The position numbers were made by a program, and so were the translations under genes. Shown in pieces: positions 1 to 64,000 of a stretch of DNA of 64,000 nt (position 1 is its first letter; every line of letters starts with the position of its first letter). Below the pieces are notes generated by a model that did no database searches, was not told the DNA's origin, and saw nothing but the letters and a program-made list of their open reading frames with translations. The stretch covers positions 10,133,453 to 10,197,452 of the forward strand of contig NC_087084.1 of NCBI RefSeq assembly GCF_026151205.1. The letters run 5' to 3'. This stretch comes from Bolinopsis microptera. Lineage: Eukaryota > Ctenophora > Tentaculata > Lobata > Bolinopsidae.

Positions 1-3000
1 AGTCCAGAACTTAGAAATGATACAGAGATAGTCGAAATAGTGGAATATTCCGAGGTAAAGCTTTGTTAATTCCATTAATAACTTTAACAATCCTATCTAA
101 TTATATTAAAATGTTTCTTTGTTCGTGAGTGGGTTTATCTCGATCATAGATTACCATGCATCATCGTGGGTAGTCGGTAGAGATTCTCATTTCGTCCGCA
201 ATATTCTACCTTTCTAATTTTATTATAACCGCAATTTATATGAGACTATTTACATAAAAGCTGAATAAAAAATGCGAGTTAATGAAGTTGGAACACCCCT
301 AATTATATAATCTGTTAAGAGTAAAAATTAAATTAGGTCCCTGGAAAAATTTGTGATTACATACTATATAGTAATGAAGGCTGGTATAATATTCGGCCAA
401 AAATGCTTTTTCATATTCATATAGTATATACCTAATCTAATATACTCTTGGTATTCTAAAATCTTGTAATATTTCCAAACGACGTAAATTGTAAGAATAT
501 TATCTTGTGAAGGAGGTTGTGACCAACAGCAAGCCGGCTGATAACGGTGGTTCTAAATCTAGCTCTAGAGCCAGCAGTCCAGAACTCAGAAATGAAACAG
601 AGATAGTCGAGATAGTGGAATATGTCGAGGTATCTCATTAAAGCTTTACTGATTTCATTAAATATCTTAATAAGCCATTTGTCCGTTTCATAAAAAGCTT
701 TGTATGCTATATGAAACTCAACCAAAATAAATAATAAATATGCAACTAATTGTATTCAAAGTAAATTCCGGGTTTTAATTGTCATCTTCTCCTCTTAGTG
801 TAATTAAGGCATATAATATGGTATAATAATATAATAATATGTAAAATGGTTATGTTAGGTATATCAGAACACACAAGGAAACTTGTGTTTGAGCACAGTC
901 TTATAATGGTGCAGATTATAGCGCATATTGAACCAGGAAATCGTGAAAATAAAACATTTCATAGGCGGGTGAGCCAGTGGAATTGACCGTCGATACCGAC
1001 AAACTGACCGACAAACTGACCGACAAACCGGAGGTGACCGACATAAAGGACGGACGGAATACACCTGAAGATAGACCTATCAAGAATGGTAAGGACAACA
1101 AATATTGTAAGCTAAATGAACTGTTTACTGTGAACAATTAATACGTTACAATGTACAACTGATGAGACACTTTGCTACTCAATCATTTTTAATCTCAGTT
1201 TTGCAGGAAAATAAACTGAAACGAAGTCAAATCCCTCAATAGCAATGAACAAAATTAATTGTATCAATTTGTATTAGAAGAAATAAAACACAGAAGACCG
1301 CAATATTCAACAATATAGTGCCCCAACTAAAATATCAAACCCACTTATTCTTAAAATTACTTCATAATGTGCCGCAATATTCAACAAATCTGCTGATTTA
1401 GGTCAATTTCTTTAACAAATAATCAATAGATTTATGGATTACTGGCTCAGATCTCTGGCTAACTGGCTTAAAACTTTGGCTCACTAAAACTCACTTAGTG
1501 GATGTACATGGTGTTTTAAAATAATGTCCTGATTTAAAACAAACGATGTAAGTCTTGACTTAGCGGATTTAAGTCTTGACAGTTGACTACATTACAGATT
1601 ACAGCGACTCATGCTCAAATCGTACTTACTCATAGAGCGAGTAGTACTAGATATACTCAGTAAATCGAGGAAATAATTGCCATCATAATACCTCTTTTTG
1701 CCCGCCGTCATTATGATGATACAATTACAAAGATAAGCAAATAAAACATCGATGGAAGATTGCATTTGCCACCAACAAATTTAACACAGCAAATAAATCT
1801 TACAATCACATGAAATTATTGATACAAGAAACATACCAGGATTTTCACCACGCAGACAGGCGCACTGAAGGTAGCCGCACCACGAAATAGAAAATAGGGC
1901 ATATAATAACTATAAGTTGACATGCTCCGATAACTGATATTGAACTACGCAACCAATCCTGTGTCTGTCATCAAAATCACGTGACGCACTATTGGCCAAT
2001 CCCGCAGCACGCGCGCACTGTCCTGATCAGACGCTTTTCTTTTGTTTACATTTGTTATCGCATATTACCGAGTTTGATACTTCCATTTGTACACGCGGAT
2101 ACTTCGTATTTATCAGATAGGAGATAAGTCACCAGTTTAACTCAGCGTTAAGGTAGAACTGATAAATCACTCGCACCACAATAAAAGTGCCCCTGAGGGA
2201 TATCCTTTATAAATCGACGGGAGGCGGGAACCGTTGATCTTGTTCATTCTCCAAGGTTACCACATCACGTGCAGGGCTAAGGTGTTTCAATTGCCAAATC
2301 ACTATTATAGTTGTTGTACTTGTTTATGAATTGGTAAATCTAGTGATCCGTTATAAGAGCTGTGACGGTATCTGGCTTACGAGTATAACTATAATTATAT
2401 CCTCGAGTATATATATATACTCACTTTTATGAATGACCCCTTATAAGTATAATCTCACCCACCCTATAATCTCACCCACACTGATAAACATCCCGTAATT
2501 TCAGATGGAAGTGGAGGAAGAAGATCCAGACAGAGGAAGAAAAAGAGACGTTCCTGTAACTGTAGTCCTTGTCCTTGTTCTTCTGGTGGCGGGTGCTGGA
2601 GAGCGGCTTCCTCTCCCTTCGGTTAGGAAACAGAGTTTAGCAGCAAATGAAATCTTTTCTCACTTTGACTTCCTCGATTCACTTACAATCATCAGGCTAC
2701 TCTCCTCCCACATTATTTAAATAATATCATTTCTCAGGACGTAGTAATTATGATCCGGAGATAATTCCTTTCCTGACCGTCTCGCCCAACCGAAGTTGCA
2801 GCAGTAGCAAACATGGCAGAGTCAAACGGAAACACCGAGTAAAGAAATCAGTCAGCAGCTCTAGTAGCAGCAGCAGCAGCAGGTTTGGAAATACTTTTAA
2901 CTTATTTCAACATAGATAATAGATATGCTTTTTGTTGTTACAAGTCACGAGGAAAGGGTTTTTAATTATGTAAAAAATGGTCCAATTACTGCAAATTCTT

Positions 3001-5248
3001 CTAGTGCTTCATGTATTTATTTAATTTAAAATAATCCTCAGCAGTTCCTCGTCCAGCTCCTCATCTAGTTCCTCATCCTCGGACGAAGGCAGACCTCAAA
3101 TGATGAACTGTTCACCCGGACTCCAACCTCAGATGATGAACTTCTCTCCTGGACCCCAACCTCCAATGATGAACTTCTCTCCCGGACCCCAACTACCCAC
3201 TACTTTCCAAGTCGTTCAGCCTCAGATAGTCACTTCATCTCCTGGTGCCTTCCCTCAACTCAACTTCAGCAACGTTAGTTCTTTCTGCAAGATGTGATTG
3301 TCGTTAAACGGGATAATATTAGTTACGTAATTTTAGTTTTTCGGTACAAATAATTCGGGGTGGAGCTAGCAGCACATTTTAAATTGTTACAACTGAAACC
3401 GCGAATATTTTCTAACAGCAAAAACCATCCCTACCAACACATTTTCTCAGACGGAGTCAAAGAACCAATCCAGTTCTCCCGTCACAAGAATCATCAGAAG
3501 GGTTTCTGGAATATTTTTTAACTTTTCTGAATACTTATAATACTATAGTACTATGTTTATGGTATCAACACACTGCTTAATATTTTATTAATTTTTACGT
3601 ACCTTCATTGGAACAAATAACATTTTGGGTACTTCTTTTAGAAAAAGCCGAAGAAGCCTAAGAAGGTTATACAGATACAACCGAGTTCAAGCTCATCTTC
3701 TTCCAGCAGCAGGTTTACATTTCTTTCTTCGTCAGCAATTCTTGTTTTTAGACTGATTTAATGAAGTTTTTACTACTGGACTAGATATTTAACATGTGCG
3801 TTGAAATTTCGAATCGTTAAAACAACTTCGACCTGTTCCCTCAAGTCATGAAAATCTCGGAATATAATAACCGGCCCTTACCTTAACTAATACCACTTAC
3901 AGCAGCAGCAGCAGCAGTAGTAGCAGCAGTAGTAGTAGCAGTAGCAGTGACTCAGACGGACCCGGAGTTCCAGGTCCGGACGGTAAAACCCCTCTCGGAG
4001 CCGGGATGGAGAGGGTTGCTCAGAGTGTAATCATGCACTACTTGGAGAAACAGGTTTCAGTTTTAACTTTGCAGTGTTTAACATAAACAACATGAATAGT
4101 AGTTCAAGTTGTACTTTGTGTCGGGTGTATTATTAATAAAGTATAAACTGTTCGTGTCACGTGACATATCCATCGTTCTCACTTCTCTGCCTTTCATTAT
4201 AAGTCAGAAGTCTTAAATCTTATGACTCATAGCCAAAGAAGAAGAAGAAACCAAAGAAACCAAAGAAGCCAAAGAAGCCCAAAAAGGCTAAGAAACCAAA
4301 AGCACCCATTCTCATTCAACCCTCTTCTAGTTCTTCTAGCGAGGAAGTTGAAGAAATTGTGAGTGTTTAAAGTTTGTATATCGAACTTAGTTATGCTATA
4401 ATCATGAGAATATAATGATAATATGTACTATATAAAGTTAACAATTAATCCCCCAATCATTCCGTCAGATCCACATGCCGAGTCCAGCTCCTCCTCCTCA
4501 CCCTATAATCCTAGCAGCTCCTCAACAACAGATGCCACCCATACCTCGACAAAGGATCGTCCACAAGAAAACTTACATCAAGGTACGATATTTTTATTCA
4601 ATTTTCACTGATCGGCTTTTCCCCCTTAATTATCTATTAAAGGCGATTTGATACCAATTGAGTAATGAGTATCAATCATCAACACATTAGCCTTGATTAA
4701 TATTTAGATAACTTTGATGAGTATCAAGATGGAGGATGGAAAGTGGTATTACCGTTCTAATAAATGTTGCAGGTACCGATAGTTACAGCGCATGTAGTTG
4801 AGGATGAGCCCCTAGAGTGGCATCAGACCAACAATAACTGGCAAATGATAATGATGCCCGGCCAGCAGGTAATATTTTAGATCTATTGACGTTAAAAGTT
4901 AAAAGTTAAACCCAAAAAACTCATAATCTGTTAAGATAAGAAATGATTTGATAGGTTGTTACAACCTAAGTTCTTACAACGGGATTAATAAATGTGCTAT
5001 TTTTCTATTGCGAAAAATCGTGAAACACGCGAACGCAGGACGAATTTTATGATTTCGCTCCTAAATGCTGCCTCTACATACATGTTACCTAATGTTGAGT
5101 GACCTCTTCTGATACCATTTAATCCAGATACTTTCTCCTCCAGGGACCAGTCAACTACACTAACACCACTACAACTATTCCTCAAATGTATCAGACCAAC
5201 TCTACAGTTATCAACACACCTGTTGACTCCTCTTCCTCCTCTTCCTCT

Positions 5249-5281
<33 letters not shown>

Positions 5282-8200
5282 AGTGATAGTGACAGTCCCG
5301 TTATCAAGGTAGGTGATATTCTTGGCTTGTTGCAGCTTCGTGTTGCAGTACTAAAAATGGATTTTCTTAAATAATGAAATTTAATGTTACTCTTGTGTTC
5401 TATTTTAAGCTTTCGTAATTAATATGTTAATTGGATAAAATGAACAAATTTATCCTATTCCCAAGACGATGAAGAATCAAAATTTAACCCGCAGGGTAAC
5501 TTATAATTGTCAAGTTCTTTTTTTTGAGAATTTTTCTCCAATTTGTTTTAACCGACTTACACTGTACACAAATTAAAAAATTTAATCCGGAAACTTTTTT
5601 TGCTTTTTGTTTGTATTTCAGTTTAATGCTAATTTCAGGCGAAGAAAGTAAAAACTATACAGCGAAAAACACCATCTAAATCTCCAAAAATAGCCCTCAA
5701 AATCCCAAACTGCACTAAAACATATGAGCATTCTTTTGAAACCCCCAAACCTGTTGACAAGCCTGCTCGAGAGAGAAAACCAAGTGGTTCGATAATGAGT
5801 GTAACTATTCCAAAGAGAAAGATGAGAGTCAGTACTAACTGTGACATCAAGCCCATATCAGGATTTATTGAGAAGGTTTTAAAATGTTACGTTATTTTTT
5901 ATCAGATTTTCGTTACGGTTTTAAAAAAAATTATAAAACTGGCTATTTTGTGTTTTTTCGATTCCCTACAGCATACGGTCCAATGCTAATGTACCGTGCA
6001 GTTTTTAATTTACAATATAATTGATATTTTGGGACAAAGTGAGAGTCTCCACTCAGTTTTACAAACAAATTCATCTTAAATCATTCCTGAGGTTGAAATT
6101 GAGGCGCAAACTATAAAAGGAATGGAATTTGACAGTGAACCGTTGTGTTTGGAATGCATAGAACAAACTTTTGGGTGTAAAATCCAACCTTACCCGCGTT
6201 TCGAAAACATTGTTCCATGTACTTGTGAGGTAGGGAAAGTTCCTTTTTTTCTTTTTCATTTTTCACTCCAAGTAAGTGTTTATACTTTAAATATGACCGG
6301 CGTATCACTCCATCTCCATGATGGCGAACAAAAACAAAAACAGTGTAATATGTACATTGTACCTTCTTGTTACTTTTAAGTTCTTTCCTCCCTCCCCTAA
6401 CTCTCATCCTTTTACAGAGAGGTACAATAAGAAGCCCGCAAAGGGTCAAGAGTGGTTACAGACCCTCCACCACCATTACCAAGAGTGGTTACAGACCCTC
6501 CACCACCATTACCAAGAGTGGTGTTGTTAACCAGCGTTCTGCAATCAGTGCCAGGCGAGGTTCGTTCAAATTTATATATTTTAATTGAAACAGAGGCGTG
6601 TCTTCTTCAACAAACACTATAAACTAAAATTTCTGAATTGTGGCATATTTTTGTTACCTTCCTATATTTTCTGGAAATAATGATTTGAAATTGTGTTACT
6701 CGATTTCCGAACCATAGCTCCAGTAAATAGCCAGTACAATCCCAACGGTTATAACATCCTTATCACATCACCCACACAGTTCCCACCCGACCTAGCTCTC
6801 CTCGTGGCAACACCAACATAACAGTAACCGCTGGTTGTGATCTGATGAGAACACCCCCGGGTATGCAATACAGTCCCAGAAGTGTGGGTCCAGGAGGGGG
6901 AGTGGAGGAGGTAGTGGAGGAGACTATTGTTACTGAGACAATAAGGTGGGCATATTCCTGAAATGTTTGTATTACTTAATTCGAAGTTATCTTTTCTTTA
7001 TTTATTTTTATTTATTTGTCAAATCTAACGAAAGCACCCACTCTCTACTATAACAGACGGAAAGCAAGCCCATATGGTGGATCACGACAAGCAAGCCCAC
7101 GTGGTGGGTCACGTGGTGGGTCACGTGGTGGATCACGTGGGGAGCCACGTGTTAGAGTCGCCAGTCCTAGGGGGATCAGAGGTGCTGGTCAACCAACCCT
7201 TGTTTCTAATTCGAGGTAAATATCTTGTTATTGTCAATGAGGACAATTTAATTATTCGTTTTTAAAGTTACAAAATAAATTCCTGGTAAGGAAGTATGTG
7301 TCGTGTAATCATCACGTCTTGGTTTAACGAGTTCTCGAATCTTCTTTTAACCTGCTATATTTTCAGAGGCGGAGTTTCGGTGGCAAAGCCTAAAATGTCC
7401 ATCTGCAAGCAAGGTAACAACACTGGTCGTTCATCACCTGGTTCAAGAGCGGGTAATGAGGGAGGAGTGAGGAGGGCTGGTTCCCCTGCTGGAGCAGTTC
7501 AGAGAGGTAAGGTTCTTAACGGCTTGATTTTATATCTATTTATAGCTTCTTTAAGGAAAATCAGAAATTAGCAACAGCAGCATATCAGGTCAGAAACGGC
7601 AGATAATCAGATATACAGTTTCCAGAAAGGTTTTCTTTTCAGATCAGAGCAGTTTGGTCGAGCTGAATTTTACACAACCACCACACCCTCCGGAGCCTCC
7701 GGATACTGGACAGGGCACAACAATATCAGGGTCCTTTAGTTCAGTAACCAGTTGTAATTTGCTGCAGGCAACACAAGTTAGTGTTGCCAAGTATGAACCA
7801 CTTATTGTAGGGCTGTATGGTATTCAAGACGAGCGTGAAGTTATGATCTCTGGCACTACGTTTTATGACAAACAAGCCCAAAATCCAAGAGACAGCCACG
7901 ATTTATTAGTTAAAGTCAAAGAAAGAAGCAATGTGGGAGATGTCAGTCCGCGGAACGAATTTACAGTTGCAGATAACATCTTTCCAAGTGTTGTTACTGA
8001 AGGTCCGTTACCAAAGGATATGATACGGGAAGGTGAAGTCTCAATAGCAGAAGTTGAAGTTGCACAAATCTCTAAAAATAGAGTTATAGAATATTTTAAC
8101 ACTCATGAAGAATCGCTTGATTCTTTTGAAGACAGTAACAAGCCTAAACTCGATCTTACTCAGGAGCAGATAATTAATCCATCCTCACCAAGTGTTCATA

Positions 8201-11200
8201 ACAAGGAAGAAACAAAATTATTTTCATCAAGTGACAGAAAGCAACGGTGCCAGGATCCAATCATGCAGCCACCGGGTACTTCTAAAGAAGGAAATCTCTC
8301 TTCACCCCAAACGTACCATCGTGCCAATGATTTGAAGAGAAACCCTGGCCTTACAGAAGACAACAATCTATTCCCAGGTAACCATGGTGATAAACATGGA
8401 AAGTATCCCCCGGACCATGTGTGGAAATCTGCTGATGCATCTATCAGTGACACGCTTCTGGTTGGTAATAAAGTTGATGACCATCATATTCTGAAGTCTG
8501 CTCTTACAAAAGAAACCAAGTCTATTGACAACAAGCCTGAGGGAAAAGATTACGGAGACTTTTCTAAACCAGAAAACGAACAATCGGTCATCAGAAAACA
8601 TCATGAAACACAAGTTGGTCAATCAAAACATTCCAACTGTAAATCTGACGACATTATAGAAAAGACTTCCAGCACACCTCAGCTTAATGATATGAGAAGT
8701 GGAGATTCTTCAAAATTTTATCAAGGCAACAAAGCTGAGGAGCAGTTCCAAACTCCTGGTATAATTCCTAAAATGCAACCAGAATCCCCCACACTTTTCT
8801 CTAAAGCTAGTGACATCACGAATAACGTTTCCCATCCTGGTGACACAATTAAATCACCAACTGATGAATTATCGGATGGTAAATCTGCAAATACAGTGAA
8901 ATGGCAAGCTGTTCCTCGCAATGATACGCAGAGAAAAAAATCTCCCGAAATCAAGTTGAAAGATGATGCTGTGAAAAATGATATTTTGAAGCTAAGTGAA
9001 ACAGATGATTCTGGCGACACAATGAAGAAAAGAATTTCCTCTTCAAATCGAACTCATGATTTGGTTAAAAAAGCTTCAATTTCGGAAAAATCACAAAAAT
9101 CAGGTTCAATTCCTGGTAAAATTTATAGCGATGGGTCAACAATTAATTTAGCTAACAAAAAGCCGGAGGACAATGATAATTCTGGGTCTGGACCTTGTGA
9201 TTCTAAAACCAAGAAACCTCCGCAACCGAAACAAGTCGTAAAAGACAAAAAACCTGACAAAATGCTAACTAGCTCACAACCTTCAACGAAACCAAGCAGA
9301 CGTCTGTCTACTTCAAAAGTTAACCGCCTGTCCAAAAATGGAATAATCAAACAAACCCCTTCTTTGAGTACTAAGAATAATAGGAAGCCATCTACTCCTC
9401 ACGTCGGTGAGACACTAGAAAATACCAATTCCACCTTAACAGAGGTAATTCGTAAACAGTTCTGGCCAAGTAAAAAGGCTGATACACCGGATGATCGTTT
9501 AATCTCTCCAAAAACGTCGGATGAAGCTTACGAAAGTGCAAGTATTCCCGAGTTGGGAAACGATCAGTCTTCTAAAAGAAAGCCAGGTGATGATAGGAAT
9601 AAGTTGGTAAATCCAAAAAACGAAGAGAGAGACGAAGGTTCCGACTTTAACTCTGAGCACAGTGATTCTCTTGCCAGGCCAGATACTAGTGTGGCAGCCA
9701 ATAGCTTGGTTACTAGGATCACTGAACCTTCGTTTACCAAATCAGATGATAAAATAGTCAGTAAACATCCTTCCAATCCTCGGCAGTCATCCAAACCAAA
9801 ATCTAACAAATTTCTAGTTGACCAACCTTGCACTGAATCAGATCAAAATGATGCTGAACTTGACAACACAACTGAAGAACAGTCTCTCAGTGATAAACCT
9901 TATCGTTCAAAAGGCATGACTCTTTCCAAAGAATGCTCAAATGCAGCAAATAAAAACAAAGATTCAGATTCTGTCGAAACTGAAGAACCAGAAAGAGAGT
10001 TGATTCCTCCAGATGAAAACATGATATCTTCTGATAACATATCTCCTGCTAATATTAACATGATATCTTCTGATAACATACCTCCTGCTAATCCTAACAT
10101 GATATCTTCTGATAACATACCTCCTGCTAATCCTAACATGATATCTTCTGATAACATACCTCCTGCTAATCCTAACATGATATCTTCTGATAACATACCT
10201 CCTGCTAATCCTAACGTGATATCTTCTGATAGCATACCTCCTGCTAATCCTAACATGATATCTTCTGATAACATACCTCCTGCTAATCCTAACATGATAC
10301 CTTCGGATAACATACCTCCTGCTAATCCTAACATGATATCTTCTGATAGCATACCTCCTGCTAATCCTAACATGATATCTTCTGATAACATACCTCCTGC
10401 TAATCCTAACATGATATCTTCTGATAACATACCTCCTGCTAATCCTAACATGATATCTTCTGATAACATACCTCCTGCTAATCCTAACATGATATCTTCT
10501 GATAACATACCTCCTGATAATCCTAACATGATATCTTCTGATAGCATACCTCCTGCTAATCCTAACATGATATCTTCTGATAACATACCTCCTGCTAATC
10601 CTAACATGATATCTTCTGATAGCATACCTCCTGCTAATGCTAACATGATATCTTCTGATAACATACCTCCTGCTAATCCTAACATGATACCTTCGAATAA
10701 CATACCTCCTGCTAATCCTAACATGATATCTTCTGATAACATACCTCCTGATAATCCTAACATGATATCTTCTGATAACATACCTCCTGCTAATCCTAAC
10801 ATGATATCTTCTGATAACATACCTCCTGCTAATGCTAACATGATACCTTCGGATAACATACCTCCTGCTAATCCTAACATGATATCTTCTGATAACATAC
10901 CTCCTGCTAATCCTAACATGATATCTTCTGATAACATACCTCCTGCTAATCCTAACATGATACCTTCTGATAACATACCTCCTGCTAATCCTAACATGAT
11001 ATCTTCTGATAACATACCTCCTGCTAATCCTAACATGATATCTTCTGATAACATACCTCCTGCTAATCCTAACATGATATCTTCTGATAACATACCTCCT
11101 GCTAATGCTAACATGATATCTTCTGATAACATACCTCCTGCTAATCCTAACATGATATCTTCTGATAACATACCTCCTGCTAATGCTAACATGATATCTT

Positions 11201-14200
11201 CTGATAACATACCTCCTGCTAATGCTAACATGATATCTTCTGATAACATACCTCCTGCTAATCCTAACATGATACCTTCGGATAACATACCTCCTGCTAA
11301 TCCTAACATGATATCTTCTGATAACATACCTCCTGCTAATCCTAACATGATATCTTCTGATAACATACCTCCTGCTAATGCTAACATGATATCTTCTGAT
11401 AACATACCTCCTGCTAATCCTAACATGATACCTTCGGATAACATACCTCCTGCTAATCCTAACATGATATCTTCTGATAACATACCTCCTGCTAATCCTA
11501 ACATGATACCTTCTGATAACATACCTCCTGCTAATCCTAACATGATATCTTCTGATAACATACCTCCTGCTAATCCTAACATGATATCTTCTGATAACAT
11601 ACCTCCTGCTAATCCTAACATGATATCTTCTGATAACATACCTCCTGCTAATCCTAACATGATACCTTCTGATAACATACCTCCTGCTAATCCTAACATG
11701 ATATCTTCTGATAACATACCTCCTGCTAATCCTAACATGATATCTTCTGATAACATACCTCCTGCTAATCCTAACATGATATCTTCTGATAACATACCTC
11801 CTGCTAATGCTAACCTGATATCTTCTGATAACATACCTCCTGCTAATCCTAACGTGATATCTTCTGATAACATACCTCCTGCTAATCCTAACGTGATATC
11901 TTCTGATAATATACCTCCTGCTAATCCTAACATGATATCTTCTGATAGCATACTTCCTGCTAATCCTAACATGATATCTTCTGATAGCATACCTCCTGCT
12001 AATGCTAACATGATATCTTCTGATAACATACCTCCTGCTAATCCTAACATGATATCTTCTGATAACATACCTCCTGCTAATGCTAACATGATATCTTCTG
12101 ATAACATACCTCCTGCTAATGCTAACATGATATCTTCTGATAACATACCTCCTGCTAATCCTAACATGATACCTTCGGATAACATACCTCCTGCTAATCC
12201 TAACATGATATCTTCTGATAACATACCTCCTGCTAATCCTAACATGATATCTTCTGATGAATTAAGGACGATGAAGCAATTCCCTAAAGATACAACTAAC
12301 AAAGTTTCAGCAAAAGTGGTGATCCCTCCCCACGGTGATAACAAAATATTATTAGAACATGCTCCAAGTAAGCCTAAAGAAACTGGCGAGAAGTCAGGTC
12401 TTGTTGAAACTGGAGAGCCAGACACAGAGCTCATCCTTCCTGTTGATAAGCAGATCATAATCATATCATCCGAACAAGATAAACTTACTTCTAAACCTAT
12501 GCTGACACTGGATGTTTCTGTAATTCCAGCTGCCAGTGAAACACAGCCCCTCAACAATAAACTTGATGGTATAAAACTCAATAAGCCTTTAAATAAACAT
12601 TTAAAAGATTCATCAACAAGGAAACTTCCAGCTAACAAATCTGGCGACACATTGAAAGAACAACCTTTGAATCGTAAACCTGTCAAACATAGCAACAACA
12701 AAGATTCATATCCTATTACATTTAAGGAGCCAAATGGAAAACAGATCCCTCTCGTCGATGGTAAAAGGAAGTTGTCAGAACCAGATCAACTTATTACTTC
12801 TGAGCCAGAAGCAACATTGGATTTGGCATCAGTTCCGATCGATTCTAAGATAAAGAATGATCGGAGTCCTGAAAGTGGTAGAGCAATGGAGGGGAACCCA
12901 AATATTCTGAATAAAGGAAAGAGTTCCCCGTCTAAGAAAGTGAGTTTTCAAACCCCATTGGATGAAACAAAAATAGTTGAACCATATGTGATTTCCGAGG
13001 ACAGTTGGGACGAACAAAGGGAATCAGGCCATACTAAAAATAGACCAAGTCCTACCCAGCCACCGAGAGAAAGTTTTCCCAAGCAGAGAAGTCCAAATCA
13101 GCGGCGAAGTGGCCCCATGGGTCACTCCTCTCCAAGCTTGAAACTTCCCTACAAAATAAAATCGATATGTGATGATCTCACGAGCAACACTAATTACAAA
13201 CGGAAAAGACCGAGATTCTCAAGTGGTCAATCAAAGGGTAAATTGTTGTCCATCTCTGCTGCTGAACCCTCTCCTCCGGAGGAGATGCTTCAGTCCGACG
13301 AAACTCCCCCTATCCAAAATGTAATCAAAGAAAACGCTACATCTCTCACAGATACACCACTTCCATCAAAACACAACAATGATGATCCATGCTTGAAACC
13401 AATCGAGTCTAATGAAGACCGAATATATCTTCCCGAGGGGTCAGCTTCACCCTCAGCGGGGGGCGAACCAGCCACAATGAGTCTCGAAGACCCTGAAACT
13501 GGCGATTTTGATTTGCACGAGTCAATTTTAGAGCTACAGATCATTCCTGATACCAAGGTTGAAGACAAAGCCTCTGACCACTGTGCAAATGACAGCTGCC
13601 CAACAGAGGAACCTAACTCTAAACCAGACAACAAAGATTGTGCAAGCACGGAAAGTGACACATCAAGTTCCGATTATGATATTCCATTCACTATTCCAGA
13701 AACAAGGTTTGCGAAAACCTTTGGTGAGCTACCTGTAAATCTACTCGAGGATGAGTCAATTCAACGGAAAATGAACCGCATGACAATATCTAGTACCCAG
13801 TTTATAAAATCTATTGAAGAGCTGAACGAGGAGATCCAGACAACTATAAGACGCGGATCTGCTAGCCCGCGGATATTCAGGGAAGATCCCTACTACTCAA
13901 TAAGTCCACTTCCTGATAGATCAAAAAGTTATTCTCCGCCTACTGATCGTGGGTTTGTTACAGTCAACTATTGCTTTTCGCCAGATAGACTCAATTCTAT
14001 TATGTCAACCAGTTTGGAAGAGTTTTCTTTGATGGAGCAACTCAGTTTTCTTCACAACAAGAACAAGGTTTCTGAAAAAGGCTGCAAGGATACCATGAGA
14101 TCTGGTGTCGAAATACAAAATTGCAGAACTGAAGTTTCAGAATGTGTCAGGAGCAGTGAGAGTAATGATCAACGCATTTACTCCAAAAGTCCGCACGTTA

Positions 14201-15126
14201 ATGTAAACTTAAAGAGTATCGGAAGAATAAAAAAGGAAGCGACGTCAAAAGTTGACACAAGATCAAACCTTCTTAAGCTGAAAAAATTGCCTAAAAGACA
14301 ATCTTTTCCGAGTAAAACGAAAAAAGATCTTGGTAAATCGCCCCACGAGGGCAAGACGAAGTTAACAAAGGTGTCATCTAAACCTTTGGACACGAGAAAG
14401 AGTACTTATAGATTTTCTAAAGAGAGGATCACCACTTCCGTTAAAAAGGAAGCTAAATGTAACAATCAATCCAAAAACCTTTCGTACAAAATTCTAAAAA
14501 AAGATTCAGAAGATAGGACAGGACTTAAAAAGTCAGCATCAAACATTTCAATTTCATCGAAAAGCTCTGATTTGTTATATAGTGATCGACTTAGTCCAAA
14601 GTCACCAAACAATCTAAAAAAGAGGCCGAACCTCTTGGCCAAATCTGAGTCTCATAGTTCAGTGAACTCGTTATCATCGCTTCGGAGTACTTCAAGCAGC
14701 AGAAACGGCCGGGTATCCAGGGAATTAAGACGGGCAGCTCTCATTAAGAGTCACTCTAACAGTTCTACTAACAGTAACCTTGGTAACAGTTTTATGACCT
14801 CATTTGGATCGAACTCTAAAAAGATTGCGCAGATAAAAAAGCAGGCCCGTTCTAAAATAGATACAGGTTTACCGCACAGACCATGCCGTCGGGCTTCTCC
14901 TCAAGAAAGTCATACTCTAAATAATCATAACAACCTTCTCATCACAACTGAGTCCGGTATCATAGCAACTGAGGTCGGTATCATGGCAACTGAGGCCGGT
15001 ATCGTGGCAACTGATTCTCTTTTCACAAATGACGATAACACTGTAAACAATTCCGAATCCTCCTGCTTGACTCCTAATCCTCTACAGAGTGAATCTGACG
15101 AGGACAACTTCCAAATGCGCCCATAA
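1..15126 (+). CDS. 3' part of a giant multi-exon gene for a low-complexity protein (20 exons chained)
   Basis: I do not recognise the family. Exons inferred from GT-AG sites and matching phases: 1-54, 513-629, 965-1088, 2505-2621, 2738-2882, 3042-3273, 3451-3501, 3642-3712, 3903-4053, 4233-4358, 4469-4582, 4773-4868, 5144-5308, 5639-5875, 6092-6229, 6418-6559, 6780-6945, 7057-7215, 7367-7506, 7643-15126. They sum to 10,029 nt, an exact multiple of three, about 3,342 residues; the 5' end lies outside the window. Content in order: an acidic VEIVEY motif in two similar exons; a Cys/basic exon (RQRKKKRRSCNCSPCPC); Ser runs; three QMMNFSPGPQP-like repeats; Lys-Pro runs (KKPKKPKK); a small Cys exon (CLECIEQTFGC); a duplicated KSGYRPSTTIT; GGSRG repeats; then the giant last exon. 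No signal peptide, membrane segment or enzyme motif is seen. The composition suggests an intrinsically disordered scaffold, matrix or RNA-associated protein (inference). The weakest boundaries are the acceptors at 513 and 6092 and the non-consensus donors GTTAGG and GTTAGT at 2622 and 3274. Confidence 0.75.
1089..2504 (+). other. 1.4-kb intron of the giant gene, no feature recognised
   Basis: This stretch lies between the donor GGTAAGG at 1088/1089 and the acceptor TTTCAG at 2504. It has many stops in all frames and no transposon signature I can name. A locally GC-richer patch near 1980-2110 could be an internal regulatory or alternative promoter region, but nothing specific supports that. 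Confidence 0.4.
6448..6513 (+). repeat. 33-bp in-frame tandem duplication in exon 16
   Basis: Two identical 33-bp copies (6448-6480 and 6481-6513) encode KSGYRPSTTIT twice, followed by the first nine bases of a third unit. The lack of divergence marks a recent duplication. Confidence 0.9.
7643..15126 (+). CDS. Terminal 7.5-kb coding exon with 57-unit repeat array
   Basis: The acceptor TTTTCTTTTCAG ends at 7642, and phase 1 from the previous exon completes GAT. It is one uninterrupted frame of about 2,494 codons to TAA at 15124-15126. The first ~790 residues are polar, rich in Ser, Lys, Asp and Pro, with few hydrophobics. The repeat array follows (10018-12258). After it comes another ~950 residues of polar sequence whose last third is basic and Ser-rich (many KKS, SSS and RKS clusters). 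A slightly more ordered island near 13,680-14,060 holds aromatic and hydrophobic residues (ETRFAKTFGELP, TSLEEFSLMEQLSFLHN) and may be a binding segment. Such a large intact last exon, with no stop in 57 repeats, argues strongly that it is translated. The long open frame on the opposite strand over the array is a by-product of the 39-bp period. Confidence 0.85.
10018..12258 (+). repeat. In-frame 39-bp minisatellite, 57 units (consensus MISSDNIPPANPN)
   Basis: The array runs for exactly 57 x 39 nt from 10018, plus an 18-nt partial unit ending at 12258. Each unit encodes 13 residues, consensus N-MISSDNIPPANP. Variation is limited to a few positions: ISS/IPS, DN/DS/NN, ANP/ANA/DNP, M/V/L. The ATACCTTCG (IPS) variant recurs in a fixed neighbourhood, which suggests blocks of several units were duplicated together. 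No unit carries a frameshift or stop, so length changes have been in whole units under coding constraint. Confidence 0.97.
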
Positions 15127-15161
15127 ACAAGGTCATGTCTAATTTTCTGGTTTCTCTATTA

Positions 15162-15167
15162 AATAAA
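15162..15167 (+). promoter_or_regulatory. Polyadenylation signal AATAAA
   Basis: A canonical AATAAA lies 36 nt after the stop codon of the giant gene, in an AT-rich 3' region. The position is typical for a short animal 3' UTR. Confidence 0.6.
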
Positions 15168-16325
15168 GATATTATTAAATGTTTAATCTTAATCGTTTTC
15201 CTAGAACAAAAACAAACTTCACAAATGATTATATCATCAATTTCATGCTTATATTATGCTTAAATGTATTACACGTAATATTATGCTTATGATGTCCTTG
15301 ACTGATTATACTAAATGACCAAGGAGATTTCTAGACCTTCTTTTTCTTTTCTACCGTCGTAGATATAAGACTTTTAATCGCACGACAGTTGCATATCATA
15401 TTAGGCACATCTAAATGTTGAACGAGTTTAAATCCTAGCTTAAAAGGTAATACCAACCTTTCAGGAAGCAGGAGCTCTAGAGGAAATAAGAAACTAATCA
15501 GATAATTAATCTCTTGGAGGATTTATTTGGACTGATTCTATGAAAATATAAATTAAGTTTATTGAGATTCTCAAATTTTGATTAGTATAATTAATGATGA
15601 TTTTTGAAAATATTTGAACTATTATCAGTTTTAGCTAGCTTAAGTACATATAAGCCTTAAAACTAAGCCGGGTATTTTATTACGCCAATAATATAACATT
15701 AATAAGACGTAATAGTGAATACTAATCTAGTAATAGTAATACTAATACTGTTAGTGTTATGGTGTTAAGAGAAATACGATATTAACGTTTTGAGTTTGTT
15801 ATTCTCTATTAGAAAAGTATTCTAAGTGATTTGTATTCATATTATATTGTATATATACCGCTTAGACTTTACATATTCTGATGGCGCAAAGCAATTCAAG
15901 TATTAATTTGAAAAATAACATGCTTGGAAATTCCTAATTTTCGTTTTCAGACCTCTTTCTAGAAAGTTGAGTTTAAATTACAAAGAAAACTATTAGTATT
16001 ATGTATATGAGTTCTGAAGCTTATTATAACTATAAAACACAACGTAAAAGTAGCTAAATCTATAACTCTACTATTATTAATAGTGTAATCGCATTATACG
16101 CAGTTAGATTATCGTATATAATAACCTTGTGGATTTTACACATTATCAAAACCGCCAAATTAAAGTAGCTTTGCAAATAAAATGAATAATAAACAACTGA
16201 ATCGTTGGGTTAAAAATGCCCCGATATAGTCTGATTATGATTGGTCAAATATAAAACAGTTTAACAGTAATTCTAACATATCAGTTAAGGTAAATTGTAG
16301 ATATACTGAGAGTCTCCAATATTAA
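15168..16325. other. Intergenic, AT-rich, no feature
   Basis: This is about 1.16 kb of AT-rich DNA between the giant gene's poly(A) signal and the Helitron. I see no long frame, no RNA gene and no repeat unit beyond simple A/T-rich tracts. Confidence 0.5.
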
Positions 16326-16931
16326 TCTATCTAATAATCCCAGAATGTGTGTTTTCTGTCTGTCTGTCTGTTTGTAATTTCCGAGCGGCTTAATCAAGAA
16401 AACGGTAAGAGTTGCGTGACTGATTTTTTCGGTAAAGTGCCGACAAAACTCTGACGAAGTAAAATGATAAAGGTTTTTTAAATCGGTCGTTGGTAAGTGG
16501 TTTAATTGATGGTTTTGTACCACAAATGTTACATAAAATGGCTTGAGCAGAACGGTAAGAGTTACGGGGCTCGCATATGTAGCTGCATAATTAGTGTAAT
16601 TGAGTTACCCGGGTAAGATTTGCTGTCTATACTATAATCTCATTAGGGGAGGGGGCACTGTTTGGAATGCAGAGAGAGAGTTCATACTTTCATACGACAA
16701 TGTTATGCGTGTTCACAAATATGATAGGCGGGTGTGGTGTTAAGGGTTAATTTCTATTGATTATTGTTTAATATACTATTACTATTGTTTAAGCTTTTAA
16801 GATACCATTGGATACGTGAGGGCACTCCGAATAGAATTGCTCACCTAATGCGGGTTTTGACTCAACGGGTAAATGCTCCTACCCTTTTAACTGCGGCAGT
16901 GAAATCCCGGCCGAAGGCCGGGTTACACTAG
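16326..16931 (+). mobile_element. Non-autonomous Helitron, 606 bp, both ends present
   Basis: The element starts with TC at 16326 after an A. Its 5' end is the TCTATC...AGAATGTGTG...CTGTCTGTCTGTCTG type common to animal Helitrons. It ends with a 17-nt palindrome, CCCGGCCGAAGGCCGGG (16906-16922), five bases, then CTAG at 16928-16931, followed by T. An A/T insertion site, a 5' TC, a 3' hairpin and a CTRR end are the defining Helitron termini. There is no Rep/helicase frame inside, so it depends on another copy. It shares most of its internal sequence with the copy at 37762. Confidence 0.85.
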
Positions 16932-19700
16932 TAAGTTAATAAAGCCCTAAAGGACAGGTAGTTAGGCAATAATAATTTAATTAGGTAATTTGATGTACTT
17001 GAAGTTGTAAGACACAACGCTCAGTTGAAACGATAATATCTACAAAGGGGTGGACCGAAACACACTAATAAAACCTAGGTCGGGATACTTATTATAGGCT
17101 CCACGAGGGCGTACCTACCGCCCTCGAAATATGATCTTGCCTGATTAGCCAGGAGATGCGGGCTATCACTTACCTCGATCATATCCTCCTTCAGGTCTCA
17201 CCAGGGTCTGGGATCGTACAGTTCCACTAATATAGTGACACCCAACCTCATGGACTGGTGCATTACCACCTGCACCACGATTATATGCTGGGAACCGCGA
17301 GGGCTCCCAGTCTTAACACTGTCAATGATAATTATAGCACAGGACTGTCCCTGTGCTAGTGCCTCTTAGGTCACATACTTGTATGTTTTAAGTCTAGTGA
17401 AGTACGCTTATTTAAGGGGCCAGAATCGAGCTTCTGACATCAAGGTAAATAAACTAATCATTGGATACATACATTTGTTAGCGATAGAATAATTTAACAC
17501 GGTATAGTCTAAGGCCACTCTAGGAGTACTCACCCAGTCGTTGATAGGAAAGAAGCGTTAGCAGGAGAGAAGTCTCCGGACGGGGCGGCATCTGAAGTAG
17601 CGAGGTCCTTCTGCAACTGCTGGGAGCTAATCCGAGGTATGAGTTCTCCTAGTCGGCATTCTGAGATCTGCGATAGCGGCGTGGTCCTCTAGATCCAGGA
17701 TCCGTGATCTCCGCGAGGGCTGAGCTGCGTAACGTAATTGCCTGTAAGAGAAGTCCCCCGATCTCTGCGTCTCGGCGCGTCTGACCCCGGGTCCAATGCC
17801 AGGTTCCCTTGACCCCGTCTCCGATTTCCAGTTAATTAGGGGCGGACTATCGTCGTGGGGCGATCGGAGCTCCGTTCCATGGGAATTGGTACGTTGAGTA
17901 GATAAGGTAGTTGGACATCGCCAACGGTCAGAGCGGGAAAACTTGTTCTGGAAGATACTGGAACGGGGTAGAAGTTTAAGGCCACGTATAATGATTACGT
18001 CTCCAATGGACACTGTACAAGCGAAGTATCGCGAGCATTCGGCGTGATTAAAATAATATACTGGCATCTTATCTACCAATCGGGGTTTCTTACAGAAGTT
18101 AATTAAGGTCACATAACCTAGCTGAAACGACTGAAACTCCTAATTAGATATACGGAACAATGTCGGAGCAATATTTTATTAATTAAAATTTTACATTTTT
18201 TATGGACAGTGATTACTGACTACAGCAGTGCAGCTGGATTTAAAAACGTAAGTAGAACGATTATACCACTATGACCCGAAATTGTTGTAGCAACTCAATC
18301 CTCAACAAAGACATGAGAGTCATTGATTTACCCTAAATTTTTAATATCGAGTAACCATCGGGAATATATCGCAAACGCAGCTATCTTTTACTTGAGATGA
18401 TGGAACCATGAACAACTGTCTTTGTCACAGAGGTCAATCTTCGTAGGAGGGAACGGAAGAGACGATAAAAAGGAATGGAAAGGGTGGCAGTATATTCTTT
18501 GGAGGGATGTTAAAGTTGACAACGTTTATAATCTGAGGAAAATAAAGTGTAAGAAGTTTGTTGTTCAAAAACTACTAATCTGGACAAACTGAAAATTTTC
18601 ACACAGAAAATCATTGTTTTGCCACAATTTAAACTGTAAAGTCATAAAAAAGGCTTAAAATGAAATTGAAAGGGATTTAACTTATTACGTTCATAGATTG
18701 CACTGATTAAAGTTATAACATTGATTAAAGTTTAAATGATTACAATGATGACTGTATAGCATTAGCTCTCCTGTGTGGTTGTATCAAGTATAACCCGCTA
18801 ATTCTAAAATTGAAACTCACCTTTTGTTCAACAATGATATAGAGTTAGTTCTTGATCCGAAAACCCCGCTTACTTCTCTGAGAAAGTAAGGGTATATATT
18901 AAACTAATTACAACATTACAAATCATTTACATTTATTGAGGACGTTACAGAAGGAATTAATGTAATGTAGTTTGAGGAGTCCTCACTCTCCTCACGTCCA
19001 ACATTGGCGTTTCTCTTGTCACTAATATGGGTGAATGATCGACCACCTCCTATTACAAACACCTTATGTTTCGCCAAAACTTGTCTGAAAAGTGTAACAG
19101 GGTGGTGGCGCTGGTATTGGAATTTAACACACTAACACAGTAACCATGGTTACCACCGTTACCTATATAGCGATCAGATGGTATACCGATGGCACGGATA
19201 TATTGTATGCCGAGTACCAAATTAATTTTTCACCGAATATATTCATGATCGATATTGTATCATAGATAGCCAGATAGCAATGTAGATGTGATTAATTCAA
19301 CATAACAATAGTTTCGACCTACAATATCAGTAAAGGAGTACAGCCACAGGGGATAATGATGGTGTGATTTGGAAGATTATAGTCCTTATATGGATATCAC
19401 GTGTCTTTCAGTCACATTACTACATCCTGAGAGATAGATAACTGGTTAGATTACATTCAGGAAATGTCTTACACTCCAGAACTTGAAGTATTAGTGGTTC
19501 AGATCAATTAGAGCTCAACAAAATTGCAATTGACATGGTCACAAATAAAACATCCAATTCGCCGAATTTAATACTAACACTATCATATTTACACATACAT
19601 GCTTATTTTGAAAACAGTGTCATATGTCAACAAAATTTACTCATTAAACCCATAAACGAATATGTTCGGCCATGCATTTTAAAAATTTTTTGAAGTTTTT
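16932..19700. other. Intergenic; GC-rich block of unknown origin at about 17.1-18.1 kb
   Basis: No gene is convincingly supported. Two local hairpins occur near 17,289-17,311 (CTGGGA...TCCCAG) and near 17,338-17,358 (GCACAGG...CCTGTGC). On the minus strand a 161-codon frame (18112-17627), rich in Arg, Ser and Thr, coincides with a clearly GC-richer block (about 17,550-17,910) than its surroundings. This looks like an inserted repeat or element remnant. A minus-strand GAG|GTAAGTGAT at about 17,170 resembles a strong splice donor after a short open stretch. The rest (18.1-19.7 kb) shows nothing recognisable. Confidence 0.35.
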
Positions 19701-19706
19701 GTAACT

Positions 19707-19712
19707 TTATTT
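19707..19712 (-). promoter_or_regulatory. Polyadenylation signal AATAAA (minus strand)
   Basis: Reading the minus strand, AATAAA lies about 10 nt beyond the stop codon (19722-19724) of the secreted EGF/TSP1 gene. That gives an unusually short 3' UTR. Confidence 0.5.
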
Positions 19713-19721
19713 CTTCTAAGC

Positions 19722-20972
19722 TTATGTTGGAGACATCTTATGCGGTCCAGTGTTGTACCCTTTGTAAAGTTCAATACATGACTCAAATGTTACTTTACGT
19801 TTACTGTCACCTATTGCTATATAAATATTTTCCAATATCAACCAATCGCTCGAATCTGTGATTAGCCACACTTCAACGGCCTTTCTTGTGTCGAAAGTCC
19901 TTTCACATCCTTGTGGTCCATCTCTTCTTTGGTCTGTATTTCTTTCAGGATAATACCATGTGTTATAATTGGTGATACATTCATTGTGCCCTTGTTTAAT
20001 CCTCATGTAGTAATAAGCACTGTTCCCATCAGCATTTTTTTTGTCGCAAACCTTGAATCCTAAATAGGTTATCGGCCTACAAGCATCAAGTGTTCTTGAT
20101 TCGGATTTTTCAACATCGTTTGCACAACTTTTACCATGGTCATTCTTTACACTGTCATCACACGTTCTCGTCCTCGTCCTCTTCTGCGGAAAGCCTGTAT
20201 GGTCGCTAGGACCACATCTTCCTTGATCTATCCATGGACCCCAATCTTCCCATTCACCCAACTTACCATCTTTGAAATCTTTGACGCAAGCCGGAAATGA
20301 TTTGTAAGTTGGACTACATCTGTCACAGAGGTTACCTCCTACATGCTCCTTGCAATTGCATTGTCCAGTTTGAGCATTGCAATACTGCGCAGAGACCCCA
20401 TTGTCATCACATTTACATTTATTGCAGTTTGGGTATCCGAAGTATCCTACAGAGCATTGCTTACAAATAGGGAAGTTTGTGAAACCTGTTTGGCATTCGC
20501 TGCAGTCAGCATTTCCGACGTGTTCATCACAGAAGCAGGCTCCTGTTTCTCCATCACAGATCGAACTTGTCACACCATTCTCATCACAATCACAGGCGAT
20601 ACACTCTAGGTCAGGTAGGGTCTTACTCTTATAAGCACCTGGAAAACATAAACACTTGTAGCTTCCTTCAGTATTTTCACACATTCCCAATTGGCTTCCT
20701 CTCAGGCACTTTTCAAATCCAATCCCTCCAAATCTGCATTCATTCTCATCTTCACATTTGCAATTAAGTCCTGCTGTGTATCCTGATAGGCAACTGCAAT
20801 CGAAGGATCCGACCGTATTGTAACATGTTCCCCCAAACCCACAGAGGTCAACTTCAGCTGCACACTCGTCGATATCAGTTGCTACAAAAACTTTCCACAC
20901 ACCTGGGATTTGTGTTGTTAGTTATATATAAGATTGTTTGTTAACAATGATGTTCTACTGTTTTGTAATTAA

Positions 20973-21003
<31 letters not shown>

Positions 21004-24000
21004 CACCCTGATTTTTTTGTGAAACTTGGTTTCGAGATAGCAGTTGACCAACAAACTAGGACCGGTGACCGAACTTTTGAGGGGGTCCCGGACCCTAACC
21101 GCCAAACGGCGCCCGCGGGGCAGCCACGCCCATATTTGGTCTAAATTAGGCCCAATTTAGCCAAATTCCCTGAACATGCCCAAAACCAAGATTTTAGGTG
21201 CTCTACTTGTAGCTAGTGGTCCCCTGAACTCGTACATGAATTTCTATCAAGATTGGATAAAAATGACTGAGTTACGAGCCAAAAACCATATGCCCATATT
21301 TGGACATACGCACCAAATTTGATCGATTTTGGCCCATAAATTGGCCAAATATCAATATTTTTGAATGAAACCAACTTCATATGGAAGGTAAGCCTATACT
21401 ACACATTCTCTATGATTATCAGCTCAGTATCTACCTAACTATGGATTCTGTGTTCAAATAATGGCAAAAATAAACAAAATCGCCCATATCTCAGTTCGCG
21501 ATATTTGCGAAACTGATTTCGTTCAAAACAATAGAACTCAATAGGGTTTCAATATTTTTACATGAAATTTTCAGAATCAACGTAGAATCGCATTTCAACC
21601 TTAAGTTTTAATATGGAATTTTGAGTTAGGCCTTTAAAAAAATTTGGCGGCCAAATTCTGAAATTTGCCGGGCATTTTTCAGAATTTGGCCGCCAAATTT
21701 TTTTAAAGGCCTAACTCAAAATTCCATATTAAAACTTAAGGTCGAAATGCGATTCTACGTTGATTCTGAAAATTTCATGTAAAAATATTGAAACCCTATT
21801 GAGTTCTATTGTTTTGAACGAAATCAGTTTCGCAAATATCGCGAACTGAGATATGGGCGATTTTGTTTATTTTTTGCGATTATTTGAACACAGAATCCAC
21901 AGTTAGGTAGATACTGAGCTGATAATCATAGAGAATGTGTAGTATAGGCTTACCTTCCATATAAAGTTGGTTCCATTCAAAAATATTGACATTTGACCAA
22001 TTTATGTGCCAAAATCGATCAAATTTGGTGCGTGTGCCCAAATATGGGCATATGGTTTTTGGCTCATAACTCAGTCATTTTTTGTCCAATCTTGATAAAA
22101 ATTCATATACGAGTTCAGGGGACCACTAGCTACAAGTAGAGCACCTAAAATCTGGGTTTTGGGCATGTTCAGGGAATTTGGCTAAATTGGGCCTAATTTG
22201 GACCAAATATAGGGGTGGCTGCCCCGCGGGCACCGTTTGGCGGTTGGGGTCCGGGACCCCCTCAAAAGTTCGGTCACCGGTCCTAGTTTGTTGGTCAACT
22301 GCTATCTCGAAACCAAGTTTCACAAAAAAATCAGGGTGAACCCCCCCCCCCCCTAATTGATATAAAATGTGTGCTTAACTTAAAAATACAAATTGTAAAC
22401 TTACCAGATGATGATGCAATATCTGCCAAACATGTTGTCTCGGTTGCCTTAATTCCGTCATCATTCTTCCATTCATGCCCAGCGGGCGGTTCTTCTAACA
22501 GTCTGGTTTCTCCTATCTCATAGACCTTTCCATCGAATTCACACTTCGTTATGCACTTTAGGTCCTCAACACTGACAGCCCAAACGCTGTTACCGCCTGC
22601 AAGTTACCTCTGATATAGCTTCGCCTGTAGATGCACAAACTAAACCTTTTTTAGGGTCGTAGCACTGCATTGGTACAGACTGTCCAGCGTAGGTCATCGA
22701 GGAGCCACATCCTCCGCCCAGCAAACCTGGCATTTCAAATCCTGCACAACTCCTTGTTCTGGCAACTTTCTTGAACTTATTTGTATCCAACACTACAGTT
22801 CCCTGAAGAAGCTTCTTTTCGTATTCAAGAAACTCTCTTTCGTCCTGAGTTGAACTACCTTTTATCCTGTATTCCAAATTCCACATTTCCATTGTGTTCA
22901 AGGTAAGATGAAGTGAAAGCAGTTCAGCCCAAGATGATTTGACCTGCTTTTCATAGTCATCAGTACAACCAGAAATCATATATATTTGCATTTGAGCAAC
23001 TATGAAAGAATCTGTCTCTGCGAGGATTGCATTCTTGACGGACTCCTTTGATACATAAAGCATTTGTTCAAATAACCTCATGTATTCGCTAAAGTCTTTT
23101 TCTGCATAACCTCCATACTCTATTGCCAGCTCAAATTTCATCTGGTATACTGGAATATACAATTTCAATTCCTTAAAGTATCGGTTTTGGATGATCTTTC
23201 CTGTTAAACGGTTCATACTATCGAGGACTTCTTTGTTAGCTGAGCTAATTGTACTAACCAACAATTTTTGTCCTTCGTTGGTCCTATAGATTCTATCGTT
23301 CCGTTCTCTTTCTAAAGCGCTTTCCATCGCACTCTGAAAACCAGAAAACTCCGATAAAAGCTTTGAATTTTCAGCTTTTAATTCATTCAGCATAATCGAT
23401 TGAGCAGAAAGCACGGCATTTTGGCTCTTTCGGATTGCAACTTCTGTTCCTCGAATTTCTTTGAATATCTCCATCTTATTGTCCTCCATTCCCAGCAAGA
23501 CCTTATCTGTTCCTTTTTTTATGTCATCTTGCAGGTCAAACATGCCTGGAACCTTGTACATTTGCACAAAACTCTTCACAGATTCTCCAAGGTTAGCTGA
23601 CGGATTATTTTCGAGCGGAATTTCACAAGTGTCCCCTCCAAAATTTATATCACAAAGACAGTAAGGAAAACTACCATCGCCTGACATTGCTATCTCGCGT
23701 CCATTCACACAGCTAAAATCACTTCTGTCCTCAAAGTTGAATAAAAATTCTAAATCCACCATGAATCCTTTCTTATCATTTTGTCTTCCAGATCCAATAT
23801 AATTATAATTCTGCCACGTAAATTTGTAAAACATCTCCATTGTGGTTTTAAAATGCCATCCAGTTAGTTCAAAATCAGAGCTAGAGTCAGATTTAAACAT
23901 GAAAATTTCCATCCTATTTTGTTCGATCAAGGACTTTAAAATAGCATCTCTTTCCAATATTTCTAACACCTTATCTAATAAGCCAATATATAAGACAGAG

Positions 24001-25671
24001 TACCATTCGTATCCGGGATCATCATAAAGCGTCAGTTCACGTTCCTCATTCTTTGATGAGTCCAAAACCTTCTTGATGCGCTCCGTTGCATCATTAACAT
24101 CTCCAGTCGTTGATTTGGGTACCATCATCAGACTTAGACGCTCTTTTTTCTTTTCATCGTCAGATTTTGCTGTCAATTCTATATCTAATTTAGCAACTAA
24201 TTTGCCTTTCAATGCCAAGAAATCTGTTGTACTTTGCACTTTTAATGTCGCCCAATCATAGATTATGTATTTGTCACCCAGTTTTTTGATGATATCCTTT
24301 ACCGTTTCGTCATTCCCGTACATGATCTTCACCTCCTGAAATAATTTGAGTATTAAGATGATACGAGAACAATAAATATTGTATAAAAAACTTTATCAAA
24401 GGGTTTCCATAGCTCTTTTTTGCGTAAAATTTACAGTTAACATAAAGTAATTATCGTAGTAACTATCAAAAGTTAAACACTTTTTAAGCATGTGATATCA
24501 ATAACGTTAACAATAACAGTGAACAAAATAGTCGAACCTCTTGAGCAACAGTAGCCGCCTTTCTTGTACATTCTGTATACTGGAGGGCTATGTCTTTGTA
24601 CATGTCGTATATCATTTTCGGATATCCTTTGTCATCATCAGGTTTGATCAGCTGCTGGTTCAGTTCGTAGTAGAATTGAAGCTTTTGTGCGTTCTTCACT
24701 GTTATCATCAGTTTATTGGTCATTGGGAGGATCTTGCTGCAATCACCATCCACTGCCTTCATAAAAATCTCAAGTAAAGTTTGTCCTTTGACTATCTCTG
24801 ATTTTCCAAGGAACAGATTATTGACAAGCTGTATAAAATTTCCTATGTCTCCAGTGTCTCTGATAGCAATTGTTAAATCTTCCATGTAACCTTTCACGTC
24901 AAGTGGTAGCTCTTTTGTGGAATCGACAGCATTAAATGTTTTCTGGAGATTTTCATACTTTTCCATGATATGGTCCACGTTGGTTTCAAACGTTATCAAG
25001 CTAGTTGATATAATATTCCAATCCTGTGATTCCTGGATGTTTTCAAGCTGAGCAGATACTGAGTTTAGCTTACCAGTTATACTTGCAAACCCGGATTCGA
25101 TAGCCTTCAGCTCTTCTGACTTGCTTTTGGGCATGAAGAGAAGAACGATGTCCATGACCGGTCCAATAAACTGTACACAACTTGCTAACACGCCTAAAGC
25201 TTTTAAGCCCTTTTTCAACATGTTGTTGCCCTTGAACATCGTTTTTATTTTTCCATAATCCGTATCACCAGATCCTTTGCTGTTTTTCTCGATCGATCCA
25301 TCCGTCTTAGTATCTGCTCCTGATGATGCTCCTGATGATGCTCCTGATGATGCTCCTGATGATGCTCCTGATGATGCTCCTGATGATGCTCCTGATACTC
25401 CACCTTCATCTTCTAATACGATTTCCTGCATTGCAACTAGAGAAGCAACAACTGTTTTGAATCGGTTCGTATGTAAAGAAGCTTTGACCCAATCGAAACT
25501 ATCATTAGTCAGGGATTCCATCATCAAGCTTTTCTCAATCCAAGGATCAAGATCTTTGTTACACTCTAATGTCAATGACGTACAATTAGAACTCTGCTCA
25601 CAAGCTGCCATAAAAACCATGACCACCATCACTTGAAGCAATGTTGATCCTACCCTATCAAGGTAGTTCAT
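19722..25671 (-). CDS. Secreted modular protein: helical N-terminal half, EGF, laminin-EGF, TSP1 (cephalotoxin-like architecture?)
   Basis: Exon model on the minus strand: 25671-24538, 24335-22646, 22596-22405, 20902-19722; 4,197 nt, all phases match, 1,398 residues. I chose the ATG at 25671 because MNYLDRVGSTLLQVMVVMVFMAA makes a signal peptide; an upstream in-frame ATG at 25725 is less suitable. Next come a (GASS)n stretch, long amphipathic helices with a hydrophobic segment (VLASCVQFIGPVMDIVLLFM), an EGF-like Cys cluster (SCVNG...CLCDINFGGDTC), and a Cys exon (CITKCEFDGKVYEIG). Exon 4 holds two calcium-binding EGFs (DIDECA, DENECR), two laminin-type EGFs, a TSP1 repeat (WEDWGPWIDQGRCG, then RTRTRTC) and a unique Cys-containing C-terminus. 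Secretion is well supported. A helical N-terminal half before TSP1/EGF modules recalls cephalotoxin-like secreted proteins, but this is a resemblance only; an adhesion or matrix role is equally possible. Intron 3 holds the foldback element. Confidence 0.7.
20973..22353. mobile_element. Foldback element with ~680-bp inverted arms and poly-G tips
   Basis: The left arm (20973-21660) and right arm (21680-22353) are near-identical inverted repeats separated by 19 nt. The outer ends are a run of 29 G (20973-21001) and a run of 13 C (22341-22353), each followed inwards by TTCACCCTGATTTTTTTGTG. The inner ends are GGCGGCCAAATTCTG and its complement. TAATT flanks both sides and may be the target duplication. 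No transposase frame is present. The element lies in an intron of the minus-strand secreted gene, so its transcript would form a very long hairpin. A single-arm relative is at 53177-53890. Confidence 0.85.
22597..22645 (-). other. Putative 49-nt intron or alternative 3' end
   Basis: The frame of exon 2 runs on past 22646 through GLVCASTGEAISEV to a TAA at 22590. The next coding block (KCITKCEFDG...) is in another frame. Removing 22645-22597 (donor G|GTTTAG, acceptor TTGCAG|GC) restores phase exactly. A second strong-looking donor, GAG|GTAACT, at about 22610 has no acceptor in the right phase nearby. Either this is a very short intron or the locus makes a truncated form ending at 22590. Confidence 0.45.
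25318..25395 (-). repeat. 12-bp in-frame repeat encoding GASS units
   Basis: About six and a half copies of a 12-bp unit (plus strand CTCCTGATGATG) encode tandem Gly-Ala-Ser-Ser on the minus strand, close to the N-terminus of the secreted protein. It is a flexible linker, likely variable in length between individuals. Confidence 0.9.
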
Positions 25672-26112
25672 CGTATGACCTAGAAAAAGATTGCATGATT
25701 TTAATATAATTTTAATTGTTGACAAAATTTACCAAATCATTTAGTTTCACTTAACTTCTTTATCAGATTGTAGGACTGAATCCCTAACGGACGGAATCAC
25801 TACCACCCAAATATCACTACTGGTAGTGATTTAGTCTGTTAGGGATTTGATCCGAAAATGTACCTCAATCCCTACCAGTTGATCTTAGTTTGCTAGTTCT
25901 AATATCATGACATGATCTGAGTCGGGGCTCTCATGGAGTGCATGCTATGGGGCCTGTCAGACATGTGATCCACAGACTTACGTACGCAACGAGGAGCCCT
26001 AACGAGAACTGGTTCGGATCAAGTCATCCAAAATGACCTGCTATACGACAATACTGAATACAGTGATGTGAACCTTCACATGCTCGGTATATCAATCAGC
26101 TAGCGGGAATAA

Positions 26113-26119
26113 TATATAA
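26113..26119 (+). promoter_or_regulatory. TATA box of the FLYWCH frame
   Basis: TATATAA lies 33 nt before the ATG at 26152, inside the Mutator-like element. The spacing suggests transcription starts at or just before the ATG. Confidence 0.45.
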
Positions 26120-26151
26120 ACCCGCAACGTCTGTGTTAACCTTATACCAAT

Positions 26152-26668
26152 ATGTCTTCCTCATCCATCGAGTTTATTCCTGGCAGAAAGAAAAGCAGCC
26201 GCAACGTCCTCTACGATGGTCACCTCTACCACCTTAACAGAAAAAAGGAAGACAAGACCTACTGGAAGTGCAACAAGTGCAAGTCCCGCCTGATCCTTGT
26301 CCAGGACACCTTCTGTTCTGCTACCACGAATCTCAACCAGCACAAATTGCAGCCCACCGCTCCAAGTCTAAAATGAAGACCCTCGCAGCTACTACTGAGA
26401 ACTCAACTAAGCAGATTGTTGGAACAGCGGCTTCGCCTCCTTGGTCAACTGTCACAACCCTTCCATCTGGGAGTTCTTAGAGTGCATCAAGAAGGAGCAG
26501 GCTTTGACAGACGTGAAGATCACCAACATCCTCACCAGAAGACCCTTCAAGAGAGCAGCAAAGTGGGAGAAGTTTGACCTGGAGATTCAGCGTACTGTTG
26601 ATGATTATGATAACTTTGGGGATGTTACCGAGTTTCTGAAAGCTGTTGGATCTAAAATTTTGGGTTAA
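26152..26668 (+). pseudogene. FLYWCH-MULE transposase remnant (zinc finger and C-terminal tail only)
   Basis: The first frame (26152-26376) begins MSSSSIEFIPGRKKS and contains LYDGHLYHLNRKK and YWKCNKCKSRL, the F/L-Y-W-C part of a FLYWCH zinc finger. The expected H-x-H end is disturbed by a shift into the next frame at about 26,340, where AAHRSKSKMKTLAA continues the usual linker. A second shift at about 26,440 leads to a tail (to 26668) containing NPSIWEFLECIKKEQALTDV, which matches the conserved C-terminal segment of FLYWCH-MULE transposases. The few hundred residues of the catalytic domain are absent. It cannot encode an active transposase. It might still give a small zinc-finger protein, but the frameshifts make a pseudogene more likely. 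Confidence 0.65.
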
Positions 26669-26943
26669 TGCTTTAATGTTTACTTATTTTTGTGTGATTT
26701 AAATTACTGTATCAGTATATTATCTAATATTCTTTGACCAAATTTCTGCTTAGTCAATTATCACGAAAAATCTAATAATAATTAACAAAAAATGAAATAA
26801 TTAACTAATGAAATACGAATAATTATGCCTTGGTCTAGATAGTAGCAGTAGTGATTTAGTCCGGTAGTAATTCAGTCCGAAAATATACCTCAATCCCTAC
26901 TAATAGTGATTGGTAGTGATTCAGTCCGTTAGGGATTCAGTCC

Positions 26944-27901
26944 GGTAGTGATTCAGTCCGCTCACCTAACTACGTAATGCTCCACTATCATACGACCGCC
27001 ATTAATATACTAACCACTATAACCACCTACCTAATTCAGCGACCTAACCTTAACAGGTTCTAGCGCCCGAACCTGCACGGTATCAAATTGACCCACCTCT
27101 CGATCGGGTAAACTGTCACTCCTCTATCCCAAAAAGCTAACCCTCTCTCCCTCCCGCCCCTGATAGTCTAAACAATCTTCCACTCCGTGTTACTGTTAGC
27201 AATCTCTAAACAATCCTCCACTATCCAGTCGATAGCCACGCCATTGTAACCTTAGTAATCTATAAACACTCCATAAATCAACCTCGTGTTGACCCAAACA
27301 TATGTTAAACCTTTTACTACAGTACTTGCCCTAGCTAAACAATTCCTAACTATCCTGGCGATAGCTCCAACCAAGTAACCCTAGTAAATTATAAACACTC
27401 CATAATAGGTAGTGCGCCATCGACAGTGAGCCGCGCGTGCCGACTGTAGGATGGTTTTTTAGCGCTAATTTCGGCCAGCACAATTTTCTTCAAACGAATA
27501 AATATTGAGTATCCTTCCCCACCTCCAATTGCAACAAAAATTGGTAAGCTTACTCATAGACTTACAAGGAAAGTGTCCGAAAAATTTAAAGCATATCCAA
27601 CCATCTAATCAGAAATTACGTTACAGCTAAAAGCAGCGTATTTTGCCCCATTTTGATCACTATATCAACTCCGATATCAACCAAATTTTTCGGACAGTTG
27701 TGAAAGCTTTATTGGAACGTCGTCGCCAATTTTCAGATTGATCTCATTCAAGGAACTGAAGATATAGTCTTAGTAATCACCTCCTAAGAAGTCATAGTAA
27801 TCACCACCTAACAGACTCTTCAAACCTTCGAAATCCTAAGAATAAGTCCTAATCCTCGCTTCACGTCCCCTACTCATCTCCTTCATCGTCTCATCAACTT
27901 A
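26944..27901. other. Intergenic, no gene recognised
   Basis: About 950 bp with no long frame. It contains loosely repeated phrases (CTAAACAATC...CCACTATC, TATAAACACTCCATAA) between 27,170 and 27,420, suggesting an old degraded tandem duplication. Nothing identifiable as a family. Confidence 0.4.
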
Positions 27902-28000
27902 TATATATATATGGGTAAACTAGACCTGCAGAAGCCAGGGGAACGGCCCATAGCAGGGTAACCAGGATGGCCCGGTACCCAAAAACCTCTCATCAACTTA
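27889..28000 (-). mobile_element. Short 3' LINE fragment with 13-bp target-site duplication
   Basis: The sequence TCTCATCAACTTA occurs at 27889-27901 and again at 27988-28000. Between them lie about 86 bp that start with a (TA)n tract and resemble the sequence at 51681-51770, the 3' end of the RNase H-type LINE, in the same (minus) orientation. This is a 5'-truncated, dead-on-arrival copy whose tail is the TA tract. Confidence 0.65.
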
Positions 28001-28319
28001 TCGTAGTCTTTAAGTCTAACCTATCTCCTTGAACTTGATTTTATGCACACATCCAGAATTTTTATTAACATTTAAATTTATTATATTTGATTTTATTTTC
28101 ACTTCGTGATATTGTAACGCGGTTAAATTTTAAGATTTTATTTTCATACTTTTATTCGGCTTGACTTATTCATTGTGAAAGGAAAATGTCCATCATTAAT
28201 GGGACAATCTTGGAAAACCAGATTTTAGGAGATTATTGGTTGGAGACATGAACACTGAAGAGATCAAAGACTACTATTTCTTCTTGTTTTGATTTTTCCC
28301 CCATGTGTCGAATTCCAGT

Positions 28320-28525
28320 CCTGTGTGTGCCTTTTACCTCTTAGTCAGAGACCCTCAGAGAGGTAAATCACAGAGTCTTTCAAGAATTCTGACTTTTCCA
28401 TCTTGCATCTGTATCCTTGGTTTTCCAATCGACTAATCACTTCGTTGAGTATTCTCAGGTGTTCCTCTCTGTCCTTTCCGGAAACGAGGATGTCGTCCAC
28501 TCTGCAACATCACATCGAACACTCA
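28320..28525 (-). pseudogene. Ty3/gypsy reverse transcriptase fragment
   Basis: On the minus strand about 65 codons are open and contain VDDILVSGKDREEHLRILNE followed by RLENQGYRCKMEKSEFL and VIYL. This is the (Y)xDDILV catalytic block and the following conserved segment of gypsy-group reverse transcriptases. The residue before the DD is changed and the fragment is cut on both sides. It lies opposite in direction to the integrase fragment 600 bp away. Confidence 0.7.
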
Positions 28526-29099
28526 TTGACCAGACCATCAATGCCTTGGCAGAGAGTTCAAAATAAAACAGATATTCAGAATAATACAAATATTATATTC
28601 AAATCTCTTTATTCAACAATATAAGATCATTATAGGAACCTAATTTGTGGCTTTATCGTTATGTTAGGGCTATTCTGTTAGCTGATGCTGACAGGCACCG
28701 CATGGGGCAGAGACTTAGGACCATTACGCTGGAGGCGTACAATGACCCTTTTTGAACCCCATGGCAGTGCTAGTTTTATTATGGTACAAATTGTAAAGCG
28801 AAGTTATGAAAACGATCAGGTCACTCCTGTTTTACACTATCAACAGCTACTTAAAACAACCTAGATTGTACAACTCACTTTGAAGATTAAACCGTGAAGT
28901 GATGAGTGATTGGGCTCATTAAACATTTTAGTAGCGGAGACATGCGGATCAGCTTCTTGAGGTTCTAATACTCTAATAGTTCATTCAGACAAGAAGTTTT
29001 ACTTTTCAAATTTAGTCGTTCAAGCTGCCTGAGTTCAGGAAGTTTGCCAAAGGGGCCCAGGTATTCTGGTCACCTTTACCCTGGGACGAGAGAATAACT

Positions 29100-30028
29100 T
29101 TTATAGAGTTCACAATAATTACGCTGGACCGTTTCTCAACAGCATGTGGTTAGTAGTTCATGACGCTTATTCACGTTGGCCTGAAGTGGTAAAGATGAAT
29201 AATAACACCACATCATCAGCAACGATCAGAGCTTTGAGAACCATTTTCAGTAGATTCGGACTACCGTTTGTTATAGTACGTGACAACGGAACAAACTTTA
29301 CTAAGCTTCGCAGGAGTTCGGGGATTTCTTGAAGAGGAACAACATACACCACTTAAAGACAGGAACGTATCACCCTAAAATAATTGATGCTGCGAGAGAT
29401 TTGTAGGAACATTCAAAGACGCGATGAAGAAGATGTATGAAAACTGTAAAGATGTTGACAAGAACGTAGCAAATTTCTTGGTTAACTACAGAATCACTCC
29501 GCACAGCGTTACTGGGATACCACCGTCTGAAGCGCTATTTAAGAAGCTCTCTGTAAGAACAAGGTTGAATAACGTATTTCCAGCAGATCGTGAAACCTCT
29601 GAAAGATTGAACATGGATAAAGAAAGGAAATACTGAATGCCAGCAGAATCAGAAACCGCCAGTTTGAAGACAAACAGAAAGTATACGTGCAACCACAGAA
29701 CTAAGACACTTGGAGTCAAGGAGAAATTCAACTAAGAACCGGGAACTATTACATGTACGAAGTTATGTTTGATGGAAGAAATGTGATTAAACACGCAGAC
29801 CATATCAAGCAAAGATCAGTACCGGTACTACAACCAGCAGAGACGTCGGAAAAGGACAATTCTCCAGAGACTGAATGTTTTACTTTACCTTATTCTAGTA
29901 CGGTTGTGTTGTCAGAACAATTAACCGAAGTTGATTTACCTAACACACTTCTCAGAACGAACGAACCAGAGTTAACTAACAACTTAACAATAACCCCAGT
30001 TCAAGAAACTAACCAAACTCGCAGGTGA
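29100..30028 (+). pseudogene. Ty3/gypsy integrase remnant
   Basis: Conceptual pieces in shifting frames: NYAGPFLNSMWLVVHDAYS and RWPEV; FGLPFVIVRDNGTNFT; TYHP; GTFKDAMKKMYE; NFLVNYRITPHSVTGIPPSE; finally YEVMFDGRNVIKHADHIKQR. These are the integrase core, the NYR.TPH..TG.SP-type motif and the C-terminal chromatin-side domain of gypsy polyproteins. At least three frameshifts or stops break it. The first catalytic Asp (normally D before the AGP motif) reads Asn. Dead copy. An LTR might follow in 30,030-30,480 but I cannot define it. Confidence 0.75.
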
Positions 30029-30029
30029 T

Positions 30030-30524
30030 CAGAGCGGTTAGCTCTAAAACCTAAACGATCTTATGAAATATATCGTTAAGATCGAAGATTTTACACACAA
30101 TTGTTTTTGAGTATTACACGAATTTTATACGGTGAATTTTTATACAATATGTACAGTTAACTAAATAAGCCAGAGTAAGAAATCCGAGAAAGATATTGTT
30201 TTTCAATAATTTTGTTTTGTATAATTAAAGTATCGTGCATTTATAAACCAGAATTGATTGATTATTTCGTTTGAAATGTGTCAAGCGAAATAAAAACTTT
30301 CCTTGTAAAACGTTCTCAAACAGTTCCATTTTTATTACACTTTATAGTTTATAAAGCCTAATTTGGCATGATATCAGATCATGTGATATTACATGGCCCC
30401 ATGGAGCATTGCCAGAGCAATTGCCAAAGCAATTGGCCGGAGAGCTCCATAGAAGTAAGGGGCCTTATACTGTAGCAAACAGTTCTACTACTAGCAAAGA
30501 CTTAAATTAATTACCTGAGGTAGT
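30030..30524. other. Flank of gypsy remnant with an imperfect inverted repeat
   Basis: No gene. Near 30,391-30,470, GGCCCCATGGAGC and its near complement GCTCCATAGAAGTAAGGGGCC can fold into a hairpin; this might belong to an LTR or to a small element. No other feature seen. Confidence 0.35.
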
Positions 30525-30930
30525 CTCACGACAATTAGTGCAATGGGCGTTTGACTGCGTAGTGAATCTGATAGCCTCAATTTTGCTTCAAGGAGGGAAG
30601 GTAGCCTCAATCCAACCTCACAAAAGTTTCGATAAAGTCACAATAACCTTCGGGCTACAACCCTCTCACGACAATTAGTGCAATGGGCGTTTGACTGCGT
30701 AGTGAATCTGATAGCCTCAAGGAGGGAAGGTAGCCTCAATCCAACCTCACAAAAGTTTCGATAAAGTCACAATAACCTTCGGGCTACAACCCTCTCACGA
30801 CAATTAGTGCAATGGGCGTTTGACTGCGTAGTGAATCTGATAGCCTCAATTTTGCGTCAAGGAGGGAAGGTAGCCTCAATCCAACCTCACAAAAGTTTCG
30901 ATAAAGTCACAATAACCTTCGGGCTACAAT
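30525..30930. repeat. Three-copy tandem repeat, ~137-bp unit
   Basis: Copies at 30525-30664, 30665-30793 and 30794-30930 each begin CTCACGACAATTAGTGCAAT and end with TTCGGGCTACAA. The middle copy lacks an 11-bp segment (TTTTGCTTCAA). Otherwise the copies are almost identical, so the amplification is recent. Confidence 0.95.
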
Positions 30931-31194
30931 TACAAGTTTTGTAGAGGGTCTATTACATGTTCCCGTACATTAAAGTTAAAATGCGGTCGAATTACTTATA
31001 AGCCTTATTTTGGCCTCCTAAAAGTAGACTCGGCGATTTCTGAAATGTTGAGCTTGAAGAGGATGAATCAATATTTATTGTTAACGTATTAGATAGTCAC
31101 AATACCGAAACTACTCCCCTTTAAAGGTCCCGAATTATTTTCTGAACGAAAGCTCAAAAATAACCGAGAAATGGACTATCTGATTAACAATCAC

Positions 31195-31752
31195 AGTGCT
31201 GGCAAGCACGAGCGGTGTCTTTATTTGGGGTATACTATGTACCCCCTTTACTATTGTACCCCCTTTACTATTATACCCCCTTAACTATTATACCCCCTCT
31301 ACTATTATACCCCCTTTGGTACACGTTGGAAGCCTCTTTCGTGCACGCGAAGCGTGCACTCAGGCCGGGGGCGGCGGCCGAAGGCCGCCGCCTCCGGCAG
31401 GAGTTTTTCAGGCATTAAGACTCATCGGAAGTCGTTCAGCAGATTTATTTTTAGTTCAAAACATTCTAATTTGATGTCAAAGATGACAGGAATAAAAAAT
31501 AGTTATGTTGAGATTTTTAAGAAATTTGCATAAAATACTCGCCAGCACTGTTATACAAAATTCGGTAAAAAACCCAAAATCGCCATATTCAGGTGCCTTA
31601 AAAACCATGTTAAAATTGAGTTAGAGATCTGAAATTTTTCAGGGCGTCTAGACGTTGACCAAATCGACTGCAAAAAAAGTTTCAGGTTTCAGGAGCATCG
31701 AGAAATGGGTTTTCTAGAACCCCTGTTTTACGACAGATTGTCGTGATATCTA
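31195..31752. repeat. Interspersed repeat, copy 1, with TACCCCCTTTACTAT minisatellite and GC hairpin
   Basis: It shares its body (from GCATTAAGACTCAT to ATTGTCGTGA) with 37338-37757. Its left part is a 16-17-bp tandem repeat of the TACCCCCTTTACTATTA type (31,238-31,318). A strong GC palindrome (GGCGGCGGCCGAAGGCCGCC at about 31,370-31,390) is present here but not in the second copy. No coding potential is convincing. Confidence 0.8.
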
Positions 31753-32800
31753 TCTATATATATACATATATACATATATACATATATATTCAGGGATAGA
31801 CGCTTTGCCAGTCAATTGTAGGCTGTATTTAATTGTCCATAGATTCAAAAGTATAAAAGATACAGCCATTTCCGACCACAGGTCTTGAAAATAATTGTTT
31901 ACACTTTAGTTTACATTGTATAAACAAATTATTTGACGTCATGAACACCCCTTGATGACGTCATCAAGTTAACCGTTTTTAAAACTTGATTTTTAACAAA
32001 GTAATAACTTTTAAAAATGATTTTACACCATTAAAAAGTAATTTTATTCAAAATCTGAGGAAATTTTTATCTTAGATAATTGTTCAAGCATTCTGAAAAT
32101 CTACCGGAAAGTTTTTCTAGCTTGCTCCTTCATAAAGATATTCGTCATAGAAGTTTGTGCTTTTTTGAAGAATTATTTTATAAAAACGTCAATTTTGCGA
32201 TTTAGTATTCTCTGGTGTTGGGCCATGCCTTGGGTTGTGGAGCTCAGTTCTGCTTCCTATAGATATAAATTGTGCATTAGGCTAGTTTTAAAGTTAAAAA
32301 TCGAAAAGTTGCACACGTGGGGACACGCCCAAATTGATAGAAAATTGCTAAAATCACTGAAAATTGCTGTTTTAGTCATTTTCTGTCAACTTTAGAGTGC
32401 CGTTGTGATAACAGTTCTTCTTGAAATACTTTGAAACTTTGCATGCTTATCAAGCTATATATACAACAATTACATGGCGATTCAATATTGGATGCGCACG
32501 CAACGTCCGCTCAAAGTTTGCACGTGCGAAAGGTGTGAATTTTGCTCATTTGTGATTTCCAACAAATTCTGCTTTGCCACGACAGTTTAATGTCATTATA
32601 AATGAATTTAATGCCAACTTGAATGAGTATTAAGTGGCATATTCAGTCAGTGATCGACCGATATGCTTACCTAAACACAAGGAAATGTTTTTAAAGGAAA
32701 AATTTCGAAATTGTTGAAACTTCCTCCTTATTAATGAAGATATCAGTTTATATTTCGACTTTATAAAGTACCCTGACATTATAATCAAAAAGAGATGATA

Positions 32801-33314
32801 TTTGACCAAAACCCATAATCATGGGTAAAGTGGACCGCTGCCAGTGTCTCTCTTTCCCAAACAAAAGGAAATGATATTAATTTGATTGACCGTTCTCAAA
32901 TGCAAAATGATACCGAGAATGAAATCGGTCGCTCGCTTTTCCCATTCATTTACAATTGTAATAGATTAAGAAGAACTACCCAAAGGCAGCTGTACTCAGC
33001 AATAAAGATTCAATAAACTTCAGCTAATTCAATAAGTAATAACTACCACCCTTACCCCGAAATACTAGGTATCGACCCGAACGCAACCCAAAGAGATTTT
33101 TACAGCATCTGATTGATGTACCTTAACCTAATCAATCGAAACTTATTACAATTCGTAAGCCGTGAATGAATGGGAAAAGCGAGCGACCGATTTCATTCTC
33201 GGTATCATTTTGCATTTGAGAACGGTCAATCAAATTAATATCATTTCCTTTTGTTTGGGAAAGAGAGACACTGGCAGCGGTCCACTTTACCCATGATTAT
33301 GGGTTTTGGTCAAA
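32801..33314. mobile_element. MITE with ~150-bp terminal inverted repeats, copy 1
   Basis: The left end, TTTGACCAAAACCCATAATC, is mirrored by GATTATGGGTTTTGGTCAAA at the right end. The inverted match extends about 150 bp (32801-32950 and 33165-33314), leaving a ~215-bp centre. TA on each side could be the target duplication. No frame for a transposase. Confidence 0.8.
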
Positions 33315-34361
33315 TACATACATACATATATACATATATTCAGGGATAGACGCTTTGCCAGTCAATTGTAGCCTGTATTTAAGTGTCCATAGATTCAAAA
33401 GTATAAAAGATACAGCCATTTCCGACCACAGATCTTGCAAATAATTGTTTACACTTTAGTTTACATTGTTTAAAAAAATATTTGACGTCATAAACACCCC
33501 TTGATGACGTCATCAAGTTAACCGTTTTTAAAACTTGATTTTTGACAAAGTAATAACTTTTAAATTTAATTTTAAACCATTAAGGAGTAATTTTATTCGA
33601 AATCTGAGGAAAATTTCACCTTAGATAATTGTTCAAGCATTCTGAAAATCTACCGGAAAGTTTTTCTAGCTTGCTCCTTCATAAAGATATTCGTCATTGA
33701 AGTTTGTGCTTTTTTGAAGAATTATTTTATAAAAACGTCAATTTTGCGATTTAGTATTCTCTGGTGTTGGGCCATGCCTTGGGTTGTGGAGCTCAGTTCT
33801 GCTTCCTATAGATATAAATTGTGCATTAGGCTAGTTTTAAAGTTAAAAATCGAAAAGTTGCACACGTGGGGACACGCCCAAATTGATAGAAAATTGCTAA
33901 AATCACTGAAAATTGCTGTTTTCGTCATTTTCTGTAAACTTTAGAGTGCCGTTGTGATAACAGTTCTTCTTGAAATACTTTGAAACTTTGCATGCTTATC
34001 AAGCTATATATACAACAATTACATGCAAAATTTTACGGCGATTCAATATTGGATGCGCACGCAACGTCCGCTCAAAGTTTGCACGTGCGAAAGGTGAGAA
34101 TTTTGCTCATTTGTGATTTCCAACAAATTCTGCTATGCCACGACAGTTTAATGTCATTATAAATGAATTTAATGCCAACTTGAATGAGTATTAAGTGGCA
34201 TATTCAGTCAGTGATCGACCGATATGCTTCCCTAAACACAAGGAAATGTTTTTAAAGGAAAAATTTCGAAATCGTTGAAACTTCCTCCTTATTAATGAAG
34301 ATATCAGTTTATATTTCGACTTTATAAAGTACCCTGACATTATAATCAAAAAGAGATGATA

Positions 34362-34875
34362 TTTTACCAAAACCCATAATCATGGGTAGAGTGGACCGCT
34401 GCCAGTGTCTCTCTTTCCCAAACAAAAGGAAATGATATTAATTTGATTGACCGTTCTCAAATGCAAAATGATACCGAGAATGAAATCGGTCGCTCGCTTT
34501 TCCCATTCATTTACAATTGTAATAGATTAAGAAGAACTACCCAAAGGCAGCTGTACTCGGCAATGAAGATTCAATAAACTTTAGCTTGTTCAATAAGTAA
34601 TAACTACCACCCTTGTCCCTTACTCCGAAATACTAGGTATCGACCCCAACGCAACCCAAAGAGATTTTTACAGCATCTGATTGATGTAATCAATCGAAAC
34701 TTATTGATACAATTCGTAAGCCGTGAATGAATGGGAAAAGCGAGCGACCGATTTCATTCTCGGTATCATTTTGCATTTGAGAACGGTCAATCAAATTAAT
34801 ATCATTTCCTTTTGTTTGGGAAAGAGAGACACTGGCAGCGGTCCACTCTACCCATGATTATGGGTTTTGGTAAAA
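34362..34875. mobile_element. MITE with ~150-bp terminal inverted repeats, copy 2
   Basis: Same element as at 32801, carried along in the second unit of the 1.55-kb duplication. It differs by point changes and a short deletion in the centre (near 34,690). Confidence 0.8.
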
Positions 34876-34879
34876 TATA

Positions 34880-37337
34880 TGTATATTGTATAACCAGCAT
34901 TTCCTCAACACAAATCGCTATTTGTAGCTGTGAAATTAAATATAAATGCTGATTAACATCAGGAGACCAGACATTAACCTAGCTGGCAAAGAGGTTATTC
35001 GGTGGTCAAATCTGTGTTAAAACATAAAATGTACAAAATAAGTCCACCCTCAACTAACATTAAAAAGGCTGGTGCAACCTTCAACTTGAAACAAGAAATA
35101 AGCACCAAATAAATTACTGACCCTGTTACATCGAACAAGTTATTAACTAAAGTCTAAAACAGAATTCTGCGATTAGCATCATGAAGCAAGTGACACGAGT
35201 CAATGTGATCAACGTGTCGTTTGCTTATTCCCCCTCTGAGAGAGACAAAGCGGGATAAAGCCACGGCCCCTTTCCGTGCTTCTAAATTGTACAAGCTTTG
35301 TTTAATAATTCTCGTAACTGTGGGCCTTACATGGATTCAGAATACACAGACTTATACATCATGATACGAGGCAGACCTCCTGATCCTGACAGAACAGATC
35401 ATGTCACCCAATCAGTGACGATTGATTCATAGATACAATTTGATTGAGTTAGGAATGGGCTATACCTAGAGCTCTAGAGTTCACATTACAGAAATGTACA
35501 TAATGTACATAATACATAATGTACATAATACATAATGTACATAATACATAATGTACATAATACATTCCCACTGCATGAAGCACTGTACTAAACTCTAAAG
35601 GGATATTGCGTGAAACGACTATATGGTATCCCACGCGCGCATCCTCATAGCTGACTTTCAGCCTTGGTAAAATGTGTATTTTTTGGCTGACTTACCTATG
35701 TGGTAAAATGAATCTAATATCATGGATCACACAGTCTTTTAGTGGTAAGAAAATAACCAAACTCAACAAGAATTGCGCCCGTTGTTTTGTTTTGGCGGAC
35801 GCTAGATTTCCATTTCACATTTACTATAAATTTAAGTATAAGCTCCAATCAGCTCACTTCAATCTTCATAATAATAATATTGATAAATTATGCATCAAAT
35901 ACGGGAAACACTTGAAATTCAGTTCAATTGCCGTAGAACTTAACTTATTGTATCTGTAATTCAAGAAATTATCAGCAAAGGTACACTATACTCGTGTACA
36001 CATCAATACACTATGCGTGCCACGTACAAATTGGGCGTATTACCTAATAGTAATATTATACATTACATGCATCATATACATACAGTCGCGCCGCGCATTC
36101 ATAGATCACAGGCTATCTATACATCACATCTCCGCAAGCAATCCTCGCGCGCGCGCAACTTTTTCGTTGCATGGTAACGGACGGAATGACATCATATTCA
36201 GACCCGCCTACTGCTATCTCCAAAATCCACGTTTTTCTGCAAAAACCTCCATTCGTAACCTTTCACTATTGCCTTTTTTCAAAAGGGTGAAAAGGAAAAA
36301 ATTTCCCATTTTCTAAATACAGGGTGCATATCATACGGTATACACCTACTTTAGTTTGACACGCACTCAAGTTCGACAAAAGAACTTAGACTGGATGAGA
36401 AAGATATTCATATAGATAAATTTAGAAATTCAGAATATCTTTCAATTTAGTTTTTTATCGAACAATTTTGAGTCGCATATGAAATTTGATAAGGTTCGGT
36501 GAGCCAGAAGTTACGGTAAAATTATAAAGGACATGATGTTCTATACGACTATTTTACCTTCATGGGCCTATATAGTTATACCATATGAACATGTAGTTGT
36601 TATCCCTAATCCCAATCATGAGTCAAGGAATCAAATGCCTATGTGATCCGATAGCGTGCAGCAACGCCGACAGTGAAGCAGCTATATGAGTAGCACCATG
36701 GGATTACCAAAGAACACGAAAAATCAGCAATTTTTATTCATCATGATACTGGTTGTCGATATAAGCGGGACATAAATTTACTAAGGGATAATGTGACGTC
36801 ACGTAAAAGACAGACTGGGAAATTAATGACAGGGAAAAATATAACGGACTTCCCCAAGTTTTTTTTTTCAGAGGTCAACAAATTTTCAACCGAAATTTAT
36901 GTTTTTTGTTACTTTTTAAAGAAGTTATTTCAAGTTACAGTTATTGATATTACTCAGAAATAGAAAAAAAGACACGTCTATTTAAAGGAAAATAAATCTA
37001 AGCAATAATAAGTCAAATCTTCATTAAAGCATATTCTTATTCTCATTATCACTAATTTCCCCTCCATCATCATTATTCATTATTGATATCCCCCTGCTGC
37101 TGACCGTCAAATTCGAAGTCGTATTGTTTTGTCCGCTATAGTGGGGCTACTGCTCTGAAGGTCAGCTGGAGCGAGAAAATTGTTTTATACCTGAACTGAT
37201 TATGATAGAGCGCTAATAATCATTTTTAAATTGTGTACAGTACATATACAATAGTTTTTCAGTTGATGAGAGGATGACATCATTTGTTTGTTTTTCAATT
37301 AATTTCAACCCGTTATATTATTATTATAATATATATC
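34880..37337. other. Intergenic; short minisatellite, otherwise nothing recognised
   Basis: At about 35,497-35,565 a 17-bp unit (ACATAATACATAATGT type) repeats four to five times. The remainder has short random frames only. A TA-rich area near 36,000-36,130 and a GCGCGCGCGC tract at about 36,148 are visible. No gene, RNA or known element is supported. Confidence 0.4.
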
Positions 37338-37757
37338 ACAATGCTGGCAAGCATTACCGTCGCCCTTATATTCACAATACTATTTACCCCCTATACTATT
37401 ATATCCCCTTTATTGTTTTCCAGGCATTAAGACTCATTGAAAGTAGTTCAGCAGGTACATTTAAGTTCAAAACATTCTAATTCAATGTTAAAGATGACAG
37501 GAATAAGAAATAGTTATATGGAGGTTTTTAAGAAATTTGCGCAAAATACTCGCCATATACGAAATTAGGTAAAAAAACCCAAAATCGCCATATTCAGGTG
37601 CCTTAAAAACCATGTTAAAATTGAGTTATATTAGAGATCTGAAACTTTGCAGGGCGTCTAGACCTTGTCCAAATCGACTGTAAAAAAATTTCATGTTTCA
37701 GGAGTATCGTGAAGTGGGTTTTCTGGAACCCCTGTTTTACAACAGATTGTCGTGAAG
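37338..37757. repeat. Interspersed repeat, copy 2
   Basis: Diverged copy of the repeat at 31195-31752: GCTGGCAAGC start, TTACCCCCTATACTATTA minisatellite remnant, then the shared body up to ATTGTCGTGA. The second Helitron copy begins immediately after it. Confidence 0.8.
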
Positions 37758-37780
37758 TATATCACCTTAATAACACCAGA

Positions 37781-38047
<267 letters not shown>

Positions 38048-38264
38048 TGATCGTCTGTGTGTAATTTCCGGTCGGTTATACAAAAAAAAACAGTAAGAGT
38101 TACGGGACTGGTGTTTTCGGTATAGTGCCGACAAAACTCTGATGAAGCCCATAAGAAAATTTTTTTATAAATCGGCCGGTGGTAAGTGGTTTAATTGATG
38201 GTTTTGTACCACAAATGTTACATAAAATTGCTTGAGCAGCTGAACGGCAAGAGTTACGGGGCTT

Positions 38265-38310
<46 letters not shown>
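38265..38310. repeat. (CT)n microsatellite, ~46 bp
   Basis: A pure CT run within the second Helitron copy. It has the opposite strand bias to the GA tract 150 bp later, so the two can pair as an inverted repeat. Confidence 0.97.
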
Positions 38311-38315
<5 letters not shown>

Positions 38316-38455
38316 TCATAGTCATACTGTATGATATGTTATAGCTGCATTTAAGTAACGTCATAATTGGATTAGCCCGGAAGATTCGCTGTAATTTTAC
38401 AGTTTGTTTATACCTTAAGCTTATTAGGGGAGGGGGGACTGTTAGTGTTTGGGGT

Positions 38456-39000
<545 letters not shown>

Positions 39001-39015
39001 AGTAAGTGTAAGTAC

Positions 39016-39090
39016 CTGGTCACCCGCTGTAAATCTGATCACCATGTCCCTCTTCCAGACCGTGTCAACGGTGACAAGAGGAACCCTGCT
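39016..39090 (-). other. Possible exon ending FTAGDQ, copy A
   Basis: The minus-strand frame reads VTVDTVWKRDMVIRFTAGDQ and is followed by a GTACTT donor. A related segment ending GDIVSGFTAGDQ with the same donor phase is at 46177. The pair could be duplicated exons or pieces of one repeat. The start of the unit is undefined. Confidence 0.3.
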
Positions 39091-39417
39091 GGATATTTTA
39101 ATGTTTTTCTTAAATATGACAATTTTGTGTTTTCCCCCCTCACATCCCCATCTCAGGTCGTGACCAGTACTATACTGGTTCTTTACACTCGCCTTCCCAC
39201 CAATTTCATACCTAGTGTTAGCCTCTCCTTCTCTTCTGCCCCATCTAGGAAAAGTTATATTTTTTCAGAGAGAACATGTATATTATTTATCACCAAGCAA
39301 AGAGAACTCGTCAGGGACATGAAAAAACTGGTAACTGAGCAGCCTGATAAGCTACACTTTATCAGAAACGGTGCTATAAAGAGTACTGATAAGACTAATA
39401 AGACTGCAGAATGAGCT

Positions 39418-39733
39418 TGTGTGTTTTTAATAATTGATTATTATTAGTGTATTCAAGTTTTTGTTGTGTGGAGGATGTTTTAACTCACTCTTGTGTGCCC
39501 AGTCTTGCACTGTCAGTATTTCTCGACACTTTGAGCACACAAAACTGTCAGTTTTCGCGACAATTGTCAGATTTCGTTTTCAGTTCTGTCAATTTCAAGC
39601 GCTACTAGCTCTACTACTAGTAGTCTACTTCAGCTCACATTAAAGGGAGTTTTCGTCGTGCGTGTAGCGCCCTTCAAGTTTAACTTGGACGGATAGGATT
39701 TATAAAACTTCTGATTATAATATTTATACTATA
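39418..39733 (+). other. Probable 5' leader of the CR1-type LINE
   Basis: This is non-coding sequence between the end of the microsatellite-linked frame (TGA at about 39,414) and the first ATG of ORF1. It includes a GTCAG/CTGTC-rich stretch at 39,505-39,595. The exact 5' end of the element is not visible because no second full-length copy is present. Confidence 0.35.
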
Positions 39734-41860
39734 TTGTATTTTATATCTATGTATTTTAGTAAATGGTCATTAGAACCACCGGCACCGTCCGGGCCCAAAC
39801 AAACAAACAGTTCATTACTCAATCAATCAATGTATATTCGAATACATAATATCAAACTATACCTGATGATCAGATATAGCCATGTTACCATAGCACTTCG
39901 TACAATTATCAAAACGCTACTCTCTAAGTGTCCCTGCTTTGTAGAGTCAAAGAACCCCGCAATCTTATGTGTTAATTGTAAGCAGACCTTCCATGCCACC
40001 TGTGTTAACCTGGCTGGCCTCACAATAGCTTCTCTGAGGAAGCTCAGCACTTCCTGGAAGTGCCCGGACTGCTTTATCTTTCCTTACACAAGAAGATTGA
40101 AGGAGGAGGATAAATCCAAAGCCTTAACAGAATTCTTTAGCAACATTGCTAAGATATCCAAATGTAATGAGGACCTCAAAGATAGTACAACAACCATAGA
40201 GTTCTTCAACGAGCATATCAAACACCTCATACTCAAGGAGGACAGTTACAAAGATCACTCCAAAAAAACAGAACGATTAGTAACTGGAATTGAAGACATC
40301 ACTGAAGACATAGCTGTTATCAAGGATGTACTTACGAAAGTAAAGGAGAGTGGCTCAGCTCTTGAGACAACCAGTTATTCTCTCAAACAGGAGATTGATG
40401 ACCTGAAGGACTCTCTCAAAAGTATTCCTATTACAGAGCAACCCCCGACCAACAGCAGTACTTTCGATCATGTTGATAACCTGATGACCCAGATCAAAGT
40501 GCAATTGGAAAAGATCAATGATCATGTTTGTCCCTCAACGTCCACACAGAAATTTGATGAAGGTGAACTACCCAACAACGACTCTATCGTTATGACCCCT
40601 AACACTACTTCCCCTCACTTTGCTCCATCTCAAATTTCTATAGACCCTGCATGTGACCCTTATATAACTTATCAGGAAGATATAGTGCCTGTTGAGCTTC
40701 ACAGCAAACTTATAAAGCTGCTGGAGGACAGTGGTGTAGATTTTTCTTCGGTTGGTGGCAGCAGGGATGTCATCTACTTTGGTGAACATGGATACTGGTA
40801 TACAGGAGCATATCATCAGGCAAAGGAAACTCCAGTAGAGATACAAGATCTTTTGGACTGTGTGCGCCCCTCTCTCCCCAATAGGAAGAGCTGGCTGAAC
40901 TCTTGCCTTGTAACAAGATATACAGGCAACAGTAGCCATATCCCTCAGCACTGTGACAATGAGGTACTTATTGACCCTGAATCAATAATAGTCACTGTGT
41001 CTCTTGGTGAAGAACGCACAATAAAGTTCACTCATAAGTCGACTGAAAAGTCCTTAAAGCTCAAAGATGGAAGTGTGTACGTGATGTCCAGGTTGTCCCA
41101 GGAAATCTGGAATCATGGTATTGAACCTCTCACTAATGAAGAAGATGAAGAAGAATCTGATGAGAAAAATTCTGTGAGGTACAGCTTTACCTTTAGGCAT
41201 ATTGCGCCTTACTACAAAAATAGCACAGTTTTAATTGGGGACTCAAACACTAAATACATTAAATTTGGTAAAGATGTTGGAACTCTCGGAAAATGGGTTC
41301 CTGGTAAGCGAATGTGGGCTGCTAAAATTGACGATATTCCTGCTCCGAAAGACATAGGCCCTTATCGGAACATTGTTATACACACGGGAATCAATGATAT
41401 TCGGGATGATTCCAACAGACCATCTACTAGAACACTTATTGCTAAGCTTAAGAAGAAATGTAGTGAAATTCAGCAATTTTACCCTAATAGTAAAGTTCAT
41501 ATTAGTCTACTCTTGCCCACTAAATCACAGTTTGTTAACTCACGTATAGGGGAGTTAAACAGTTTAATTGTCGACATGGTTTATAATAGGAAAAACATGT
41601 TTATTATAGATAACTCTGTACTAGGTTCTGTTAACGGATGCATGCCTTCTAAGTATGGTCGATTCTCACGTGATGGCACACCATTGGTCAATGATGTTGT
41701 ACATCTCGGAAGAGAAGGCCTGAAAATATTTTGCATGAGTATAAAACGATGTATTGTACAACGTGGTGGAAGTCAGTCCACGGAAAGATTTAAAGGTGGA
41801 AATGGTGACTATAGGAGTGCCCTAAGTAGGGGTAGTAGGGGTGATATCTTACCGATATGA
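39734..41860 (+). CDS. CR1-group LINE ORF1: PHD finger, AlkB-type 2OG-Fe(II) dioxygenase, SGNH esterase
   Basis: 708 codons, no stop. Residues ~65-113 form a PHD-type zinc finger (ILCVNCKQTFHATC ... WKCPDC). ~120-275 are helical, likely coiled coil. ~315-490 match AlkB-type dioxygenases: HxD at H406-C-D408 (PQHCDNE), distal His H461 (QEIWNHG), and the 2-oxoglutarate motif R482-x5-R488 (RYSFTFR). ~497-675 form an SGNH hydrolase: GDS at 502-504 (Ser504), GxND with Asn554 (HTGIND), Asp654/His657 (NDVVHLG). PHD and esterase are known in CR1 ORF1 proteins; the dioxygenase is the unusual part. AlkB enzymes remove methyl groups from nucleic acids, so it may act on element RNA or DNA (inference). The first ~60 residues look unlike a domain, and the true start may be an internal ATG. 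The stop overlaps the ORF2 start. Confidence 0.9.
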   Translation: MYFISMYFSKWSLEPPAPSGPKQTNSSLLNQSMYIRIHNIKLYLMIRYSHVTIALRTIIKTLLSKCPCFVESKNPAILCVNCKQTFHATCVNLAGLTIASLRKLSTSWKCPDCFIFPYTRRLKEEDKSKALTEFFSNIAKISKCNEDLKDSTTTIEFFNEHIKHLILKEDSYKDHSKKTERLVTGIEDITEDIAVIKDVLTKVKESGSALETTSYSLKQEIDDLKDSLKSIPITEQPPTNSSTFDHVDNLMTQIKVQLEKINDHVCPSTSTQKFDEGELPNNDSIVMTPNTTSPHFAPSQISIDPACDPYITYQEDIVPVELHSKLIKLLEDSGVDFSSVGGSRDVIYFGEHGYWYTGAYHQAKETPVEIQDLLDCVRPSLPNRKSWLNSCLVTRYTGNSSHIPQHCDNEVLIDPESIIVTVSLGEERTIKFTHKSTEKSLKLKDGSVYVMSRLSQEIWNHGIEPLTNEEDEEESDEKNSVRYSFTFRHIAPYYKNSTVLIGDSNTKYIKFGKDVGTLGKWVPGKRMWAAKIDDIPAPKDIGPYRNIVIHTGINDIRDDSNRPSTRTLIAKLKKKCSEIQQFYPNSKVHISLLLPTKSQFVNSRIGELNSLIVDMVYNRKNMFIIDNSVLGSVNGCMPSKYGRFSRDGTPLVNDVVHLGREGLKIFCMSIKRCIVQRGGSQSTERFKGGNGDYRSALSRGSRGDILPI

Positions 41861-44800
41861 CCTCAATAAACTTTAATATTACAAGAGAGAGATGTCCAGG
41901 TTGTGATAGCAATGTACTAAGCCATCATAAAGTCATAATATGTGAGTGTTGCGATACAATATATCATGCCAAATGTTCTGAACAGAGCTTTAAATTTGAC
42001 CATGTTAAACAAATGTGGCACTGCAGTCAATGTTTCGCCTTCAAATCCCAAAGGTACAATCCTTTCAACTCAATTATTTATGACAAATATGATCCCAACA
42101 CTGTAGAAAGAGACGAAGATATGGAGACTATTTCAAACATTCTAAAAGACTGTAGGTCTTATAACATGACAAATTTCAACCGGCTGTCAAAAAACATACT
42201 TAACCATAACAAGCCGTTTATATCTATTGTGTTTAACAACATTGATGGGAACGCATCTAACTTTGACAGCTTTATTACTGATATGAGTCAATATGATGAG
42301 AAATTTGCAGTTATTGCGCTAGCTGAAACAAACATTGATGAGGAAAATAAAGATTTATACAAAATTGATGGTTACAGCAGTGAGTATAACTCCAAAACTG
42401 ATGGGAAAAAGAAAGGTAGTGGCCTTGGTGTATATATTGACAATAAGTACCAATACAGCCGAATCGAAAAGTTATGTAAATGCTCTGACAATCTTGAAAC
42501 ACTTTTTGTTGAGATCACTAACACAGAGGTTCCACAGATTGCTGGTGTTGTCTACAGGCCCCCTAGTGGTGATATTCTAGATGCACTTGCTGAGCTTGAC
42601 GTGTTGATGAAATTCCTACCGTCTAATAATGTAGCCTTGACAGGTGACTTCAATGTTGATCTTTTGGCCCAGGGACGAAACATAGCTGAATTTGAACAAA
42701 CTATCTACAGTAACAATTTAATCCCTTTGATATCGATTGCCACCCATGCCAAGCCGGGTTGCAACGAAAGCTTAATTGATAATATTTTAGTGAACTCTAC
42801 TGAGCGTGTCTTAGGATCTGGAATTCTTGAATCCAAGATTTCCCATCATAACCCAATCTTCTGTTTCATATCGTGTAATACTAAAGAGAGTCCAAATGAT
42901 ACCAAACTTAAACCTAAGTATGATTACTGTGAGTCTAATATAGAAAGCTTCCTTAATGATATTGGAAGGGATATCTACCGATCGAACTTTTCGTATGATG
43001 AGGAAGGTTTTGAAAAATTTGTCGAAACTGTCCATGAAAAAATCGAACTGAATTTCAAATTGGACTCTACCGCTGGTTTTCAATCAAAACGCAATAGATT
43101 GATGAATCCATGGATCACTTCTGCGTTAATTAAATCTGTGTTTACTAAAGGCTTTCACTACAAGCGATGGAAGGCTTCGTGTACCAAAATCAACCCATTA
43201 GGTGAGGAAACTTTATATCTTAAGTATAAGGAGTATCGTTCTATCCTAAACAAAGCTATAAAATCTGCGAAAAAAGCCCACTATGGAAAAAAATTTGAAC
43301 TTGCTAAAGGAAATATAAAAAAAACCTGGGAATTGATTAACGAACTCAGGGGTAAATCTAAAAAAGATATAAAAGCATCATTCTTAATTGATGGTCGAAT
43401 TGTAACTGAACGCCGTGAGATTGCTAACGGATTTAACATCTACTTCTCGTCTATTGCTCGTAATCTTAATTCAAAAGTTCAATCTTCTGTACCATCTCGT
43501 ACGGTAACTGATGGCAATTTTATTAAGACGAAGTTTAAACAATACCTCAAGGGCAGAGAAAGAATAGTGAACTCTTTTTTTCTCAGCCCCTGTGACGAGG
43601 AAGAGACAAGTAAAATCATTGGTAGCCTTGAAAATGGGAAGGCAAGTGATATCTCTGTTAAAGTCTTAAAAAAGAGTGTAAATTATCTGTCTGGTCATAT
43701 CTCTAGATTCTTTAATTGGTTCTTGGACAATGGGGTCTTTCCAAACAAGCTTAAAACGGGCTCTATTACACCAATTTATAAAAAAGGAGACTCACGATGC
43801 CTTGATAACTATCGACCTGTTTCTACATTACCGATATTTGGAAAAATACTTGAAAAAATAATCTATAATAGGTTATATAATTACCTCAGTGCTATGAACG
43901 TGATTTATGATCGACAATTTGGTTTTAGAAAACAACACTCAACATCTCATGCCGTAAACTATTCTGTCAATAAAATACTTAATGAGATTGAACAGAAAAA
44001 TCATGTAATTGGAATATTTATTGATCTAAGTAAAGCATTTGACACAATTGAGCACGATAAACTCCTGCATAAACTTGAACACTATGGAGTAAGAGGTATT
44101 GCACTGAAAACTCTTGCTAGCTATCTAACAAACCGTAGCCAAGTAACTTCTTTTCAAACTGAAAAGTCGGACAAGTGTTCAGTTGAGTATGGTGTACCCC
44201 AGGGGTCAGTGTTAGGACCTCTACTATTTCTGATTTATATAAATGATATTGTGAGCTCCTCAAGCTTGGCTGAATTCGTCCTGTTTGCTGATGATACAAA
44301 TATTTTTGTGATAGGTAGTTCAGCACAGGAAGCTTTTGAAAAAGCTAATCATGTAATGAAACAAGTCAGTAACTATATGGAGTCTAACAAGTTACATATA
44401 AATGCAGGGAAAAGTTGTTATATGCATTTTCAGCCAGGTTTGTCAAGAGCAACACAGACCTGTGCCAGAACACGGCCCTTTAACAGGAATCTAACGATTT
44501 TAATAGATGGCAAAAAGCTAGAAAAAGTTCAATGTACAAAGTTTCTTGGGGTGATAATAGACGAACAGCTAAGCTGGGAACCACATCTTAATCATTTATC
44601 TTTAAAGCTGAACTCCAGTATTGTATCGATTAAGAGAATTTGCAAATTCATTCCCAAATCTGAATATTTGAAACTATACAATGCTCTTTTTATGTCACAT
44701 CTTAGCTATTGTATAAGTTGCTGGGGTGGGATCCCTAAACATAAGCTGAATAAAATCTTTGCAATTCAAAAACGATGTATAAGACTGCTATTTGGTAACA

Positions 44801-45288
44801 TTCCCAATTTTGATCATAAAGAATACTATTTAACCTGTGCACGTTCAAGAACTTATAACGAACATATGGCTAGCAAGAACTACTGTCTTGAACACACTAA
44901 ACCGCTATTCACCGAGCAGAAAATTATGAACCTGGAGAATCTGCACATGTACCATACATTTATGGAATTATTCAAAATTCTTAAATTTGATGTCCCCCAG
45001 TCGATTAAAGATCTTTTCAAGTTCTGTCCTAGAAATGAAAAACTTCGTCTGATTGTCCCATTACTGAGGTTAGATATCTCCCAACAAAACTTTTTGTACA
45101 CCTCTACGAAAATTTGGAATGACCTCAGCCCCTATGTATTCGAAATATGTGATGCTAATGTAGATGGGTTGATAATCCCGGGTTCTTCCAAGAATTCAGA
45201 CTTATCAGCTTCGTCAGGTGTTATTAAATCTAACCTTAAAAAGCACTTGCTATCCCTCCAAAATCGAGATGACCCTAATACATGGTAA
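41857..45288 (+). CDS. CR1-group LINE ORF2: PHD-like finger, APE endonuclease, reverse transcriptase
   Basis: 1,143 codons without a stop; the ATG at 41857 overlaps the ORF1 TGA (ATGA). Residues 13-60 form a PHD-like zinc finger (CPGC ... CECC ... YHAKC ... WHCSQC). ~118-340 are an apurinic-like endonuclease (AETNI with Glu156, GVVYRPPSG, TGDFNVD). The usual final SDH reads S-H-H (SHHNPIF, ~329), so the Asp is replaced. ~620-870 are the reverse transcriptase: NYRPVSTLP, FIDLSKAFDTIEH, GVPQGSVLGPLLF, and the catalytic FADD (~810). The C-terminus has the SYCISCWGG ... IQKRCIRLL pattern of the CR1/L2-like group; no RNase H. It nicks target DNA and primes reverse transcription. The intact reading frame suggests recent activity. 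Confidence 0.95.
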   Translation: MTSINFNITRERCPGCDSNVLSHHKVIICECCDTIYHAKCSEQSFKFDHVKQMWHCSQCFAFKSQRYNPFNSIIYDKYDPNTVERDEDMETISNILKDCRSYNMTNFNRLSKNILNHNKPFISIVFNNIDGNASNFDSFITDMSQYDEKFAVIALAETNIDEENKDLYKIDGYSSEYNSKTDGKKKGSGLGVYIDNKYQYSRIEKLCKCSDNLETLFVEITNTEVPQIAGVVYRPPSGDILDALAELDVLMKFLPSNNVALTGDFNVDLLAQGRNIAEFEQTIYSNNLIPLISIATHAKPGCNESLIDNILVNSTERVLGSGILESKISHHNPIFCFISCNTKESPNDTKLKPKYDYCESNIESFLNDIGRDIYRSNFSYDEEGFEKFVETVHEKIELNFKLDSTAGFQSKRNRLMNPWITSALIKSVFTKGFHYKRWKASCTKINPLGEETLYLKYKEYRSILNKAIKSAKKAHYGKKFELAKGNIKKTWELINELRGKSKKDIKASFLIDGRIVTERREIANGFNIYFSSIARNLNSKVQSSVPSRTVTDGNFIKTKFKQYLKGRERIVNSFFLSPCDEEETSKIIGSLENGKASDISVKVLKKSVNYLSGHISRFFNWFLDNGVFPNKLKTGSITPIYKKGDSRCLDNYRPVSTLPIFGKILEKIIYNRLYNYLSAMNVIYDRQFGFRKQHSTSHAVNYSVNKILNEIEQKNHVIGIFIDLSKAFDTIEHDKLLHKLEHYGVRGIALKTLASYLTNRSQVTSFQTEKSDKCSVEYGVPQGSVLGPLLFLIYINDIVSSSSLAEFVLFADDTNIFVIGSSAQEAFEKANHVMKQVSNYMESNKLHINAGKSCYMHFQPGLSRATQTCARTRPFNRNLTILIDGKKLEKVQCTKFLGVIIDEQLSWEPHLNHLSLKLNSSIVSIKRICKFIPKSEYLKLYNALFMSHLSYCISCWGGIPKHKLNKIFAIQKRCIRLLFGNIPNFDHKEYYLTCARSRTYNEHMASKNYCLEHTKPLFTEQKIMNLENLHMYHTFMELFKILKFDVPQSIKDLFKFCPRNEKLRLIVPLLRLDISQQNFLYTSTKIWNDLSPYVFEICDANVDGLIIPGSSKNSDLSASSGVIKSNLKKHLLSLQNRDDPNTW

Positions 45289-45646
45289 CTAATCTATATT
45301 ATATCTCAAACTCTACATCCGGTACGGCTATGCACACATGATATCTCTCTCTGCCATGAAACATGGCTAACCTTTTAAACTGTGATTCAAAACCTAAAGC
45401 TAAACTAAAACTCAACTGGGCTCTCCTTTGTCACCAAACTAAACCAATAAGTAATTTAAGATTATTATATTTTTCTATATTTGTATACTGTAATTAGTAT
45501 ATTGACGTAGTGGATGGTTGAGGGGGTTTCAAGCACAGGTCACTCTCAAATCCTAAAGATAAGCAGTGGCCTTCGGCACTTGAAACCTCTTCAAACCTCC
45601 CCTGATTTATTTATTATTGATATTGTTTGATTGTGCCGTAAAAATA

Positions 45647-45680
45647 AATATTTGTTTTATTAAATATTTGTTTTATTAAA
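45647..45680 (+). repeat. 3'-terminal short direct repeat of the LINE
   Basis: AAATATTTGTTTTATT occurs twice in tandem directly before unique flanking sequence. It marks the likely reverse-transcription start end of the element. Confidence 0.6.
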
Positions 45681-45849
45681 AGCATCTTTGGCAATCTCTT
45701 TGAGTTTGTAGCACCCTTTCCTGTTTTTATAGTTTTACCTCTACCTGTAATTTGAATTTTGTTATAAAATATTATTAACCCACCACTATGAAGGGCAGGA
45801 ACCGAGAATGCCCCAATGTCATGACAATTTTACGACAAGATGTGTCAAT

Positions 45850-46070
45850 ATGAGCAGGGAATGACAGGGAATGATAGGGAATGACAGGGAATGACAGGGA
45901 ACGACAGGGAAAGACAGGGTATGATAGGGAACGACAAGGAATGACAGGGAATGACAGGGAACGACAAGGAACGACAGGGAATGACAAGGAATGACAAGGA
46001 ATGACAAGAAATGACAAAAAATAACAAGGAATAATGACAGGGAATAACAGGGAATGATATGGAATGACAA
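45850..46070. repeat. 10-bp minisatellite (GGGAATGACA)n
   Basis: About 20 copies of GGGAATGACA and one-base variants (GGGAACGACA, AGGAATGACA). The period of ten and lack of stops create artificial frames on the minus strand. Confidence 0.95.
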
Positions 46071-46176
46071 TATTCAACAAACCATAGGAAAAAGGGGCAC
46101 TCTCAGTCCCTACTCTCTGAAGTAATATATTAGGATATAATTTGTAATTAAAAAAAAAGATGTAGGACGTAGGTAC

Positions 46177-46300
46177 CTGATCACCAGCGGTAAAACCACT
46201 GACTATATCTCCCCTCCAAACACAAATGGGTTGGTAAGTAGTTTGGAAAGGCCCCGCTTTCTCTAATATCAATTTGACATGGGTGGTGGCTTCACCAAGT
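46177..46300 (-). other. Possible exon ending FTAGDQ, copy B
   Basis: The minus-strand frame contains KAGPFQTTYQPICVWRGDIV and then SGFTAGDQ followed by a GTACCT donor. It resembles the segment at 39016-39090 (VWKRDMVIRFTAGDQ). The family is unknown. It could be a duplicated exon pair with the LINE inserted between them, or two copies of one repeat. Confidence 0.3.
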
Positions 46301-46339
46301 GCAAATATAATGCAATAAAATACACAATCCATTTGTATA

Positions 46340-47177
46340 TCGTTCGTGATGAGAAGTATAAATGAAGGAACGAAATTGAGAAGTTACTTTCTGTCTTCAT
46401 ACATGGGTATTTATACCCTAATCAAAAATACCAAAGGTTATGTAATTTGAGGTAAATTTTTCGAGCATACAGGTTGCAACCATACCCTAATATTGAATAA
46501 TTCTAGTCTTATCTGTTATCAGCAATCTCACAGAAATTTAAAGTGAAGTTCTGCAGAAAAATACGAAAGGTAATTATGAGATTCTAAGAATTCCTCTGTA
46601 TTTAACTCAACAGTCCAAACGCTCCTATTCTGGACTGATATCTCCTCTACCGGAGTAAAAACCTCCTCCGTGGACGCAGTGGACGCCTCCTCTACTGCAG
46701 ACTAAACAGCTCTTTTCAAAAAGTGTCACTCCAGATAAATGAAAAAGATGGCCTTTTTTGAACAATATTTCGATGTCCAAGTATTTCATAACCTTCAGTG
46801 CATAATTAATACAACAGTTCGCTTAAACTGTTAAAACTTAACGGGGAATGACTTTTTATATTTGTGCAGGAAACTTGATTGAATTTGTGCAAATTATGGT
46901 GTGTTAATCGCTCGCATCTGAATTTTGATGAATCCTGACATTTAATACCAAAATATGTAATATAAATTATCAGATTTCTGGTTCATGCCGGCTGCACTGT
47001 GTCCTACTACCCTGCTCGATTATCTGACGCTAAAACTTCTCCAGTTCAAGCTACACATTCACAACTTCAGTAATTACTAGCTCCACTGATTCTCTACATT
47101 ATATTTCCCTGGTAACCACGTCAACAGAGCACCCAGTGACTAACTCTAGTTTTATTTCTGAATTATAACTTTCCGCG
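46340..47177. other. Upstream region of the LamG-Death gene
   Basis: AT-rich non-coding DNA with a repetitive CCTCCTCTAC-like patch at about 46,640-46,700. No TATA box in a clear position and no element recognised. The promoter of the downstream gene should lie here. Confidence 0.35.
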
Positions 47178-49436
47178 ATGTTGCTTTTATTCGTTTTCAT
47201 GATCTTCCTTGTGTTCCCTGTTACCGAAGCAGTGGACAGAAAGTACACCGCCCTGCAGTTTGGGACCACTTCAAGTGACTACATAACATTTAATCACGAC
47301 ATGACCCCGTTCCGTACATCGTTGACCCTCTGCTCCTGGGTTAAGCGAGTACTCACCTCATCCCCCTTTCCGATGGTGTTCCACTACGAGACGAGATCGA
47401 GTTTTCTTGAGATATTTATTTCACCTCAAGGGTTATACAACAGAGTAGCAGGAAATAGTGTTTTGGGTGGCTTAAGTAGAAAATTCACTACCCCGGCCGG
47501 ACAATGGTTCCACTATTGTTTGACTTGGTCCTCCTCCTCACGGACTATGCAGCTCTACCTGGACGGGGAACTAACAGCTAGTGCTCAGACTACATCAGGA
47601 AGAGAACTGTATACTAGTGGGACTGTGTGGTTTAATATACGGCCTAAAGCTGTTAGTGATAGGAATAATTATGTTTTTGGAGGCCAATTATACAGATTTG
47701 ATATGTATACAGAGGTGCTGAGCTCGGAGACAATAAAAAGAATAGCAGACGGTGGTTTGTGTGCTGAAGTAGAGGAGACTATCAGCAGCAGACAACTCCG
47801 CTGGGAGGACGTGCTGGAAAAGCCAAGAAATGGGTCTGTGGTTGAGGTTACCGGGTGTGATATGGTACCTAAGGAATTCATGGAGAGTCGGTTAAATGAA
47901 AAAGAAGTGCAACTAAAGGCATTGGGGGAACAATTGGATGCAGTTACTAGTAAACTCAACACGACTGAAGGCGATCTAGAAACACTGACCAGTAAATTTA
48001 ATAGCACAAAGGATGAGTTACAGAATGTAACAGGCCGACTTAATCGGACAGAAGATGATCTAGAAACACTAACCAGTAAATATGATAGCACAAAGGATGA
48101 GTTACAAAATGTAACAGGCCGACTTAATCGGACAGAAGATGATCTAGAAACACTGACCAGTAAATATAATAGCACAAAGGATGAGTTACAAAATGTAACA
48201 GACCGACTTAATCGGACAGAAGATGATCTAGAAACACTGACCAGTAAATATAATAGCACAAAGGATGAGTTACAAAATGTAACAGACCGACTTAATCGGA
48301 CAGAAGATGATCTAGAAACACTAACCAGTAAATATAATAGCACAAAGGATGAGTTACAAAATGTAACAGACCGACTTAATCGGACAGAAGATGATCTAGA
48401 AACACTGACCAGTAAATATAATAGCACAAAGGATGAGTTACAGAATGTAACAGGCCGACTTAATCGGACAGAAGATGATCTAGAAACACTGACCAGTAAA
48501 TATAATAGCGTAAAGGATGAGTTACAAAATGTAACAGACCGACTTAATCGGACAGAAGATGACTTCCAGAAGATCAAAGTAAGCCTAGAGTCCGAAACTG
48601 CCAAATTTAACCGAACAGAAGACGAGCTCGAAAGGACCAAAGTTAGTTTGGAGTCTGAAGTGACCAGATCTAATCGGACTAAAGAAGAGCTGAACACATG
48701 CGCAGCAGAATTAACTGTCTCTAAATCTCAAATGGAAGGAGTGAGAAGGTTCCAGAACATCACGAAGTGGGATTTTCTTTACACGGGCCCTTACATTAAT
48801 AAAGTGTTCACTGAGGATGTTTTGGAGGACCTGAAATCTTCGTGGAATTTAATGAGTAATTGAACTTAGAATTACTGTTATGTAAATTTTATAGCTGTTA
48901 TAGTGTTATACTAAAGACAACATTAAACATTTAATCATACAACTTTCTTACTTTATGTGCATTCCAAAATTTTATTGAATTCCGTAAAACCCTACACAAC
49001 TCTAATTGTTTAGGTGAATTCGTCGGGGTCAACATCACAAATGAGATAGCGGAACACTTGCGAACACACGATGTTGGTACTGCTAAGTGCGGTGCACAAA
49101 TGAATGACATCTTTTCCATGTGGGGTGAGGAAGATTAATATGTAGTTAAATTTATGATCCCCTAGCCCCATACCCTCGATTGAATTATTACCACTATAAG
49201 CTTATAAGTATAATCTAGAACTGCTGGTTTTTGTAAAATTTCCGATTAATCAGGTAACCTTCATGAATCACTAGCGACAACAAACATAGGAAATACAAAA
49301 CTGCATGTATTACTAATATTTTCATAATTACATTTTTTTTTCAGGCGAACTTATGAAGAACGACAAAATGGTGATGACGAGGGGCCTTCTCCAGCACTTT
49401 ATTGAAAATCACAACGAAGTGCCTTGTGATGAATGA
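47178..49436 (+). CDS. LamG/pentraxin-like, coiled-coil, Death-domain protein (three exons)
   Basis: Exons 47178-48855, 49014-49124, 49345-49436 (1,881 nt, 626 residues, phases 1 and 1). Residues 1-19 form a signal peptide (MLLLFVFMIFLVFPVTEA). ~20-200 are a LamG/pentraxin-type fold (YTALQFGTTSSDYI, LTLCSWVKR, AGQWFHYCLTW, LYLDGEL). ~220-520 are a coiled coil made of 28-residue repeats (four heptads) dotted with N-x-T sites (NRT, NST, NVT). The spliced C-terminus (~545-626: LKSSWNLMSEFVGVN, then FSMWGELM and TRGLLQHFIE) has the helix pattern and W of Death domains. Read without splicing, the first exon stops at 48863 and would lack this domain. No transmembrane segment is visible, which is odd for a Death protein with a signal peptide. 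Possible role: pattern recognition or stress signalling (inference). Confidence 0.7.
47944..48555 (+). repeat. 84-bp in-frame tandem repeat (28-residue coiled-coil unit)
   Basis: About seven copies encode RLNRTEDDLETLTSKY followed by NSTKDELQNVTD/G. Central copies are almost identical at the DNA level; edge copies are diverged (KLNTTEGDLETLTSKF at the start, a different tail after 48,555). Each unit carries three N-glycosylation sequons, so the rod would be heavily glycosylated if secreted. Confidence 0.95.
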
Positions 49437-50560
49437 GTTGGATGCTGATCAAGTTTACGATGGAGATTTGAAATTAAAAGAGACCAAGTTCTTGAACGTT
49501 TTACGTTATTTTTTATACTAGAACAATAATTAATCTATTAAGGCAAGGGCCGCAAGTTGATACGATTAGCTTGCTCTGATAACACGTAAATGAAAAAATG
49601 TCTGATTCTTACTCATAGTCATAGCATGGAATTACTTTATTTAAAGTTAAACTAGCAAGAGACTAAAATAATTAGTTATAATACCTATTTAATTCGCGTT
49701 TTTGACACCACTAGTGTTTTTTACCATTATTTTTTTGAGAATGTGAGTTTTTTCACAATATAACCAAATTTGTTATACCTTTTTGGAATGATTGATGAGT
49801 TTCGCCTTCGTTCCATATTTAATGACGCGCGCACGGCTTTTGGAGCGTAAAAGTCGCGTAATTATGACGAAATTCATTCTTTTTCGTCGTATTAAGGTAT
49901 TATTCCGTCACATCTTCGGTTCCTGGAATGGGATCATTCTAGTTTGAAAATTTGTAAGGACCTTCTAGTTGGACTTAAGGAACATTTCGAAAAAGTTGAT
50001 GGATACGAACCGGCTACGGGCTTAACCACACTGTTATAATACCTTACAACATTATTACAAAACAACATTATTTATTTCTCAACTTTTTATTTCATAAGGC
50101 AGGAAAATAAAATAGTAGTTTTTACGAGAAGACACACGAAGCTCACATCTTTTGGACGAAGTATTAGTTCGGTCACGTTAGCAGCTTACGTGATAACTCT
50201 ATATTATACAATTTTCAGGAACTCGTTACGTCACGTTAATAATAATTTGGTTATCTTATTATTTATTACCTATTAATTTATCGTTAAGCTTACGTTACGT
50301 AATTACCTGTTAACCTGACCCGGTAATAAAATTAAAATAAAACATTAAAGTTGTATTGGTTCAGATAGTAAGGTTAAAAGTATACATGCATACATGATAC
50401 AGCGAACAGCCGATTATACAGAGCATTACAGTGTTACCGAACTTAGTTTGAGCGGCATTTTATGAGTATCAATATCATTAACCGTTAAGAGCGGTATGTC
50501 GTACTACTAGTACTACTTTGACAATCTTAGTCGAAGGAATTGCTTAACATTCTTGGTATA
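49437..50560. other. Intergenic, no feature recognised
   Basis: AT-rich sequence without long frames. Several TTACG/CGTTA-containing phrases occur near 50,150-50,330 but no repeat unit is clear. Confidence 0.4.
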
Positions 50561-51250
50561 TGCAGCATGCTGGGACAAGAGATCAGATCTTGTAGACCAT
50601 CCTTTGTCCCATTAAAGCATTAAGGACCGCCATGTCATCTCTGTAGTCATAACCGCCTCCTTCTCGAATCTCTACTAAAAGCTCTAGCTCCTCTCGAAGC
50701 ATCAGCCCTTTTAAAATAGCCTTGTGCAATTAAAATTCCAGTTCAGACTCACATTCAAAATGGGTGGCCCCTGCAAATATTTCCTCGTCCAGTTCCACTA
50801 ACTACTTGATACTTCGAACCACCTCGAAAGCTCACCGGCATGCCTAACTGTAGGCATGCCTACTATAATCTACACTCACAGCACCGTAAAATTTAAAAAA
50901 CAGCGCGTTTGACCCTCACATATTTCTCTGGGAGATGCGTAGTGACGAAAAGCCTTTCATGTAAATTATCTATTGATGCAGTCAAACGCAGACTTGAAAT
51001 CAATAAAATTGATGTACAAAGGCAGATTAAATTCCGTACCCTGCCGAATGACCGAGTTTTCCAGAAACCACACTATTTTTCACGCTTCCAAACCTTCCGA
51101 GAACCTGGCAAGTACTACCATTTGAAAGAGTTTGGAAGTTGTGGAGTGGAGCATATGCTGGTGTCACCTTTCTTTGGAATAATAGTGATCAGACCTTTCA
51201 GTCAGTCTTCAGGAACTCCCAGAATAACTTCAACAATGGATTTGTATTTG
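50560..51250 (-). pseudogene. Degenerate LINE reverse transcriptase fragment
   Basis: On the minus strand, broken frames contain GLITIIPKKGD (about 51,180-51,215) and LPLYINFIDFKSAFDCIN (about 50,970-51,025). These match conserved reverse transcriptase blocks of LINEs (the pKKGD and DFkkAFD motifs). Several stops and shifts interrupt it. A further open stretch (KGLMLREELELLVEIREGG, about 50,590-50,720) lies downstream but is not assigned. Too decayed to classify beyond non-LTR retrotransposon. Confidence 0.55.
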
Positions 51251-51279
51251 TAAGTCCTTGACAGTGGTGTAAAGTTGCC

Positions 51280-51560
51280 TGTGCCCCCACCCCCCGCCGA
51301 AAATGCGCCCCCCTTTTGGCGCCCCTCCTTAAAATTGAACAAATTAGGTGATTTTAGAGGATACGCCGGTAAAATCTTTTAAAAATTGTGTTTCTAGAGC
51401 AAAACGCGCAGTTTTGCTAGTACCTCAGTTAAGTTTTTCAAAATTGACCCACATTCCAACGACGATTTTGCGCCCCCTTAAGATGGCGCACCGAAACCCT
51501 CCCCCCCCCCCCCCCCCCCCCCCCCCGGCCCCCCGCACGGCGGGGTCAGCGGGGCCACTG
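51280..51560. repeat. GC-rich repeat with poly-C tract
   Basis: Repeated TTGCGCCCCC/AATGCGCCCCCC phrases and a C run of roughly 27 at about 51,500-51,526, then CGGCCCCCCGCACGGCGGGG. Part of an unidentified repeat; poly-C of this type also occurs at 22341 and 57065. Confidence 0.55.
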
Positions 51561-51679
51561 GTTCTTGAGCTCAATACTTGAACTGTTCGTTATTAATCCT
51601 GTCAATCCCAGGACTCATATGATTCTTTAAATTTATTACGTTACAGTTACACACATGATTTTACAAACATACAAACATA

Positions 51680-52920
51680 TATAATATATATATATATATA
51701 AGTCAAACCTGCCCAAGCTAGAGAGCCATGGCAGGGCCAGCAAGCAAGGCCCGGACCAAAACAAACTGATCCGACTGGGTATAGAAAATAGCAATATGGA
51801 AACAATATTAACAATAATAAAAGGATATACAAAATATTAAGGAGGGACAAACCGGGGCCCCTCCACGGGCCGAAGAGAAAGGTGATCCTGAGTGTTGGAT
51901 GTTCTTCTCTTCTTCTTTATTGAGGGTGGACGTGAATTTCCAATCTTGTTTGCTATAGGGGTGGGGGGGTTCTGTTCTTGTGAACGTATAGTCCTGTGTA
52001 TTGAATGGGTTAATGGCTACCATCAATTATACAAAAGGATGCTAGTCATAAGTTATAAAAAGAGCGACAAAGGGGGGTCGGGTAGGATCGAGGTGAGCAG
52101 TAATATGGATCATCTCCCTCATTCAAGCGAGAGCAAAGGGGGTCCGTCAAATGGAAGCTAAAAGAAGGTGGTAAGTCTGTGAGGGAGATGATCTGGCTGT
52201 TCGAAAAAAAAAGCTAAGGGGGATCATAGAAGTCTAGGTACTTCGAAATAAGCGCAAATTTAAGTATAGGCTTAGGAAAAACGATGGTGTGGAATATACA
52301 TGATTTGATGATAAAGTTACCGAATACTTGTTTCCTTGTTAGTGCATAGGCTGGGCATCTGGTTAGGAAGTGTTTTGTAGTTTCTACTTCCTCTTCACAT
52401 TTGTTGCAGATGTTGGACGGTTCATTACCTATCTTGTTTTGGAAGTGTTTAAGATAACTGCATCCGGTATAGAGATGAGTTAAAATTCTAATATCATCTT
52501 TTGATTTTGATAAAATATTCAAATTATTAGAGAAAAGGGTCAGGATGTTGTTGTGGTGAAAGTTGCTGACTGACTTGAAGGTCGAAAGCCTGGCCAGGTG
52601 GAGGGGCTTGAAGCGAGTGTCAAGAGTGTTGATGATACATGATGCCGAGTAAGGAGCGAAAGGAGGGGCCCTATAGGTACAGTGTCTGAGCCTTTATTAG
52701 CCAAGCTGCATCTGCAAGATCATTACCGAGAATACCACTGTGTGCCGGTGTCCAACAGATGGTGACATGTCTATGGTTCGAGAGGTGCGAGAGTGCTGCA
52801 ATGGTGTCAGAGACAGTAGCTTATCTGATGGTCGTGGCCGAGAGAGCTAGAATGGCTGCTTTGCTGTCTACGCAAATATGTAAAGCTGCGGAAGAGGGGG
52901 GCTGAGATGAAATGAAACAT
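51680..52920 (-). mobile_element. 3' part of an RNase H-bearing LINE (I-like group), degraded
   Basis: On the minus strand, 52,890-52,650 encodes RNase H pieces (ICVDSKAAILALSATTI, stop, then TICWTPAHSGILGNDLADAA). 52522-52214 encodes the C-terminal zinc segment (THLYTGCSYLKHFQNKIG, CNKCEEEVETTKHFLTRCPA). A ~500-bp 3' UTR then ends in a (TA)n tail at 51,680-51,701. One in-frame stop in the RNase H shows decay. The small insertion at 27,902 shares this 3' end. RNase H plus CCHC-like tail fits the I/R1-type LINE assemblage, not CR1. Confidence 0.7.
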
Positions 52921-53176
52921 ACAAACATAATATAATATTGTAATGTGACACCGCCGTATGTGTGATGCAACATCATATCTGCTATTTCATGTAACTAACA
53001 GCTGTTGAGCTGTTGTCTGAGTAGTGACCTAGCTTTTCTGATTAATACTTGTTCTTTGTTGCCGTTTCTTTGCGAATACATTAGTAATTGTTACTACAGG
53101 AAATTTTTGCGACACTTCAGTGTACGATTTTCGTCAAAATCGCACAAATTAAGTTAATTAATTATTAATATTAAGT

Positions 53177-53207
<31 letters not shown>

Positions 53208-53890
53208 CACCCTGATTTTTTTGTGAAACTTGGTTTCGAGATAGCAGTTGTCCAACAAACTAAGACCGGTGACCGAACTTTTGAGGGGGTCCCGGACCCC
53301 AACCGCCAAACGGTGCCCGCGGGGCAGCCACGCCCATATTTGGTCCAAATTAGGCCCAATTTAGCCAAATACCCTGAACATGCCCAAAATCCAGATTTTA
53401 AGTGCTCTCCTTGTAGCTAGTGGTCCCTTGAACTCGTATATGAATTTTCATCAAGATTGGACAAAAAATGACTGAGTTATGAGCAAAAAACCATATGCCC
53501 ATATTTGGGCATACGCACCAAATTTGATCGATTTTGGTCCATAAATTGGTCAAATATCAATATTTTTGAATGAAACCAACTTTTTATGGAAGGTAAGCCT
53601 ATACTACACATTCTCTATGGTTATCAGTGCAATGTCTACCTAACTGTAGATTCTGTGTTCAAATAATCGCAAAAAATGAACAAAATCGCCCATATCTCAG
53701 TTCGCGACGCGATATTTGCAAAACTGACTTCGCTCAAAACAATAGAACTGAATAGCAGTTGAAACCCTGAATAGGGTTTCAATATTTTTTCATGAAATTT
53801 TCAGAATCAACGTAGAATTTTCTCATGACCTTAAGTTTTGGGACAGAATTTTGAGTTAGGCCTTTAAAAAAATTTGGCGGCCAAATTCTA
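53177..53890. mobile_element. Single-arm relative of the foldback element
   Basis: It starts with 29 G (53177-53205) and TTCACCCTGATTTTTTTGTG and runs parallel to one arm of the element at 20973 through to GGCGGCCAAATTCTA, where the other element turns into its mirror image. Only one arm is present. Identity is high outside a few indels (for example near 53,700-53,770). Confidence 0.85.
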
Positions 53891-54162
53891 AATTTAGCAG
53901 TGCAAAGCTAAGTAAAGTAGTTCGTTTTAATTACATGAAATACTTGAAAGAATTCTTTGTAAATATTTTTTATCTTTATTTAATGCAGGAGCTCTCAGGA
54001 GCATTAGAATTTATATCATAGAATTATCATAGAATTTCCAGTAAATGTTTCCCGATCACTTACCGTAGGTTCAGTTTTTGTAACGGATTGTCTACAACCA
54101 TGATATATTATTAGACTAATTGTGCGAAGTAATCAGTAGTTTTTATAGCAAAAACGTTTAAC

Positions 54163-54318
54163 AATTAATTTTTATTATCATCACAGTGCAATATTTTGAC
54201 CAACATGAAACGATCGTTAATTGTAATTTTAAATTCTAAAAGGCAATCCCTAAGAGTACGGTTGATGGAAATCTAGCGTCCGCTAACCGGCGCAATTAAT
54301 TTTTATTATCATCACAGT
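54163..54318. repeat. Direct repeat just before the NERD gene
   Basis: CAATTAATTTTTATTATCAT plus CACAGTGC occurs at about 54,163-54,190 and again at about 54,292-54,319, the second copy ending right at the start codon region. It could be a target duplication of a ~100-bp insertion or a duplicated promoter piece. Confidence 0.7.
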
Positions 54319-56584
54319 GCGTATGGCACAGAATGAAACGCAGTTTGAGAAATACCTACGGAATGGAAAAGATATATTTGAGACCTACTGTTTTACTGAA
54401 GACGGAAATCCTATCATGTTACCAAGAGCTCCTCAGCAGCAGTATATAGACATCTACCCGAATGAAGATCAACCCGGGAGTAGTTTTAAAAACGACAGAA
54501 ACCATCAACTAAACTATGAAGCTGAGGTAATTGTCTACAGGGCTTTAGAGAAAGTTGGCAAACCTTTTATTGTTCTTCATAGTTTTGAATACACCCATTT
54601 TCAATACCATTTGGGTGATACAGGTCATGATAAACGAAAGTGCCAAAAGTGCAAAAAGATGGCAACGAATAGAGAGGGTGAGTGTGATTTTATTGTAATA
54701 GCATCAAACCACTTTGTGGTAATAGAAGTGAAGAATATGGGCCACATCGGTGAAGTTTCAGATTCTGAGAGTAACAAAGATCACCAAATGCAAGTGTTGG
54801 CTAAAACCTTCCAGAAATCACTCGAGCAGAGGAAGAAAATGGTTGACTTGATCAGACGATTTTGTAAACGGTTAACCGTCCTCCAGTTCACTGTTTATCC
54901 TAATTTTCAAAAGAGATTCAGCTGTGAATTCCAATTGAGCAGGAACCAGAAATCAACTATCATATTCAAGGATGACATCGATGATTTTAGTAATTGGTGG
55001 AATGACAATGTGACTGACTTTGTCTTAGATGAACCTCTGCGTTCAGAGTTTCGAAACAAACATGAAGATGTTCGGAACTTATTGTTAGCTGTATGGAGCA
55101 CAGAAAAGACCGAATGTGATAAGTCCAAGTGCAGTTTAAGTAAATGTATAATGACCATCGACGAACAATTGCGTTCAGGAAGATTTTCCTTCAGGAGTAA
55201 TAATCCCGAAGTTATTCCTACGCCAAAGATTGTCAAGGATTTTTTAGGAGTGGATAACTTGACAAAACAACAATACGATTTGATAAATTCAGATGAGAAG
55301 TTTTTGTGGATTAATGGTCCCGCTGGAACAGGCAAAACTGTTGTACTAATGGCTAAGATCCTAGAATTAGTACTATCAGATGTGAACAACAAAGTTGTAT
55401 TGTTCTGCGAAACATGTGTCCGTGAAGACGTTACATCTTCAGACCATATTCATAAAGTATTGATTAAAGCTGGAGTACAGCATGCGTCTACTATCTGTTA
55501 TCAAATTGCCGACGAACCATTTGAACTCTTGCATATGATTAAACGAAATTTCCGTTTCAATCAAGTTGAAGTAATCATGCTTAGGGGTATTAATGATGAC
55601 AAGATGGTTCAAAGAGCTAATTCTGAGTCGATAAGAAACCTTCTTCGTTTACTACAAGGCCACGGTATCAACGTGTTTTACGACGATATTCAAGCTGCAT
55701 TAACAGGGGATGGGTTGGAAATTATCGGGGATTTTGACTATGAAATAGTAAAAACATTATTCGAACTTTCAAGATCTGTTCATGTTTGGGTAGCATGTGA
55801 TACGATACAAACTCATACATTACAAAATATGCAATATATGGATGGACCGGTAACCTCCAGAGATAGCACAACTTTTACCAGTTTCCTCAAAAATGAGTTA
55901 TCCTCTTCACAACTAGTTAGTCTATCAAAGAACTTAAGAAACACTTCTGATTTATCGAGTTCTTTGTCAGTTATCCGGAACGAAATCACAGGGCTGAAAC
56001 ACCTAACATCACGTTTAAGGAACGATTTCATCGTACCACAGTCCCCCGGTCATTACATACATGGACCAAAAGTTATCATACATGTTCTGCAAAACCTTGA
56101 CAAGGAACTGGTATATGATATTTTCGCAAAAGAAATAGATAAATTATTTTGCGATAATATGATAAAAAAGAATGACGTGGGTTGTATCTGCAATATTCCA
56201 GCTCACCTAGCATCAAATACGATCTCTTTAACGAAAAATATAGTTGATGGGATTTTGAATTCAAAAGGTATGAAGCTTCGGCCGGTACTTTCAACGTATT
56301 CAAAAGAATGGCCTGCCGTGATAGCGCTTCAAATGTTGAAAGATGAGGAAGTTAAAATGATAATGACTCATCCGATTGCGCAAGCGATGTTCAATCTAAA
56401 CCGAGACCATGAAGAATTTGAGAGAGATATAGACGATCTTTACTTGGCAATGTCAAGAGCACGAGTCAAGTGCACTGTCATAATGTTTCCCTCGGACGGT
56501 TCTACATTAGATGATTGTACTAGGATGAAGAACGTGTTGGATAAGCTCGGACAAGAGGGCTCGGTAGAAATAAAGAAACATTAA
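54317..56584 (+). CDS. NERD nuclease-like domain fused to superfamily-1 helicase-type ATPase
   Basis: 755 codons, one exon. Residues ~65-160 form a NERD domain of the restriction-endonuclease fold, with Glu69, Asp124 (GECDF) and Glu137-x-Lys139 (VIEVKN) as the expected catalytic set; a Cys pair (CQKCKK) precedes Asp124. A Q-like motif (LTKQQYDLI) comes before Walker A at 334-341 (GPAGTGKT). Walker B is FYDDIQA (~454-460, D456/D457) and motif VI is LAMSRARVK (~709-717), as in UvrD/DUF2075-like enzymes. Expected action: ATP-driven nucleic-acid processing with possible cleavage. In bacteria, NERD-helicase fusions are common on mobile and defence loci; in animals such genes occur as scattered families. 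Lack of introns beside intron-rich neighbours suggests retrocopying or transfer (inference). Start: ATG at 54317 or 54323. Confidence 0.8.
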   Translation: MRMAQNETQFEKYLRNGKDIFETYCFTEDGNPIMLPRAPQQQYIDIYPNEDQPGSSFKNDRNHQLNYEAEVIVYRALEKVGKPFIVLHSFEYTHFQYHLGDTGHDKRKCQKCKKMATNREGECDFIVIASNHFVVIEVKNMGHIGEVSDSESNKDHQMQVLAKTFQKSLEQRKKMVDLIRRFCKRLTVLQFTVYPNFQKRFSCEFQLSRNQKSTIIFKDDIDDFSNWWNDNVTDFVLDEPLRSEFRNKHEDVRNLLLAVWSTEKTECDKSKCSLSKCIMTIDEQLRSGRFSFRSNNPEVIPTPKIVKDFLGVDNLTKQQYDLINSDEKFLWINGPAGTGKTVVLMAKILELVLSDVNNKVVLFCETCVREDVTSSDHIHKVLIKAGVQHASTICYQIADEPFELLHMIKRNFRFNQVEVIMLRGINDDKMVQRANSESIRNLLRLLQGHGINVFYDDIQAALTGDGLEIIGDFDYEIVKTLFELSRSVHVWVACDTIQTHTLQNMQYMDGPVTSRDSTTFTSFLKNELSSSQLVSLSKNLRNTSDLSSSLSVIRNEITGLKHLTSRLRNDFIVPQSPGHYIHGPKVIIHVLQNLDKELVYDIFAKEIDKLFCDNMIKKNDVGCICNIPAHLASNTISLTKNIVDGILNSKGMKLRPVLSTYSKEWPAVIALQMLKDEEVKMIMTHPIAQAMFNLNRDHEEFERDIDDLYLAMSRARVKCTVIMFPSDGSTLDDCTRMKNVLDKLGQEGSVEIKKH

Positions 56585-56824
56585 CTGTGTACTTAAACTT
56601 CCCTTGAATTGATCTCAATTTGTTTTCTCTGTGCATTCATCAATTACTATATCAAACGTTAGTCTTATAAGCATTTAATTGTAACTTATTTTTAAACAAA
56701 GCAAACACCCGTTTATAGTCGTTAATAAACTGTAAGTATTCAGTAACAATATCGAACAAATGAGACACAATATTCTAATTTTCTTGTAACTTTAAAAGTT
56801 GTAACTCATTTATTACAGTTAAAG

Positions 56825-56830
56825 AATAAA
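56825..56830 (+). promoter_or_regulatory. Polyadenylation signal AATAAA
   Basis: AATAAA in an AT-rich stretch about 240 nt after the NERD gene stop; another AATAAA occurs near 56,723. Either could end the transcript. Confidence 0.4.
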
Positions 56831-57060
56831 GATGCAAATCTAATTTGACACAAACATATCCGTAATGATATCTGTAACTTCTCAAATCAAGCCCGCATTT
56901 TTCGTTATTCGTTCCGTTTTTATTCCCCTTTCCCACAAATGAAGTTGAATACACAAAACCTTCCAGCGCATCAGATCAGAACGGAGCCTAGAAATAGAGT
57001 GCGCTTTAATAATCCTAGAACTCTAGATTATAGAAGTAGAGTTCTCCACACAGTGTGTTA

Positions 57061-57086
57061 CAACCCCCTCCCCCCCCCCCCCCCCC

Positions 57087-57127
<41 letters not shown>
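57061..57127. repeat. Poly-C tract (~60 bp, interrupted by two A/T bases)
   Basis: An almost pure C run. It creates artificial proline or glycine frames on both strands. Confidence 0.97.
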
Positions 57128-58462
57128 TACCCAACCCAGTAGTCAGTACTTTAGAGTCCTCCCCACCAGACTGTCTGCTCGTAGTTCCTTTGTCTGACGT
57201 CGGTGCCACATTCAGCACTGTACTCGATACCAATCTACGCGGCTTTCTCTGTTTTGGAACACTATATCTTTTGTGTCCGTTTGTAATTTCAAATCGAATT
57301 TTTGTGCATCTTTATCGGAAAATATTGGCTGCCAGAAATGAGCTGAGAGTCAGGACTGGAACCAGCAGCAAAATGTATGATTCATCTTCAGCGATGTTCA
57401 ATAGAGAGTAGATGCATCATCCAGGCATGGTAGAGAAAAGTCAGGGTGTCTACGATCGTTAGTGCTTAACACCGGAATGGTTCCCGGATCTCATCAAAGG
57501 TTCTGTGCACCATGCATACAGGAATAGTTTGATACACGACAACATTGATTAAACAAAAACGATCGTTCATTTTAACTGCGATAAACCGCATTACTAACCT
57601 GCTAAAGTAAAACAGCTCTAAAATGAAAAGCATTGGTGCTATTGTCCAACTAAAAGTTTTAAATAGTGTAGGGTTAGAAAACTCATTTATCAAACAAGTA
57701 AAACACTCATTTGTAACACTTACAAAGTGCTGAGTTGCACTGTACAGTAGCCGTTCCCAGGATTTAGTTAAACATTCTGGCATTGAGCCAGAATTATTAA
57801 ATTATTACACGTGGTCTGCACATAGTGTGGTAAAAATAGGAACATGAGGGACACGCAGCTGATGTCAACATTAGAAGAGTGACAAATTTATAGTTTTAGG
57901 GGTTTCCCGTGTCCTGTGCGTCTGTCAAATTAAAATGTAAATATAATTCCTATAGTGCTGATCTAAAGCTTTCTATCTGTATGACTGTGACATAAAATAG
58001 TAAATCACCACTACACAGTCAGTCTTGGTGCAATGTATATAATCACAGGTGATATGTCGTTATTTCACATAGCCATGTGTCTACGCGGTCGCGCGCTACT
58101 GCAAGCGAGAGGGCTCTGGTTAGAGCTATGTCGTTATACTTATTACTGGTATTTCATACTGGTACGTCAGACCAAGTCACTGTATCCCTGAAATACCTAC
58201 TCTATCTAGATTTTAGGTCTGGACTCTGTAATGCGGCAGTGAGCTATAAACTACTCAAAAACCGAAATCCATAATTCCAGGAATGAGGAATAAAATCATG
58301 TGATAGTACATAATTTGTAAAGTCAAAATGTTAACCCGAATAGTCGGATTACAGTTAATATACTCATGGGCGCTCATTGCTCAATAACATGTTTAGACAA
58401 CACTTCTCAATTAACTCGCTCACAACTCGAAATTTGTTGGATCGTTGTTTTTTTTAAACATT
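57128..58462. other. Intergenic region upstream of the SRCR gene; carries a dispersed repeat
   Basis: No gene is supported. The segment 57,918-57,996 (GCGTCTGTCAAATTAAAATG onward, to TTTCTATCTGTA) recurs at about 62,584-62,660 on the other side of the SRCR gene in the same orientation. The promoter of the SRCR gene should lie in the last few hundred bases. Confidence 0.4.
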
Positions 58463-61400
58463 ATGTTCCTGAAGGTGGTTATGCTAGCTGCACTCTTCAC
58501 TGTTGGAGGTATTTATTTTAAACAAGTTTACGTTCATAATTCTAATTTTTAATAGGAGTTGAATGCAATAAAACGACGCAGTGTGAGCGAAATTTTCAAA
58601 ATGGGTGCAGATTATAATCTACAGGGGGGAGGTAATTCTTTTTGTTATGACTTGCTATCACCACTCATTCGAGGAATATGTTAAATCAAAGAATATTCAT
58701 GTTCATTTCTTTCGAATGAAGGTTCATTGTCGTATTTATTTGATAGTTCTGATAATTGGATCGAGTCACATTTTATTGAATTGTGTTTGGCCATTCGAAA
58801 TACGTTTGTCCTGAAAAAATGAGCGTTGTAGCTTCTCAGATGACAGAGATACGAAGCATAAAGATTTTATTCATTTCGTGTGATCAGGTGATTGGCTTAC
58901 CTAATCACGTGCATTAAAATTTAGAAATGCATGAATGAATGTCACAGGTTTGATCATTTCAGAGTCCAGGTTTGAATTGGTGAATAGCGGCGGAAACCCT
59001 ATAACGTATTCATCAACTGCACTACTGCTGTATAACAGTGGCACCGTTTGCGATGATGGGTTTAGTGATAACTCCGCGAATGCCATCTGTAAAGAAATGG
59101 GATTCAGTTCCGCTAGCAGCTGGAGCAACGCAAACAGTTGGCCTTCTCTCCAAAGTAATTATGCTACTACACTTGATGACGTCGTCTGCTCATCTACTTC
59201 CTGGAGCTCTTGTACACGAATATCAAATCATAACTGTGGACATAGTGAAGACGTCTTCCTACGATGCAGCGGCTCCACGGTAAGATGCAGACCAGGAAAA
59301 TATCGTTCTTCTAGCACGTGCACCACGTGTCCGCAAAGTCAATACAAAGCTCATGAAGGTCATGAGTATTACTGCAATAGATGTCCTCCATCAATCCTTT
59401 CTAGTTCTGATAGAACTTTCTGCTCTTGCCCGGCTGGGAAATACTGGAAGCAGCCAATCTGTGAAAGCTGCCCTTCAGGATCATCTTCAGATGCAGGCTC
59501 TAAACACTGTAAATGCCCGCTCGGAACATTCTGGAATAATCTCCAGTGCGTGAGTTGTCCTGGGGGTCTAGCAAGTCCAGAGGGGGCCCTCCAGTGCCGA
59601 GCCTGTCCATCAGGATCAACTGCATTAAATAGTGGGACTACATGCAGTTGCTCACCCGGGATAATATGGAGCTGGGACGAGGAACACTGGGGTTCCTGTA
59701 AAGACTGTCCCTCTGGGACTTACAAGGACGAAGGAATGCTGACCTGCACCGCTTGCCCACTGAGAACAACATCTTCAGCAGGATCTACCCATTGCTCTTG
59801 CCAAGCAGGGATGTACTGGAGTGGAGAAGGATGTCAGAATTGCACCCAAGGCTCGGTCAGTCAAGAGGCCGCCCTTCAATGTCAGGAGTGTCCAGCGGGA
59901 TCTACTTCTTTACAAGGAGGGATCTCTTGTGGCTGCCCACCAGGATTAATATGGAGTTGGGATGTCAAGACATGGGGTTCCTGTAAAGACTGTCTCCCTG
60001 GGACTTACAAAGATGAAGAAATGCTGACCTGCACCGCTTGCCCACTGAACACAACATCCCTAAAAGGTTCTGAATACTGTTCTTGCCATGAAGGGATGCA
60101 CTGGAACAAAACCCGTTGTGAGAATTGCACCCAAGGTACGGTCAGCCAAAACGGGGCACTTCGGTGTCTAGAATGTCCAATAGGATCCCTGCCATTAGAA
60201 AATGGGACCACCTGCAGCTGTGAAGTTGGAATGGTATGGAGTTGGGACGGAGAAACATTGGGTTCCTGTAAAGACTGTCCCCCTGGGACTTACAAAGATG
60301 AAGATATGCTGACCTGCACCGCTTGCCCACGGAACACAACATCCCTCAAAGGTTCTGGCTATTGTTTCTGCCATGAAGGGATGCACTGGAACAAAACCTG
60401 TTGTGAGAATTGCACCCAAGGTACTGTCAGCCAAAACGGGGCACTTCGGTGTCTAGAATGTCCAATAGGATCCCTTACATTAGAAAATGAGACCACCTGC
60501 AGCTGTGAAGTTGGAATGGTATGGAGCTGGGACGGAGAAACATTGGGTTCTTGTAAAGACTGTCCCCCTGGGACTTACAAAGATGAAGAGATGCTGACCT
60601 GCACCGCTTGCCCACTGAACACAACATCCCTCAAAGGTTCTGGCTATTGTTTCTGCCATGAAGGGATGCACTGGAACAAAACCTGTTGTGAGAATTGCAC
60701 TCAAGGCTCGGTAAGTCTCGAAGGGGCCCTTCAATGTCAGGAGTGTCCAGCCGGATCAATCTCCTTAAACAACGCATCATCCTGCAGCTGCCCGATAGGA
60801 CAGATATGGAAGTGGGATGGGGATACGAACAGCTCCTGCACGCCATGCCAAAGAAATACTTATAAAGGAGAATCTATGGCAACATGTTCTGCGTGCCCTT
60901 CATTCTCATCCTCAGATTCTGGTTCTGAAAAATGTGAGTGCATTGCTGGCATGTTCTGGAACAGTACCCGATGTCAAGAATGCACCAACAGCTCTGTCAG
61001 CCAGGAAGGTTCCCTGAGCTGTGATACATGCCCCATTGGCTACCTACCCATAGAAAGAGGGAGGGAATGTAATTGTCCAGAAGGTATGATTTGGAAATGG
61101 AACGGGACTCACCGCGGTTCTTGCGAGCCATGTCCTCCTGGCACCTACAAGAATGAAAATATGTCGTCCTGCACAGTTTGTCCAGAAGGTACGACATCTC
61201 TCGCAAAGTCCCACTACTGCCAATGCAATGCCGGGATGTACTGGAATCAGTCAAGCTGTTACAGTTGCACCCCAGGTTCTGTCAGTCCACCAGGGTCACA
61301 AGAATGCCAGCTTTGTCGTCAAGGAACATTTGCTGATCCCGGAAGATCGTCCTGCAGCTGCCCTAAATGGAGGTCATGGAGCTGGAGTGAAGAGGGTGTT

Positions 61401-61655
61401 GGGTCTTGTCTGTCTATTCCGAAAGATCTTCTCTTAGTGCCGGTACTAGCTTGTATCACAGGGCTCCTAATGGTAGTCTCTATTGCTCTGGGATTGCTGT
61501 TCTGCTGTGAGCGAAGGAAGGGAAAGAATAAAGAGAAGGGACTTGGAAAAGTTGCCTATAATGCTTCAAGTGGAGTGCACCTGGGTGAAGAGGAGGGGAG
61601 TTCTCCTAGTGCAGATGACACATCTGACAACATTTACGAGAACTATGAAACTTGA
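58463..61655 (+). CDS. Single-pass receptor: signal peptide, SRCR domain, ~15 cysteine-rich modules, tyrosine tail
   Basis: Two exons: 58463-58508 (MFLKVVMLAALFTVG, a signal peptide) and 58963-61655 (phase 1, acceptor ATTTCAG); 912 residues. Residues ~18-117 form an SRCR domain (RFELVNSGG, LYNSGTVCDDGFSDNSA, ICKEMGF, VFLRCSG). ~118-835 hold about fifteen cysteine-rich modules of the ephrin-receptor/GCC2-GCC3 kind (CP.G.....C..C, WSWDGETLGSCKDCPPGTYK, TTSLKGSGYC). ~838-862 are one membrane helix (VLACITGLLMVVSIALGLLF). The ~50-residue tail starts CCERRKGKNK and ends IYENYET; Y-E-N fits a Grb2-type SH2 site. Expected role: surface binding of microbial or self ligands with signalling through tyrosine phosphorylation (inference). 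An in-frame ATG at 58935 exists, but the spliced start supplies the signal peptide. Confidence 0.85.
59960..60760 (+). repeat. ~285-bp tandem amplification inside the SRCR gene
   Basis: A block covering GSCKDCPPGTYKDEEMLTC to ENCTQGTVSQNGAL occurs about three times (starting near 59,975, 60,265 and 60,550) with very few DNA differences. Outer modules of the gene are far more diverged, so this part was amplified recently in frame. Confidence 0.85.
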
Positions 61656-64000
61656 CGGTAAATATTCTTTGATAATTTGGCAATACTTCAAGCACATTTC
61701 ATATGCCACGCAGCCACGCTATCTGTATCACTATCTTAATTTTTGAAATTGATCTTTGACACTCCATTAACTATTACACGGTACACCAATAACCAACTTT
61801 ATTCTACAACCTCAGGTGAACCTTACAAAGCGAGAAGTACAGCAGTGACATTTCTCCCGCTTGATAGCATTTTCTTCTTGCAGGATTATTCACCTTGGAA
61901 ATGTTAAGGACCGCGATCATAACCTAAGAAATTTGTAAAAAGTTATTTCTTTTTGAAGTTTGGACTAACTGATCTTTATATTAAGCTGCAGACAAGTTTG
62001 TCTGAAAGAATAATTAAAGTTCAAGTACTTCACTAATTAAAGTGTATTTTTGATAAATGATTGAATTTTTGAACTTTTTAAAGACCACAATATGTTGTAA
62101 AAGTTTTATACTTATTTCTTTAAATATTTGTATTCTTTTTGCAGAATTATTCACCTTGGAAATGTTAAGGACCGCAAAAACTTTAGAAATTTGTAAGAAG
62201 TTATTTGGTTTTGAAGTTTGAACTAACCGATCTTTAATTGATTAAGCTGCCGACAAGTTTGTCTGACAGAATAATTAGACTTATTAATTGGAGAGCATTT
62301 TTGGAAAATTATTGAACCTTTTTAAAGACCACGTGTTGTGAACTACATCGTATTACTTTAATTCTTTGACTTTCAATTTACCTCGAAGTTTAACTGCTTA
62401 AAAAGTTGTCTTATGGGTAGCTTACTTAACACTAACAGAAAACGGGTCGCGACGAGGGGAAAAATGTTTACGGCTATAACCAATAATGAAACTGACAATT
62501 TTGTGTTTAACAGCTGTCCTTCTCTTTTTTCATTAAATATTTTAAAAGTGGGATTATTTCATTATCAGTGCATTTAATATGTACGTCTGTCAAATTTAAG
62601 TGTAAATATAATTCATATAATTATATAGTGTTGATCGAAAGTTTTCTATCTGTAAGTACTGCACACAAAATACAACTATTGGAATGTCTTATCGGCACTT
62701 ATTTTTTCGTCCCTAATTTGGCCAAATTCGGCACCTTTGGCCATACATAGGGCCGGACGGACTTTCTGGCCGGTCAGACTTCCTGGCCGGCCAAATTAGG
62801 GCTGTTCCCCATTTAAGTTTCGGGTTACTATCCCTGCGTTGACTTCTCATCTGTGCTCGCTTATCAGGACCCATTTTACTATTTTGGAGACAAATTTGTG
62901 GCATCATTGGTTGCACCCAACTTCTGCAGAAGGGTAATCAACTACTGTTGACATGGTGTTGTCACGGTGATAGTATCATACAGATATGATATACGTTTGT
63001 TACAACTCTATGAGAGGTCGAACCTGGAGAACCAATAATTTATAGATAAATACACACTGTAAACACATAATTATCCCTGTAAGTTTAGACAAGGCCCACT
63101 CCAAGGCCGATACTGGCTTTGATACATCCTTCACGAAACTTCACGAACTTTTGATACAGCCCTGTTAGTTATATACTCCTTTATAATATACTCCTTTAAA
63201 ACCGCAGAACTTTACCTTAATCTAGACACATTCGTTTCGGTGTATCTCGTGAGTATTTGAGTGTGTCAGTTATTTGTGAAATTCGTATTGTTGTTAACTT
63301 AAGTTAGAGAGTTAGAAATAGACAACTTATCTGTAAGTTCAATGAAATGAGTCTCTTTCTTTAGGAGACTGAGTCGTTACGCCACTGATTACAAGCACTG
63401 AATCAGTAAATGCGATAAATCCTGACTCCTTTCTCGTGCTTACGTGTATACAGCTGCGCATACTTTTCATTGAATCAGGGCTGTGGCTGGCACGCATTTA
63501 TAGGCTACTCAATTCAATATTGCAGGGTAAACAATAAGGTTTTAGTTTATGCCCTAATTACTTAATAGTCCAGACTTCGTTTGAGCCCATTCCTAATTCG
63601 CTGAGATTTTCAGATGCGTCATTGGGCCAATATGGGTGTTGCCCTGCTGGGTTATACGATAAAATGTTCGTCTCCGTCCGATTTTCGATAGTTTAAACCA
63701 TTATGAAGGTCCTCGCAAAGCTTCAAGAGTATCCGAAGGTTTGCAGGTAGAAGTGCACTGGAGTCTGGTCTATAATTAATACAGAAAATTCATTTTATTC
63801 CACAGAAAATTAGCTGAATGAGCAACATCTCAAGTTCCAGCCGTGCGTAATGAATATTACGCATATTATCAGAGTTGATTGTTTAACTTTGAATAGATGT
63901 TTATATTGTCCAGTCCCCGATAACTCTAAGTTGCGTCATTTGACCTCTCTAGCCGGAATATCAGACGCTTCATGGTGCTAGCTCTTAGTCTTATGTGACG
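61656..64000. other. Downstream region; one ~150-bp direct repeat pair
   Basis: GGATTATTCACCTTGGAAAT-type sequence at about 61,882-62,020 is repeated at about 62,142-62,275 (through GACAAGTTTGTCTGA), in direct order. At 62,580-62,672 is the partner of the repeat at 57,918. At 62,700-62,810, GGCC-rich phrases (TGGCCGG) form small inverted repeats. From 62,900 to the end I see no gene or element. Confidence 0.5.

Follow-up and report, generated by a model that had tools for sequence, protein, structure and literature searches.

An AlkB-type dioxygenase domain in the ORF1 protein of a comb-jelly LINE family and in Helitrons of the same genome

The ORF1 protein of a LINE retrotransposon in the comb jelly Bolinopsis microptera combines a PHD-like finger, a coiled coil, an AlkB-type Fe(II)/2-oxoglutarate dioxygenase domain and an SGNH esterase, in that order. 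The AlkB domain is established by its sequence family, its predicted fold, its metal-binding and R-x5-R residues, the selection acting on it and its near-constant pairing with the esterase. The protein is probably a multidomain ribonucleoprotein component whose active ALKBH2/3-type dioxygenase repairs the single-stranded nucleic acid of the element itself.

The element and the domains of its ORF1

The window, i.e. the whole stretch of 64,000 nt analysed here, comes from a genome of 264.65 Mb in 232 contigs and contains a non-LTR retrotransposon on the + strand, composed of ORF1 (39734-41860) and ORF2 (41857-45288), with the following features.

39734..41860, +, ORF1 frame, 708 aa; the element part runs from ~39905-39914, and what lies before is flanking DNA
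39932..40081, +, PHD-like zinc finger, residues ~67-116 (PF00628 E=2.2e-4, 21.6 bits, cut-off 24)
40094..40528, +, coiled coil, residues ~121-265 (predicted by AlphaFold as long helices)
40649..41209, +, AlkB-type Fe(II)/2-oxoglutarate dioxygenase domain, residues ~306-492 (H406, D408, E410, H461, R482, R488)
41219..41758, +, SGNH esterase domain, residues ~496-675 (S504, N554, D654, H657, plus H550 and S591)
41857..45288, +, ORF2, 1143 aa, with an N-terminal PHD-like finger, endonuclease and reverse transcriptase
43780..44559, +, reverse transcriptase domain of ORF2 (PF00078 E=2.1e-38)
45509..45603, +, imperfect inverted repeat in the 3' UTR, 25-nt arms, 80% complementary
45680..45682, +, approximate 3' end of the element, a right edge common to other copies

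The ATG of ORF2 overlaps the stop codon of ORF1 (ATGA), and its endonuclease has the expected motifs with a Pfam match below the cut-off (PF03372 E=7e-4). From this architecture, rather than from a reverse-transcriptase phylogeny, we infer that the element is a CR1/L2 (Jockey superfamily) LINE. The start of ORF2 (41857-42060) is a PHD-like Cys4-His-Cys3 finger with a weak Pfam match (E=0.1); a probable PHD at this place has been reported for one L2 subgroup (PMC4120745). Close genomic copies match the window ORF1 from residue 57-58 at the earliest in the genome search, and nucleotide identity with the full-length copy L002 begins at window position 39914; therefore, the window copy is 5'-truncated, and flanking DNA accounts for about 57 residues at the start of the 708-aa frame. 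Its AlkB, esterase and ORF2 parts are untouched by the truncation, and the copy itself may be dead. At the 3' side, 39 other genomic matches listed all stop 403-429 bases into a query starting at 45260 (40 of 403 candidates scored). A target-site duplication was sought between 39381-39930 and 45286-46000 and not found, the single exact 9-base match lying in an unsuitable place. Upstream of the element lie two pure dinucleotide arrays, with 270 copies of GA at 38458-38998 and 132 copies of TG at 37782-38046.

The whole ORF1 matches PF13532 (E=8e-19), and further matches, like this one well outside the range of chance, are to the PHROG family 'alkylated DNA repair' (E=2e-12) and the PDB profile of ALKBH2 (E=1.7e-18). 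An earlier note, made from the letters of this DNA, had proposed an AlkB domain and named the absence of a profile match, or a predicted fold lacking the jelly-roll, as the contrary outcomes; the searches returned significant AlkB matches, and the predicted structure is the AlkB fold, a double-stranded beta-helix. The residues it had pointed to, H406-x-D408 (PQHCDNE), H461 (QEIWNHG) and R482-x5-R488 (RYSFTFR), are all encoded in ORF1, so that the iron triad and R-x5-R are intact; the domain at 40660..41205 is real, while that interval is one base out of frame and is corrected in the list above. Asn-x-Tyr is the usual 2OG contact motif of AlkB enzymes, common and not treated here as defining. 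At its first position, the window has Thr394, and the 78 ORF1 proteins compared have Thr (55), Asn (10), Ser (10), Pro (1) or a gap (2), with Tyr396 present in 75/78. F337, a Phe in 66 of 72 rows, is a candidate counterpart of F102 in the duplex finger of ALKBH2, and only a lead, as the alignment to ALKBH2 starts at that very residue.

ALKBH2 and ALKBH3 are the nearest solved relatives by both sequence and fold. Some AlkB homologues act on non-nucleic substrates, and proteins are named among ALKBH substrates in PMC12494543, from which it could be argued that the domain modifies proteins or other such targets. With these two enzymes as the closest relatives and a ribonucleoprotein protein as the setting, this is very unlikely, and nucleic acid remains the expected substrate.

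The order PHD, coil, AlkB and SGNH, as previously proposed, agrees with both profiles and predicted structure. The best PDB relative of the esterase is that of the ZfL2-1 LINE ORF1 (4c1b, E=1.7e-6), and Pfam GDSL matches are weak and below cut-off (E=0.08 in the whole ORF1, 0.005 in the esterase piece). The catalytic residues are kept throughout the 78 ORF1s (S504 and N554 in 78/78, D654 in 74/78, H657 in 72/78), as are G502 (78/78) and G524 (77/78). H550 (76/78) and S591 (73/78), both aligned with 4c1b, correspond to the transposon-specific H191 and S228 of ZfL2-1 (PMC3905857); among loci of this genome, S591 is replaced by Cys in L036-L040 and H550 by Leu in L038/L039. With SGNH residues following a coiled coil, ORF1 has the traits of the esterase-type (type IV) LINE ORF1, exemplified in the CR1/L2 group by ZfL2-1 (PMC3905857; types in PMC4120745). 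Unlike these, it has AlkB directly before the esterase, and the word 'AlkB' is absent from the main texts of PMC3905857 and PMC4120745.

Conservation and selection among relatives and genomic copies

Used as a query, the AlkB region retrieved 34 proteins, each of which has PF13532 (34/34); the esterase region retrieved 65, and PF13532 is present in 62 of them. Both searches covered proteins of 0.55-1.75 x 708 aa, with shorter esterase ORF1s free of AlkB out of range. Among the three exceptions, P0039 has lost the domain almost wholly, and P0075 and P0077 keep its C-terminal part. The only named organism among the ORF1 relatives is another comb jelly, Mnemiopsis leidyi. H406 and D408 are present in 75/78 ORF1 proteins, H461 and R482 in 77/78 and R488 in 78/78. 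Pairwise distances of AlkB and esterase are strongly correlated (r=0.87, 72/78 proteins compared; 0/999 permutations as high), and the two domains have therefore been largely inherited together. A PHD match (E up to 0.1) was found in 22/35 aligned ORF1s, and the coiled-coil region has a mean pairwise identity of 0.26 over the 35.

In the genome, the ORF1 search gave at least 70 matches, with 63 candidates scored out of 1135. Many of the matches are open, and the best-scoring ones were fetched as close copies (L002-L030). Rows for the dN/dS, SGNH-profile and 40-locus sets had been picked by GDSN or H-x-D-[ND]-E, or else by H-x-D..H..R-x5-R; as this makes invariance partly built-in, the reading was repeated without any motif. 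In this tblastn reading, H406 and D408 are kept in 29/29 close copies, and H461, R482 and R488 in all 28 that reach them. Over loci L002-L057, 50/56 align, six giving no alignment, and the catalytic residues show zero variation where covered (H406 and D408 50/50, H461 49/49, R482 and R488 46/46). The free variation that the earlier note had set as a sign against its claim is thus seen neither among protein relatives nor among genomic loci. A 40-locus comparison left out L022, L025 and L027, which have no long motif-bearing frame, and L001, which is the window itself. One further copy, L019 (C12:12224401-12225819), is a 5'-truncated AlkB-SGNH piece lying in an open 1163-aa frame, fused in frame to neighbouring sequence.

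Selection was estimated from the window and 26 close copies (27 sequences with open, motif-bearing frames, some covering the domains incompletely). AlkB has a dN/dS of 0.228 (codon bootstrap 0.152-0.358) and SGNH one of 0.205 (0.137-0.306); the coil reaches 0.451 (0.338-0.601) and PHD 0.577 (0.432-0.789), the AlkB and coil intervals overlapping slightly. Copy pairs are non-independent and frames with stops were left out, neither of which explains a contrast between domains of the same frames. Smaller families point in the same direction, with AlkB dN/dS of 0.16 (10 pairs) and 0.19 (3 pairs). The AlkB domain has been retained under purifying selection in many copies, which the earlier note had put forward for checking.

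These data bear on two deflationary explanations. The 5' truncation of the window copy might suggest a decaying captured gene fragment, or the resemblance to AlkB might be a matter of chance; against this stand the profile matches, the fold, the dN/dS and the conserved relatives, by which such an explanation is refuted for the LINE family and of negligible probability overall. It has also to be considered that the AlkB fold serves ORF1p as a non-catalytic nucleic-acid-binding module in place of an RRM, since esterase ORF1ps in RepBase are reported to be devoid of RRMs (PMC3905857) and no RRM is among the 15 Pfam entries that this ORF1 matches. Binding, however, needs no full set of iron and 2OG residues, yet this set is kept in nearly every relative and every covering locus, and H406, D408, E410 and H461 are each encoded by one and the same codon in 27/27 sequences. 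A purely binding role is hence improbable, and an active enzyme is preferred.

AlkB domains in other LINE families and in Helitrons

AlkB is a widespread domain in transposons of the B. microptera genome, as read in representative loci. PF13532 has at least 151 matches in the genome (150 of 587 candidates scored), cellular genes included, and a search with one Helitron AlkB gave at least 150 scored matches, some of whose groups are missing from the PF13532 list. LINEs with a reverse transcriptase downstream of AlkB were read at L046/L059, L047/L063, L050/L060, L052/L061, L053/L062 and L054/L065; at L049/L066, the endonuclease alone was reached, and L051/L064 is a putative further family. By profile, SGNH follows AlkB in L031-L040, L047/L063, L049/L066, L050/L060, L051, L052, L054 and L057, and the SGNH profile A3 found zero matches in the LINE loci L046, L053 and L056. 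By eye, a PHD-like finger starts the frames of L051 and L054 and is missing in L046, L050, L052 and L053.

The same domain occurs in rolling-circle transposons. L041 and its overlapping continuation L058 form a 3388-aa frame with SGNH, AlkB, DUF6570, Helitron_like_N and PIF1 (in L058, PF14214 E=3.2e-19 and PF05970 E=3.5e-22). By its Rep (Helitron_like_N) and PIF1 in one protein, as judged from profile matches, this locus qualifies as a Helitron; it resembles known Rep-PIF1 Helitrons in this pairing and differs from them in having SGNH and AlkB upstream in the same frame. In L042, a single 2066-aa stretch has an SGNH match just short of the cut-off (PF13472 E=1e-6), together with AlkB (E=5e-22), DUF6570 and Helitron_like_N (PF14214 E=2.9e-22), PIF1 being beyond the reach of the locus. 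Eleven matches of this AlkB type with 79-100% identity top the list of the Helitron-AlkB search, and four Helitron-type loci were read (L041, L042, L048 and L055). SGNH precedes AlkB in the Helitrons and follows it in the LINEs. On the Helitron side, SGNH profile A3 matches L055 (E=1.5e-5) with no match in L041 or L042, and Pfam GDSL matches L041 (1e-6) and L042 (7e-6) below cut-off, so a kinship of LINE and Helitron esterases is weakly indicated.

In a 39-row tree, 28 LINE and 4 Helitron AlkBs split from cellular ALKBH2/ALKBH3 with support 99/98, and therefore most transposon AlkBs here are of one branch. The cellular side comprises the human and own-genome ALKBH2/ALKBH3, joined by one LINE family (L047/L049), which may represent a second capture of AlkB. 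Because the branches are long (L047/L049 2.04, Helitron 2.21), both this capture and the exact position of the Helitrons in the tree are tentative. Among the cellular genes of the genome, one is homologous to ALKBH2 (E=4e-60) and two resemble ALKBH3 (2e-40, 1e-27). The transposon domains are thus like human ALKBH2/ALKBH3, their closest solved sequences, in fold and in metal and 2OG residues, and unlike these cellular enzymes in that most of them branch apart from the human and own-genome homologues. A separate search for cellular relatives with the 186-aa domain returned four proteins, and its result was set aside. An origin from viruses or bacteria was also considered and rejected, as ORF1-profile scans of viral contigs and prokaryote genomes gave zero relatives; a phage collection has three weak AlkB matches at 26-35% identity.

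We lean towards regarding AlkB plus SGNH as a recurrent two-enzyme transposon module, which marks a large comb-jelly LINE group and has passed between LINEs and Helitrons. If so, direct-reversal repair of single-stranded intermediates would be a general strategy of transposons.

Function and place among known systems

In the reading preferred here, ORF1p would hold two enzymes, an ALKBH2/3-type Fe(II)/2-oxoglutarate dioxygenase and a transposon-type SGNH esterase. The dioxygenase would be catalytically active, would presumably be delivered in cis by ORF1p and travel with the element RNA, and would oxidatively remove lesions on the Watson-Crick face, such as 1-methyladenine and 3-methylcytosine, from the RNA template and/or nascent cDNA, whereby copying would be unblocked. 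Reverse transcription is blocked by m1A and m3C, both of which ALKBH2/3-type enzymes repair, so mending of template RNA or new cDNA is the simplest role. The intermediate of Helitrons is single-stranded DNA, which is common to LINEs, and an RNA template is absent; AlkB domains of the same branch in Helitrons accordingly favour repair or protection of single strands over m6A erasure. Two points count against repair: Thr394 in place of the usual Asn would be a departure at the co-substrate contact, and the ALKBH2/ALKBH3 homologues of the genome already provide a resident repair enzyme. The substrate of the domain is not deducible from its sequence.

The domain could instead be an eraser that takes m6A, or some other methyl mark with a regulatory role, off the RNA of the element, or 6mA off DNA, so that host control is evaded. 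An AlkB-like 2-ODD ORF in a Ty3/Gypsy element of the orchid Phalaenopsis has demethylase activity in vitro, acting on RNA, and epitranscriptomic transposon control has been proposed from it (PMC9289625). Both ORF1 and ORF2 bear PHD-like fingers, a domain that reads histones in other proteins. However, FTO and ALKBH5 are missing from the PDB profile list down to E=10 and appear by fold at lower Z only, Helitrons have no RNA template, and in human L1, where METTL3 helps, ALKBH5 suppresses retrotransposition (PMC7873242), so that a LINE does not always benefit from demethylation. Mark erasure is thus unlikely compared with repair, which stays the preferred role.

The components are known singly: esterase ORF1s (PMC3905857, PMC4120745) and AlkB in the orchid LTR element (PMC9289625). 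The orchid element is alike in being a retrotransposon with an AlkB-family domain, and unlike in being a plant LTR element with a separate extra ORF, a recent acquisition according to the paper's title (PMC9289625); here, the domain lies inside an animal LINE ORF1p, between coil and esterase, in several families and in Helitrons. AlkB domains, proposed for RNA repair, also occur in Alphaflexiviridae, Betaflexiviridae and Closteroviridae (PMC9289625), which are likewise mobile RNA-based agents, and by contrast plant RNA viruses; the likeness is by description only. A PHD-coil-AlkB-esterase ORF1 and AlkB Helitrons were not found in the literature searched, mostly titles and abstract starts, with Repbase, Dfam and most subscription papers outside the scope; such an ORF1 as a large selected family, and AlkB-bearing Helitrons, are apparently new. 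ORF1 proteins belong to the most poorly understood components of LINE retrotransposition, and a conserved demethylase-type domain in them leads to a testable claim, namely that damage or methyl marks on single-stranded intermediates limit transposition. AlkB and SGNH also share one frame in Helitrons, a hint that the same constraint may act on two kinds of transposon with unrelated mechanisms.

Some further features of the copies and of the window were observed. Full-length copies of the window family begin, at their 5' edge, with a spliced-leader-like stretch of ~41-44 bases that ends in TTTGAG (62-106 in L002), and several diverged families of AlkB LINEs have it in their loci as well. Taking both groups together, exact or near matches occur in L004-L007, L009, L012, L013, L017, L028, L034, L038, L039, L046, L047 and L050, and L008 has a different such stretch, ending in TTGAG, at the same junction. 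The last 33 bases of the TTTGAG-ending stretch occur exactly 1,095 times in the genome, against 0 occurrences of the reversed control. Spliced leaders are used by comb jellies, and the stretch suggests that the RNAs of these LINEs are trans-spliced before copying. Elsewhere in the window, a 39-base unit is repeated 57 times in tandem at 10018-12258 with 96% matches, inside open frames of 2490 aa (+) and 933 aa (-), the former with no Pfam match at 1e-3, and a 755-aa frame at 54317-56584 matches a NERD nuclease-like domain and a STAND-type NTPase.
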